Positions 1-46,098 of a stretch of 46,098 nucleotides of DNA are shown one piece after another. This DNA comes from Ruminococcus sp. Its GTDB lineage: Bacteria; Bacillota; Clostridia; Oscillospirales; Ruminococcaceae. The notes under the pieces are model-generated. The model did no database searches and was not told the DNA's origin. It saw nothing but the letters and a program-made list of their open reading frames with translations. The translations under genes and the position numbers were made by a program. Positions within the stretch are counted from its first letter, which is position 1. Each line of letters opens with the position of its first letter. The DNA lies in NCBI GenBank assembly GCA_017534835.1, contig JAFXVT010000048.1:1-46098 (forward strand), in the 5' to 3' direction.

Positions 1-488
1 TACTCGATCTTACCAGCCTTAGCCTCTGTTACAGCCTTTGCAACATCGGGAGTAACTGTGCCAGCCTTCGGGTTGGGCATAAGTCCGCGGGGACCGAGGA
101 CCTTACCGAGACGACCTACAACGCCCATCATATCGGGTGAAGCGATTACAACGTCGAAGTCCATCCAGTTTTCCTTCATGATCTTGTCTACGAGATCCAT
201 ACCGCCAACGTAGTCAGCGCCAGCTGCCTGAGCAGCCTCATACTTGTCTTCCTTGCAGAAAACAAGAGCACGTACAGACTTACCTGTACCGTTGGGAAGT
301 ACAACAGCGCCTCTTACCTGCTGGTCAGCGTGACGTGAGTCAACGCCGAGGCGGATGTGAGCCTCGATTGTTTCATCGAACTTTGCCTTAGCGTTCTGGC
401 AAACGAGTTCGAGAGCCTCCTTGGACTCGTAAAGCTTTGCAGAATCAACAGCCTTTGCGCTGTCAACATATTTCTTGCCGTGTTTCAT
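1..488 (-). CDS. rplA: 50S ribosomal protein L1, 3' end missing
   Basis: Ribosomal protein L1 binds the 23S rRNA L1 stalk and represses its own operon. The reading frame begins [12 protein letters not shown] and includes the family hallmark [15 protein letters not shown] near residues 132-146. About 162 codons are present before the window edge; L1 is normally about 230 residues, so the C-terminal third lies outside. The ATG at 486-488 has a GGAGGAAATATA ribosome site just upstream. It is last of the visible rpmG-secE-nusG-rplK-rplA order. The 121-base spacer before it contains a hairpin motif that probably serves as the L1 autoregulatory target. Confidence 0.97.
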
Positions 489-507
489 TATATTTCCTCC
501 TATATAA

Positions 508-556
508 GTGGTAATACCGGGATTGAGACCCGATTAGCGGAATTTTCCTCCCACCA
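508..556 (-). promoter_or_regulatory. putative L1-binding mRNA element ahead of rplA
   Basis: Read on the minus strand, this spacer has GTGGGAGG, then an internal hairpin (CGGG, 7-base loop, CCCG), then ATTACCAC, so that GTGG pairs with CCAC and leaves GGAG in an internal loop. The rplA ribosome site follows directly. The same combination occurs before rplK. L1 is known to repress its own operon by binding an mRNA mimic of its 23S rRNA site; assigning this element to that role is inference from position, shape and duplication. Confidence 0.5.
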
Positions 557-609
557 TTGAGAAGTCGGAACAGGGGATCTTGTTCCCCTATCGTCATTCA
601 AGTTAATAA

Positions 610-1035
610 TTAGTCAACAACTACAACGCCCATTGAGCGAGCTGTACCTGCGATCATGCTCATAGCTGCTTCAAGAGAACCTGCGTTGAGGTCAGGCATC
701 TTTGTCTCAGCGATCTGCTTGATCTGCTCCTTAGTGATGTTAGCGACCTTAGTCTTATTCGGAACGCCCGAACCGCTTTCGATCTTGCAAGCCTTCTTGA
801 TGAGGACTGCTGCGGGGGGAGTCTTAGTGATGAAAGAGAATGAACGGTCAGCATAAACTGTGATAACAACGGGGATGATCATACCGATGTCGTTCTTGGT
901 TCTCTCGTTGAATTCCTTTGTGAATGCCATGATATTAACGCCGTGCTGACCGAGTGCCGGACCAACAGGCGGTGCAGGAGTAGCCTTTCCTGCTGCGATC
1001 TGAAGCTTAATGTAGCCAACTACTTTCTGTGCCAT
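610..1035 (-). CDS. rplK: 50S ribosomal protein L11
   Basis: L11 binds the GTPase-associated centre of 23S rRNA and takes part in factor-dependent GTP hydrolysis and the stringent response. The 141-residue product has the usual length, an N-terminal domain beginning [35 protein letters not shown] (family-typical proline-rich switch region) and an rRNA-binding C-terminal domain ending [13 protein letters not shown]. The ATG at 1033-1035 is preceded by GGAGGTGCGAATTCA. It lies between nusG and rplA in the conserved Firmicute order; the 93-base spacer upstream carries the first copy of the GTGGGAG/TTTACCAC motif. Confidence 0.98.
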
Positions 1036-1056
1036 TGAATTCGCACCTCCATAAAT

Positions 1057-1096
1057 GTGGTAAATGGCGAGGCAAGATTGATTTTACCTCTCCCAC
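1057..1096 (-). promoter_or_regulatory. putative L1-binding mRNA element ahead of rplK
   Basis: On the minus strand GTGGGAGAGG is followed by an A/T-rich loop, GCCTC (pairing with GAGG), and TTTACCAC, whose CCAC pairs with the first GTGG. Layout and conserved bases match the element before rplA, while the rest of the spacer differs, which suggests selection on the motif. The L1 operon-repression function is inferred. Confidence 0.5.
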
Positions 1097-1128
1097 TGAA
1101 GCCATTCCGGCTTCTTTTTTGACCTGAA

Positions 1129-1656
1129 TTAGTCCTCCACTCTGATTACCTGACTGATAGGCAATGTAGTGGGGGTTTCTCTGCCGAACATTGATACAAG
1201 AAGATCAACTGTCCGGTCTTCGATGTTGATACTCTGAACGACGCCGATAAAGCCGTCCATAGCAGTGCCGGAGATCTGAACGCGGTCGCCCTCCTTGAAG
1301 TTGACCTCGACTGTAGAAACGTCGATGCCGAAGGTCTTCTTGACCTCTTCCTCAGTAAGGGGAGTGGGTTCCGAAGCAGGACCGACGAAGCCGGTGCAGC
1401 CTCTTGTATTTCTGACAACATACCATGTTTCTTCTGTAACAACCATTTTGACCAGAACGTAGCCCGGGAAGGTCTTACGCTCTATTTCCTTGCTCTTACC
1501 GTCGGTGATCTCAGTCACTCTTTCGGTAGGGACTCTGACCTCCTGGATAAGGTCATGAAGCTTACGGTTTTCTACAACCTTTTCAATATTCTGGGCTACT
1601 TTGTTCTCATAGCCTGAATAAGTGTGGATAACGTACCACTTTGCTGCTTCTGACAT
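1129..1656 (-). CDS. nusG: transcription termination/antitermination factor NusG
   Basis: NusG binds RNA polymerase, modulates pausing and Rho-dependent termination and couples transcription to translation. The 175-residue product starts MSEAAKWYVIHTYSGYENKV, the typical NGN domain opening, includes FPGYVLVKM near residues 63-71, and ends with a KOW domain (FKEGDRVQISGTAMDGFIGVV, about residues 120-140). Length is normal. It is separated by 20 bases from secE upstream and shares its conserved location with rplK. The ribosome site GAGGATAGCT precedes the ATG at 1654-1656. Confidence 0.98.
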   Translation of the reverse strand: MSEAAKWYVIHTYSGYENKVAQNIEKVVENRKLHDLIQEVRVPTERVTEITDGKSKEIERKTFPGYVLVKMVVTEETWYVVRNTRGCTGFVGPASEPTPLTEEEVKKTFGIDVSTVEVNFKEGDRVQISGTAMDGFIGVVQSINIEDRTVDLLVSMFGRETPTTLPISQVIRVED

Positions 1657-1676
1657 AGCTATCCTCCTCAGAGATC

Positions 1677-2024
1677 TTATTTACCGAGCTCGTAGATGAA
1701 GCTGAGTAAATGGAGGAATCCGAAGTCAAGCGCGCCAACAATGATAGCAGAGCCTGCAACAACAGCGAGAACGACTGCTGTATTGTTGATAACGGTCTGC
1801 CTGGTGGGCCATACAACTTTCTTGAATTCGATCCTCAGGTCCTTGAACCACTTAACGATCTTGTTGGGTTCTTTCTTAGCGGACTTCTTTTCCTTCTTAT
1901 CCTTCTTTTCGGACGCGGTCTTACCCTTGCTCTTTTCAGCGGTATCCTTGTCCTTGGTCAGGGCAACAGATTTTTCTGTGTCCTTCTCCTTATCGGCAGA
2001 GGTATTTTCCTTGTTTTTAGCCAT
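1677..2024 (-). CDS. secE: preprotein translocase subunit SecE with long charged N-terminus
   Basis: SecE is the small clamp subunit of the SecYEG translocon in the cytoplasmic membrane. The C-terminal part is standard: an amphipathic segment with FKDLRIEFKKVVWPTRQ (residues about 65-81) followed by one membrane helix (about 83-105). The product is 115 residues, whereas single-helix SecE is often about 60; the extra 55 N-terminal residues are almost entirely Lys, Glu, Asp, Ser and Thr. The start ATG at 2022-2024 has an AAGGAG ribosome site nearby and no internal start has a better one, so the extension is likely real. It lies between rpmG and nusG. Confidence 0.95.
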   Translation of the reverse strand: MAKNKENTSADKEKDTEKSVALTKDKDTAEKSKGKTASEKKDKKEKKSAKKEPNKIVKWFKDLRIEFKKVVWPTRQTVINNTAVVLAVVAGSAIIVGALDFGFLHLLSFIYELGK

Positions 2025-2042
2025 AAAAAATACTCCTTCCGA

Positions 2043-2192
2043 TCACTTTGTTTCCTTGTGAAGAGTGTGCTTGCGGCAGAATTTGCAGTGCTTCATCATT
2101 TCAATTCTGTCCGGATCGTTCTTCTTGTTCTTCTTGGAAACGTAATTACGCTGTTTGCACTCAGTGCAAGCCAATGTAATCTTCACTCTCAT
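2043..2192 (-). CDS. rpmG: 50S ribosomal protein L33 (zinc-binding form)
   Basis: The 49-residue product reads [20 protein letters not shown] at its start and carries two CxxC pairs (C9-C12 and C36-C39), marking the zinc-containing C+ paralogue of L33, a component of the 50S subunit near the E site. The ATG at 2190-2192 follows AGGAGGTGCCGTT, a strong ribosome site. It is the first gene of the rpmG-secE-nusG-rplK-rplA transcript and sits about 90 bases below a consensus sigma-A promoter. Many bacteria keep a second, zinc-free L33 for zinc starvation; no such copy is in this window. Confidence 0.96.
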
Positions 2193-2217
2193 AACGGCAC
2201 CTCCTGAATTAGTATTT

Positions 2218-2233
2218 CCTCCGCGAGCGGAGG
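2218..2233 (-). promoter_or_regulatory. palindromic hairpin in the rpmG leader
   Basis: CCTCCGCGAGCGGAGG is a near-perfect palindrome in the leader between promoter and rpmG. On the transcript the CCTCC arm could compete for the downstream AGGAGG ribosome site. The structure is seen; a regulatory role is only a possibility. Confidence 0.35.
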
Positions 2234-2290
2234 TAGGTCGTTTGCCTCCCTCTGCGGGGCATAAAAAATGACCCCAAACGAGGTATAATC

Positions 2291-2319
2291 ATTATATCAT
2301 AATAAAACGAGCTTGTCAA
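2291..2319 (-). promoter_or_regulatory. sigma-A promoter of rpmG-secE-nusG-rplK-rplA
   Basis: On the minus strand TTGACA (2314-2319), a 17-base spacer and TATAAT (2291-2296) form an exact consensus promoter. The predicted start is near 2284, about 90 bases above rpmG. Confidence 0.9.
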
Positions 2320-2411
2320 GGGCTTTTTTACAATTTTTCGGCATAAATTCTTTGATATACGCCTGTTTTACGGCTTTAGCGTGCTGAACGACAGTCTGTC
2401 GGTCTCTGCTA

Positions 2412-2440
2412 TTGCTTTTTTTGCCGTAGTATGTTATAAT
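2412..2440 (+). promoter_or_regulatory. sigma-A promoter of the cysteine desulfurase gene
   Basis: TTGCTT (2412-2417), a 17-base spacer and TATAAT (2435-2440) with an upstream TG extension lie about 33 bases above the ATG at 2473. It is divergent from the rpmG promoter; the 92 bases between the two promoters show nothing else I recognise. Confidence 0.75.
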
Positions 2441-2472
2441 TAAAGTTACTTTTAACAGAAAGCAGTGAACTT

Positions 2473-3600
2473 ATGATATATCTTGACAATGCCGCGACCA
2501 CAAAGCCGTGCGCGGAGGCGGTGAAGGCTGCAACCGAGGCGATGACCGACAATTTCGGCAATCCTTCGTCTCTGCACAGAGCCGGGCTCAACGCACAGCT
2601 TGCGATGGACGAGGCTCGCAGGCTCATCGCGGATTCGCTCGGGGCTGCTCCGGACAACATCATTTTCACCTCCGGCGCGACCGAGAGCAACAATCTTGCA
2701 CTCCGCGGAGCTTCTGCCGCTTACGGAAAAAGACGCCGGAAGATCGTTGCTTCCGCTGTCGAGCACGCATCGGTCGAGGAAACGCTTGCCGACCTTGAGA
2801 GCAAGGGCTTCGAGGTCGTGCGCGTATCACCGCGGGAGGACAGGCGATTCTATGCGGAGGACTTCATCTCCGCCTGCGATGATGATACGGTGCTGCTGAC
2901 GATGATGTACGTCAACAACGAGACCGGCTATATACTTCCGGTCAAGGAGACATTTACCGCGGTAAAGCGCCGCTTCAAGGACATCATCACGCACACCGAC
3001 TGCGTTCAGGCGTATATGAAGCTTCCGGTGAAGGCAAATCAGCTCGGTGCTGACCTCATCTCACTGAGCGGACATAAGATACACGGCGTCAAGGGCGTCG
3101 GAGCACTCTACATACGAAAAGGAGTTCGTCTGATACCGGTAGCTACCGGCGGAAGGCAGGAAAAGGGCATACGCTCCGGAACAGAGAGCGTTCCGCTGAT
3201 ATGTGCGTTCGGTGCGGCAGTACGTAAGCTTTCCCCGACGATAAATGAGCGGTATGAGCGTGTTTCCGGACTGAAAAAGCGGCTGACAGAGCTGCTCTCC
3301 GTGATAGACGGTGTTGAGGTCAACTCTCCGGAGGACGGCTCGCCCTATGTGGTGAATATCTCCGCGGCAGGCAAGCGCTCGGAGATAATGCTCCATTATC
3401 TTGAGGGACGCGAGATATACGTTTCAAGCGGCTCGGCGTGCTCGAAGGGGCAGCAGAGCGGTGTTCCGGCTCAGTTCGGGATAACCGGAAAGCGCGCGGA
3501 TTCGGCTCTGAGGATAAGTATGACCGCCGAGACGACAGAAGCCGAAATAGAGGAGTTCGCGAGGGCTCTCGCTGAGGGCATCGCAACCGTGAGAGGATAG
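2473..3600 (+). CDS. cysteine desulfurase (NifS/IscS family)
   Basis: PLP enzyme that removes sulfur from cysteine and passes it as a persulfide to acceptors. The 375-residue product begins MIYLDNAATTKP, the family signature, has the PLP lysine in SLSGHKIHG (K202) and the catalytic cysteine in SSGSACSKG (C323). The extended loop SACSKGQQSGVP resembles the NifS/IscS class rather than SufS. Length is normal. Its ribosome site is weak. thiI lies 1.5 kb downstream on the same strand, an arrangement common in Firmicutes, where a dedicated desulfurase feeds ThiI for tRNA 4-thiouridine; that pairing is the most likely role here. Confidence 0.93.
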   Translation: MIYLDNAATTKPCAEAVKAATEAMTDNFGNPSSLHRAGLNAQLAMDEARRLIADSLGAAPDNIIFTSGATESNNLALRGASAAYGKRRRKIVASAVEHASVEETLADLESKGFEVVRVSPREDRRFYAEDFISACDDDTVLLTMMYVNNETGYILPVKETFTAVKRRFKDIITHTDCVQAYMKLPVKANQLGADLISLSGHKIHGVKGVGALYIRKGVRLIPVATGGRQEKGIRSGTESVPLICAFGAAVRKLSPTINERYERVSGLKKRLTELLSVIDGVEVNSPEDGSPYVVNISAAGKRSEIMLHYLEGREIYVSSGSACSKGQQSGVPAQFGITGKRADSALRISMTAETTEAEIEEFARALAEGIATVRG

Positions 3601-3603
3601 CGT

Positions 3604-3825
3604 ATGGACTGGCTCGGGCTGGCGGCGCTGTCGCTGCTCTTTACTGTGGTATGGGTCGCCTGCTATTGTGCGTCGGCTATATCGAGAAGGAAGCAGGCTG
3701 AAAAAGCGGGAGAAAAACCGAAACTCACTGGCTGCCGCATCTTTTATATCGTTACGTGGGCGGCGGCGCAGGTATTCTACTGGAATATGTGCATTACTCT
3801 CCGTGACTGGCAGGGTATGAACTGA
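3604..3825 (+). CDS. small two-helix membrane protein, unknown function
   Basis: A 73-residue product not recognised as a known family. It has two probable membrane segments (about residues 4-26 and 46-64) separated by a Lys/Arg-rich loop (SRRKQAEKAGEKPK), which the positive-inside rule places in the cytoplasm. The start lies 3 bases after the desulfurase stop, so it is almost certainly co-transcribed, and translation may be coupled. The GAGAGG at the end of the upstream gene could act as ribosome site. No function can be assigned. Confidence 0.65.
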   Translation: MDWLGLAALSLLFTVVWVACYCASAISRRKQAEKAGEKPKLTGCRIFYIVTWAAAQVFYWNMCITLRDWQGMN

Positions 3826-3841
3826 GAAGGAGGCGGATAAA

Positions 3842-4396
3842 GTGGATAATACCGGGATCATTGAAGAGGAAAAGAAACCGCCCGAATGGCGGAAGCCATT
3901 TATTCTCGCGATAGTGACGGTTGCTATCCTGCTGTTGGGAATGCTGATATACGCTTGCAGCATACGTAAGACGTTCAGCGGTTTTATGGTCGAAAGCGAG
4001 AACGCAGTTGCACTTGCATTGCTCAAAGCCTCAAACCAACAGGTCGAGGACTATTGGAAGGCGAATGGGACCGCCGTCCTTGCTGACGGGGAGTATTACG
4101 TGCGTTATACTTCCGGAGGCGACGACTGGGTCAATGAGCCTTGTGAGCTGCTTCCTGAAAGTGCGGTGAATAAGTATTACAGCGGCGATAACAGAAAGCG
4201 ATATGCTGTCGTGAAGTTCAAAAACGGCAAGGCGGTCGAGGCGTGGCAGAGCTGTGATCACGAGCTTGAGGACGATGAGCTCAGACAATATGAGAGACGC
4301 GCGCAGCAGGAGAAGCTCAACAAGCATCTCATAAAGGGCGTTCGTGTTGTCGTCGGCTACTATAACGCCGAGCAGGGCGACACATACTTTCACTGA
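3842..4396 (+). CDS. single-pass membrane protein, unknown function
   Basis: A 184-residue product starting at a GTG preceded by a strong AGAAGGAGG ribosome site. One membrane helix lies at about residues 24-43 after a short acidic, proline-containing N-terminus; the remaining 140 residues are hydrophilic and, with that topology, probably outside the cell. The C-terminal half is rich in charged residues (EDDELRQYERRAQQEK). No enzyme motif or family is recognised. It starts 16 bases after the preceding small gene, in the operon leading to thiI. Confidence 0.7.
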   Translation: MDNTGIIEEEKKPPEWRKPFILAIVTVAILLLGMLIYACSIRKTFSGFMVESENAVALALLKASNQQVEDYWKANGTAVLADGEYYVRYTSGGDDWVNEPCELLPESAVNKYYSGDNRKRYAVVKFKNGKAVEAWQSCDHELEDDELRQYERRAQQEKLNKHLIKGVRVVVGYYNAEQGDTYFH

Positions 4397-4402
4397 TACA
4401 TT

Positions 4403-4408
4403 TATAAT
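4403..4408 (+). promoter_or_regulatory. possible weak internal promoter -10 element
   Basis: A perfect TATAAT sits in the 56-base gap ahead of the methyltransferase gene, but the only -35 candidate 17-18 bases upstream (GACACA, 4379-4384) is poor. It could add transcription of the methyltransferase and thiI. Confidence 0.3.
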
Positions 4409-4452
4409 AGTATGATGGCTGATACCGGACAACGGTCAAAGGGGGCGAGGCT

Positions 4453-5124
4453 ATGAAAGCAAAGCTTGCGATAAAAGGAGCACTGAAAACGGTCGTCGGA
4501 CTTGCGCTCCTGATGCTGTTGATATTTCTGCCGGCAGGCACATTCAGATATACTTACGGCTGGCTGTTCATCGGTCTGCTGTTTGTGCCGATACTGATAC
4601 TGGGCGTGGTGCTGCTGGCGAAAGACCCTGAGCTGCTTGAAAAAAGGCTTGATTCCAAGGAAAAGGAATCGGAGCAGAAGGCAGTCGTTGCAGTGAGCGG
4701 TCTGATGTTCGTATCGGGCTTCGTGACGGCAGGGCTGAATTACCGTTTCGGCTGGTTCGTACTGCCGCTGCCTGCTGTTATCGCGGCATCTGTGCTGTTT
4801 CTGCTCTCGTATGTGATGTATGCCGAGGTTATGCGCGAAAACGCCTATCTTTCGCGAACGGTCAGGGTGCAGGAGGGACAGAAGGTCATCGACAGCGGAC
4901 TCTACGGGATAGTGCGTCACCCGATGTATTCGGCGACGGTGCTGATGTTCCTGATGATACCGCTGATACTCGGCTCGCTGTTTTCGTTCCTGATATTCCT
5001 TGTTTACCCGTTCGTTATCGCGGCACGTATAAAAAACGAGGAAAAGCTCCTTGAAGCGGAGCTTGACGGATATAAAGAATACAAACAAAAAGTGAAATAC
5101 AGGCTGATACCGTTTATATGGTGA
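4453..5124 (+). CDS. ICMT/PEMT-like integral membrane methyltransferase
   Basis: The 223-residue product has about five hydrophobic segments and the C-terminal signature of the isoprenylcysteine carboxyl methyltransferase superfamily: GLYGIVRHPMYSA (about 154-166), a hydrophobic pair of helices, then RIKNEEKLLEAELDGYKEYK ending in VKYRLIPFIW. The RHPMY and NEE elements form the SAM-binding site in this family. Its substrate in bacteria is unknown; lipid or small-molecule methylation is possible. A GGGGGCGAGG ribosome site precedes the ATG. It lies 24 bases before thiI. Confidence 0.85.
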   Translation: MKAKLAIKGALKTVVGLALLMLLIFLPAGTFRYTYGWLFIGLLFVPILILGVVLLAKDPELLEKRLDSKEKESEQKAVVAVSGLMFVSGFVTAGLNYRFGWFVLPLPAVIAASVLFLLSYVMYAEVMRENAYLSRTVRVQEGQKVIDSGLYGIVRHPMYSATVLMFLMIPLILGSLFSFLIFLVYPFVIAARIKNEEKLLEAELDGYKEYKQKVKYRLIPFIW

Positions 5125-5148
5125 GGCTTGCTCAAAACGGAGGATAAT

Positions 5149-6327
5149 ATGAAAGAGATAGTACTGGTAAAATACGGCGAAATGGTGCTCAAAGGACTGA
5201 ACAAGAAGTCCTTCGAGGATATGCTCACTAAGAATATCAAGCGCAGACTCAAGCGTCTCGGTCACTTTCAGATGACAAGCGCGCAGTCTACGACCTACAT
5301 CACTCCTCTCGACGACGACATTGACCTCGATGAGGTAGTAGACCGCGTCAGCAAGGTGTTCGGTATCGCGGCTCTGTGCAGAGCGTGCGTGTGCGAGAAG
5401 GATTTTGCCGACATCACCGAAAAGGCTGTAGATTACTGCGGCGGCGTGCTCAGCACAGCTAAGACATTCAAGGTCGCAGCGAAGCGCTCGGACAAGGCTT
5501 TCCCGATGAAGTCGCCCGAGATATGCGCGGAGCTCGGCGGTGTGCTGCTCGAAAAGTTCCCGAACCTCACGGTCGATGTAAAGGAGCCGGAGGTGACGGT
5601 GACAGTCGAGATACGCGACACGAATGCATACGTTCACGCCGAGAATATCAAGGGCGCCGGCGGACTTCCCGTCGGAAGCAGCGGAAAGGCTCTGCTGCTC
5701 CTTTCGGGCGGTATCGACAGCCCTGTTGCCGGCTGGATGATGGCGAAGAGGGGAGTACACATCGCGGCTATCCACTACGTCAGCCCTCCGTACACCTCTG
5801 ACCGCGCGCAGCTCAAGGTCGAGCAGCTCTGCGAGAAGCTGACCGACTGGTGCGGCGGGATCGCTTTCTACTGCGTTCCGTTCACCGAGATACAGGAGGC
5901 TATCAAGGACAACTGTCCCGAGGAGTTCTTCACTATAATAATGCGCCGCCTGATGATGGAAATTGCCCAGCGCATAGCCGAAAAGGACAACTGCCTTGCC
6001 CTTATCACGGGTGAGAGCGTCGGACAGGTGGCAAGTCAGACGATGGCGGCTATCGGCTGCACGGACGCTGTATGCCGCATACCTGTGCTCCGTCCGCTCG
6101 TTGGTATGGACAAGACTGAGATAATCGAGATCTCGCGTAAAATAGACACGTTCGAGACCTCGACGCTCCCGTATGAGGACTGCTGCACGGTATTCACTCC
6201 CCGTCACCCGAAGGTCAAGCCGCGCCTTGAGGACATCGAAAAGGCACAGAGCAGCTTCGATTTCGAGCCGCTGATACAGAAGGCTGTCGAGGGCACGACC
6301 ATAAAGACGTTCAATTACTCGAAATAA
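5149..6327 (+). CDS. thiI: tRNA 4-thiouridine synthetase / thiamine sulfur transfer protein ThiI
   Basis: ThiI adenylates U8 of tRNA and incorporates sulfur, and can also supply sulfur for the thiamine thiazole. The 392-residue product has an N-terminal ferredoxin-like and THUMP region (about 1-165) and a PP-loop ATPase domain with SGGIDSPVAGWMM (186-198). The C-terminal rhodanese domain of the E. coli enzyme is absent, as in the Bacillus form, where a partner NifS-like desulfurase gives sulfur directly; such a gene is upstream. I chose the ATG at 5149, which follows CGGAGGATAAT, rather than an in-frame TTG at 5128 without a ribosome site. Confidence 0.95.
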   Translation: MKEIVLVKYGEMVLKGLNKKSFEDMLTKNIKRRLKRLGHFQMTSAQSTTYITPLDDDIDLDEVVDRVSKVFGIAALCRACVCEKDFADITEKAVDYCGGVLSTAKTFKVAAKRSDKAFPMKSPEICAELGGVLLEKFPNLTVDVKEPEVTVTVEIRDTNAYVHAENIKGAGGLPVGSSGKALLLLSGGIDSPVAGWMMAKRGVHIAAIHYVSPPYTSDRAQLKVEQLCEKLTDWCGGIAFYCVPFTEIQEAIKDNCPEEFFTIIMRRLMMEIAQRIAEKDNCLALITGESVGQVASQTMAAIGCTDAVCRIPVLRPLVGMDKTEIIEISRKIDTFETSTLPYEDCCTVFTPRHPKVKPRLEDIEKAQSSFDFEPLIQKAVEGTTIKTFNYSK

Positions 6328-6550
6328 GACGAAGCGGAGCTTTGTCACTATGCACATTTTCAACATATCCGATTTGTGAACAATGCTGCGAATGTGAACC
6401 AACTCCGAACAGTTCAAGGTGATACTGTGAAACTTTGAGTGCAGACCTTGACAAATATACCGGAAATGGTGTAAAATTATATGGATAAGGGGAAAGCTGC
6501 ACCTATGTGGGGCGGCTTCCGTAAACCACGCGCGGAGGCGGAATGTAAAT
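6328..6550 (+). promoter_or_regulatory. promoter and leader of the sortase gene
   Basis: The gap between thiI and the sortase gene contains TTGACA (6448-6453) and TAAAAT (6472-6477) at an 18-base spacing. The leader has an imperfect hairpin at about 6491-6522 (GGAAAGCTGC against GCGGCTTCC) and a GGAGG ribosome site about 11 bases before the ATG. No convincing terminator follows thiI. Confidence 0.65.
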
Positions 6551-8053
6551 ATGAGCGATAACCTTAATGATAAACTGAATGAAGATAACGCCGCCGCGGA
6601 AGCTTCCCGAAGAGCCGAAAAAATAAGGGCTATCAGGGCTTCGCTGCACTCTGCCGGAGAGCCGGAGGCATCCGCTCCTGTCAGGGAAACGGCTCCGGAG
6701 CCTGCCGAGGAGAGCTTCGAGGCAAAGTTCAGACGTGTCCGCGAGGGCAGGCTTGCAGCTGTGAACACTGCTCCTGCTGAGAGCACTTCTGCTCCGGCTC
6801 AGGAGGAGACTGCTGCTGAGGCTGCTGAAGCGGCTCCCGTATCACGCGTGATACCGGCGGAAGCTCCTTCGGCTGAGATATTGCAGAAAGCTCCTGTATC
6901 GGAGCCTTCACCGCAGAGAAGCTATGCTGAGGCAGAGCCGATGATGGCTCCTCCTCCGAAGCGTACAGCTCCGGCACCCGTACAGCAGCGCGCTGCTGCT
7001 CAGAACGGTGCTCCTGTCCGCAAAAAAAAGAAGAAAAAGAAGCCGAAGACTCTCGGTCAGAGGCTGCGCGGACTGTTCCCTGAAAAGGGCGACAAGCCGC
7101 TTGAGATAGCCAGAAAAGTCGTTTTTCTGTGCTCGCTCGTTGCGATAGTTGTATGCGGATATTTCGTCGGCGACTACTATCTCGACCTCTGGCGCAGCAG
7201 TATGGAGTACAGCAATATCGACGATATTTACCGTACCTATACGCCGATACTCACTACTGTCGAGGAAACTCCGCAGGCTGACAAATACTACACGATGCTC
7301 CCCGGAGCCAAGAAGCTGCTCGACATCAATGACGAGGTAGTCGGCTATCTCACGATACCTACTATCGACGGCGACCCGATCGTCGCTTTCCCTGTCGTTC
7401 AGGCAGAGGATAACGATAAGTACCTCAACATCAACGTCAAGGGCGAGAATTCACGCACCGGCGCTCTCTTCCTCGATTACCGCAACAGCTTCGACCGCGT
7501 CGAGGATCACAGACTTGTCCGCAAGAATTCGGACAACCTTGTGGTGTACGGTCACAATATGGCGGACGAGAGTATGTTCGGCAATCTCAAGAATTACCGC
7601 CGTATCGACAATTATTACGAAAAGCACCCCATAGTCGAATTCAACTCGAATTATGAGATGTATACCTATAAAATATTCGCATTCTTCATCGTCGATTCGG
7701 ATGACGAGACGGATACCTACTTCGACTGCTGGAACCACCACGATTTCGACAGCGAGGAGGCTTTCTACGACTTCGTGAACAACGCAAAGCGCAGAACTAT
7801 CCGCAATACCGAGGTCGATGTGAAATACGGCGATCCGCTGCTGACGCTCTACACCTGCAATACCGATATTGTGGGCAATGAACGCGGCAGACTGATAATC
7901 ATGGCGCGCAGAGTGCGTCCCGGCGAGGACCTCTACGAGGGAACGAAGAACAGCAAGGTCAATCCGAATCCCCTCTGGCCGTCAGTTTATCAGCAGCAGA
8001 AGCCGGAAGCAAAATATGATCCGGATGCACCGTTCGTGCCCTACGGACCGTGA
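6551..8053 (+). CDS. class B-like sortase with long cytosolic tail
   Basis: Sortases are cell-surface cysteine transpeptidases that link proteins to the wall or to each other. This 500-residue protein has a roughly 185-residue N-terminal cytosolic part rich in Pro, Ala and Glu, a Lys run (RKKKKKKKPK, 157-166), one membrane helix (about 188-206), and an extracellular sortase domain (about 255-455). Catalytic residues are visible: His335 in VVYGHNMADESMFG, Cys436 in LLTLYTCNTD, and Arg447 in RGRLIIMARR. The YGHNM...FG and TLYTC patterns fit class B. The long tail is unusual. A second sortase follows 35 bases later. Confidence 0.93.
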   Translation: MSDNLNDKLNEDNAAAEASRRAEKIRAIRASLHSAGEPEASAPVRETAPEPAEESFEAKFRRVREGRLAAVNTAPAESTSAPAQEETAAEAAEAAPVSRVIPAEAPSAEILQKAPVSEPSPQRSYAEAEPMMAPPPKRTAPAPVQQRAAAQNGAPVRKKKKKKKPKTLGQRLRGLFPEKGDKPLEIARKVVFLCSLVAIVVCGYFVGDYYLDLWRSSMEYSNIDDIYRTYTPILTTVEETPQADKYYTMLPGAKKLLDINDEVVGYLTIPTIDGDPIVAFPVVQAEDNDKYLNINVKGENSRTGALFLDYRNSFDRVEDHRLVRKNSDNLVVYGHNMADESMFGNLKNYRRIDNYYEKHPIVEFNSNYEMYTYKIFAFFIVDSDDETDTYFDCWNHHDFDSEEAFYDFVNNAKRRTIRNTEVDVKYGDPLLTLYTCNTDIVGNERGRLIIMARRVRPGEDLYEGTKNSKVNPNPLWPSVYQQQKPEAKYDPDAPFVPYGP

Positions 8054-8088
8054 AGAAGCGATCATAAAGCAAATTTCGAGGGATCAAA

Positions 8089-9027
8089 ATGAACAGCAAA
8101 GCAAAGCTTTTGGCAGCCTGTGCAGCACTTTCTGCGGCAGGTCTGCTCACAGCCGCATCACTTTCCGGATGCAGCGAAAAGGAGGAACACGTCATCGGCA
8201 AGGACGAGACCGTGACGGAGACAACTGTCGCCGAAGAGCCGCTCACCTTCCCGGTCTATAATGACTATGTCCCCTCCGAAAAGGGTATGACAGAAAAGGC
8301 AAAAATGCTCCGCAAATGGAACAAGGACATCATCGGCTGGCTGAAAATAGACCAGACAAAGGTGGATTACGCAGTTGCGCTCGACCCTGGCTATATCCCG
8401 GCGGATAAGCTCTTCTACGGCGGACAGGAGTACGAGGGGAACGAATACTACCTCTCGCACGGTCTCGACAGAAAGGAACACCGCGAGGGCTGCCTGTTTA
8501 TGGACTATGAGGACCGCTTCGGCAGCGTCGAGAAGGACCAGTCCGAGAATATCGTCATCTACGGTCATAATATGGCAAACAATACGATGTTCGGCTCTAT
8601 CAGAAGATACCGTCAGGATTATGGCTTCTTCGAGCAGTCTCCGTTCATCGAGCTGAGCTCGAATTACCGCGACTATGACTATGTTATCTGCTACTGCTGT
8701 ATCACGAGCGGTCATAACTATGCGGATTTCCGCTACTGGACAATGATAGAGCTCGACAACGAGGAGATATACAACGAATATATCACCTCCGCGAAGGCTT
8801 GCCAGCTCTTTGATACAGGCGTTGACGTGAAGTACGGCGACCCGCTTCTCACGCTCTCTACCTGCTATGCAGACGAGGATAACTCGCGTTTCATTATCAT
8901 TGCAAGAAGACTTCGTCCGGGCGAGAAGGCAGGAGACCTCTCCACGATCGAACGGACTGAGGAATACAAAAAGGCACACGCACCTACTGAGGCAGCGTCG
9001 GAGTCCTCCTCCGAAGCGCAGCAGTAG
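8089..9027 (+). CDS. sortase B-like protein with lipoprotein signal peptide
   Basis: The 312-residue product begins with a type II signal peptide: Lys residues, a hydrophobic stretch, then lipobox LSGC (Cys28), so the mature protein should be lipid-anchored outside the membrane instead of held by a helix. The sortase domain (about 75-280) has all catalytic residues: His160 in IVIYGHNMANNTMFG, Cys259 in LLTLSTCYAD, and Arg267 in NSRFIIIARR. It shares KYGDPLLTL with the upstream sortase, suggesting an old duplication. The C-terminus ends in a Ser/Glu-rich tail. Substrates are not obvious: no sorting-signal protein is seen in the window. Confidence 0.9.
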   Translation: MNSKAKLLAACAALSAAGLLTAASLSGCSEKEEHVIGKDETVTETTVAEEPLTFPVYNDYVPSEKGMTEKAKMLRKWNKDIIGWLKIDQTKVDYAVALDPGYIPADKLFYGGQEYEGNEYYLSHGLDRKEHREGCLFMDYEDRFGSVEKDQSENIVIYGHNMANNTMFGSIRRYRQDYGFFEQSPFIELSSNYRDYDYVICYCCITSGHNYADFRYWTMIELDNEEIYNEYITSAKACQLFDTGVDVKYGDPLLTLSTCYADEDNSRFIIIARRLRPGEKAGDLSTIERTEEYKKAHAPTEAASESSSEAQQ

Positions 9028-9060
9028 TCATATACAGACTCTATGAAAGAGGTGATAGCG

Positions 9061-10515
9061 ATGAAGACAGAAACACCTTTTAAAAGGGCGGTGGCTGCTT
9101 TAGCCGGAACGGTACTTGCATTTACCGGTTCTACCTTTACAGCAGACGCCGCAGATACTACATCAACTGAGGCTGAGAAGAGCACGTCTGCCACTGAGAC
9201 CACATCTGCCGAGACGACAACTGAGGCTGAAAAGGCTGAGGAAGGCGAGCAGGAGATAGAGTGGTACAAGGCAAAGCTCGACGATTATGACGACAGCCTC
9301 TCTCTCATCAGCTATGAGGCTTCTCCCGAATCGGGAAGCACAGGAGCAAAGAAGAAAAGCAGGAAGCCGACACCTGTCGAGCTCAACGTTACAGGCGGAT
9401 ATGTCGGCGATATACCGTGGTTCGAGAGCGAGCCCGTCATCGAGTCCACTCCCGGAAAGTTCGCGATAGTGACCTACGGCTGGGGACACGGAGTCGGAAT
9501 GAGCCAGAACGGCGCCAATTTCTACGCTACCTACGCAGGCTGGACATATCAGGACATTCTCTTCCACTATTACCCGGATACATATTTGATGGATACGGGC
9601 ACGGCGGACGAGGAGGAGATCACCGTCAACGGTGTTTCCGGCGATGTTCTTTCAATGGTCTCGCAGATCGTGTTCAACGAAGTCGGCGGAAGTATGAGCT
9701 ATGAGGCTATCAAGGCTCAGGCAGTCGCTGTATACACCTACTGCAAGTACCACAACGGCGATTCCTCCGACCTGAGATGCAAGCCGCATCCTCCGCAGGT
9801 CGTTGTGGATGCTGTGAGCGAGGTGCTCGGTCAGGCGCTGTACTACAACAATGACTACGCACTCACGATGTTCTCCGCTTCGAGCGGCGGTGTCACCGCA
9901 AACTGCAATGAGGTCTTCTGGGCAGACCTTCCGTATCTGCGCTCAGTTTCGAGCGATTACGATGCCTGCTATGACCCGCATTACGGAACAGTTACATATG
10001 TCGATGATTTCCAGCTCAGGAATATGATAGAAAAGGCTTACAGCATCAAGCTCTCAGACGAGCCGGCAAGGTGGATACAGCCTTCATACTCCGATGCTAC
10101 GGGATATGTCACATACGTCAATATCGACGACCAGCTCACTGTGAAGGGCTATGAGTTCAAGCTCGCACTGGGGCTCAAATCGTCGAAGTTCAACGTGTAT
10201 TACACTCCCAGACCCGACGGTGAGGAGATACCGAACGGTACTTCCGAGATAAAGGTAGTCGATGCCGATTATCAGTTTACTCCCGGCATCGTTTACCCCA
10301 ACAGCCAGCCCACCGACATCGGCGGATACAAGCCCGCGCCCGAGGATCCTGAGGAGACCACTGAGGTCGAGGAGACTACCGGCGAAAACGGCGAGGAGAC
10401 CACTGAGCCAGCTTCGCAGGGCGAGGAAACTACAGAAACCACCACACAGGAGGCGAGCAGTGCTCACTCCGGCGGAACTACTGCTACAGAACCAACTACA
10501 GCTTCCGATACATAA
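9061..10515 (+). CDS. secreted SpoIID/LytB-domain protein, apparently circularly permuted
   Basis: SpoIID-type domains cleave denuded glycan strands or act as amidase enhancers. The 484-residue product has a signal peptide (cleavage likely near residue 31), a Thr/Glu-rich spacer, then WGHGVGMSQNGANFYATYAG (141-160) with DILFHYYPDTYL, followed by EAIKAQAVAVYTY (215-227), SSGGVTANCNEVFW (274-287), PYLRSV and a final GLKSSKF (371-377). In ordinary SpoIID the WGHGVGMSQ block comes last; here it is first. The C-terminal 60 residues are a Thr/Glu/Gly-rich tail. I chose the ATG at 9061 because AAAGAGGTGATAGCG precedes it; an upstream ATG at 9043 would bury that site. Confidence 0.85.
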   Translation: MKTETPFKRAVAALAGTVLAFTGSTFTADAADTTSTEAEKSTSATETTSAETTTEAEKAEEGEQEIEWYKAKLDDYDDSLSLISYEASPESGSTGAKKKSRKPTPVELNVTGGYVGDIPWFESEPVIESTPGKFAIVTYGWGHGVGMSQNGANFYATYAGWTYQDILFHYYPDTYLMDTGTADEEEITVNGVSGDVLSMVSQIVFNEVGGSMSYEAIKAQAVAVYTYCKYHNGDSSDLRCKPHPPQVVVDAVSEVLGQALYYNNDYALTMFSASSGGVTANCNEVFWADLPYLRSVSSDYDACYDPHYGTVTYVDDFQLRNMIEKAYSIKLSDEPARWIQPSYSDATGYVTYVNIDDQLTVKGYEFKLALGLKSSKFNVYYTPRPDGEEIPNGTSEIKVVDADYQFTPGIVYPNSQPTDIGGYKPAPEDPEETTEVEETTGENGEETTEPASQGEETTETTTQEASSAHSGGTTATEPTTASDT

Positions 10516-10547
10516 TAATACAGAATAAAGATACGATACTATATTGT

Positions 10548-10589
10548 AAGTCTTTGAGCGCCGGACAGGTCCGTGCGCTCAGAGACTTA
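10548..10589 (+). terminator. probable terminator after the sortase/SpoIID genes
   Basis: AAGTCT-T-TGAGCGC pairs with GCGCTCA-G-AGACTT around a short loop (10548-10589). The stem is long and stable but only a short T-poor stretch follows, so efficiency is uncertain. Confidence 0.6.
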
Positions 10590-10938
10590 TTTGCGATTTA
10601 TGAGAGGTGCGGCTTGGTGGGTGAATTTTCCCACTTTGAGTGAGCCGGAGGTGTCCCCGGGGGTGAAAAGAGGTGAATTTTGATGTTAAATGAAATTACG
10701 ATCTGCAAAAATGTTTGTTCTATTTTACTGGCTTGAGTTAATATTTGAACAAAATGTCTAAAATCTTAGATGTTTTGTTGAAATATTTTTACGCCTGATT
10801 TTCCCGTTTTACTTGAATCTAACCGCCTGACATTGTATAATGGATATACAGGGAGGTGAAAAGGGGTAAAGAGTTGCAAGTCTGACCCACTTTTAGGTGA
10901 AAGATTCCTGAGATCAAGTGAAAGTGAGGCGAAGCAGA
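10590..10938 (+). promoter_or_regulatory. mraZ promoter and GGTGAA repeat region (MraZ operator)
   Basis: This gene-free stretch controls the dcw cluster. The promoter is TTGAAT (10813-10818), 17 bases, TATAAT (10836-10841). GGTGAA occurs at 10620, 10662, 10672, 10855 and 10896. Two sets are exactly one helical turn apart: 10662 and 10672, and GGTGAA at 10855 with GGTAAA at 10865, the latter just downstream of the predicted start. MraZ proteins are known to bind short G-rich direct repeats spaced 10 bp in their own promoter, so autoregulation here is likely. The A/T-rich part 10690-10810 shows nothing else. Confidence 0.6.
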
Positions 10939-11391
10939 ATGGAAATGGACGAAGTGTTATTCGATCCGTTATGTGGTACGTTCTACCCGAGTATCGATTC
11001 TAAGGGCAGAATGAGCTTCCCCGGCAAGCTTCGCGAACTCCTTGGCAGTGAATTTTTTATTTGTCTGAGTCATGAGGAAACTTATTTATCCGCTTTCTCC
11101 GTTGAAGGATTCAAGCGTTACTGTAAGAATATCCACGACAGGCTCCCCGGAGGTGTTGGCGGCGATATCCTGAGAGGCGTTATGGCAGGTGCTGAAAAGC
11201 AGGTGCCGGACAAGCAGGGAAGGATATTTATATCCCAGTTTCTCAGGGATAGTGTCGGTATCTCGGGACAGGTCGTGGTCATCGGTAACTACGATCACGC
11301 TGAAATATGGAACCCTGAGGCTTACGAAGCTTCAAGAAAGGCTATTTCGCGTGAGGAAAAGAAGGCTGCCCTTAAAGGTGTTGTTCTCTGA
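10939..11391 (+). CDS. mraZ: transcriptional regulator MraZ
   Basis: MraZ is a ring-forming DNA-binding protein of the AbrB-like double-psi barrel fold that represses the dcw operon it heads. The 150-residue product contains both family repeats: FYPSIDSKGRMSFPGKLRELL (residues about 15-35) and PDKQGRIFISQFLRD (about 86-100), with VVVIGNYDHAEIWNP later. I chose the ATG at 10939, which follows GTGAGG at 10924-10929; an in-frame GTG at 10918 would add seven basic residues and overlaps an operator-like repeat. rsmH starts 60 bases downstream. Confidence 0.93.
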   Translation: MEMDEVLFDPLCGTFYPSIDSKGRMSFPGKLRELLGSEFFICLSHEETYLSAFSVEGFKRYCKNIHDRLPGGVGGDILRGVMAGAEKQVPDKQGRIFISQFLRDSVGISGQVVVIGNYDHAEIWNPEAYEASRKAISREEKKAALKGVVL

Positions 11392-11451
11392 TAAGCGAAT
11401 GCTTCCGGCATGGCGCGGCTGTGCATAACACATTCTCAAGGAGTCTCTGAA

Positions 11452-12387
11452 ATGGAATTCAATCATATCCCCGTGCTGCTCGGTGCCTGCGTTACCGGGC
11501 TCGCCATCCGTCCGGACGGAACTTACGTCGACTGCACAGCAGGTTCGGGTGGTCATTCCTCTGCAATAGCCGAAAGGCTGAGCGAAAAAGGCAGGCTGAT
11601 ATCTCTCGACCGTGACCCCGATGCCGTCAAGGCGGCGACCGAACGGCTTTCAAGGTTCCCGAATGCGACGGTGATACACCGGAATTATTCGGAGCTCGAC
11701 AAGGTGCTCGGAGAACTCGGGATAGAGGCTGTTGACGGTATCCTTATGGATCTGGGCGTTTCGTCCTATCAGCTCGACGAGGGAAGCAGAGGATTCTCTT
11801 ATCATACCGATGCTCCGCTCGATATGCGTATGAGCAAGACCGGTATGAGCGCTGCAGACATTGTCAATACTTTCGATGAGCAGCAGCTTGCGAAGATCAT
11901 ATTTGAGTACGGCGAGGAGAAATTCTCACGCCGGATAGCTGCAAATATAGTCGCCGCAAGACAAACAGCTCCCATTGAAACAACATTGCAGCTTGCAGAC
12001 ATAGTCAGGGACAGCGTTCCGCAGAAAGCGAGACGTGAGAAGAATCCCTGCAAAAAGACCTTTCAGGCAATAAGGATAGCGGTCAACTGTGAGTTTGACC
12101 ACCTCTCCGAGGGGCTCGACAAAGCCTTCGCAAGCCTGAAGCCAAATGGCAGACTCGCCGTTATCACCTTCCACTCTCTCGAGGACAGAATAGTCAAACA
12201 GAGGTTCGCCGGATGGTGCCGAGGCTGTATATGTCCGCCGGATTTCCCCGTGTGCGTCTGCGGACGCAAGCCCGAAGGGGAGCTTATAAACAGAAAGCCC
12301 ATAGAGGCAGATGAAGAAGAACTCAAAGGAAACAACAGAGCAAGGAGCGCCAAGCTCAGAATTATCGAAAGGAGAGCAGAGATATAA
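11452..12387 (+). CDS. rsmH: 16S rRNA (cytosine-1402 N4)-methyltransferase RsmH
   Basis: RsmH (MraW) methylates N4 of C1402 in the 16S rRNA decoding centre using SAM. The 311-residue product begins MEFNHIPVLLGACV, has the SAM-binding DCTAGSGGHSSAI (about 23-35), GILMDLGVSSYQLD, and the C-terminal NNRARSAKLRIIERR typical of the family. The ATG at 11452 follows AAGGAG with good spacing; an upstream in-frame ATG at 11410 has none. Its stop codon abuts the ftsL start, so the two are translationally coupled. Second gene of the dcw cluster. Confidence 0.97.
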   Translation: MEFNHIPVLLGACVTGLAIRPDGTYVDCTAGSGGHSSAIAERLSEKGRLISLDRDPDAVKAATERLSRFPNATVIHRNYSELDKVLGELGIEAVDGILMDLGVSSYQLDEGSRGFSYHTDAPLDMRMSKTGMSAADIVNTFDEQQLAKIIFEYGEEKFSRRIAANIVAARQTAPIETTLQLADIVRDSVPQKARREKNPCKKTFQAIRIAVNCEFDHLSEGLDKAFASLKPNGRLAVITFHSLEDRIVKQRFAGWCRGCICPPDFPVCVCGRKPEGELINRKPIEADEEELKGNNRARSAKLRIIERRAEI

Positions 12388-12879
12388 ATGCCTGAACGCG
12401 ATTCGGTTTATAGTTATGAAGCTGCAGCAAAGCCTGTTGAAAAGCCGGATTCGCAGCCAGAGCGGAGATCCCGTGCTAAAAGACCGCGAATTACCATGAA
12501 ACAAACGGAAGCAAAGAGCGGTTCTGTTTTTAGAATAATTGTTATTTCTGCCCTTGCATTTGCTGTGTTGGGCTGTGTCATCTACAGTCTCAACAGACGC
12601 AACACGATGTACAGCAGGGTATCGTCCCTGCAAAGTGAGCTGAACCTTGCCGAGGCGGAAAACGCCAGGCTCCAGTCAGAGCTGCAGGCTAAGGTGAGCG
12701 CAAAGAACGTCGAAGAGTACGCCGAAAACGTGCTTGGTATGCAGAAGATAGACTCATCTCAGATCAAGTACATCGAGATACAGACTGACGACGTTGTCAA
12801 CATTCCAGAGCAGGATCAGGGTATCCTCGCTAAGCTCCGGAACTTTATCGACCGGTGCGTGGAATACTTCAGAGGGTAA
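12388..12879 (+). CDS. ftsL: cell division protein FtsL-like
   Basis: A 163-residue bitopic protein: a 45-residue basic cytosolic N-terminus, one membrane helix (about 47-67, VFRIIVISALAFAVLGCVIY), then an extracellular coiled coil (SLQSELNLAEAENARLQSEL, about 80-99) and a YAENVLGMQKID segment that matches the end of the FtsL/DivIC fold. Sequence is poorly conserved in this family, but topology and position between rsmH and a PBP gene identify it. FtsL links FtsQ/DivIB and FtsB/DivIC in the divisome. The start codon directly follows the rsmH stop. The C-terminal tail after residue 135 is longer than usual. Confidence 0.85.
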   Translation: MPERDSVYSYEAAAKPVEKPDSQPERRSRAKRPRITMKQTEAKSGSVFRIIVISALAFAVLGCVIYSLNRRNTMYSRVSSLQSELNLAEAENARLQSELQAKVSAKNVEEYAENVLGMQKIDSSQIKYIEIQTDDVVNIPEQDQGILAKLRNFIDRCVEYFRG

Positions 12880-13252
12880 GTCAATAAAATATAAAAAAGA
12901 AACAGGACTGCCCCCACAACAAAACAAAAGAAGCTAACGGCTCGAAAAAATATATATGCCGTAGTTATAGTAGAACGTTGGAGATACAACGAGTGATCGG
13001 AATACCGGGAACGCTTCCCCTGTCCGGGGACGGAAATACGGACAGGGGCGGACGTCCCCACGCCTTACAGGCGGAGCGATACTTCGTCGTATCAATAGAA
13101 GAGGACATCACATAAAAAAACCGGATGTTCAAAGGCGGGGCACTCAAAATACCCTGCCTTCTTCTATTTTATCAGCAAAGTAAGTAAAACGTACAGTTTC
13201 TCAGCGGATATGTTGAGTTACTGCAACGATAATCATAGAAAGTGAGTAGAAT
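12880..13252 (+). ncRNA. 373-base structured gene-free segment ahead of the PBP gene
   Basis: No plausible gene is seen, but the + strand could form many consecutive hairpins: ACGGC/GCCGT (about 12937-12963), CGTTG/CAACG (12976-12991), CCCCTGTCCG/CGGACAGGGG (13017-13040), CGCCT/AGGCG (about 13061-13073), GATAC/GTATC (about 13078-13093), then a three-way arrangement closed by ATAGAAG/CTTCTAT (about 13095-13168) enclosing GACATC/GATGTT and AAGGCGGGG/CCCTGCCTT. It interrupts an otherwise tight operon. It resembles a riboswitch or structured leader; I do not recognise the class. Pairings are by eye. Confidence 0.5.
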
Positions 13253-15658
13253 ATGGCTGTAAAGAATGTTCCTACACGCGGAATGAAGCTCAGGACACGA
13301 TTTGTGATGAAGACAGGATTCTTCGTCCTTTTCGCGCTTGTTGCAGGAAATTTCTTCAATATTTCGGTGCTCAACAACAAAAAGTACCAGGCAATGGCTA
13401 ACGAACAGCACTTCGGCTCGATAATCATCCCTGCCCACCGCGGCTCGATATACGATTCAAAGGCAACTCCGCTCGCGAAGAGCGCGTCTGTCTATAAGGT
13501 CTTTCTCGACCCGAAGCAGTTCCGCACGGATATGGAGAACCTTCAGAAGCGTATCGACAAGCAGAAGGAAGACATCAAGCAGGGCAATTATCAGGCTCAG
13601 ATAGAGACAACTACCAATGAGAACGGCGAAGAGCAGGAGATAGTAGTAACGAACAAGCTGCCCGATTCCGCTGAGGCGTTCCGCGCGGAGGCAGTGGCGC
13701 TCATCTCGTCAAAGCTCGGCATAAAGCCCGAGGAGGTCTCAGCCGCTATGGACGAGGAGACCCAGTATCACGTTCTCAAGGAGCAGGTGGAAAAGACAGC
13801 TGCCGATGAGCTGCTGAAATATTTCACGGATATGGGTATGGTCTGTCTCAATGTTGAGGAGGATACAAAGAGATACTACCCGCAGAACGAGCTCGCCGCC
13901 CCGGTCATCGGCTTCACTGCCGCTGACGGCTACGGCATATACGGACTTGAGGCTTACTACGATGACTACCTCGCCGGAACTGACGGAAGAACTATCTCTG
14001 CCAAGGATTCCCACGGAAACGAGCTGCCCTACAGGTACTCAAAGACGTATCCGGCAAAGAACGGAAATGATATTTACCTGACGATAGATATGAATATCCA
14101 GTATATCCTCGAAAAGCACCTTAAGGAAATGGTCGAGCAGTTCAACATAAAGAACCGCGGCTGCTCTATCCTGATGAATGCCAAGACGGGCGCGATATAC
14201 GGAATGGCTACATATCCCTCATTCGACCTCAATGAGCCGTATGAGATCTACGACCCCAAGGTCGCCGCGCAGATAGCAGAGCTCAAGGGTCAGGCGCAGG
14301 TAGATGCTAAGATCGCTGCCCGTGAGAACCAGTGGAGAAACAAGTGTATCTCTGAGATATACGAGCCCGGTTCGGTATTCAAGGTCATCACGAGTGCCTC
14401 AGCCTTCGAGGAGAACCTCATCGACCTCGAAAAGGATTCGTTCGTGTGCGGCGGACAGGTAACGCTTCCAGGTGCGCTCGCTCCTATCAAGTGCCACAAC
14501 ACAGCAGGTCACGGTCCGCAGGACTTCCAGACCGCTCTCACGAATTCGTGCAACCCGGCTTTTATGGAGATCGGCAGACGTCTCGGCGTGGAGAAGTTCT
14601 GCTATTACTTCAGTGCATTCGGACTTGATGAAAAGTCCGGCATCGACCTCCCGGCAGAGGCAGCAGGTATCGGCTTCGATGTCGATGTTATGACCAATGT
14701 CGATCTCGCGGTATGTTCGTTCGGACAGGGCGAGACTATCACACCTATGGAAATGATCTCTTCATACTGTGCGACAATAAACGGAGGCTACCTCCTTCAG
14801 CCTTATGTAGTTGACAGGATACTCGACGAGGACGGCAACGTCGTTCTCAAGAACGAGCGTACGGTAAAGCGTCAGGTCGTTTCAGAGGAGACCTCCGCGA
14901 AGATGCGCGACTGCCTCGAAAAGGTAGTTTCGGGCAACGGCGGCGGAAATGTTACTATCAAAGGCTATTCCATCGGCGGAAAGTCCGGTACTTCTCAGCG
15001 TCTTATGGAGACCGCGAAGGGTCTTGTAATGCAGAAGGATCAGGAGGAGAATGCCGAGGATCAGGAGTACGGTGCTTCGTACTGCTGCTTCACTCCGGCG
15101 GACGATCCGGAGATAATCCTTCTTGTGCTCGCGGATATGCCTGACAAGACGATCGGCTATTACGGAAGTCAGGTCGCTGTTCCGACGGCAAGAAATATCC
15201 TCACCGATGTTCTTCCCTATCTCGGGATAAGCCCCGAATACACCACAGAAGAGCTCGCGAACCTCGATGTGAAGGTACCTCTCCTTGAGGGCAGCGTCGA
15301 GGACGCAGTGAATACCCTTGAGGGACTCGGCATAAACTACAAGAAGATAGGCGAGGGCACGTCAGTTGTGGCTCAGTCGCCTGTTACAGGTACTATGATC
15401 TCAAAGGGCGGAACGGTATACCTCTATACAGAGAGCAGCCACACCGTCGACTATACAGAGGTCCCGGATTTCAGGGGACTTACACCGGAAATGGCAAACG
15501 AATCTGCTGCATACTGTCAGCTCAACTACGTTGCGCGCGGAGCATCTGTCCGCCGTGCGGGAGTTGCGGTAAGCAATCAGAGCATCGCTCCGGGCGAGAA
15601 GAAGCCCGTCGGCACTACGATAGAGCTTGAATTCTCAGTCTTCGGTGACGGAGATTGA
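13253..15658 (+). CDS. class B penicillin-binding protein with PASTA domains (FtsI/SpoVD type)
   Basis: Septal transpeptidase that cross-links peptidoglycan with FtsW. The 801-residue product has a short basic N-terminus, one membrane helix (about 21-42), a dimerisation domain, and a transpeptidase domain with S374-V-F-K377, S432-C-N434 and K577-S-G-T. Two PASTA domains close the protein (about 670-735 and 736-800), as in Bacillus SpoVD/PbpB. A region near residues 105-150 (DIKQGNYQAQIETTTNENGE) looks like a family-variable insertion. The ribosome site AGAAAGTGAG is modest. Vegetative versus sporulation role cannot be told from sequence; it is the only PBP of the cluster, which favours septal division. 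Confidence 0.95.
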   Translation: MAVKNVPTRGMKLRTRFVMKTGFFVLFALVAGNFFNISVLNNKKYQAMANEQHFGSIIIPAHRGSIYDSKATPLAKSASVYKVFLDPKQFRTDMENLQKRIDKQKEDIKQGNYQAQIETTTNENGEEQEIVVTNKLPDSAEAFRAEAVALISSKLGIKPEEVSAAMDEETQYHVLKEQVEKTAADELLKYFTDMGMVCLNVEEDTKRYYPQNELAAPVIGFTAADGYGIYGLEAYYDDYLAGTDGRTISAKDSHGNELPYRYSKTYPAKNGNDIYLTIDMNIQYILEKHLKEMVEQFNIKNRGCSILMNAKTGAIYGMATYPSFDLNEPYEIYDPKVAAQIAELKGQAQVDAKIAARENQWRNKCISEIYEPGSVFKVITSASAFEENLIDLEKDSFVCGGQVTLPGALAPIKCHNTAGHGPQDFQTALTNSCNPAFMEIGRRLGVEKFCYYFSAFGLDEKSGIDLPAEAAGIGFDVDVMTNVDLAVCSFGQGETITPMEMISSYCATINGGYLLQPYVVDRILDEDGNVVLKNERTVKRQVVSEETSAKMRDCLEKVVSGNGGGNVTIKGYSIGGKSGTSQRLMETAKGLVMQKDQEENAEDQEYGASYCCFTPADDPEIILLVLADMPDKTIGYYGSQVAVPTARNILTDVLPYLGISPEYTTEELANLDVKVPLLEGSVEDAVNTLEGLGINYKKIGEGTSVVAQSPVTGTMISKGGTVYLYTESSHTVDYTEVPDFRGLTPEMANESAAYCQLNYVARGASVRRAGVAVSNQSIAPGEKKPVGTTIELEFSVFGDGD

Positions 15659-15687
15659 TAACTAAGAAAGATACGGAGGCGGTCAGT

Positions 15688-17121
15688 ATGTTATTAAGAG
15701 ACCTTATCGAAGAAAACGCTGTGACAGCTATCGGTGATACCGAGATAACCTCGCTCACTGACGATACGCGGAAAGTCACTGACGGCAGCCTCTTTGTCTG
15801 CATAAAGGGCGGAAGATTCGACGGTCACGACGCCGCAGGGGAAATGCTTGAAAAGGGCGCTGCTGCGGTGGTATGCGAGCGCGACCTCGGGCTCGGCGAC
15901 AGACAGATAGTCGTCGGCGATACACGCGAGATGTACGGAAAGCTCTGTGCGGCGTGGTTCGGTCATCCAGAACGGAAAATGACACTGATAGGCGTTACCG
16001 GTACGAACGGAAAGACCACGACCACCAGCGTTATCAAGTATATCCTTATGTCGGCAGGCTTCAAAACAGGTCTTATCGGCACGATCCAGAACGAGATAGG
16101 CGATGAGGTGATACACACCGAAAACACCACTCCGCTGACCTTCGAGTTTATGTCGGTGCTTGCAAAAATGGCTGAGGCAGGCTGCAAATACGTTGTTATG
16201 GAGGTCAGCTCCTTCGGGCTCTGCCAGAGACGCATCGGTCCTTCACATTTCAGGACGGCTGTGTTCACGAACCTCACTCAGGATCACCTTGATTACCACA
16301 AGGATATGGAGGACTACTATCAGGCGAAGAAAATGCTCTTCGACATCTGTGATGCGGCGATCATCAATACCGACGATGAATACGGCAGACGCCTCTACAG
16401 CGAGACAGAATGCGAGAAGTATTCGTTCAGCGTGAAAGAAAATGCCGACATCTACGCGGACGGAATAAAGATAAAGTCCACCGGGAGCAGCTTCTGGTAC
16501 TGCTGCGGAAATAAGTCGCGCCTCGTAAAGACGCGTATACCGGGACTTTTCAATGTCTCGAACCTTACGGCGGCTATCGCGGTATGTCTCCGCGAGGGCA
16601 TACCTGCCGAGACAGTGATAAACGCTATCGGAAACTATAACGGCGTCAAGGGCAGATGCGAGGTCATCCCGACCGGACGCGATTTCACGGTCATATGCGA
16701 CTATGCACACACTCCCGATGCTGTCGAGAATATCCTGCGCAGCGTAAAGGAGTACACCGAGGGCAGACTCATCTGTCTGTTCGGCTGCGGAGGGAACCGC
16801 GATGCGGCAAAGCGTCCGAAAATGGCTCAGGCTGCGGCAAAATACGCCGACAGGCTCATCGTCACATCAGACAATCCGCGAAATGAGGACCCCGAGGCTA
16901 TAATCCGCGAGATACTCACCGGACTTGAGGGCTCGGCTGTTCCGTATGACGTTGTGACAGACCGCCGCGAGGCTATCTATCACGCACTGAAAACGGCTCA
17001 GAAGGGCGATATTATCGTCCTTGCGGGAAAGGGTCACGAGGACTATCAGATAATCGGCGGAATGGAGCATATCCACTTCGATGAGCGCGAGGTAGTCGCG
17101 GACGGACTGAAGCTTTTGTAA
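15688..17121 (+). CDS. murE: UDP-MurNAc-L-Ala-D-Glu: meso-diaminopimelate ligase MurE
   Basis: MurE adds the third residue of the peptidoglycan stem peptide in the cytoplasm, using ATP. The 477-residue product has the Mur ligase P-loop GVTGTNGKTTTTS (about 101-113), HTENTTPL, TNLTQDHLDYHKDM, and DNPR (395-398), the motif that marks meso-DAP rather than lysine specificity. I chose the ATG at 15688 after the strong CGGAGG site; a TTG overlapping the PBP stop has no ribosome site. murF, which usually follows, is missing: mraY is next. Confidence 0.97.
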   Translation: MLLRDLIEENAVTAIGDTEITSLTDDTRKVTDGSLFVCIKGGRFDGHDAAGEMLEKGAAAVVCERDLGLGDRQIVVGDTREMYGKLCAAWFGHPERKMTLIGVTGTNGKTTTTSVIKYILMSAGFKTGLIGTIQNEIGDEVIHTENTTPLTFEFMSVLAKMAEAGCKYVVMEVSSFGLCQRRIGPSHFRTAVFTNLTQDHLDYHKDMEDYYQAKKMLFDICDAAIINTDDEYGRRLYSETECEKYSFSVKENADIYADGIKIKSTGSSFWYCCGNKSRLVKTRIPGLFNVSNLTAAIAVCLREGIPAETVINAIGNYNGVKGRCEVIPTGRDFTVICDYAHTPDAVENILRSVKEYTEGRLICLFGCGGNRDAAKRPKMAQAAAKYADRLIVTSDNPRNEDPEAIIREILTGLEGSAVPYDVVTDRREAIYHALKTAQKGDIIVLAGKGHEDYQIIGGMEHIHFDEREVVADGLKLL

Positions 17122-17162
17122 TGAAAATAAGTCAATAATAAAAATTGGAGTTGTTTTGTTTT

Positions 17163-18209
17163 ATGTCTTTATGGATAATAAACCTGTTCACTGCACTGCT
17201 CTCGTTCGCGATAGCAGGTATATCCGGCAAATGGCTGGTGCCCTTCCTGCACAGGATAAAGTTCGGGCAGCCTATCAAGACTGAGGACGGTCCGCAGTGG
17301 CACGCCAAAAAACAGGGTACACCCACAATGGGCGGCTTTATGTTCATCATATCGACAGTCATTACCGCTATCGGCGGATACTGGGCTTACCGTATCAGAT
17401 ACGGGCTCGATTCAACAGCTCCGGAAACACATAATGCCTTTTTCCGTTTGCTGAGCGTCATCGTTTTCTCGCTCCTGTTCGGACTCATAGGCTTTATCGA
17501 CGATTACACCAAGGTCGCACGCAAGAACAACGACGGTCTGACCCCGTGGCAGAAGATAGCCCTTCAGACCTTGTTCGGGCTCGGATTCCTATTTATGATA
17601 TTCAAATTCGGCGACGGCAAGACTACCATCGACCTCGGCTTCTGGGAGTCGCCCTCGCTCGGCATTTTCTACTATGTGCTGATGATACCCGTTATCATCT
17701 ACCTCACGAATGCGGTAAACCTCACAGACGGCGTTGACGGTCTGTGCGGCTCGGTGACGTTCGTGGCTATGCTGATATTCACGGTATGCTGCGCATTCCT
17801 GCGCGAAAACGAGCTCTCGTTCTTCACTATGGCGCTCGCAGGCGGCTGTCTCGGATTCCTTATCTGGAACCTTAACCCCGCCAAGTGCTTTATGGGCGAC
17901 ACGGGCTCGATGTTCCTCGGCGCGGCTGTTACTGGCGTGGGACTCGTTTTCCACAAGCACCTGCTTCTCCTGCTCGTCGCTCTCGTTTACATATTCGAGG
18001 CGCTCTCGGTAGTGATACAGGTGACATATTTCAAGATCACCAAAAAGCTCCGCTCTGATCATCAGGGTCAGCGCATTTTCAAGATGACTCCCATACACCA
18101 CCACTTCGAGATGAGCGGCTACAGTGAGTACAAGATAGTCATCACATTCTCGCTCGCAGGTATCATATTCGGCGTACTGGGAATAGTAACTCTGGTGGCA
18201 CTCAGCTGA
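17163..18209 (+). CDS. mraY: phospho-MurNAc-pentapeptide translocase MraY
   Basis: MraY transfers phospho-MurNAc-pentapeptide to undecaprenyl phosphate, forming lipid I at the inner membrane face. The 348-residue product has about ten membrane helices and the signatures GTPTMGG (about 50-56), FIDDYTKV, NAVNLTDGVDGL and PIHHHFEMSG near the C-terminus. The ATG at 17163 is preceded by TTGGAG at a longish 12-base spacing; an upstream TTG at 17145 is possible but starts inside that site. It sits between murE and ftsW with neither murF nor murD in place. Confidence 0.97.
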   Translation: MSLWIINLFTALLSFAIAGISGKWLVPFLHRIKFGQPIKTEDGPQWHAKKQGTPTMGGFMFIISTVITAIGGYWAYRIRYGLDSTAPETHNAFFRLLSVIVFSLLFGLIGFIDDYTKVARKNNDGLTPWQKIALQTLFGLGFLFMIFKFGDGKTTIDLGFWESPSLGIFYYVLMIPVIIYLTNAVNLTDGVDGLCGSVTFVAMLIFTVCCAFLRENELSFFTMALAGGCLGFLIWNLNPAKCFMGDTGSMFLGAAVTGVGLVFHKHLLLLLVALVYIFEALSVVIQVTYFKITKKLRSDHQGQRIFKMTPIHHHFEMSGYSEYKIVITFSLAGIIFGVLGIVTLVALS

Positions 18210-18236
18210 ACCGGACTAAGACTGTAGGAGGAATAA

Positions 18237-19526
18237 ATGGCTGCACAGACTAAAAAGAAGGGAAGCTCCGGCGGTATCCTGCGTGCATTCGTGGGCGATA
18301 CAAGGTCGAGCGACATAAGCGTCCCGTTCTTTGCCTATGTAATGACACTTCTCGTTGTCGGTCTCATAATGATGGCTTCCGCGAGCTATGCGTGGGCATA
18401 CAGCGATTTCGGCGACGGCCTTTATTACGCGAAGAAGCAGGCAGTCTTTGCCGGTATCGGCTTTGTCGCGATGATATTCTTTATGAAGATGGATTACCAC
18501 AACTTTATGAAGATAAAGCTGCCCATACTGAAAAACTTCAATATTGCCGGAATAATGTATATCGGCGTGGGCGTGCTCCTCGTAATGGTACTGCTCATCG
18601 GTAACGATGAGGGCGGTTCGATGGGCGCACGGCGCTGGATAGACATAGGTCCGATAAACCTTCAGCCTTCTGAGGTCGCAAAGCTCGCGCTCATCATATT
18701 CTTTGCCTACAGTATGGAGCGCGACGGCAGAAAAATGAACGATTTCAAGACAGGTATCCTGAAATATGTGGCTCTGCTCGGTGTGTATGTACTGCTGATC
18801 GCGGCTGAGAAGCACATTTCCGGTATCATGCTCATAAGCGTTATCGCAGTTGTTATGATACTCTGCGGCGGCGCTAACTGGAAGCAGTATTCGGTGCTTG
18901 CTATAGGCACTCTGCTTGCGGCATTCGGCTATGTATCGTGGCAGTCGAAGGTTCCGGACAGCTACGTTGCAAAGCGTATCGCCTCGTGGAGAGACCCCTT
19001 CTCGGACGTCCTCGATGTTACGTGGCAGACCGCGAATTCGCTCATAGCTATCGGCTCGGGCGGACTTTTCGGTCTCGGGCTCGGAAACTCCCGTCAGAAG
19101 TATCTCTACCTCCCCGAGACAAAGAACGACTTTGTTTTCCCGATAGTCTGCGAGGAGATCGGCTTCGTGGGAGCTCTCGCGATAATACTTGTATTCTTCC
19201 TCCTCATAATCGAGGGCTATTCTATCGCAGTCCGCTGCAAGGACCGCTTCGGTATGCTCATCGCAGTAGGTATCACGACTCAGATAGGCATACAGACCGT
19301 CCTCAACCTCGCCGTTGTAAGCAATCTCATACCGAATACCGGTATCTCGCTCCCGTTCTTCAGCTACGGAGGCACGGCGCTCGTAATGCAGCTTGCGGAA
19401 ATGGGCATAATGCTCAATATATCGCAGCACAGATACTATGAGCCCGAAAAGGAGGAGACCGTTCCGCTTCCGGATGAGGACGGCGATGACGGCAGCGACG
19501 ACTACAACGAACCTAAAAACGCATAA
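18237..19526 (+). CDS. ftsW: FtsW/RodA/SpoVE family glycosyltransferase
   Basis: SEDS-family peptidoglycan polymerase working with the septal PBP. The 429-residue product has a basic N-terminus, about ten membrane helices, and the family motifs GARRWIDIGPINLQPSEVAKL (about 125-145, containing the catalytic-site region), GLGLGNSRQKYLYLPETKNDF, and NTGISLPFFSYGGTALV. It ends in an acidic tail of about 30 residues (EPEKEETVPLPDEDGDDG). A TAGGAGGAATAA ribosome site precedes the ATG. Position between mraY and murG favours FtsW or SpoVE over RodA; the murD gene usual before it is absent. Confidence 0.95.
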   Translation: MAAQTKKKGSSGGILRAFVGDTRSSDISVPFFAYVMTLLVVGLIMMASASYAWAYSDFGDGLYYAKKQAVFAGIGFVAMIFFMKMDYHNFMKIKLPILKNFNIAGIMYIGVGVLLVMVLLIGNDEGGSMGARRWIDIGPINLQPSEVAKLALIIFFAYSMERDGRKMNDFKTGILKYVALLGVYVLLIAAEKHISGIMLISVIAVVMILCGGANWKQYSVLAIGTLLAAFGYVSWQSKVPDSYVAKRIASWRDPFSDVLDVTWQTANSLIAIGSGGLFGLGLGNSRQKYLYLPETKNDFVFPIVCEEIGFVGALAIILVFFLLIIEGYSIAVRCKDRFGMLIAVGITTQIGIQTVLNLAVVSNLIPNTGISLPFFSYGGTALVMQLAEMGIMLNISQHRYYEPEKEETVPLPDEDGDDGSDDYNEPKNA

Positions 19527-19538
19527 AGGAGCATTCTT

Positions 19539-20672
19539 ATGAGAGTCCTTATCTCGTGCGGCGGCACAGGCGGACACATCAATCCCGGTCTTGCTATCGC
19601 CGACATAATAAAGCAGAAATATCCCGATGCCGAGTTCCTGTTCGCGGGCACGCCGAAGGGAATGGAGGCTAAGCTCGTTCCGCAGGCAGGCTATCGGCTC
19701 GAAACGATAAAGGTAGCAGGCTTTCAGCGCCGTATCTCTATCGAGAACATCGGCAGGAACGCAAAGGCTGTCGCTTACCTTGCGGCCTCTGGAAGAAGGG
19801 CAAAGGCGATAATCGAGGGCTTCAAGCCCGATATTGCGATAGGTACGGGCGGCTACGCTGCCGGACCTGTTATACGCAAGGCGGCAAGAATGGGTATCCC
19901 GACTGCTATCCACGAACAAAACGCTTATCCCGGCGTTACGAACAGACTGCTCTCAAAGGAAGTCGATTACGTTATGCTCACCGTCAAGGAAGCACTCGAC
20001 TTTATGGATAAGAGCAAGTTCGAGTACAGCGTTACAGGACTCCCCGTAAGAAGCAATATCAATACCATAAGCAAGTCCGAGGCTCGCAGGAAGCTCGGCT
20101 TCAATGACGATTTCACGATACTTTCGTTCGGCGGAAGTCTCGGTGCAGGCTGCATAAATGAGACAATGGCCGCCGCTATAAAATGGCATTACGGAAAGAA
20201 GCTCAGCATAAACCATATCCACGGCTACGGCGGTATGGGCAAGGAGACTTTTCCGCAGGCTATGGAGGCAGCCGGTATACCGCTGAAAAGCGACCGTCTG
20301 CGCATCACTGAATACATAAACGATATGGACGTATGCCTTGCAGCTGCCGACCTCGTTATCTGCCGGAGCGGTGCTTCCACTCTTGCTGAGCTCGAAGCAG
20401 CGGGAAAGGCTTCGATACTCATTCCTTCGCCGATAGTTGCGGGCAATCATCAGTATCACAATGCGATGGTGCTCGGAAAAGCCGGAGCAGCTGTCGTTAT
20501 CGAGCAGAAGGACGTCACCGATGATAGGATAATTTCCGAGATAGAGAAGCTCTATAACGCTCCCGACCGCGTAGAGGTGATGTCGAAGAGCGCGGCTGAC
20601 CTTCATCTCAGCGATACGAATGAGCGGATACTCGCTGTTGTCGAGAAGCTCATCGCGAAAGGGAAAAAATGA
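19539..20672 (+). CDS. murG: UDP-GlcNAc: lipid I N-acetylglucosaminyltransferase MurG
   Basis: MurG converts lipid I to lipid II at the cytosolic membrane face. The 377-residue product starts MRVLISCGGTGGHINPGLAIA, the diphosphate-binding glycine loop, has AIHEQNAYPGVTNRLL (about 127-142), a second glycine loop FGGSLGAGCINE, and CRSGASTLAELEAAGKASILIPSP, the UDP-GlcNAc-binding region. Length is slightly above the usual 355-365. A GGAGC ribosome site precedes the ATG 12 bases after ftsW. The last codon overlaps the start of the next gene (ATGA). Confidence 0.97.
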   Translation: MRVLISCGGTGGHINPGLAIADIIKQKYPDAEFLFAGTPKGMEAKLVPQAGYRLETIKVAGFQRRISIENIGRNAKAVAYLAASGRRAKAIIEGFKPDIAIGTGGYAAGPVIRKAARMGIPTAIHEQNAYPGVTNRLLSKEVDYVMLTVKEALDFMDKSKFEYSVTGLPVRSNINTISKSEARRKLGFNDDFTILSFGGSLGAGCINETMAAAIKWHYGKKLSINHIHGYGGMGKETFPQAMEAAGIPLKSDRLRITEYINDMDVCLAAADLVICRSGASTLAELEAAGKASILIPSPIVAGNHQYHNAMVLGKAGAAVVIEQKDVTDDRIISEIEKLYNAPDRVEVMSKSAADLHLSDTNERILAVVEKLIAKGKK

Positions 20673-21535
20673 GATACGAGAACAAGCAAGATGTATTCGG
20701 CACGAAGCTGAATGTCTACACAGAGGGCGAGGGGCCTGTCACCATAGTATTTATGTCAGGCAGCGGAGTGACTTGTCCTGTGCTCGAATATAAGCCGATA
20801 TACAGGCGGATGTCCAAGAAGTACCGCATTGCTGTCATTGAAAAGGCAGGCTACGGCTTCAGTGACGGCACTGATGAGCCGCGCACGATAGAGAATCTCG
20901 TTGCGGCTGACCGCGAGGCTCTGCGCAAGGCAGGCATCGAGCCGCCGTATGTGCTCGCTCCGCATTCGTATTCGGGCTTTGAGGCTGTTTACTGGGCGAA
21001 TACCTATCCCGACGAGGTCAAGGCAGTGCTGAGCATGGATATGGGTGTGCCCGAACTCGCGGTGGAGCAGTCTAAGGAGATAGGCGAGGATAAGCGGCTC
21101 GCACAGCTTGACAAGTCCCATAAGCTCCTGCAAAAAATAGCCAGGGACGGCTTCTTTGCGAAGCTGATAAAGAGCAAGACCGAGAATGTCTCGGGGCTGA
21201 TGACGGGCAATGAACTCACCGACGAGGAGAAGCAGGTCTACCGCAGGCTCTTCTACAAGAATATCGCCAACCGCGAATATTACGAGGAATCACGCCTCAT
21301 GACCGATAACGCGAAGAAGGCTGCCGATACGGGAGCGCTGAAATGTCCGTGCTGCTTCTTCATCAGCGATATGAAAACGCTCAGCAAGAACCTCAGCTGG
21401 CGCAAAGCCGGACTTGATTTCGCCGAGAAATGCGGCGGCGAGGTACATCTCTCCGACAAGGGGCATATGATGTACGCGCTCATTCCCGATGAAATGGCAG
21501 ATACATTTGACAGATTCCTACAGGCTAACCTGTGA
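20669..21535 (+). CDS. alpha/beta hydrolase inside the dcw cluster
   Basis: A 288-residue alpha/beta-hydrolase-fold protein: GEGPVTIVFMSGSG (oxyanion region, about 20-33), IEKAGYGFSDG, nucleophile elbow APHSYSGFEAV (Ser near 99), and a late GHMMYALIPDEMAD supplying the His. The elbow has Pro and Ser where most families have Gly (GxSxG), so it is divergent. No signal peptide is seen; it should be cytosolic. Its ATG overlaps the murG stop, so it is translationally coupled to murG and followed by murA. Substrate is unknown; it is not a standard dcw gene. Confidence 0.85.
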   Translation: MRYENKQDVFGTKLNVYTEGEGPVTIVFMSGSGVTCPVLEYKPIYRRMSKKYRIAVIEKAGYGFSDGTDEPRTIENLVAADREALRKAGIEPPYVLAPHSYSGFEAVYWANTYPDEVKAVLSMDMGVPELAVEQSKEIGEDKRLAQLDKSHKLLQKIARDGFFAKLIKSKTENVSGLMTGNELTDEEKQVYRRLFYKNIANREYYEESRLMTDNAKKAADTGALKCPCCFFISDMKTLSKNLSWRKAGLDFAEKCGGEVHLSDKGHMMYALIPDEMADTFDRFLQANL

Positions 21536-21544
21536 CATAAACAC

Positions 21545-21580
21545 ACCTCGATGCATAATATACACAAAAAGCTGCGAGGT
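21545..21580 (+). promoter_or_regulatory. hairpin that could sequester the murA ribosome site
   Basis: ACCTCG (21545-21550) pairs with CGAGGT (21575-21580), and the second arm contains the AGGT of the murA ribosome site, six bases ahead of the ATG. Six base pairs across a 24-base loop are modest, so any effect may depend on translation of the upstream gene. Confidence 0.35.
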
Positions 21581-21586
21581 GGTATT

Positions 21587-22846
21587 ATGCAGAGATTCAT
21601 CATTACGGGAGGGAGCCGTCTCAGCGGCGAGCTGACTCTACAGGGCAGCAAAAACAGCGCTCTTCCCATTATGGCAGCGGCTCTGCTCGGCGAGGGCGAG
21701 TCGGTGCTGAAAAGCTGTCCGGCGCTGACGGACGTTTATTCGGCTTCGAGGATACTGGGCTGTCTCGGCTGCAAATGCAGTATTTCCGGCGGCACTGCGG
21801 TCATTGACCCGTGCGGTGCCGGGGGCTCGGAGATCCCTGAGGAGCTTATGCGCGAAATGCGCTCTTCAATTATGTTTATGGGCGCTATCCTCGGAAGGAC
21901 GGGGGAGTGTGCCGTCAGTATACCCGGTGGCTGCGAGCTCGGTCCGCGTCCGATAGATATGCACCTTGCGGCGCTGAGAAGGATGGGCGCCGATATTTCC
22001 GAAAACGGCGGCAGGATACGCTGCCGTATACCCGGCGGCAGAGCTCACGGAGCTAAGATAACGCTGCCGTTCCCTTCGGTCGGAGCGACCGAGAATATTA
22101 TCCTCTGTGCAGTGTGCGCGGAGGGCGAAACTATCGTCAACAACGCTGCGAGAGAGCCGGAGATACACGACCTGTGCGATTTCCTGCGAAGGCGCGGCGC
22201 TGATATAAAGGGCGACGGCGAGAGCAGTATCGTGATAAGCGGCGTCGATACGCTGCACGGCTGCGAGCACACGGTCATGCCCGACCGTATCGCCGGAGCA
22301 ACTTACCTCTCGATGACTGCTGCGGCAGGTGGCGAGATAATACTGAAAAATGCCTGTACAGCCGAAATGGAGCCGTTCCTGTCCGTTCTGGAGCAGACCG
22401 GCTGCCGCATATACACGGCTGAAAACAGGATATACCTCAGGAGCAGCGGTAGGCTGAAGGCGGTCCGCGACAGGATACGCACTATGCCGCATCCCGGCTT
22501 CCCGACGGACGCGCAGGCTGTCCTTATGGCGGCTCTTGCAACGGCTGACGGTGCAAGCGTTTTTGAGGAGAATATCTTTGACTGCCGTTACCGTCATACC
22601 GGTGCGCTCATAAAAATGGGGGCGGACATTGAGGTGATGGGGAAGGTGGCAGTCGTCCGCGGAGTCCCGAGGCTCAGGGGCGCGGACATCGAAGCGACCG
22701 ACCTTCGCGGAGGTGCGGCAATGGCTGCTGCGGCTCTCGCGGCGGAGGGTACGACCTGTCTGAGCGGTATAGCGCACATCGACAGGGGATATGAAAAATT
22801 TGAGGAGGCTGTCAGCTCACTCGGCGGAAAAATATGCCGGGCGTGA
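21587..22846 (+). CDS. murA: UDP-N-acetylglucosamine 1-carboxyvinyltransferase MurA
   Basis: MurA transfers enolpyruvate from PEP to UDP-GlcNAc, the first committed step of peptidoglycan synthesis and the fosfomycin target. The 419-residue product has LQGSKNSALPIMAAALL (about 15-31), PGGCELGPRPIDMHL with the catalytic Cys116, and HPGFPTDAQA with Asp308. The presence of Cys rather than Asp predicts fosfomycin sensitivity. I chose the ATG at 21587 because CGAGGTGG precedes it; an upstream in-frame ATG at 21551 does not have a site. MurA is often outside the dcw cluster; here it lies between the hydrolase and ftsQ. Confidence 0.96.
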   Translation: MQRFIITGGSRLSGELTLQGSKNSALPIMAAALLGEGESVLKSCPALTDVYSASRILGCLGCKCSISGGTAVIDPCGAGGSEIPEELMREMRSSIMFMGAILGRTGECAVSIPGGCELGPRPIDMHLAALRRMGADISENGGRIRCRIPGGRAHGAKITLPFPSVGATENIILCAVCAEGETIVNNAAREPEIHDLCDFLRRRGADIKGDGESSIVISGVDTLHGCEHTVMPDRIAGATYLSMTAAAGGEIILKNACTAEMEPFLSVLEQTGCRIYTAENRIYLRSSGRLKAVRDRIRTMPHPGFPTDAQAVLMAALATADGASVFEENIFDCRYRHTGALIKMGADIEVMGKVAVVRGVPRLRGADIEATDLRGGAAMAAAALAAEGTTCLSGIAHIDRGYEKFEEAVSSLGGKICRA

Positions 22847-22867
22847 CGGCAGAGGTTTGGTGTTAAT

Positions 22868-23917
22868 ATGAACGATGTCGAAAAAACCAACATAGAAAGG
22901 AAGAACAGCGGCAAACGTATGCGCCGCCGCAAGCGTATGATGAGCGTTTATACGGTCGTTGTGCTGCTTCTGGTGCTCACTGTGGGCGTAACGATGTGCT
23001 TCACATTCCTTTTCAATATTGACGAGATCGTCGTTTCCGGCGAATCTGAGACGTATACCTCTATGGATATTGTCGAGGTCTCGGGGATACACGCAGGCGA
23101 TAACCTGTTCAGAACCGATACTAAAAAGGCTGAGCAGCGCATTCTCGATCAGCTTCTCTACGTCGAGACAGCTGACGTTGACAGGGATTTTCCCTCGACG
23201 CTCCGCATAAAGGTCACACGCTGCGTACCGGCTTACAATATCCAGTACGAGCACGGTGTTCTCCTCGTCAGCCGGAAGGGAAAGATACTCGCTGACAATG
23301 ACTTCTACACGGATGTGGAGAATCTGCCGATAATCTACGGCTTTGATCCTGCCGATACCGAGCCGGGCAAGCCGATACAGTCAAAGAACGAGAATAAGTA
23401 TGACGCCTTCTGTCAGCTGATAAAGCGCTTCGACAGGGACGATAACACCGACATTTCGACGATCGACCTCACGAACGAATACGCTATCACCGTAAACTAC
23501 AGGAGCGGACTCATTTTTAAAATGGGTAACTGGAGCGATGTTGAATACAAGCTCGACCTCGCACAGGCTGCTATGAACGATGAGAGCATCAAGGGCAAGA
23601 AGGGCTATCTTATGATGGTCGGCTCGAAGCAGTGCAGCTTCCGTATGAGCGGCGAGGCTGACGATGTTACGACTGCGCCTATAGTGACCGATGAGAACGG
23701 TCTGCCCGTGACGACATCGGCTGCAACTACCACAACTGCCGTTTCCGATAACAGCTGGCAGCCCGACCCCGATTACAGCTGGCAGGGTGACGGCACAGGT
23801 CAGGAGGATTACGGCACAGGTCAGGAAGACTACGGTCAGGACGGCGGAGCCGGCGATTACGGCGATGGATTCGGCTATGACGGCTACGAGAACACCGATA
23901 TTTACAATGACCAGTGA
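22868..23917 (+). CDS. ftsQ: cell division protein FtsQ/DivIB
   Basis: Bitopic divisome protein that binds FtsL and FtsB/DivIC. The 349-residue product has a very basic cytosolic start (RKNSGKRMRRRKRMM), one membrane helix (about 28-50), a POTRA domain (FNIDEIVVSGESETYTSMDIVEVSGI, about 52-120) and the beta domain to about residue 260. The C-terminal 70 residues are low-complexity: a Thr/Ala patch, then SWQ and GQEDYG-type repeats rich in Gly, Asp and Tyr. Such a tail is not usual for the family and should be extracellular. The AGAGG ribosome site is modest. Last dcw gene before the ftsZ promoter. Confidence 0.92.
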   Translation: MNDVEKTNIERKNSGKRMRRRKRMMSVYTVVVLLLVLTVGVTMCFTFLFNIDEIVVSGESETYTSMDIVEVSGIHAGDNLFRTDTKKAEQRILDQLLYVETADVDRDFPSTLRIKVTRCVPAYNIQYEHGVLLVSRKGKILADNDFYTDVENLPIIYGFDPADTEPGKPIQSKNENKYDAFCQLIKRFDRDDNTDISTIDLTNEYAITVNYRSGLIFKMGNWSDVEYKLDLAQAAMNDESIKGKKGYLMMVGSKQCSFRMSGEADDVTTAPIVTDENGLPVTTSAATTTTAVSDNSWQPDPDYSWQGDGTGQEDYGTGQEDYGQDGGAGDYGDGFGYDGYENTDIYNDQ

Positions 23918-23995
23918 CAAATACGTGCAAGCCGAGACTAAATGATATGATTCGATTGTGCAAATCAACGAAATTTCAGAAAATTGCTCAGTTGC

Positions 23996-24024
23996 TTGCA
24001 AATTTACGAATAATATGCTAAAAT
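23996..24024 (+). promoter_or_regulatory. sigma-A promoter of ftsZ
   Basis: TTGCAA (23996-24001), 17 bases, TAAAAT (24019-24024) with an extended TGC just before the -10. It would allow ftsZ to be made separately from the dcw operon. The rest of the 176-base gap after ftsQ is A/T-rich without a clear terminator. Confidence 0.8.
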
Positions 24025-24093
24025 GATATGTGTATTTATAGGGTGAAATTTACTTAAAAGATACAGATAAATAAAAGTAGGAGGAGTTTCGAA

Positions 24094-25230
24094 ATGTCAG
24101 ATTTTAATTATGAAGAAGCAATGGAACCCGATGTTAACATAAAGGTCATAGGCGTTGGCGGCGGCGGCGGAAACGCTGTAAACTGCATGGTCGATTCCGG
24201 TGTTAATGACATCGAGTACATCGCTATCAATACTGACGCAAAGGCTCTCAATAAATCCAAGGCTACAACAAGGATACCGATCGGTACCAAGCTCACAAAG
24301 GGCAGAGGCGCCGGCAACAAGCCTGAGATCGGTCAGCGCAGTGCTGAGGAGAACAGAGACGAGATCGAAGCCCACCTCAAGGGCGCTGATATGATCTTTA
24401 TTACTGCCGGTATGGGCGGCGGTACGGGAACAGGTGCTGCTCCTGTAGTTGCAAAGATCGCCAAGGAAATGGATATACTCACAGTCGCTGTTGTTACAAA
24501 GCCCTTCCTCTTCGAGAGAGAGCAGAAGATGGCTCAGGCTGAAAGAGGTATCGCAGAGCTCAGAAAATACGTTGATTCTCTCATCGTTATCCCCAACGAG
24601 AAGCTTCTTGACGGTAAGCAGCAGCTCACTATGAAGCAGTCATTCTCGCTTTCGGATGACGTTCTCAAGACCGGTGTAAAGAGCATTTCAGACCTCATCG
24701 TTGAAGAGGGCTACATCAACCTTGACTTCGCTGACGTTTCTACGATCATGCGCGGCGCAGGCTATGCTCATATGGCTATCGGACACGGCTCCGGCAAGGA
24801 GAAGGCAAAGGAAGCTGCAAATGCTGTTATCTCCAGCCCGCTTCTTGAAACCTCTATCTCCGGCGCAAAGAGACTCCTTATCAATATCGCTATGTCTGAG
24901 GACGTGCTCTCTGCTGATGTTGATGAGGCAACGAAGATGATCACAGATACAGCTGCTGACGGTGTTGAGTTCATCTTCGGTACTGCATTCAAGGAGGATA
25001 TGCAGGACGAGATGACTATCACAGTTATCGCTGCCGGCTTCGAGGATACAGATGCTCCCGCTGTTGAGGAGGCTCCTGCTGCTGATGAAGCTGCGACAGG
25101 TATCGATGATATCATCCCGATCGACAATCCGCTCATCGACGGTCTCGGATTCGGTTCAAACGAGCCCAAGCCCGTTTCTTCGAGCACCGATTACGATCTT
25201 GACGATATTCTCAAGATCCTCGGCAACTGA
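24094..25230 (+). CDS. ftsZ: cell division protein FtsZ
   Basis: Tubulin-like GTPase that forms the Z ring. The 378-residue product has [17 protein letters not shown] (about 10-26), the tubulin signature [14 protein letters not shown] (about 108-121), the T7 loop [11 protein letters not shown], and a C-terminal linker ending in [12 protein letters not shown], the likely partner-binding peptide. Length and order are normal. A GTAGGAGGAG ribosome site precedes the ATG. ftsA, commonly upstream, is absent: ftsZ follows ftsQ directly, as in several Clostridia. Its own promoter and terminator make it monocistronic. Confidence 0.98.
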
Positions 25231-25244
25231 ATAAAAGCGTTATC

Positions 25245-25276
25245 AACGGCTGCACAGAAATGTGCAGCCGTTTTTT
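25245..25276 (+). terminator. intrinsic terminator of ftsZ
   Basis: ACGGCTGCACA, a GAAA tetraloop and TGTGCAGCCGT form a perfect 11-bp stem followed by TTTTTT. Confidence 0.93.
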
Positions 25277-25336
25277 CGTCAATATGTATATAGTAAATTG
25301 CACTAAAATCAACTAAAATTTTCTACATTTTAATGG

Positions 25337-25365
25337 TTGAATTGGAATTGTGATTGTGATATAAT
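25337..25365 (+). promoter_or_regulatory. sigma-A promoter of the coiled-coil protein gene
   Basis: TTGAAT (25337-25342), 17 bases, TATAAT (25360-25365) with an extended TGA. About 62 bases of leader precede the start codon. Confidence 0.85.
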
Positions 25366-25427
25366 TATTACAAGGCGTATTATCCCTTAATTTTATTCCG
25401 CACTTGCTGCGGGGAACGGAGTGAACC

Positions 25428-27140
25428 ATGGACGAACCAACAGTATTACGAACCACCAAGATCGGTGGAGGCTTTGTAAAAGAAGATGTGCTTACTTATC
25501 TCGATGAGCTTAATTCCAAGATCTCAGGTCTTGAAGCGGAGCTTAAGCAAGCTAAAGAATCAGGTCCTGCCGACCCGCAGGAGGTTCTCAAGTACAGAAA
25601 TCAGTTAGATAATCTGCAGGAGAAGCTCAATGCATCTAACAACGCTCTCAGAGCCGCAAAGAAGGAGAACGAAGAGCTCCAGAAGAAGGTCGACGAGGGT
25701 CAGAAGATCATCACTCAGCTCAGAGCGGGCGGCGCTGCACCTGCTGCCGGCGGAGCTCAGGTAAATGCTCAGACTCAGGCTGCTCTCGAGGCTGCTAAGC
25801 ACGAGATAGACAAGCTCAGAGGCGAGCTCAAGATCGCGAACGAGAGGGCTGCTGCACCTGCCGGCGGCGCTGCTCCTGCAAATGCACAGATAACTGCTGC
25901 TCTCGAGGCTGCAAAGAGAGAGATAGACTCTCTCAGAGGTCAGCTCAAGACCGCAAACGACAAGCTCGCTGCTGCTGAAAAGGCTGCTGCCGCTGCACCT
26001 GCTGCTCACGCTGAAAAGGCTGCTGCACCTGCCGGCAATCCCGCTGCTGAGGCTGAGCTCGTCAAGGCTAAGCAGGATATCGCTAAGCTCACTGCTGAGC
26101 TCGAGTCCAAGACCAGCCAGCTCGAGGCTAAGATAAAGGAAGCTGCCGAAACAGACAGCAAGATCGCTGAACTCAACAAGGCTAAGGAGACTGCCGTTGC
26201 TGACGCAGTTGCCAAGAAGGACGAGGAGATCGGCAGCCTCAATAAGGAGATAGCAGAGCTCAAGGCTAACGCAAGCAATCCTGCTGCTATGATGGGCACT
26301 CTCTTCGCAGAGGCTCAGAAGACAGTTGATTCGCTCAAGAAGCAGGCTGCTGAAGAGGCTGAGGCTACCACTAAGGAAGCTAAGGAGAAGGCTGACAAGC
26401 TCGTTAGCGAGGCTCAGGCTAATGCTGACAAGACAATCAAGGAGGCTGACGAGAAGGCTAAGGCTGCTCTCGAAGAGGCTAACGCTACCGCTTCCAAGAC
26501 AGTCAAGGAGGCTAACGAGACAGCTGAAATGACAGTTGCAAAGGCTAATTCCGCTGCTGAGAAGACTATCAAGGACGCTAACGCTCAGGCTAAGTCCACT
26601 GTTGATGATGCTAACAGCAAGGCTGACAAGATCAATGCTATGTCTTCGACTGTACGTCTTATGCTCATAAACGAGATCGAGAGCGTAAACACCAAGTTTG
26701 CTGATATAAAGGCTTCTATGGCTAAGCTCACAAGTCAGGCTACCGACAGGATGAACGAGGCTCAGACCATTATCGGTGAGGCTCGCAACTCCATCGAGCC
26801 CGACGAGAAGGCTTCTGTTGAGAGAGCTTCTGCTCCTCAGGCTGCTTTCGAGGCTGCAAAGGCTCCCTCGGGTGCTACACCTTCATTCGATCTGCCGAAC
26901 AGCGGCGCTGCAAACAACGGCGGCAATTCGGCAAAGAACTCAGTTGCTGACGAGGCTTTCGCAAGAGTTTCGGGCGGTTCCTATAACAACGGAAACTCCT
27001 TCAACAACAATAACAAGCCTGCTCACAACAATGCTCCCGATGCTGCCAAGCCTGCACCGAAGAAGAACAATTTCAGCTTCGATATGTCTGATCTTCTGAA
27101 GGCTGCCGAGGAAGAGGCTGCAAAGGAATCTGAAACATAA
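25428..27140 (+). CDS. Ala-rich coiled-coil protein, DivIVA-like
   Basis: A 570-residue protein without signal peptide or membrane helix. The N-terminus (TTKIGGGFVKEDVLTYLDELNSKI, about 8-31) resembles the membrane-binding start of DivIVA. Then come coiled-coil segments: a pair of similar blocks AALEAAK-EID-LRG-LK-AN (about 122-145 and 161-184) separated by APAGGA linkers, and eight 11-residue repeats at residues 313-400 of the type KTIKEANxxAx. The C-terminus (about 470-570) is Asn/Ala/Pro-rich and disordered, ending in an acidic helix. Downstream of ftsZ, a division or polar-scaffold role is likely but inferred. Ala codons dominate, giving biased composition. Confidence 0.8.
   Translation: MDEPTVLRTTKIGGGFVKEDVLTYLDELNSKISGLEAELKQAKESGPADPQEVLKYRNQLDNLQEKLNASNNALRAAKKENEELQKKVDEGQKIITQLRAGGAAPAAGGAQVNAQTQAALEAAKHEIDKLRGELKIANERAAAPAGGAAPANAQITAALEAAKREIDSLRGQLKTANDKLAAAEKAAAAAPAAHAEKAAAPAGNPAAEAELVKAKQDIAKLTAELESKTSQLEAKIKEAAETDSKIAELNKAKETAVADAVAKKDEEIGSLNKEIAELKANASNPAAMMGTLFAEAQKTVDSLKKQAAEEAEATTKEAKEKADKLVSEAQANADKTIKEADEKAKAALEEANATASKTVKEANETAEMTVAKANSAAEKTIKDANAQAKSTVDDANSKADKINAMSSTVRLMLINEIESVNTKFADIKASMAKLTSQATDRMNEAQTIIGEARNSIEPDEKASVERASAPQAAFEAAKAPSGATPSFDLPNSGAANNGGNSAKNSVADEAFARVSGGSYNNGNSFNNNNKPAHNNAPDAAKPAPKKNNFSFDMSDLLKAAEEEAAKESET
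26364..26627 (+). repeat. eight in-frame 33-base (11-residue) repeats
   Basis: Residues 313-400 of the coiled-coil protein divide exactly into eight 11-residue units with hydrophobic positions 2/3 and 6 and a small residue at 10, for example KTIKEADEKAK, KTVKEANETAE, KTIKDANAQAK. Hendecad periodicity predicts a nearly straight or right-handed coiled coil. The DNA copies have diverged, so this is an old duplication series. Confidence 0.85.
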
Positions 27141-27150
27141 TGACGATGTC

Positions 27151-27181
27151 CCGGCGGTCCGGTCCTGACCGGATCCGCCGG
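27151..27181 (+). terminator. strong hairpin after the coiled-coil gene
   Basis: CCGGCGG-T-CCGGTC and GACCGG-AT-CCGCCGG pair around a 2-base turn. The stem is very stable, but no T tract follows, so it may slow or protect the transcript rather than end it. A smaller GACC-GAAA-GGTC hairpin follows at 27207-27218. Confidence 0.5.
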
Positions 27182-27240
27182 AATCTGTTATTACATATTC
27201 TCAGCTGACCGAAAGGTCGCACGAACGCCGGTGGAAAAAA

Positions 27241-27813
27241 GTGCTTGATAACGGAATTAATGCTATAGAAAGTATGACCGACGAGGAGCTTGTTAAAGCC
27301 TCTGCGACGGACAGATTCGCCTGTGAGGCTCTTGTTCTTCGATATACAAAGCTTATTTTTATCAAGGCAGCTATGCTTTCTTCCTCCGAGACTGACCGTG
27401 ATGACCTCTGTCAGGAGGGGCTTATGGGACTTCTCAAGGCTATTGCCTCATATGACTCCGGCAGGAATGCGAGGTTTTCGACCTTTGCCGAGGTATGCGT
27501 TGTCAATCAGATGCGCACCTTCCTCACAAAAGCGGCGAAGGCTCCGGCTGTGTGCGAGAATATCGACGAGGTCGGCGAGGACGTGCTCTCCGAGGAGACT
27601 CCCGAGAGCATATATATGAATAAGGTTTTCTTCTCTGAGCTGAAACAGGCTGTCGAGAGTGAGCTCTCGGAGACTGAACGTCAGGTGTTCACTATGGTGA
27701 TACGCGGTGTGAGCTACAGAGAAACAGCAGAAAAGCTCGGGATGAGCGAAAAATCTGTCGATAATGCCATGCAGAGAGCAAGGCGGAAGATACGTGCGTA
27801 TCTGAAGGATTAA
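27241..27813 (+). CDS. RNA polymerase sigma factor, SigH-like
   Basis: The 190-residue product has sigma-70 region 2 (DDLCQEGLMGLLKAIASYD near 51-69, with FSTFAEVCVVNQMRTFL for -10 recognition) and region 4 (LSETERQVFTMVIRGVSYRETAEKLGMSEKSVDNAMQRARRKIRAYL, last 45 residues), with no regions 1.1 or long 3. Size and sequence style resemble SigH of Firmicutes, which controls entry into sporulation and competence. The GTG at 27241 follows GGTGG; an ATG at 27274 is the alternative. No anti-sigma gene adjoins, which also fits SigH more than ECF factors. Confidence 0.82.
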   Translation: MLDNGINAIESMTDEELVKASATDRFACEALVLRYTKLIFIKAAMLSSSETDRDDLCQEGLMGLLKAIASYDSGRNARFSTFAEVCVVNQMRTFLTKAAKAPAVCENIDEVGEDVLSEETPESIYMNKVFFSELKQAVESELSETERQVFTMVIRGVSYRETAEKLGMSEKSVDNAMQRARRKIRAYLKD

Positions 27814-27817
27814 TTAT

Positions 27818-27884
27818 GACCGGGTAGCTTAAATCAAGAGCGTTGTTTATCAAAGGTGCCGGTGCGACTCCGGCTCGTGGTCCA
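27818..27884 (+). other. tRNA-like element, degenerate
   Basis: Between the sigma gene and the zinc-ribbon gene lies a segment laid out like a tRNA: GACCGGG (27818-27824), TA, a D-arm-like GCTT...AAG, a short A/T-rich anticodon-like region, a good T-arm GCCGG-TGCGACT-CCGGC (27858-27874), and GTGGTC that pairs with the 5' GACC, followed by CA. The D loop lacks GG, the T loop has TGCGA instead of TTCGA and the anticodon arm is too short, so it is not a working tRNA. It may be a pseudo-tRNA or a tRNA-mimicking leader. Confidence 0.4.
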
Positions 27885-27909
27885 AATATTATAAGCGAGG
27901 TATTAAAAC

Positions 27910-28188
27910 ATGTACGAAGACAAGACATTAGTCTGCAAGGAATGTGGAAACGAATTCGTATTCACAGCAGGCGAACAGGAATTTTACGCAGAAAAAGGTC
28001 TCACACACGAGCCCCAGAGATGCAAGGCTTGCCGTGATGCAAGAAAGAACGCCGGCAGAGCTGAGCGCGTAATGTACACAGGTGTATGTGCTAACTGCGG
28101 CGGTGAGGCTAAGGTGCCTTTTGAGCCCAAGGACGGCAGACCGGTCTACTGCAGCGATTGCTTTGCAAAGCTCAACGCAGAGGAGTAA
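27910..28188 (+). CDS. double zinc-ribbon protein
   Basis: A 92-residue product with four CxxC pairs: C9/C12, C38/C41, C60/C63 and C81/C84. The first half (LVCKECGNEFVFTAGEQEFYAEKGLTHEP, RCKACRDARK) matches the probable zinc-ribbon family found in many Firmicutes; the second half (GVCANCGGEAKVPFEPKDGRPVYCSDCF) resembles the CxxC small zinc domain that follows it in longer members. It probably binds nucleic acid or protein; no function is known to me. The ribosome site is GCGAGG. Upstream is the tRNA-like element and the sigma gene. Confidence 0.85.
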   Translation: MYEDKTLVCKECGNEFVFTAGEQEFYAEKGLTHEPQRCKACRDARKNAGRAERVMYTGVCANCGGEAKVPFEPKDGRPVYCSDCFAKLNAEE

Positions 28189-28204
28189 TTTAACAGCGTA
28201 AGCG

Positions 28205-28229
28205 CGGCGTGTCGGACTCCGGCACGCCG
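28205..28229 (+). terminator. possible terminator hairpin after the zinc-ribbon gene
   Basis: CGGCGTG and CACGCCG close a stem with an inner CGG/CCG. It is followed by AAATTT rather than a T run, so termination is doubtful. Confidence 0.4.
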
Positions 28230-28254
28230 AAATTTATGAGCGGAGGTAATTTTT

Positions 28255-29694
28255 ATGCTCGATTCACGTTTGCAGACCTGCTTTGACCTCGTCGGAGGAG
28301 AGGGGATAGTGTGCGATGTCGGAACTGACCACGCCCTTCTTGCGGCGGAGCTGATAAGCTCGGGAAAGTGCAGCAGGGTCATCGCTTCTGATATAAAGGA
28401 GGGACCGCTTGAAGCTGCAAGCCGCACTGTCGAGAAGTACGGTGTTGCCGGGCAGGTGTCGCTCGTTCTCTCCAACGGACTCGAGAGCGTGCCGCTTGAC
28501 GGGGTGAGCGATGTTGTCATTGCCGGAATGGGCGGCGAAACTATCGCGGATATTGTCGGAAGAGCTCTGGAAGGGGACGTGTCCTGTGAGAATATCAGGT
28601 GGATCCTCCAGCCGATGACGAAGCCGGAACATCTCCGCAAAATGATGTATGAGCTCGGCTTGCAGATAACCGAGGAGCGTGCCATCGCGGACGGTGACAA
28701 GCTGTACGTTGTGATGTGTGCAGAGCAGTCGGTGGAGTGCCGGCGCCTGACCGAGTTCGAGACGCTGTACGGTTTCTTCGCCGATGACGATGAAATGGGC
28801 AAAAAGTACCGCGAGCGCGAGTCGGCAAGGCTCGAAAAGGTCGCAGAAGCTCTCGGAAGTGCAGGAAAATCGGGAGATGCAGCGCATTTTCGTGCGCTCT
28901 CGTATAAGCTCGCTAACGGCAGCGACCTTGTTCCGGTGGAGGCTATATGCTCGCTTTTCAACGATGTTTACCCGTTCGATACGCAGGAAAAATGGGACAA
29001 TTCCGGACTCCTCGTCAACGCCGGTCTTGATTGCTGCAAGGTGCTCATCACTCTTGACATCGACAGGAGAGCGGTCGACGAAGCGGAGCTGAAAGCCGCT
29101 GACCTTGTCGTTTCGCACCACCCTGTCATCTTCGACCCGATAAGGAGCATCAGCAGCGAAATGCCGGTCTATCGCCTTGTTCAGAACGACATTTCCGCGC
29201 TCTGTATGCACACGAACGTCGACAAGGCGGAGCGCGGCACGAACGGCGTTATCCTCCGCGAGCTAAGCCGGAGATTCGGGTTTGACGGCGAGCCCGGGTA
29301 CATAAATGACGAGCAGTGCGGCTATATCTGCACGCTCCGGGAAAGCGTTCCTGCGGAGGAGTTCGCGGCGGTTCTGAAGGAAATTTTCGGCTGCGAATAC
29401 ATCCGTGTATCTGCCGGAGCGAGAGAAGTGCGTAAAATAGGTTTTTGTTCGGGCTCGGGAGGCTCGTTCCTTGCGGACATCACAGCTGCCGGGTGTGATG
29501 CGTATGTTACCGGCGATGTAAAGCACGATGTGTGGATGGAGGCGGAAAACAGCGGCGTAAAGCTGTTCGACTGCGGTCACTTCCACACTGAGAATCCCGT
29601 GATATGGGAGCTGCGCCGTGTGCTTGAAGAAAAATATCCGCAGCTGGACGTGGAAATTGCCGAGAGCTCCACGGATCCGTGTGTTTACTTCTGA
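28255..29694 (+). CDS. fused tRNA (adenine-22 N1)-methyltransferase TrmK and Nif3-like protein
   Basis: One 479-residue frame joins two proteins usually made from adjacent genes. Residues 1-220 are TrmK: CDVGTDHALLAAELI (SAM motif I), VVIAGMGGETI and LQPMTKPEHLRKM. Residues about 226-479 are a Nif3/DUF34 dinuclear-metal protein: EKWDNSGLLV, VVSHHPVIFDP, MHTNVDKAERGTN and CGHFHTENP hold the expected His, Asp and Glu ligands. The Nif3 part lacks the PII-like insert of Bacillus YqfO. No stop or slip site is seen at the junction. The start has a GGAGG site. The sigma-TrmK-Nif3 neighbourhood is conserved in Firmicutes. Confidence 0.92.
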   Translation: MLDSRLQTCFDLVGGEGIVCDVGTDHALLAAELISSGKCSRVIASDIKEGPLEAASRTVEKYGVAGQVSLVLSNGLESVPLDGVSDVVIAGMGGETIADIVGRALEGDVSCENIRWILQPMTKPEHLRKMMYELGLQITEERAIADGDKLYVVMCAEQSVECRRLTEFETLYGFFADDDEMGKKYRERESARLEKVAEALGSAGKSGDAAHFRALSYKLANGSDLVPVEAICSLFNDVYPFDTQEKWDNSGLLVNAGLDCCKVLITLDIDRRAVDEAELKAADLVVSHHPVIFDPIRSISSEMPVYRLVQNDISALCMHTNVDKAERGTNGVILRELSRRFGFDGEPGYINDEQCGYICTLRESVPAEEFAAVLKEIFGCEYIRVSAGAREVRKIGFCSGSGGSFLADITAAGCDAYVTGDVKHDVWMEAENSGVKLFDCGHFHTENPVIWELRRVLEEKYPQLDVEIAESSTDPCVYF

Positions 29695-29703
29695 GGTGAG
29701 ACG

Positions 29704-30525
29704 ATGAGCATTCTGATATGTCCTGTCTGCGGAGAAAAGCTCGGAATATCCGGGAGAGCCTATGTGTGCGGCAGCAGACACAGCTTCGACATCGCGAGGA
29801 GCGGCTACGTGAATCTGCTTCTGTCAAAGCATATCGGCAAGGCTGTTCATGGCGACAACAAGCTGATGGTGAAGGCAAGGCGAGATTTTCTCGATAAAGG
29901 ATATTATGCGCCGCTTTGCAGCGCCGTGTGCGATGAAGCCCTGAGATACGCGGAAAATGGCTGTGTCGTGCTCGATGCCGGCTGCGGCGAGGGATACTAC
30001 ACCTCCGCTGTGAGAGCAGCTTTTGACCGGTCAGATATTGCTGTGGAAATGTACGGAGCCGATATATCTAAGGTGGCGGTCGAGTATGCAGCAAAGCGCG
30101 ACAGATCGGTGAGTTTTGCAGCTGCGAGCGTGTTTCATCTCCCTGTTGCGTCCGGGAGCTGCGATCTGCTCATCACGATGTTCGCTCCGTACTGCGGAGA
30201 AGAATACCGCCGTGTGCTGAAAAACAGCGGCATAATGATAATGGCTATACCGTCTGAAAACCACCTGTGGGAGCTGAAAAAAGCTGTCTATGACACTCCG
30301 TACCGCAATGAGGTGAAGCCGTATGAGCTTGACGGATTCGAGCATATCGGTGTCCGCAGGGTCAGCTTCACTATGGAGCTTGGCAGCGCGGAGGATATAC
30401 AAAGCCTGTTCTCGATGACGCCGTACTACTACAAGACCGGAAAGACCGAGCAGGAACGCCTTGAAGCACTCGAAAAGCTCTCGGTGCAGGCTGATTTTGA
30501 AGTATTGACCTATCGCAAGAAATGA
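29704..30525 (+). CDS. rlmA: RlmA-type 23S rRNA (guanine-N1)-methyltransferase
   Basis: SAM-dependent enzyme that methylates N1 of G745 or G748 in 23S rRNA helix 35. The 273-residue product has an N-terminal zinc site (C6, C9, C22, H26; CPVC and CGSRHSF), the RlmA-specific SKHIGKAVHGDNKLMVKARRDFLDKGYY (about 39-66), and SAM-binding VLDAGCGEGYYTSA (about 89-102). Which of the two positions it modifies, and hence any tylosin-related effect, cannot be told. Starts 9 bases after the TrmK-Nif3 gene with a GAGGTGAG site. Confidence 0.9.
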   Translation: MSILICPVCGEKLGISGRAYVCGSRHSFDIARSGYVNLLLSKHIGKAVHGDNKLMVKARRDFLDKGYYAPLCSAVCDEALRYAENGCVVLDAGCGEGYYTSAVRAAFDRSDIAVEMYGADISKVAVEYAAKRDRSVSFAAASVFHLPVASGSCDLLITMFAPYCGEEYRRVLKNSGIMIMAIPSENHLWELKKAVYDTPYRNEVKPYELDGFEHIGVRRVSFTMELGSAEDIQSLFSMTPYYYKTGKTEQERLEALEKLSVQADFEVLTYRKK

Positions 30526-30535
30526 GGAGCAAATT

Positions 30536-31435
30536 ATGAAGATTCTTGTCACTGGCGGGACTGTTTTCGCAAGCAGATACACTGCCGGATATTTTGCAGG
30601 AAAGGGGCACGAGGTGTACGTGCTAAACCGTGGAACTAAGCCGCAGGAGCCGAATGTACGCCATATCTGTGCGGACAGGCATTCGCTCGGTGATACGCTG
30701 AAGCGTTACAGCTTTGATGCAGTTCTGGACGTGTCGTCATACAGCGAGAATGACGTCCGGGAGCTTCTTGACGCGCTTGGCAGCTTCGGAAGCTACATTT
30801 TCGTCAGCTCCAGCGCCGTTTACCCCGAAACTCTGCCGCAGCCGTTCCGCGAGGAGCAGAAGTGCGGTCCGAACGCGATATGGGGCGCATACGGCACGAA
30901 CAAGCTCGCTGCCGAAGAACTCCTCCGCGAGCGCGTACCACAGGCGTATATACTGCGTCCGCCCTACCTCTGCGGACCGATGAACAACCTCCACCGCGAA
31001 GCGTTCGTATTCGAGCGTGCGGAGGGGGATATGCCGTTCTACGTACCGAAGGACGGTTCGATGAAGCTCCAGTTCTTCCACATAGGTGATATGTGCAGGT
31101 TTATGGAGCTGCTCCTTGAAAAGCAGCCGGAGCAGCGCATTTTCAACGTCGGAGACCCTGAGCCTGTCGATATAAAGAAGTGGGTCGGGCTTTGCTACGG
31201 CGTTCTCGGGAAAAAGGCGGAGCTGCGGTATGTCGGGGCTGATGTTCCGCAGAGGAGCTATTTCCCGTTCTATGATTACGAATACCTGCTCGATGTGACG
31301 GCGATGTGCAGCATAATGCCCGATGTTACGCCGCTTGAGCAGGTGCTCTGCGGATCATATGAATGGTTCCGCAGCAACCGTGAACTCATCGTGCGCAAGC
31401 CGCTGCACGAATTTATAAGCGAAAACTTTCAGTAA
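30536..31435 (+). CDS. NAD-dependent epimerase/dehydratase family protein
   Basis: Extended short-chain dehydrogenase fold, 299 residues. The nucleotide-binding start is ILVTGGTVFASRYTAGYF (3-20), with GGTxF in place of the usual GGxGFxG, a form seen in atypical members. The active site has SSSAVY and YGTNK (Tyr-xxx-Lys, about 121-125), then LRPPYLCGP. Substrate is probably a nucleotide sugar but cannot be defined. It starts 10 bases after rlmA with a GAGGAGC site, in the same operon. Confidence 0.88.
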   Translation: MKILVTGGTVFASRYTAGYFAGKGHEVYVLNRGTKPQEPNVRHICADRHSLGDTLKRYSFDAVLDVSSYSENDVRELLDALGSFGSYIFVSSSAVYPETLPQPFREEQKCGPNAIWGAYGTNKLAAEELLRERVPQAYILRPPYLCGPMNNLHREAFVFERAEGDMPFYVPKDGSMKLQFFHIGDMCRFMELLLEKQPEQRIFNVGDPEPVDIKKWVGLCYGVLGKKAELRYVGADVPQRSYFPFYDYEYLLDVTAMCSIMPDVTPLEQVLCGSYEWFRSNRELIVRKPLHEFISENFQ

Positions 31436-31447
31436 GGGAATGATTCT

Positions 31448-33199
31448 ATGGCACTCGACGGTGCATTTCTGTATGCAGTAAAAAATGAGCTCCAGCCACT
31501 CGTCGGCGGAAGGATAGACAAGATACACCAGCCCTCGCGCGAGGAGGTCATTATCTCGATACGTACCCGCTCGGGCAGCAAAAAGCTCTATATCTCGGCA
31601 AATGCCGGCAGCGCGCGCGTCCACATCACTGAGAAGTCGGTCGATAATCCGCAGACTCCGCCGATGTTCTGTATGCTGCTGAGAAAGCGCCTCGGCAGCG
31701 GAAAGCTCCTCGCAGTGCGTCAGGACGGGCTTGAGCGAATACTCTTCCTCGATTTTGAGTGCGTCAACGAGCTCGGCGACATAGTTACAGTTACGCTCGC
31801 CTGTGAGATAATGGGACGCTGCTCGAACCTCATCATCATCGACAACGAGGGCAGGGTCATCGACAGCATCAAGCGTGTGGACGAGGAGATGTCCCGTGAG
31901 AGAATGGTGCTGCCGGGAATGAGATACACGCTCCCGCCGCGCGATGACAGGCTGAATTTCCTGACCGCCGAGCCGGAGGAGATGACCGCGAGACTGCGCA
32001 GTGTGCAGCCGGCGGAACTCTCAAAGGCGCTTATCCGTGTATTCGAGGGTATATCTCCGGTACTTGCGAGAGAGTGGACCTTCTTCGCCGGAAGAGGTGC
32101 CGAGCTGCGCAGTGATACCGTTGACGGCGACCAGCTCGACCGCCTGCTGTATGCGATAAAACGTACCCGTCAGCAGCTCACGGAAGGGGAATGCTGCTTC
32201 TGTGCGGCGTCCGACAGGGACGGGATGCTGAAGGATTTCTCGTTTATCCGTCTGAATCAGTACGGCACACTTATGCTGACAAAGGAGCTCGGCTCTGCAT
32301 CTGAGCTGCTCGACTATTTCTATTTCGAGCGTGACCGTGCCGCACGTACAAAACAGCGTGCGAACGACCTTTTCAAGCTCCTTGTGAACCTCACCGAGCG
32401 CACGTCACGGCGTATCTCAGTCCAGCAGCAGGAGCTTGCGGAATGTGCGGAAAAGGACAAATTCAAGCTCTGGGGCGACCTCATCTCAGCGAATATCTAC
32501 CGTATACAGAAGGGCGACAGCTCAGCTGTTGTAGAGAATTTCTACGATGAGAGCTGCCCGAGCATCGAAATAGAGCTCGATATGCGCAAAACACCGGCGC
32601 AGAACGCTCAGCGGTACTATTCCGAGTACAAGAAGTGCGTGACTGCGGAGGAGAAGCTCACAGGGCAGATAGAAAAGGGCGAGGAGGAGCTCCAGTACCT
32701 CGACAGCGTATTTGATGCGCTCACCCGAGCCGAGTCCGAGAATGACATAATCCAGCTCCGCCTCGAGCTGAGCGAGCAGGGCTATATCCGCTCGGGCGGC
32801 GGAAAGGCAAAGCCCCCGAAGGCGCTTCCGCCGATAGAATACAAGTCGAGCGACGGGTACACGATACTCGTCGGCAGGAACAATCACCAGAATGACCAGC
32901 TGACCCTGAAATTCGCTGAAAAAACCGATATATGGCTCCATACGCAGACGATAACGGGCTCGCACGTCATCATCGTGACCGACGGCGAGACTCCGCCCGA
33001 CAAGACCATCGAGGAGGCAGCTGTCATCGCTGCCGTGAACAGCCGCGGACGCAATTCCACGCTCGTTCCCGTGGATTACTGCCTTGCGAGGTATGTGAAG
33101 AAGCCCTCGGGCGCGAAGCCAGGAAAGGTCATTTTCACGAACTACAAGACAGCCTTCGTCAAGCCCGATACAGAGCTTGAGCAGAGCCTGAGGGTCTGA
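31448..33199 (+). CDS. rqcH: ribosome quality control protein RqcH (NFACT / fibronectin-binding-like)
   Basis: RqcH binds obstructed 50S subunits carrying peptidyl-tRNA and adds a C-terminal alanine tail to mark stalled chains for degradation. The 583-residue product begins MALDGAFLYAVKNELQPLVGGRIDKI (NFACT-N), has HhH and long coiled-coil regions (about 290-440) and a C-terminal NFACT-R domain with YTILVGRNNHQNDQLTLK and DIWLHTQTITGSHVII (about 475-520). Older annotation calls this family fibronectin-binding protein A. No signal peptide is present, matching a cytosolic role. It starts 12 bases after the epimerase. Confidence 0.93.
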   Translation: MALDGAFLYAVKNELQPLVGGRIDKIHQPSREEVIISIRTRSGSKKLYISANAGSARVHITEKSVDNPQTPPMFCMLLRKRLGSGKLLAVRQDGLERILFLDFECVNELGDIVTVTLACEIMGRCSNLIIIDNEGRVIDSIKRVDEEMSRERMVLPGMRYTLPPRDDRLNFLTAEPEEMTARLRSVQPAELSKALIRVFEGISPVLAREWTFFAGRGAELRSDTVDGDQLDRLLYAIKRTRQQLTEGECCFCAASDRDGMLKDFSFIRLNQYGTLMLTKELGSASELLDYFYFERDRAARTKQRANDLFKLLVNLTERTSRRISVQQQELAECAEKDKFKLWGDLISANIYRIQKGDSSAVVENFYDESCPSIEIELDMRKTPAQNAQRYYSEYKKCVTAEEKLTGQIEKGEEELQYLDSVFDALTRAESENDIIQLRLELSEQGYIRSGGGKAKPPKALPPIEYKSSDGYTILVGRNNHQNDQLTLKFAEKTDIWLHTQTITGSHVIIVTDGETPPDKTIEEAAVIAAVNSRGRNSTLVPVDYCLARYVKKPSGAKPGKVIFTNYKTAFVKPDTELEQSLRV

Positions 33200-33264
33200 G
33201 GAAAATGGCTGAGTCGGAAATATCCGATGAAGAACGGGAAAAATCCCAAAAGGGGGAGTAAGAT

Positions 33265-34047
33265 ATGAATATTCGCTCGACAGGCTACGGCTCTGTATAT
33301 GAAAGCGGCTACCGTTTCAGGCGCGGACCCGAAAGCGGAGTCTATCTGCTCGTGCTTGCTCACAGCAGGATATGCTTCCGTTTCGGCGGCAGGAAAGCAG
33401 TGCTCCCCGAGGATACGCTCATTATCTATGACGGCAGCTGCGAGGTGGACTACGCTGCCGAGGACGAAAGCCTTGTATGCAGCTGGGTTGAGTTCGATGC
33501 AGCAGGTGACAGCGAATTCCTTGAGCCGCTCGAGCTGATATACGATCTTCCGCTGCGATTCGCAGATACTGCTTTTATCGCGGAGCTTATGCGGAATATC
33601 ACATCTGAGTATTACTCGATGAACAGTCACAGGCTGAAGATCACGGACGCTATGCTGAAAACACTGCTGCTGAAGGCGGAAGAGCGCTGCACTATGCGTG
33701 AGAGCGGTCAGGCATCGACAGCCGAGCCGCACTACAACCTGCTCATCGAGCTGCGCGAGAAGATATACCGCAATCCGCAGAGAAAGTGGAATGTCGACCT
33801 TATGGCGGCGGATGTGAATATGTCGCGCTCATACTTTCAGCACGTCTACCGCGAGATATTCGGTGTTTCGTGTATGACCGACGTAATAAACGGAAAGATA
33901 GAGAAGGCGAAGGAGATACTCAGCGAGACCGGCTGCACCGTCTCACAGGTCGCGGCGATGTGCGGTTACGACAACGAGGAGCATTTTATGCGCCAGTTCA
34001 AGAAGATAGTCGGAGTCACACCGACCGGCTACAGGAAGAAAAGCTGA
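33265..34047 (+). CDS. AraC-family transcriptional regulator
   Basis: The 260-residue product has an N-terminal cupin-like sensing domain (about 1-150) and a C-terminal double helix-turn-helix: WNVDLMAADVNMSRSYFQHVYREIFG (first) and CTVSQVAAMCGYDNEEHFMRQFKKIVGVTPTGYRKK (second), the AraC hallmark. Members usually respond to sugars or related small molecules. A GGGGGAG ribosome site precedes the ATG. The gene is 65 bases after rqcH with no clear promoter of its own. Its target is unknown. Confidence 0.93.
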   Translation: MNIRSTGYGSVYESGYRFRRGPESGVYLLVLAHSRICFRFGGRKAVLPEDTLIIYDGSCEVDYAAEDESLVCSWVEFDAAGDSEFLEPLELIYDLPLRFADTAFIAELMRNITSEYYSMNSHRLKITDAMLKTLLLKAEERCTMRESGQASTAEPHYNLLIELREKIYRNPQRKWNVDLMAADVNMSRSYFQHVYREIFGVSCMTDVINGKIEKAKEILSETGCTVSQVAAMCGYDNEEHFMRQFKKIVGVTPTGYRKKS

Positions 34048-34094
34048 GCCGCAGAGCAAGTCTGTTGCCCGGATATAACACTTTCCGATAGGTA

Positions 34095-34123
34095 TTGACA
34101 AATATCTGTCACCGTAGTATAAT
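34095..34123 (+). promoter_or_regulatory. sigma-A promoter of metK
   Basis: TTGACA (34095-34100), 17 bases, TATAAT (34118-34123), all consensus, immediately ahead of the SAM-I riboswitch. Confidence 0.92.
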
Positions 34124-34132
34124 TAATTCATA

Positions 34133-34226
34133 CCTTATCAAGAGCGGCGGAGGAAACAGGTCCTGTGAAGCCCGGCAACCTGACATTCAAGGTGCTAAAT
34201 CCTGCGGTATATACCGAAAGATGAGG
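34133..34226 (+). ncRNA. SAM-I (S-box) riboswitch
   Basis: The conserved core is visible: CTTATCAAGAG, GGCGGAGG, GAAGCCCGGCAACCT and AAGGTGCTAAATCCTGC, ending CCGAAAGATGAG. P1 forms between CCTTATC and GATGAGG. Binding of S-adenosylmethionine would stabilise P1 and favour the terminator 22 bases downstream, lowering metK expression when SAM is plentiful. Confidence 0.96.
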
Positions 34227-34247
34227 AACATGAACAAGGTTCAGTAC

Positions 34248-34276
34248 GCGCGTCTTTCCGGACGCGCTTTCTTTTT
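34248..34276 (+). terminator. riboswitch-controlled terminator
   Basis: GCGCGTC, a 6-base loop and GACGCGC, followed by TTTCTTTTT. It lies between the SAM-I aptamer and metK and is the expression platform. Confidence 0.93.
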
Positions 34277-34309
34277 GGTAAGGAAAGATTTATTTTTGGA
34301 GGAAATAAT

Positions 34310-35491
34310 ATGAAAAAGTTCTTTACTTCGGAGTCGGTAACGGAAGGACATCCCGATAAGATCTGCGACCAGATCTCCGATGCTGTTCTCGATGCCATGC
34401 TTGAGCAGGACGAGAATTCCCGTGTTGCCTGCGAGACTATTGTAACTACAGGTATGGTGCTCTGTATGGGTGAGATCTCTACAAAGGCGAGAGTCGACAT
34501 TCCCTCGATCGCACGCAAGGTCATCTCTGACATCGGCTATGACAGAGCAAAATACGGATTCGATGCACACACCTGCTCGGTGCTCACATCTATAGATGAG
34601 CAGTCGCCGGACATCGCTATGGGCGTGGATGAGGCTTTCGAGTACCGTGAGCAGAACAGCGACAGCGACGGTCTCTCAAACGGTGCAGGCGATCAGGGCA
34701 TCATGTTCGGTTATGCCTGCAATGAAACTCCCGAGCTTATGCCGCTACCCATTTCGCTCGCTCACAAGCTCGCTCTCCGTCTCACAGAGGTGAGAAAGGA
34801 CGGCACTCTCCGCTATCTCCGTCCTGACGGAAAGTCACAGGTGACTGTTGAATACGACGACGGCAGACCTGTCCGCGTCGATGCAGTAGTTGTTTCGTCT
34901 CAGCATTCTGCTGATATTTCCCTTGAGCAGCTCAGAAGCGACATCGAGGAGACAGTTATCCGCGAGGTCATCCCGGCTGAGCTTATGGACGAGAATACAA
35001 AAATATTCATCAATCCCACCGGACGCTTCGTTGTGGGCGGACCTCAGGGCGACAGCGGTCTTACGGGACGCAAGATAATCGTTGATACATACGGCGGATA
35101 TTCACGCCACGGCGGCGGAGCATTCAGCGGCAAGGACCCGACAAAGGTTGACCGCAGTGCTGCTTACGCTGCAAGATATATCGCCAAGAATATCGTTGCA
35201 GCAGGTCTTGCTGACAAGTGCGAGGTCCAGCTCTCATACGCTATCGGCGTAGCAAAGCCTATCTCGATACTTGTTGACACATTCGGCACAGGCAAGGCAG
35301 ACGAGGAAAAGCTTGCGGACGCTGTTGCAAAGGTGTTCGACCTCAGACCCTCTGCTATCATCAAGATGCTCAACCTCAGAAAGCCGCAGTACAGACAGCT
35401 CGCTGCATACGGTCATATGGGACGCGAGGACCTCGGTGTTGCATGGGAGAAGACAGACAGAACAGAGGCTCTCAGGGCGGCTGTTCTCTGA
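34310..35491 (+). CDS. metK: S-adenosylmethionine synthetase
   Basis: MetK makes SAM from methionine and ATP. The 393-residue product has [24 protein letters not shown] (about 4-27), the [12 protein letters not shown] loop (about 125-136), [23 protein letters not shown] and [23 protein letters not shown]. Length is normal. A TTGGAGG site precedes the ATG. Expression is under the SAM-I riboswitch, so the enzyme is repressed by its product. Monocistronic, with its own terminator. Confidence 0.98.
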
Positions 35492-35504
35492 TAAAAGATA
35501 TATT

Positions 35505-35546
35505 AACGGGCTCACTCGGGAATATCCCGGGAGAGTCTGTTTTTTT
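35505..35546 (+). terminator. intrinsic terminator of metK
   Basis: A stem built from GGGCTC/GAGTCT and CTCGGGA/TCCCGGG is followed by TTTTTTT. Confidence 0.88.
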
Positions 35547-35624
35547 GTTCAGTGAGCAGGGTGTACCGACAGATAAAGTTCACAGAAAGTTTACCACTAT
35601 GACCAAATATTGCGGCGGTTGCGG

Positions 35625-35653
35625 TTGAATTTTCAGCAAATCCGTGGTATAAT
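35625..35653 (+). promoter_or_regulatory. sigma-A promoter of the GGDEF protein gene
   Basis: TTGAAT (35625-35630), 17 bases, TATAAT (35648-35653) with an extended TGG. Confidence 0.85.
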
Positions 35654-35715
35654 CATAATAAGAATACTATACGTGGAATGACGCGGCAATAGTAATAGCA
35701 AAGCTGGTGAAATGT

Positions 35716-37596
35716 ATGCTTAACGGACGAAAAATAGTCTCACTATGTACCTCAAGACTGAATGACATCGACAATATCAGGTTCATAATGCAGCTGAACA
35801 AGGGGCTGAAGGAACTGAATGCCTCGCTGTTCATATATAATGTAAATACCGACCTCTACTGGAGCGATGATAATATCCGCGCAGAATCGGCAGTTTTCGG
35901 GCTCGTTGATATGCAGATGACCGATGTGGTCATAGTAATGTACGAGAGAATAAAGAACAAGACCATCACTGACAAAGTCATCGAATCCGCCCACAGACAC
36001 AATGTGCCGGTGATCATCGTCGACGCTCAGCGCGAGGACTGCATCAGCATATGCTTTGATTACAAAAAGGGCTTCGAGGAGGTCGTGCGCCACGTTATCG
36101 AGTTCCACGGAGCTAAAAAGCCGCATTTTCTCGGCGGATTCAAGGGGAATATCTTCTCTGACGAGCGTATGGAGGTATTCAGGAAGGTCATCGAGGAGAA
36201 CGGCATAGAGTTCACCGAGGATATGGTCAGCTACGGAAATTTCTGGGCTAAGCCTGCACGTGAGGCAGCTGAGGCTCTGCTCGCGAAGGGGGATATCCCC
36301 GATGCGATAATATGTGCGAACGATATTATGGCGCTGAACGTCTGTGCTGTGCTTTTTGAGCACGGATACAAGGTGCCGGACGATATTATCGTTACCGGAT
36401 TTGACGGCATCGACGAGATAAACCTTTCGATACCGCGTATGACGTCGAGCTACTGCGGCTGTGCAGCTTCTGTCCCGAGTATAGTTGATGCTTTGACGAA
36501 GCTGTTCAATGATGGCGTAAAGACCGGCAGCTACCTCGTCGAGCCCGAGCTGATAATCAACAGCTCCTGCGGCTGTGACAACAGCGATGATGAGCTGCGC
36601 AACGGTATCATCAGAAGCTTCAATGACCGCTTCTACCGCTATCAGGACGACAGCGTGGTGCTTTCGGCTATCACGGAGAGTATGCAGAGCTGCACCGACA
36701 TCGTCGACTGCGCCTGCAAGCTTTTTACCGACAAGATAAGAGACCTCGTCTGTATCATAAATAAGGAGTGTATCGACTCAAAGAGAAACTATTTCGCCGG
36801 CGGACCGCGTATGGATTTTCCGGAGGAGATGTTCGTTTTCTTCGACAGCGACCTCGCCTCCTTCCGTCAGCGTCCGTTCAAGCGCAGGGACATTATCCCG
36901 AATCTTGACAAGATCGTTGAAAACGGCGATCCGCTGATCTTCAACGTTATCTCATATATGAACGTTCCGCTCGGATATACCTGCTTCCACTTCTCGGACT
37001 ATGATATAGTCGATTTCTGCAAGATACCGCAGATAGTCAATACTGTCGGCAGCGGTCTCGGCGGATATGTGAACCTGAAATATCAGCTCTACCTCACCGC
37101 GCGTATCGAAAGAATGTACAAGTTCGATTCGCTCACGGGGCTGTATAACCGACTCAGCTTCAGCAACGAGTTCGAGCAGCGCAAGCGCAGTCTTATTGGA
37201 CAGAAGGTGCCTGTGACTGTGATACTTGTCGACCTCGACGGACTCAAGTACATAAATGACAACTACGGTCACGGGGCAGGTGATAACGCTATCCGCACAG
37301 TTGCGCAGGCGCTGAAGAGCTCATGTCCGGAGGACGCGATATGCGTCCGTTTCGGCGGAGACGAGATGCTTGCCGTTATAACAGGAAATTGCGTACCCGA
37401 GCAGATAAAGTACGACATAAACCGCAAGCTCAACCGCTATAACACTACGGAGGGCAAGCCGTATCTCATTGCTGCAAGTATGGGCATTTACCGCACCGAT
37501 ACGACGCAGAATACCGATTTCGAGTTCCTCGTAAAGGAGACCGATGCGGATATGTATGCGGAAAAGATAGCAAAGCGCAGACACTTGAATGGATAA
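35716..37596 (+). CDS. LacI-like sensor domain fused to GGDEF diguanylate cyclase domain
   Basis: A 626-residue protein. Residues about 5-290 look like the sugar-binding domain of LacI/PurR regulators (IICANDIMALNV, IIVTGFDGIDEINLS) but there is no helix-turn-helix before it, and no signal peptide or membrane helix, so it should be cytosolic. A middle region of 160 residues (SSCGCDN onward) is unassigned, possibly GAF-like. Residues about 455-620 are a GGDEF domain: DSLTGLYNRLSF, FGGDEML (547-550 GGDE) and a final DADMYAEKIAKR. The motif is GGDEM rather than GGDEF; the catalytic GGDE is kept. It probably makes c-di-GMP in response to a ligand. The ATG at 35716 is preferred over a GTG at 35707. 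Confidence 0.88.
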   Translation: MLNGRKIVSLCTSRLNDIDNIRFIMQLNKGLKELNASLFIYNVNTDLYWSDDNIRAESAVFGLVDMQMTDVVIVMYERIKNKTITDKVIESAHRHNVPVIIVDAQREDCISICFDYKKGFEEVVRHVIEFHGAKKPHFLGGFKGNIFSDERMEVFRKVIEENGIEFTEDMVSYGNFWAKPAREAAEALLAKGDIPDAIICANDIMALNVCAVLFEHGYKVPDDIIVTGFDGIDEINLSIPRMTSSYCGCAASVPSIVDALTKLFNDGVKTGSYLVEPELIINSSCGCDNSDDELRNGIIRSFNDRFYRYQDDSVVLSAITESMQSCTDIVDCACKLFTDKIRDLVCIINKECIDSKRNYFAGGPRMDFPEEMFVFFDSDLASFRQRPFKRRDIIPNLDKIVENGDPLIFNVISYMNVPLGYTCFHFSDYDIVDFCKIPQIVNTVGSGLGGYVNLKYQLYLTARIERMYKFDSLTGLYNRLSFSNEFEQRKRSLIGQKVPVTVILVDLDGLKYINDNYGHGAGDNAIRTVAQALKSSCPEDAICVRFGGDEMLAVITGNCVPEQIKYDINRKLNRYNTTEGKPYLIAASMGIYRTDTTQNTDFEFLVKETDADMYAEKIAKRRHLNG

Positions 37597-37605
37597 TTGA
37601 TATGT

Positions 37606-37638
37606 AAAAGGGCTGTTGAATCACTCAACAGCCCTTTT
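37606..37638 (+). terminator. intrinsic terminator after the GGDEF gene
   Basis: AAAAGGGCTGTTGA and TCAACAGCCCTTTT form a 14-bp stem with A and T runs on either side, so it could act in both directions. Confidence 0.92.
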
Positions 37639-37706
37639 ATGATTTTTCGTGTGCATAATTAGAAATATTACAATACAATATATCAGTTAATGAGCACTAT
37701 ATATCA

Positions 37707-37735
37707 TTGAATCCTGCGAAAATATGGTATATAAT
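37707..37735 (+). promoter_or_regulatory. sigma-A promoter of the pectate lyase gene
   Basis: TTGAAT (37707-37712), 17 bases, TATAAT (37730-37735). About 100 bases of leader follow, holding a hairpin at 37754-37785 (GGGGG/CCCCC enclosing TGTGG/CCACA), which could be an operator or a stabilising 5' stem. Confidence 0.82.
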
Positions 37736-37840
37736 ACGAACATAGGGAAATGCGGGGGATCAGATGTGGATACGCCACACCCCCCAAAGTAAAAATCATT
37801 ATATTCATTACGAAGCTTGGAAATTTGGAGGGAATGAAAA

Positions 37841-40800
37841 ATGAAAAACTCTTTATTCGCAAAGAGGACCGCTGCGGCAGCTTTCTCAGCGGTAATGTCT
37901 ATCACAGCAGCAACAGGTACTATTACAAGTGCGTTCATCACAAACCTCTCTGATACGGCTTTGACAGCCGCTGCAGCTGAAAGCAGCGTGAAGGTGCTTT
38001 CAGCTGTAGGATATGGCGAGGGAATGTATGCAACGTGGTCATCGGTGTCGGGCGCTTCCGGCTACAACGTTTATGTTGACGGCAAGAAGATAGACTCGAT
38101 GCTCATCAGACAGTACCCCGGCTTTATGAGAGCCGATGCGGTAGGTCTGAAGGCAGGCTCGCACACGATGAAGATAGTCCCCATCATCAACGGAAATGAG
38201 GACAGCTCAAAGGCTGGCGAGACAAATGCAACAGCTTCCGCTCACAAGCGCGAGGGCTTCGGCTTTGTGAACGGCTCGTCTTCGGGTGCTTACAACGATG
38301 ACGGTACTCTCAAGAGCAACGCAGCTGTCATTTATGTCACAAATGCAAACAAGGACACAGTAAGCGTATCGCTCCCCGATAAGAACGGAAGTAACGTTCA
38401 GCTCACAGGCGTTCAGAACATCATAACGAATCTCAAGAGCAACAAAAAGGTCGGCCCCGTATGTATCAGATTCATCGGCAATATCACCGACCCGTCCGTC
38501 CTCAACAAGGGAGACCTCTACGTTGATACTGTTACCTGCGGTCTTACTATTGAGGGTATCGGAAGCGATGCAACCTTCAACGGCTTCGGTCTCGTGCTGA
38601 AGAACACATCGAACTGTGAGGTACGCAACATCGGCTTTATGAACTGCAACAGCTCAGAGGGCGATGACTGTGGACTCCAGCAGGGCAACGACCACATCTG
38701 GGTACACAACTGCGATTTCTTCTACGGCGATGCAGGCTCTGATGCTGACCAGGCTAAGGGCGACGGCGCTCTCGATACAAAGAAGTCGTCTTACGTAACT
38801 CACTCCTTCAACCACTTCTGGGACAACGGCAAGTGCAACCTTCAGGGTATGAAGGACGAGACTACGAGCAACTATATAACATATCACCACAACTGGTATG
38901 ATCACTCCGACTCACGTCACCCCCGTATCAGAACGTGCTCTGTTCACGTTTACAATAACTACTTCGACGGCAATGCAAAGTACGGCGTAGGTGTAACGAT
39001 GACATCCTCGTGCTTCGTCGAGAACAACTATTTCCGCAACTGCAAGTACCCCATGCTCAGCTCGATGCAGGGCTCTGATATCGCAACAGGCGGCACATTC
39101 TCCGGCGAGGACGGTGGTATCATCAAGTCCTTCGGCAACGTTATGAGCGGTCAGAAGGCTTTCGTCACCTATCAGCAGAACGGCTCTGACTTCGATGCAT
39201 ATGAGGCTTCCTCGCGCAATGAGAAGGTCCCCTCAAATGTAAAGACGAAGCAGGGCGGCACCACATACAACAACTTCGATACAGATTCGGGCATTATGTA
39301 CAGCTACACAGCCGACAGCGCCGAGAACGTTCCGGCAGTCGTAAAGGCTGGCGCAGGACGTGTTGACGGCGGCGATTTCAAGTGGCAGTTCACTTCCGCT
39401 GACGATGAGGACTATGCTGTAAATTCTGCTCTCAAGAGCGCACTCGTAAATTACAAGGATTCGATCACCGCTATCGGAAGCGGATTCAAGGACGATAACA
39501 CTCCGGCTCCCGTTGTTACTACTACAAAGGATCAGCCTGTCGTTACTACAACTCAGACTCCGGCAGTGACAGACATCCAGACAACTACAACGACTGCAAC
39601 TTCACAGGGCACAGTTACTCCGCCCGCTGTGAACGGGAATGCTCCCTTTACCGGCGATAATGTCATCTACGCTTCACCCAGCGGCGGCGGAGACGGAAAG
39701 ACCGTAAATTCGCCTACAGACGTTCTTACAGCGATAAAGAACGTGCCGGCAGGAGGTTATATCTACCTCCTCGAGGGCACATATAAATACACAGACACCA
39801 TCACGATCGAGGAGTCCAATGCAGGCGCACAGGGCAAGTACAAGACTATCGCTGCTTATCCCGGCGCCAGTGTAAAGTTTGACTTCACAGGTCAGGCTGT
39901 GGGCACCTCTGCAAGAGGCTTCGCGCTTGACGGAAGCTACTGGCACTTCTACGGCTTCACCATTGCCAATGCCGGCGATAACGGTATGCTTCTCTCCGGC
40001 GACAACAACATCATCGAAATGATGGTGTTCGACGGCAACCAGGACACAGGTCTCCAGCTCTCGCGTCTCAATACCTCTTACAATACCATTGCTCAGTGGC
40101 CGACAAACAACCTCATAAAGAACTGCACATCGCGCAATAACTGCGACGATGCCACAATGGAGAACGCTGACGGCTTCGCTGCAAAGCTCACCTGCGGCGA
40201 GGGCAATGTATTCGACGGCTGTATCGCCTACAACAACTCCGATGACGGCTGGGATCTCTACGCTAAGGAAGCGACCGGTCCTATCGGCGTGGTAACTATC
40301 AAGAACTGTATCGCATTCCGCAACGGCTTCACCGAGGGCGGAAAGGGCTACGGCGACTGCGACGGAAACGGCTTCAAGCTCGGCGGCGGCGCTGTAGGTA
40401 CACGCCACAAGGTCGAGAACTGCCTCGCGTTCGAGAACCTCAACTGCGGCTTTACAGACAACAACAACCCGCTCTTCGGCGATATGAAGGACTGCACAGC
40501 CTACAACAACGGTATCGGCGGCAATGGAAAGGGCAACTACTTCGTTTACAGATGCGCTTCCGATGCAACTCTTGTGAACCTTATGTCCTACTACAGCACA
40601 GGCAAGGTTTCTAAGACGAATGCACCCGGCATAAAGCTTGCAACAGACAAGTTCGTCGGCAAGATGACGAATTCTATCCAGTTCAATAACAACGGCAATT
40701 ACTACTACAACAAGAATCAGGTCGATATGACGAGCGGCGCTAAGATAGGCGATGTTGTAAAGCCCGCAGACGGCGACTTCATCTCGCTTGACGTTCCTGC

Positions 40801-41311
40801 TATGGGTACTGATTTCCACAAAGCATGGAGAAACGCTGACGGTTCACCCAAGCCCGGCGGATTCGCAGAGACAAACGGCACATACAAGAGCCTCGGCTAC
40901 CATATGGCTTCCGGCATCTCACAGAAATCTGCTCCGGCAGTATATGCTGACGGTCAGACTCCTCCTGTGACTACAACTACTGAGTCTGCGACAACGACAA
41001 CTACTACTGAGACAACTACAACAACAGCAGAGTCCACAACAACTACTACGACTGAGAGCACGACCACAACTACTGCAACAGTTCCGGTCAATACAGTTCT
41101 CGGCGATGCGAACCTCGATAAAAAGGTTTCTATCTCAGATGCAGTTGCAATTCTCCAGTTCATCGCAAACAAGGACAAGTACGGACTCAATGAGCAGGCA
41201 CTCGACAACGCCGATGTATATGCAAGAGGCGATGGTGTTACAGCAAGAGACGCACTCTCCATTCAGAAGCTTGACGCAGGCGCTATCACATCTCTCCCCG
41301 AGAACGCATAA
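37841..41311 (+). CDS. cellulosomal dual pectate lyase (PL1-PL9-dockerin)
   Basis: A 1156-residue secreted enzyme. After a signal peptide (about 1-48) and a short Fn3-like segment, residues about 130-540 form a PL1 pectate lyase (GLTIEGIGSDATFNG, WVHNCDFF, YHHNWYDHSDSRHPRIR near 348-364 with the catalytic Arg). A Thr/Pro linker leads to a PL9 domain (about 601-1027) with ENADGFAAKLTCGEGN, NNSDDGWDLY and beta-helix repeats. A Thr-rich linker (about 1041-1083) precedes a type I dockerin (GDANLDKKVSISDAVAILQ and ADVYARGDGVTARDALSIQK). It would cleave pectate by beta-elimination while docked on a scaffoldin. A TTGGAGG ribosome site precedes the ATG. Confidence 0.95.
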   Translation: MKNSLFAKRTAAAAFSAVMSITAATGTITSAFITNLSDTALTAAAAESSVKVLSAVGYGEGMYATWSSVSGASGYNVYVDGKKIDSMLIRQYPGFMRADAVGLKAGSHTMKIVPIINGNEDSSKAGETNATASAHKREGFGFVNGSSSGAYNDDGTLKSNAAVIYVTNANKDTVSVSLPDKNGSNVQLTGVQNIITNLKSNKKVGPVCIRFIGNITDPSVLNKGDLYVDTVTCGLTIEGIGSDATFNGFGLVLKNTSNCEVRNIGFMNCNSSEGDDCGLQQGNDHIWVHNCDFFYGDAGSDADQAKGDGALDTKKSSYVTHSFNHFWDNGKCNLQGMKDETTSNYITYHHNWYDHSDSRHPRIRTCSVHVYNNYFDGNAKYGVGVTMTSSCFVENNYFRNCKYPMLSSMQGSDIATGGTFSGEDGGIIKSFGNVMSGQKAFVTYQQNGSDFDAYEASSRNEKVPSNVKTKQGGTTYNNFDTDSGIMYSYTADSAENVPAVVKAGAGRVDGGDFKWQFTSADDEDYAVNSALKSALVNYKDSITAIGSGFKDDNTPAPVVTTTKDQPVVTTTQTPAVTDIQTTTTTATSQGTVTPPAVNGNAPFTGDNVIYASPSGGGDGKTVNSPTDVLTAIKNVPAGGYIYLLEGTYKYTDTITIEESNAGAQGKYKTIAAYPGASVKFDFTGQAVGTSARGFALDGSYWHFYGFTIANAGDNGMLLSGDNNIIEMMVFDGNQDTGLQLSRLNTSYNTIAQWPTNNLIKNCTSRNNCDDATMENADGFAAKLTCGEGNVFDGCIAYNNSDDGWDLYAKEATGPIGVVTIKNCIAFRNGFTEGGKGYGDCDGNGFKLGGGAVGTRHKVENCLAFENLNCGFTDNNNPLFGDMKDCTAYNNGIGGNGKGNYFVYRCASDATLVNLMSYYSTGKVSKTNAPGIKLATDKFVGKMTNSIQFNNNGNYYYNKNQVDMTSGAKIGDVVKPADGDFISLDVPAMGTDFHKAWRNADGSPKPGGFAETNGTYKSLGYHMASGISQKSAPAVYADGQTPPVTTTTESATTTTTTETTTTTAESTTTTTTESTTTTTATVPVNTVLGDANLDKKVSISDAVAILQFIANKDKYGLNEQALDNADVYARGDGVTARDALSIQKLDAGAITSLPENA

Positions 41312-41312
41312 G

Positions 41313-41454
41313 GCGCGGTGTCCGCGCACCGGATACATACAAAAGGCAAGCTCCAGGAAGCGCGGTGTCCGCGCAGCCAGTGTCGCGTCATAGATGATTT
41401 GTAACGAAAGTTATCTCCGCGTATCGGGTGTGTTCATAAGGCAAGCTCCAGGAA
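41313..41454 (+). repeat. two interleaved short direct repeats
   Basis: GCGCGGTGTCCGCGCA occurs at 41313-41328 and 41360-41375; each copy is also an inverted repeat (GCGCGG/CCGCGC). AAGGCAAGCTCCAGGAA occurs at 41343-41359 and 41438-41454. They fill the space between the pectate lyase stop and the shared terminator. No gene is seen here. Confidence 0.85.
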
Positions 41455-41466
41455 TATAATGATATA

Positions 41467-41500
41467 AGAAAAAGAGGACTCTTCGGAGTCCTCTTTTTCT
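41467..41500. terminator. bidirectional terminator between pectate lyase and radA
   Basis: AGAAAAAGAGGACTC, TTCG, GAGTCCTCTTTTTCT is a perfect 15-bp stem with a T run on both strands, placed between two converging genes. Confidence 0.95.
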
Positions 41501-41502
41501 GT

Positions 41503-42873
41503 CTATCTGATAACTGCAAATGCCTGTTTGAGATCCGATACAGGTATGAGCTCGATGTCGTAGCTGTCCTTGTCCAGCCCGGACATACACTGCTTCGGGA
41601 TAACAGCGCGTCTGAAGCCCATTCGCTCTGCCTCCTTTATGCGCTGAGAGGCGTGTGATACAGAGCGTATCTCGCCGCCGAGCCCTATCTCGCCGAATGC
41701 GACGAGCTCCTCATCTATCTCCTTGTCCATTATGCCGGAATAAAGCGACATTGCAACAGGAAGGTCGGCTGCCGGCTCGTCAAGGCGGAATCCGCCGACG
41801 ATGTTGAGGTATACGTCAAGGCTGCCCATAAATACGCCGAGCCGCTTTTCAAGCACCGCGATGATGATGTTCAGCCTGTTGAAATCAAAGCCCGTAGCCA
41901 TTCTCCTCGGTGCAGCATAGCTCGTTTTTGCCGCAAGCGCCTGCACCTCCGCAAGAATAGGCCGGCTTCCCTCCATTACGCACGCAACGCACGTCCCCGA
42001 GACGTTGTGAGGTCTGCCGGAGAGGAGCATCTGCGACGGATTTGCGACCTCGGCAAGTCCCTTGTCGAGCATCTCAAACACGCCTATCTCATTCGTCGAG
42101 CCGAAACGGTTCTTGACAGCGCGCAGCAGGCGATAGCTCTGATGGCGCTCGCCCTCAAAATACAGCACTGCGTCTACGATATGCTCCATCACCTTCGGTC
42201 CGGCGATAGCGCCGTCCTTGTTGATGTGTCCGACGATGATCACGGGTACCTCTTCGCTCTTCGCGGTCCTCATAAAGAGATTCGTACACTCCCTGACCTG
42301 CGTGAGACTTCCGGGGCTTGATGAGATGCGGCTGATACTCATTGTCTGTATCGAGTCGATGATAACGATGTCGATGTTGCTTCCGGCGATAGTTGCGGCT
42401 ACAGCTTCCGCATCGTTTGCCGTGAGGATATAGAGATTCTCGGTATCCACGCCGAGACGCTTCGCACGGAGCTTTATCTGCCGTGCTGATTCCTCGCCCG
42501 ATACGTACAGAACAGCGTGTTCCTCGCCGAGGTACTGACATATCTGAAGAAGGAGCGTGCTCTTGCCGATGCCGGGCTCTCCGCCGAGAAGCACGAGCGA
42601 GCCCTTGACGAGTCCGCCGCCGAGCACGCGGTTCAGCTCGCCGAGACCGGTATCATAGCGGACATCATTGTCTGCGCCGATGTCCGCAAGCTCAAGAATG
42701 CTGTCCAGAAGGTCATGAGTGCTGCCGGACGAGGCATTCCCTCCGGCAGATACTGTGTCTGCGAGCTCCTCCTCGAAGCTGTTCCATGCGCCGCAGGACG
42801 GGCATTTTCCGTTCCACTTCGAGCTCTCATAGCCGCATTGATTGCACGTATATACGAATTTTGACTTTGCCAT
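41503..42873 (-). CDS. radA: DNA repair protein RadA
   Basis: RadA (Sms) is a RecA-like DnaB-type helicase that promotes branch migration in recombination. The 456-residue product has an N-terminal zinc finger (CNQCGYESSKWNGKCPSCG, about 10-28), Walker A GGEPGIGKSTLL, the RadA-specific VKNRFGSTNEIGVFEM (about 255-270), and a Lon-like C-terminal domain (GGFRLDEPAADLPVAMSLYS). Length is normal. It starts 3 bases after the lipoprotein gene on the minus strand, so the two are cotranscribed, and ends at the shared terminator. Confidence 0.97.
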   Translation of the reverse strand: MAKSKFVYTCNQCGYESSKWNGKCPSCGAWNSFEEELADTVSAGGNASSGSTHDLLDSILELADIGADNDVRYDTGLGELNRVLGGGLVKGSLVLLGGEPGIGKSTLLLQICQYLGEEHAVLYVSGEESARQIKLRAKRLGVDTENLYILTANDAEAVAATIAGSNIDIVIIDSIQTMSISRISSSPGSLTQVRECTNLFMRTAKSEEVPVIIVGHINKDGAIAGPKVMEHIVDAVLYFEGERHQSYRLLRAVKNRFGSTNEIGVFEMLDKGLAEVANPSQMLLSGRPHNVSGTCVACVMEGSRPILAEVQALAAKTSYAAPRRMATGFDFNRLNIIIAVLEKRLGVFMGSLDVYLNIVGGFRLDEPAADLPVAMSLYSGIMDKEIDEELVAFGEIGLGGEIRSVSHASQRIKEAERMGFRRAVIPKQCMSGLDKDSYDIELIPVSDLKQAFAVIR

Positions 42874-42876
42874 AGC

Positions 42877-43944
42877 TTATACCAGTGAGGCTTCGATCCC
42901 GGCGCTGCTGAGCGGATACTTCCTGCCGGTCTCCATAACAGAGCCGGAGCTCACATAGCTGTCGGCAGAGAAGCTGCTGTCTGCGAGGCTCCAGTAGGTC
43001 ATTCCTGTCTCGGATTCCGAGAAGAAAACGAGCGCTTCCACATCAAAGAGGAGCCTGCCGTATCTTCCGTAGGTGCCTTCTATCTCAGTGAGCTCATTGC
43101 CGTTGAAGACGTAGACAGAGCAGGTGGAATCGGTCGCGGAGCCCGACGAAACGATGACCTCGGGGACATCGTCGCCGTTGAGGTCGCACAGCTCGAACGC
43201 TGCATCAGATGATTCCGCTCCGAGAGTAAGAGACAGCTCATTGAGCTTGTTCTTGCAGAGCTGCTTCTGGTTCTTGTCGAGCACAGCTCCCCAGCTCTCG
43301 CCGCGGCGGATAGCATAATTCACCGAAGCATCACCGAATGTGAACTTCCTGCCGAGGTGGAAGGTGAGCGCACCAACGTAGGGTGCGAGCGCGGATTCGT
43401 ATTCGGCGAGCAGCTTTTCCTCGCCGTTTATCTTGTGTGAGATAGTAACGCCGCTGAGTGCGGACTCGGAATTATCGCTGTATGTGAGAAAGTCGGACAG
43501 GGCTCCGTTATCGATTTTACGGAATTTTCCGAGTATAAAGCCGTCTCCGTGGTATTCCTCGCGGATGAGCCCGGACTCGGGGAGATAGTCGAAAACGCCT
43601 TCAAATCCGGCAGTTCCGAGTGAGGAGAGAGCTCCGTCCGAATAGGTGTATATTTCGCAGACGCTGGTCTTGTCGGTGCCCTGCGACAAAATGAGCTCGG
43701 GGTTGCCGTCGCCGGTGAGGTCGAGCAGGTCGAATGCATCGTATGCCGAGTCCATGCTTTTCACCTCGTCGAGCTTGTCTTGGTATGGCTTCTGCCACTT
43801 GAAGGAGATGTCCTCGGGGGAGACGGGCTGAGCTTCAGATTCGCTTCCCGATGAGGATGAGTGCGGTTTTGTATCGGAGCAGCCGGCAGCTGCTGCGGAG
43901 GCTGTGAGTACAGCCGCGATCAGTAATGCTTGGATAGTTTTCAC
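42877..43944 (-). CDS. lipoprotein with two DxxGDGxPE repeats, unknown function
   Basis: A 355-residue product starting at GTG after TGGAGG. It has a lipoprotein signal with Cys22 (AAGC; the -3 residue is Ala, so the lipobox is weak), a Ser-rich spacer, and two similar halves each containing a calcium-loop-like motif: FDLLDLTGDGNPELILS (about 70-86) and FELCDLNGDDVPEVIVS (about 250-266), each followed by a YxYxxG or VYVFNG strand. This recalls FG-GAP/VCBS-type repeat proteins. It should be on the outer face of the membrane. The function is unknown. It shares a transcript with radA. Confidence 0.8.
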   Translation of the reverse strand: MKTIQALLIAAVLTASAAAAGCSDTKPHSSSSGSESEAQPVSPEDISFKWQKPYQDKLDEVKSMDSAYDAFDLLDLTGDGNPELILSQGTDKTSVCEIYTYSDGALSSLGTAGFEGVFDYLPESGLIREEYHGDGFILGKFRKIDNGALSDFLTYSDNSESALSGVTISHKINGEEKLLAEYESALAPYVGALTFHLGRKFTFGDASVNYAIRRGESWGAVLDKNQKQLCKNKLNELSLTLGAESSDAAFELCDLNGDDVPEVIVSSGSATDSTCSVYVFNGNELTEIEGTYGRYGRLLFDVEALVFFSESETGMTYWSLADSSFSADSYVSSGSVMETGRKYPLSSAGIEASLV

Positions 43945-43997
43945 GTTATGACCTCCAGTTTTTGTTCTGTATATCTGTTTTTAACTCATACACTATT

Positions 43998-44026
43998 ATT
44001 GTAGCATATCAGACCTGTGCTGTCAA
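43998..44026 (-). promoter_or_regulatory. sigma-A promoter of the lipoprotein-radA transcript
   Basis: On the minus strand TTGACA (44021-44026), 17 bases, TACAAT (43998-44003) with an extended TGC. Confidence 0.88.
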
Positions 44027-44143
44027 TCGTGATGAGCCCGGCAGGAGAGACAGCCGGTGACGAAAATAATTGTGAAGCAGGCGTGATTTTTGTTCTCATT
44101 TCACGCGCCGGAGCACATTTCTGATGTATTCGAGGAGGCAATA

Positions 44144-44443
44144 ATGAACGAGACCTATATGATACCGACAGTGACCGACGAGGCAGCTTCTCTGCCTGCG
44201 GAGGACGACACAGCACAGCTCGCGCAGGAGGAGAAGCGCCGCAGGAAGGAGGGGAAAGCCGACGATATAATCGCGATGCAGGCGGCGGTATGTATGCTCA
44301 TCGCTGCCGGAGTGATCATTACGAACATCTTCCGCCCTGACATTTCCGGAGAGCTGTTCGACAGGCTGTGCGAGCTCAGTGAGAGCGAAAGTGAGCTCTT
44401 CCCGAATCCGATAGGGCTGATAATGCAGCTTTTCGGAAAATGA
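44144..44443 (+). CDS. small membrane protein coupled to an S2P protease
   Basis: A 99-residue protein with an acidic N-terminus, a basic patch (EEKRRRKEGK, about 28-37), one membrane helix (about 42-60) and a short outer C-terminus (GELFDRLCELSESESELF...). The ATG at 44144 has a CGAGGAGG ribosome site; an upstream start at 44090 has none. Its stop overlaps the start of the M50 protease gene (ATGA), so the two are probably made in fixed ratio. By analogy with SpoIVFA/SpoIVFB it could be a partner or regulator of the protease, but there is no sequence evidence of homology. Confidence 0.75.
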   Translation: MNETYMIPTVTDEAASLPAEDDTAQLAQEEKRRRKEGKADDIIAMQAAVCMLIAAGVIITNIFRPDISGELFDRLCELSESESELFPNPIGLIMQLFGK

Positions 44444-44934
44444 GCAGGATAAGGATAAGATTTTCATTCCTCTGCTTCAACGCGGTACTGTTCTGTCTGT
44501 GCGACGGAAGAATGATAGCGTCATTCTACATTGTATGTCTGCTGCACGAGCTTGGGCACATCGCTGCTCTGCGGCTCACGGGCGGCGAGCTCCGCGCAGT
44601 CGAGCTAAGCTGCTTCGGCATACGTATGACCGCCGCTCCGGCAGCTGATGTGAAGAGGGGAGCAGCTGTTCTGCTGAGCGGACCGGCTGCGAACCTGCTG
44701 CTGTATGCATTGCTGACATTGACCGGCAAATGTCCGGAGACCGCGTCGCTGAGCCTTGCGGCAGGTCTGTTCAACCTTCTGCCGCTGAGCTCGCTCGACG
44801 GCGGAGCGCTGCTCGATATGCTCGCGGAGGGCTCGGTGCGGGAGCGGCAGATACAGCTTTGTATAACGGCAGTCCGGATAGCAGCGGCAGGTGTACTGCT
44901 TGCACTGATCGCAGCGGAGCTTGCCGCGATGTGA
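44440..44934 (+). CDS. M50 site-2-type intramembrane metalloprotease, SpoIVFB-like
   Basis: A 164-residue integral membrane protein with the zinc-binding HELGH (His36, Glu37, His40) in the second helix and NLLPLSSLDGG (111-121, Asp119 as third ligand) near the C-terminus. These are the two signature motifs of S2P proteases, which cut membrane-bound regulators such as pro-sigma factors or signal peptides. There is no PDZ or CBS domain, and the protein is shorter than SpoIVFB (about 290). No obvious substrate is next to it, though the 49-residue membrane peptide downstream is a candidate. Confidence 0.88.
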   Translation: MSRIRIRFSFLCFNAVLFCLCDGRMIASFYIVCLLHELGHIAALRLTGGELRAVELSCFGIRMTAAPAADVKRGAAVLLSGPAANLLLYALLTLTGKCPETASLSLAAGLFNLLPLSSLDGGALLDMLAEGSVRERQIQLCITAVRIAAAGVLLALIAAELAAM

Positions 44935-44965
44935 CAGCTTTTCAGCGGAACTGCTCCAGAACACG

Positions 44966-44994
44966 TTGACAATCCCGTGACGATGTGATAAAAT
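44966..44994 (+). promoter_or_regulatory. sigma-A promoter of the 49-residue membrane peptide gene
   Basis: TTGACA (44966-44971), 17 bases, TAAAAT (44989-44994) with an extended TGA. The 134-base leader contains a CGGACAGC/GCTGTCCG hairpin (45010-45042) and an ACGGCG that could instead pair with a downstream CGCCGT near 45072. Confidence 0.85.
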
Positions 44995-45128
44995 GTATAG
45001 GACGAACGGCGGACAGCAGCTGCTGCGCTTCACCGCTGTCCGGATAAGGCGCAAGCTGTTGAGAAGCAAACGCCGTGACGCATTGTTCATAATACGGTAA
45101 ACACGTGACTTTCAGGAGGAAAAAGAAT

Positions 45129-45278
45129 ATGTACACATTACTTGCGGCGGCTCCGGCTGCCGGAGACACTTTCCCGGCAAAAGCGCTTATAATCGTCGGA
45201 GTTGCGGCTGCGGTCATTGCAGTTGCTTCTGTAGCAGTTTCGGCTCTCAAGAAAAAAGACGATGATGATAAGGAATAA
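45129..45278 (+). CDS. 49-residue membrane peptide, unknown function
   Basis: The frame begins MYTLLAAAPAAGDTFPAKAL, continues as one membrane helix rich in Val, Ala and Ile (about 20-41), and ends in a KKKDDDDKE charged tail. It has a strong TCAGGAGGAAAAAGAAT ribosome site, its own consensus promoter and a terminator, which makes translation likely despite the small size. The N-terminal AAAPAAGDTFPAKA could be outside and the charged tail inside. No family is recognised; a short secreted or membrane signalling peptide, or a small component of the envelope, are possibilities. Confidence 0.75.
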   Translation: MYTLLAAAPAAGDTFPAKALIIVGVAAAVIAVASVAVSALKKKDDDDKE

Positions 45279-45287
45279 ATAATTGCC

Positions 45288-45335
45288 AAGCACCTCCGCA
45301 TATGCTTTACTATCAAAGTGTGCGGAGGTGTTTTT
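45288..45335 (+). terminator. terminator-like hairpin containing the next gene's ribosome site
   Basis: CACCTCCGCA (45291-45300) and TGCGGAGGTG (45321-45330) form a perfect 10-bp stem followed by TTTTT. The second arm includes GGAGGTG, the ribosome site of the gene starting at 45336, so the same structure would end transcription or hide that site. Confidence 0.85.
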
Positions 45336-45626
45336 ATGCTTTGCAGTCTTGACGAGCTGCGCTCGAAGGAGGTCATCGACATCACCACGGGCGAGCGGCT
45401 CGGATATATCGACGATGTCCGCTTCGATACGGATACAGGTGAGGTCACGGCTCTTGTGATATACGGCGGAGTGCGTATCTTCGGGCTCTCGCCGCGAGGC
45501 GACGACCTTGAGATACCCTGTCAGGCGGTGGAGGTCATCGGCGAGGATACTATCCTCGTCAGACATACGGATTTGACATATCATACAAATATCCGCAGAA
45601 AGTGCATAAAAAGTTTGTTTGGATAA
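45336..45626 (+). CDS. YlmC/YmxH-family PRC-barrel protein
   Basis: A 96-residue protein with the PRC-barrel fold: LCSLDELRSKEVIDITTGERLGYIDDVRFDTDTGEVTALVIYGG covers most of it, and IPCQAVEVIGEDTILV ends the barrel. This is the family named for Bacillus YlmC and YmxH, associated with sporulating Firmicutes; its role is not firmly known. The ATG at 45336 follows GGAGGTG inside a strong hairpin. An upstream in-frame start at 45318 lies within the stem and is unlikely. Confidence 0.9.
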   Translation: MLCSLDELRSKEVIDITTGERLGYIDDVRFDTDTGEVTALVIYGGVRIFGLSPRGDDLEIPCQAVEVIGEDTILVRHTDLTYHTNIRRKCIKSLFG

Positions 45627-45640
45627 AATTGGACTTATAC

Positions 45641-45669
45641 TTGCGAAAATATGAGGAATGTGATATAAT
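45641..45669 (+). promoter_or_regulatory. sigma-A promoter of rpsB
   Basis: TTGCGA (45641-45646), 17 bases, TATAAT (45664-45669) with an extended TGA. Confidence 0.88.
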
Positions 45670-45675
45670 ATTAGA

Positions 45676-45785
45676 GCAATTCGCACGCGTGCGCTTTCAC
45701 CGACCGGTGCGGCAGGTCTGCCGTCGTCTGTGAGCCAAGCCGCGCGGAGGATTAATAATAACCAATTTTTAAGGAGGACTACACA
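45676..45785 (+). promoter_or_regulatory. structured rpsB leader
   Basis: Three small stems stand in a row: CGCACGCGTGCG (45682-45693), CACCGACCGGTG (45698-45709) and CGGCAGGTCTGCCG (45710-45723). An A/T-rich stretch and AAGGAGG follow before the ATG. Ribosomal protein S2 leaders are autoregulatory in other bacteria; here that is inference. Confidence 0.5.
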
Positions 45786-46098
45786 ATGTCAGTAGTTTCA
45801 ATGAAGCAGCTCCTTGAGGCTGGCGTTCACTTCGGACACCAGACAAGACGCTGGAACCCCAAAATGGCACCGTACATCTTCACAGAGAGAAACGGTATCT
45901 ACATCATCGACCTTCAGAAGACAGTAAAGAAGCTTGAAGAAGCTTACCTCTTCGTTCGCGACCTCTCAGCAGAGGGCGGCGAGGTTCTCTTCGTTGGTAC
46001 AAAGAAGCAGGCTGGCGATTCCGTTAAGGAAGAGGCTACACGTGCAGGCGCTCACTATGTAAATGCTCGTTGGCTCGGCGGTATGCTCACAAACTTCA
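45786..46098 (+). CDS. rpsB: 30S ribosomal protein S2, 3' end missing
   Basis: The frame begins [20 protein letters not shown], has [26 protein letters not shown] (about 22-47), LFVGTKKQA and [11 protein letters not shown], all diagnostic of S2, which binds the 30S head-platform junction. About 104 of roughly 250 residues are present before the window ends. AAGGAGGACTACACA precedes the ATG. tsf normally follows, outside the window. Confidence 0.98.

Follow-up and report, generated by a model that had tools for sequence, protein, structure and literature searches.

The window, a 46,098-nucleotide stretch of DNA from a Ruminococcus sp. genome, encodes a SpoIID/LytB-domain protein directly behind two sortases. 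We find that the parts of the SpoIID/LytB domain stand in rotated order within this protein, and we read the locus as follows.

6448..6477, + strand: sigma-70-like promoter match (11/12) before the sortase-sortase-SpoIID group, by consensus match (10 such matches in the region against 3.7 expected)
6551..8053, + strand: class B-like sortase 1, with a long N-part, a TM-like stretch and a sortase domain
8089..9027, + strand: class B-like sortase 2, with a lipobox-like LSGC close to the N-terminus; 33 bases separate its end from the SpoIID start
9061..10515, + strand: SpoIID/LytB-domain protein of 484 aa, read as circularly permuted from the ORF, profiles and doubled-target alignment
9061..9450, + strand: signal-peptide-like start (A-D-A cleavage-like site) and Thr/Glu-rich linker, both by sequence reading
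9262-9288, + strand: WYKAKLDDY in the Thr/Glu-rich linker, by sequence reading
9451..9582, + strand: block b1 at residues 131-174, C-terminal in an ordinary domain (strand, GWGHGVGMSQNGA, DILFHYY) and placed first here (profile b1, 99.4 bits)
9583..9615, + strand: short linker joining the old C-terminal part to the old N-terminal part
9616..10206, + strand: block b2 at residues 186-382, N-terminal in an ordinary domain (Glu207, EAIKAQA, SSGG, LGLKSS) and placed last here (profile b2, 345.1 bits)
9679..9681, + strand: codon of Glu207, the residue that aligns with the catalytic Glu101 of C. difficile SpoIID (numbering derived from the alignment)
10207..10512, + strand: Thr/Glu/Pro-rich C-terminal tail of 102 residues
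10546..10590, + strand: strong hairpin 3' of the SpoIID gene (-32.2 kcal/mol, z -5.8), a possible transcription-unit end

The ORF, its coordinates and its motif positions agree with the original prediction, as does the placement of the gene behind two sortases, both encoded just upstream. The two sortases exceed the Pfam Sortase cut-off, and the His and the TLxTC Cys can be read from the sequence of each; against the class B sortase family TIGR03064 (cut-off 153.75) they score 152.8 and 110.9 bits, both under the cut-off. The lipobox-like LSGC suggests that sortase 2 may be a lipoprotein. The promoter-like match at 6448 and the hairpin at 10546-10590 together suggest a single sortase-sortase-SpoIID unit, and our promoter and terminator scan lists no + strand terminator at 10546-10590. 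Among the neighbours in the window, the NCBIfam cut-offs are exceeded by ThiI, RsmH and MurE but not by MraZ and a SpoVD-like PBP.

Within the protein, the motifs run from W141 to HYY171, then Glu207, EAIKAQAVAVYTY at 215-227, SSGG and LGLKSS, such that the GWGHGVGMSQ..HYY block (131-174) precedes the Glu207/EAIKAQA/SSGG/LGLKS part (186-382). An ordinary domain runs Glu/EALK, SSGG, GLKS, GHGVGMSQ, an order that this protein, being rotated, does not follow. Block profiles built from 47 permuted proteins (alignment A2), in which the numbering of this ORF begins 11 residues upstream of the 484-aa start, find b1 and then b2, each once, in keeping with the claim that every part is present in single copy. 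We therefore regard it as confirmed that the protein has one SpoIID/LytB domain in rotated order. A second WGHGVGMSQ block downstream, which the original prediction had named as evidence against permutation, is absent from the protein by the same profiles, and a second GHG block is found in none of the 270 two-block ORFs collected here. With duplicate fetches counted, 167 of these ORFs have the GHG block first and 103 have it last; the 244 distinct ORFs divide into 143 and 101.

Alignment to SpoIID proteins of known structure gives the same picture. When searched against PDB chains with phmmer, the protein matches the SpoIID structures 5i1t (C. difficile, E 1.5e-17) and 4rwr in three rotated pieces: residues 198-232 correspond to 68-102 of the 5i1t chain, 248-380 to 147-279, and 132-178 to 283-328. 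A circular permutant should also align lengthwise to an ordinary domain repeated in tandem. The protein scores 224-482 against canonical domains in doubled form, compared to 122-364 against single copies (five pairs) and at most 84 for shuffles (200 per pair, the same number of pairs), and its alignment path passes the copy boundary in 5/5 doubled domains. The gain from doubling is 87-159 in all 30 pairings of six permuted proteins with five canonical domains, every path crossing the boundary; three canonical queries gain 0 or 1 in 13/13 pairs, and the one path that crosses the boundary gains 1. These results support circular permutation of the SpoIID domain as the reading of this sequence. 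In the ordinary chain, an N-terminal strand and the catalytic Glu come first, followed by SSGG, GLKS and then GHGVGMSQ..HYY; here the short linker connects the old ends, and the new opening lies immediately ahead of the GHG strand. The same parts could thus refold together: order, conservation and doubled-target alignment are observed, and we infer that the permuted protein would keep the ordinary hand-and-arm SpoIID fold.

The short linker between the blocks also fits a different arrangement, in which each block is part of a domain of its own or the blocks pair across two chains as a segment swap. We consider this improbable, given that each block occurs once, that both keep the family residues and that the ends are joined alike in the 29 rows of the junction alignment (A3, in which the row for the window begins seven residues late). 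Separate folds are further disfavoured by the C-terminal part, which bears the SpoIID catalytic block, and by the score of the whole protein for the NCBIfam family SpoIID_LytB (TIGR02669), 104.7 bits against a cut-off of 83.3. The protein matches this family in separate stretches, unlike the unpermuted relative L064, which matches in one.

For the Pfam SpoIID family PF08486 (cut-off 23) the score is 21.7 by hmmscan and 25.6 in a six-frame genome search, and for the spore_II_D equivalog TIGR02870 it is 115 bits, under the cut-off of 234.75. An ordinary SpoIID on another contig of the same genome (L001/L287) reaches 288.6 bits for the latter model. The protein studied here is thus not the sporulation SpoIID orthologue, which the genome keeps elsewhere. 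It shares with the SpoIID proteins of known structure (5i1t, 5txu, 4rwr) the catalytic Glu, EALKAQA and GHGVGMSQ..HYY, but differs from them in being rotated and in lacking the zinc region. Its nearest relatives in trees are unpermuted SpoIIDs that also adjoin sortases (for example, L064-L069 and L239), but these keep the ordinary order. B. subtilis LytB is another SpoIID/LytB domain protein, thought to help an amidase. A third SpoIID-like protein in the same genome (L003, C4:6143-6340) has the ordinary order by eye, followed by peptidoglycan-binding-like repeats.

A survey of relatives, one of the checks proposed earlier, finds that the GHG block comes first in the genus and in nine further genera sampled from the family. 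The permuted protein occurs in 58/60 sampled genus genomes, in 56 of them as a single matched piece or truncated at a contig end and in 2 as two pieces in permuted order; the others, G035 and G046 (88 and 81% complete), have weak matches of the ordinary kind only. All 30 genus loci that were fetched, including that of the window, have the GHG block first. Matches of at least 281 bits spanning both blocks occur in 31/297 genomes of the family sample, spread over ten genera, and the 30 of these that were fetched all show the same order; another, more distantly related permuted protein comes from G060. Among named relatives, the order holds in 80/80 loci (80 kept of 405), mostly from Ruminococcus and including some R. 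flavefaciens strains, a count to be read with the scan patterns G[ML]SQNGAN and [MF]xxEA[IM]KAQA, which favour the Ruminococcus-type group. Misassembly or a broken, rearranged gene has nothing in its favour at the window, where the ORF is intact, and stop codons in the matched frame occur in few relatives (for example, L054 and L058). An assembly error was rejected because the same order recurs in many separately assembled genomes, R. flavefaciens strains included, as the 58/60 genus genomes and 80/80 named loci attest, and we assign an artefact a negligible probability.

In wider samples, spanning matches occur in 4/394 genomes of the order sample, two of them outside the family (G548 and G702; alignment A1, E <=1e-25). 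The junction profile (A3, E <=1e-13) matches both sides of the junction without a stop in 2/371 genomes of the class sample, namely the genome studied here and G1062, and in 1/378 of the phylum sample, the genome studied here. Remaining junction matches end by about position 86, as expected where GHG ends the protein, or contain stop codons (for example, G781, G819 and G875), and one further row covers the EALK side only. In the genus of G548 the permuted form is present in 7/11 genomes (6/6 of those that are complete) and in 14/80 genomes sampled from the family of G548, with the GHG block first in the fetched loci; in the genus of G1062 it is present in 1/6, G1062 alone. Alignment A1 comprises the window row plus 24/28 core stretches (three near-copies were left out, the window locus was replaced, and truncated L016 and L017 are absent). 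A2 comprises the window row plus 46/52 stretches, six more than 92% alike having been dropped, and is without L016, L017, L034, L035, L054, L036 and L058, the last two missed by the search expression.

The sortase neighbourhood is conserved along with the domain. Both sortases are present in 80/80 named loci, 78 in the order seen in the window and 2 swapped by best-hit order, and the whole thiI-to-pbp run is present in 46/80, the others being cut by locus ends or missing a match. In unpermuted relatives a sortase is near in 25/27 short loci (L064-L091 and L093; the permuted L076 and L079, and L092, also permuted, are not counted) and in 18/19 longer loci (L233-L251), 9/19 of which also have thiI. 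Loci of the second permuted group (L273-L284 and L286) have a sortase in 12/13 cases and thiI in 6/13; L285, from G1062, has neither. In the unpermuted relatives L087-L089 our own profile finds sortase and SpoIID in one protein. Such fusions and the shared neighbourhood point to an enzyme that would work with sortases at the wall. Rumen and gut bacteria keep the rotated form next to sortase genes, and the conserved sortase-SpoIID gene pair, fused in some genomes, connects the attachment of surface proteins with a wall enzyme of the sporulation type. The cellulosome of R. flavefaciens is described as anchored to the wall through a sortase-attached scaffoldin, and the scaffoldin ScaE as fixed there by sortase (PMC4081043); the sortase-SpoIID pair may therefore matter for fibre digestion.

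Several other architectures were seen among these loci. A single protein adjoining thiI (L243:2626-6600) carries CinA (three Pfam domains), a sortase and an ordinary SpoIID by Pfam, and another by thiI (L240:3859-6996) carries CinA and an ordinary SpoIID by Pfam and a sortase by our own profile only. In L234, L237, L238, L242, L244, L245 and L248, some of them cut by the locus end, four consecutive sortase ORFs precede an ordinary SpoIID. In the second permuted group, dockerin type I precedes the permuted domain, above the Pfam cut-off in L274, L276 and L279 and below it in L280. In L076 and L253-L258, an N-part of about 350 residues and a TM-like stretch precede the permuted SpoIID; this N-part looks like degenerate CinA by eye and is without a Pfam match in L076 and L253.

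The conserved residues bear on whether the protein is an enzyme. C. difficile SpoIID is described as a lytic transglycosylase whose E101, the counterpart of Glu207, is required for glycan cleavage and sporulation, the E101A protein being inactive (PMC6221140), and the general SpoIID motif is given as GVVxxEMP/S (PMC6934232). Glu207, G140, G142, H143 and G146 are invariant in 18/18 Ruminococcus-type rows and 18/18 rows of the second group, and Glu207, Lys218, Gln220, Leu293 and the GHG motif are common to permuted and ordinary groups (L232, a single row, is not tabulated). The protein is probably a surface lytic transglycosylase that would work with class B-type sortases. As the best explanation of the locus we propose, with good though incomplete confidence, a secreted, permuted SpoIID/LytB enzyme that would cleave glycan beside these sortases. 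After export, Glu207 would cleave MurNAc-GlcNAc bonds of stripped glycan strands, as in SpoIID; cleavage near the two upstream-encoded sortases could open or trim the wall where sortase-attached surface proteins go, and the permutation would shift the point where the N-terminal tether enters the domain. Counted against this explanation are the missing zinc region, the hmmscan score below the Pfam SpoIID cut-off (the six-frame score lies above it) and the absence of a sortase from 1/13 second-group loci and from L285.

The missing zinc region also speaks for a rival reading, in which the permuted domain would be folded but non-catalytic, serving as an amidase helper in the manner of LytB or as a sortase scaffold or substrate. 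The C. difficile zinc site is described as H134/C140/H145/C146, with C140A and H145A inactive in assays (PMC6221140), and phmmer finds no aligned counterpart in our protein of the 5txu region that holds these residues (127-170); the site is, for its part, described as absent in Bacilli (PMC6934232). A non-catalytic role is in line with the score below the spore_II_D equivalog cut-off and with a SpoIID-like protein reported among the potential sortase substrates of C. acetobutylicum (PMC4877998). We nevertheless consider it unlikely, though worth keeping in mind, because neither permuted group shows any variation at the catalytic Glu and, as regards a substrate, no sorting signal is visible by eye at the C-terminus. 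The catalytic reading is the one we retain, and a rotated, conserved wall enzyme suggests that the old SpoIID fold can be rewired in nature. Within the open-licence literature, no paper pairs SpoIID with "circularly permuted" or "circular permutation", and SpoIID is in no title among papers pairing "circular permutation" with "lytic transglycosylase".

To place the permutation in the history of the family we built trees, all of which omit near-copies and duplicate fetches, the 80 named loci, and rows that are truncated or lack the b2 start. Two SpoIID trees hold 102 rows of 136 and 100 of 174 (from the latter, L207 and alternate remote canonical rows were removed as well), a sortase tree holds 77 of 88, and a joint tree holds 66 of 87 (also without the long-branch L058, L240, L274 and L281 where present). 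In the 102-row tree the Ruminococcus-type group falls within a set of sortase-linked ordinary proteins (98/91), and in the 100-row tree it joins the L066 group (100/92); in the joint tree L236, L248 and their kin are nearest to it instead (95/89). Most likely, the lineage in which the Ruminococcus-type permutation arose already had, at this locus, a SpoIID linked to a sortase. L232 and the second permuted group are placed apart from the Ruminococcus-type group, and changes between permuted and ordinary number 2 in the 102-row tree and 3 in the 100-row and joint trees.

That all permuted SpoIIDs go back to one permutation event, with later spread or replacement, would account for the shared opening point of the permuted groups that were read, which argues either for a single origin or for a single permissive loop. 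A single permuted clade is not rejected by AU tests (p 0.103; 0.088 with all rows; 0.118 without L232; 0.061 joint; four tests on three data sets), nor is a clade of the second group with L232 (p 0.341). Against a single event, the best trees need 2 or 3 changes, none of 200 bootstrap trees has a single change, and the adjacent sortase gives a like picture with 4 changes, of which starred branches require 3 (there L051 prevents the Ruminococcus-type sortases from grouping entirely together). We regard one event as a real possibility and lean against it. Best trees and AU tests together favour several origins without rejecting one, a third origin being least certain. Our slight preference is that the same domain at the thiI-sortase locus was permuted two or three times independently, with the same opening place: in Ruminococcus and nine other genera of its family, in a different family of the same order (a single genome of the class having a similar case), and perhaps in G060. 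The sortase link may select for shifting the tether point of the enzyme. A natural permutation with unpermuted counterparts at like loci offers close pairs for testing its origin and effect.

The segments flanking the domain vary among relatives. C-terminal tails of the 13 listed Ruminococcus-type permuted proteins measure 0-7 residues in 7/13 and 45-126 in 6/13, and of 11 listed unpermuted relatives 8 stop 3-5 residues past b1 and 3 have long tails; since some unpermuted relatives have long tails too, the tail is not a clear gain of permutation. The linker motif W[WY]KAxLxxY is found in 52 of the 244 distinct two-block ORFs (50 permuted, 2 unpermuted). To see whether it marks many secreted proteins, the genome studied here was scanned with one strict DNA pattern for it, whose single match is the SpoIID gene itself. 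The motif is also present in one neighbour ORF at L093, a SleB-type hydrolase by eye.
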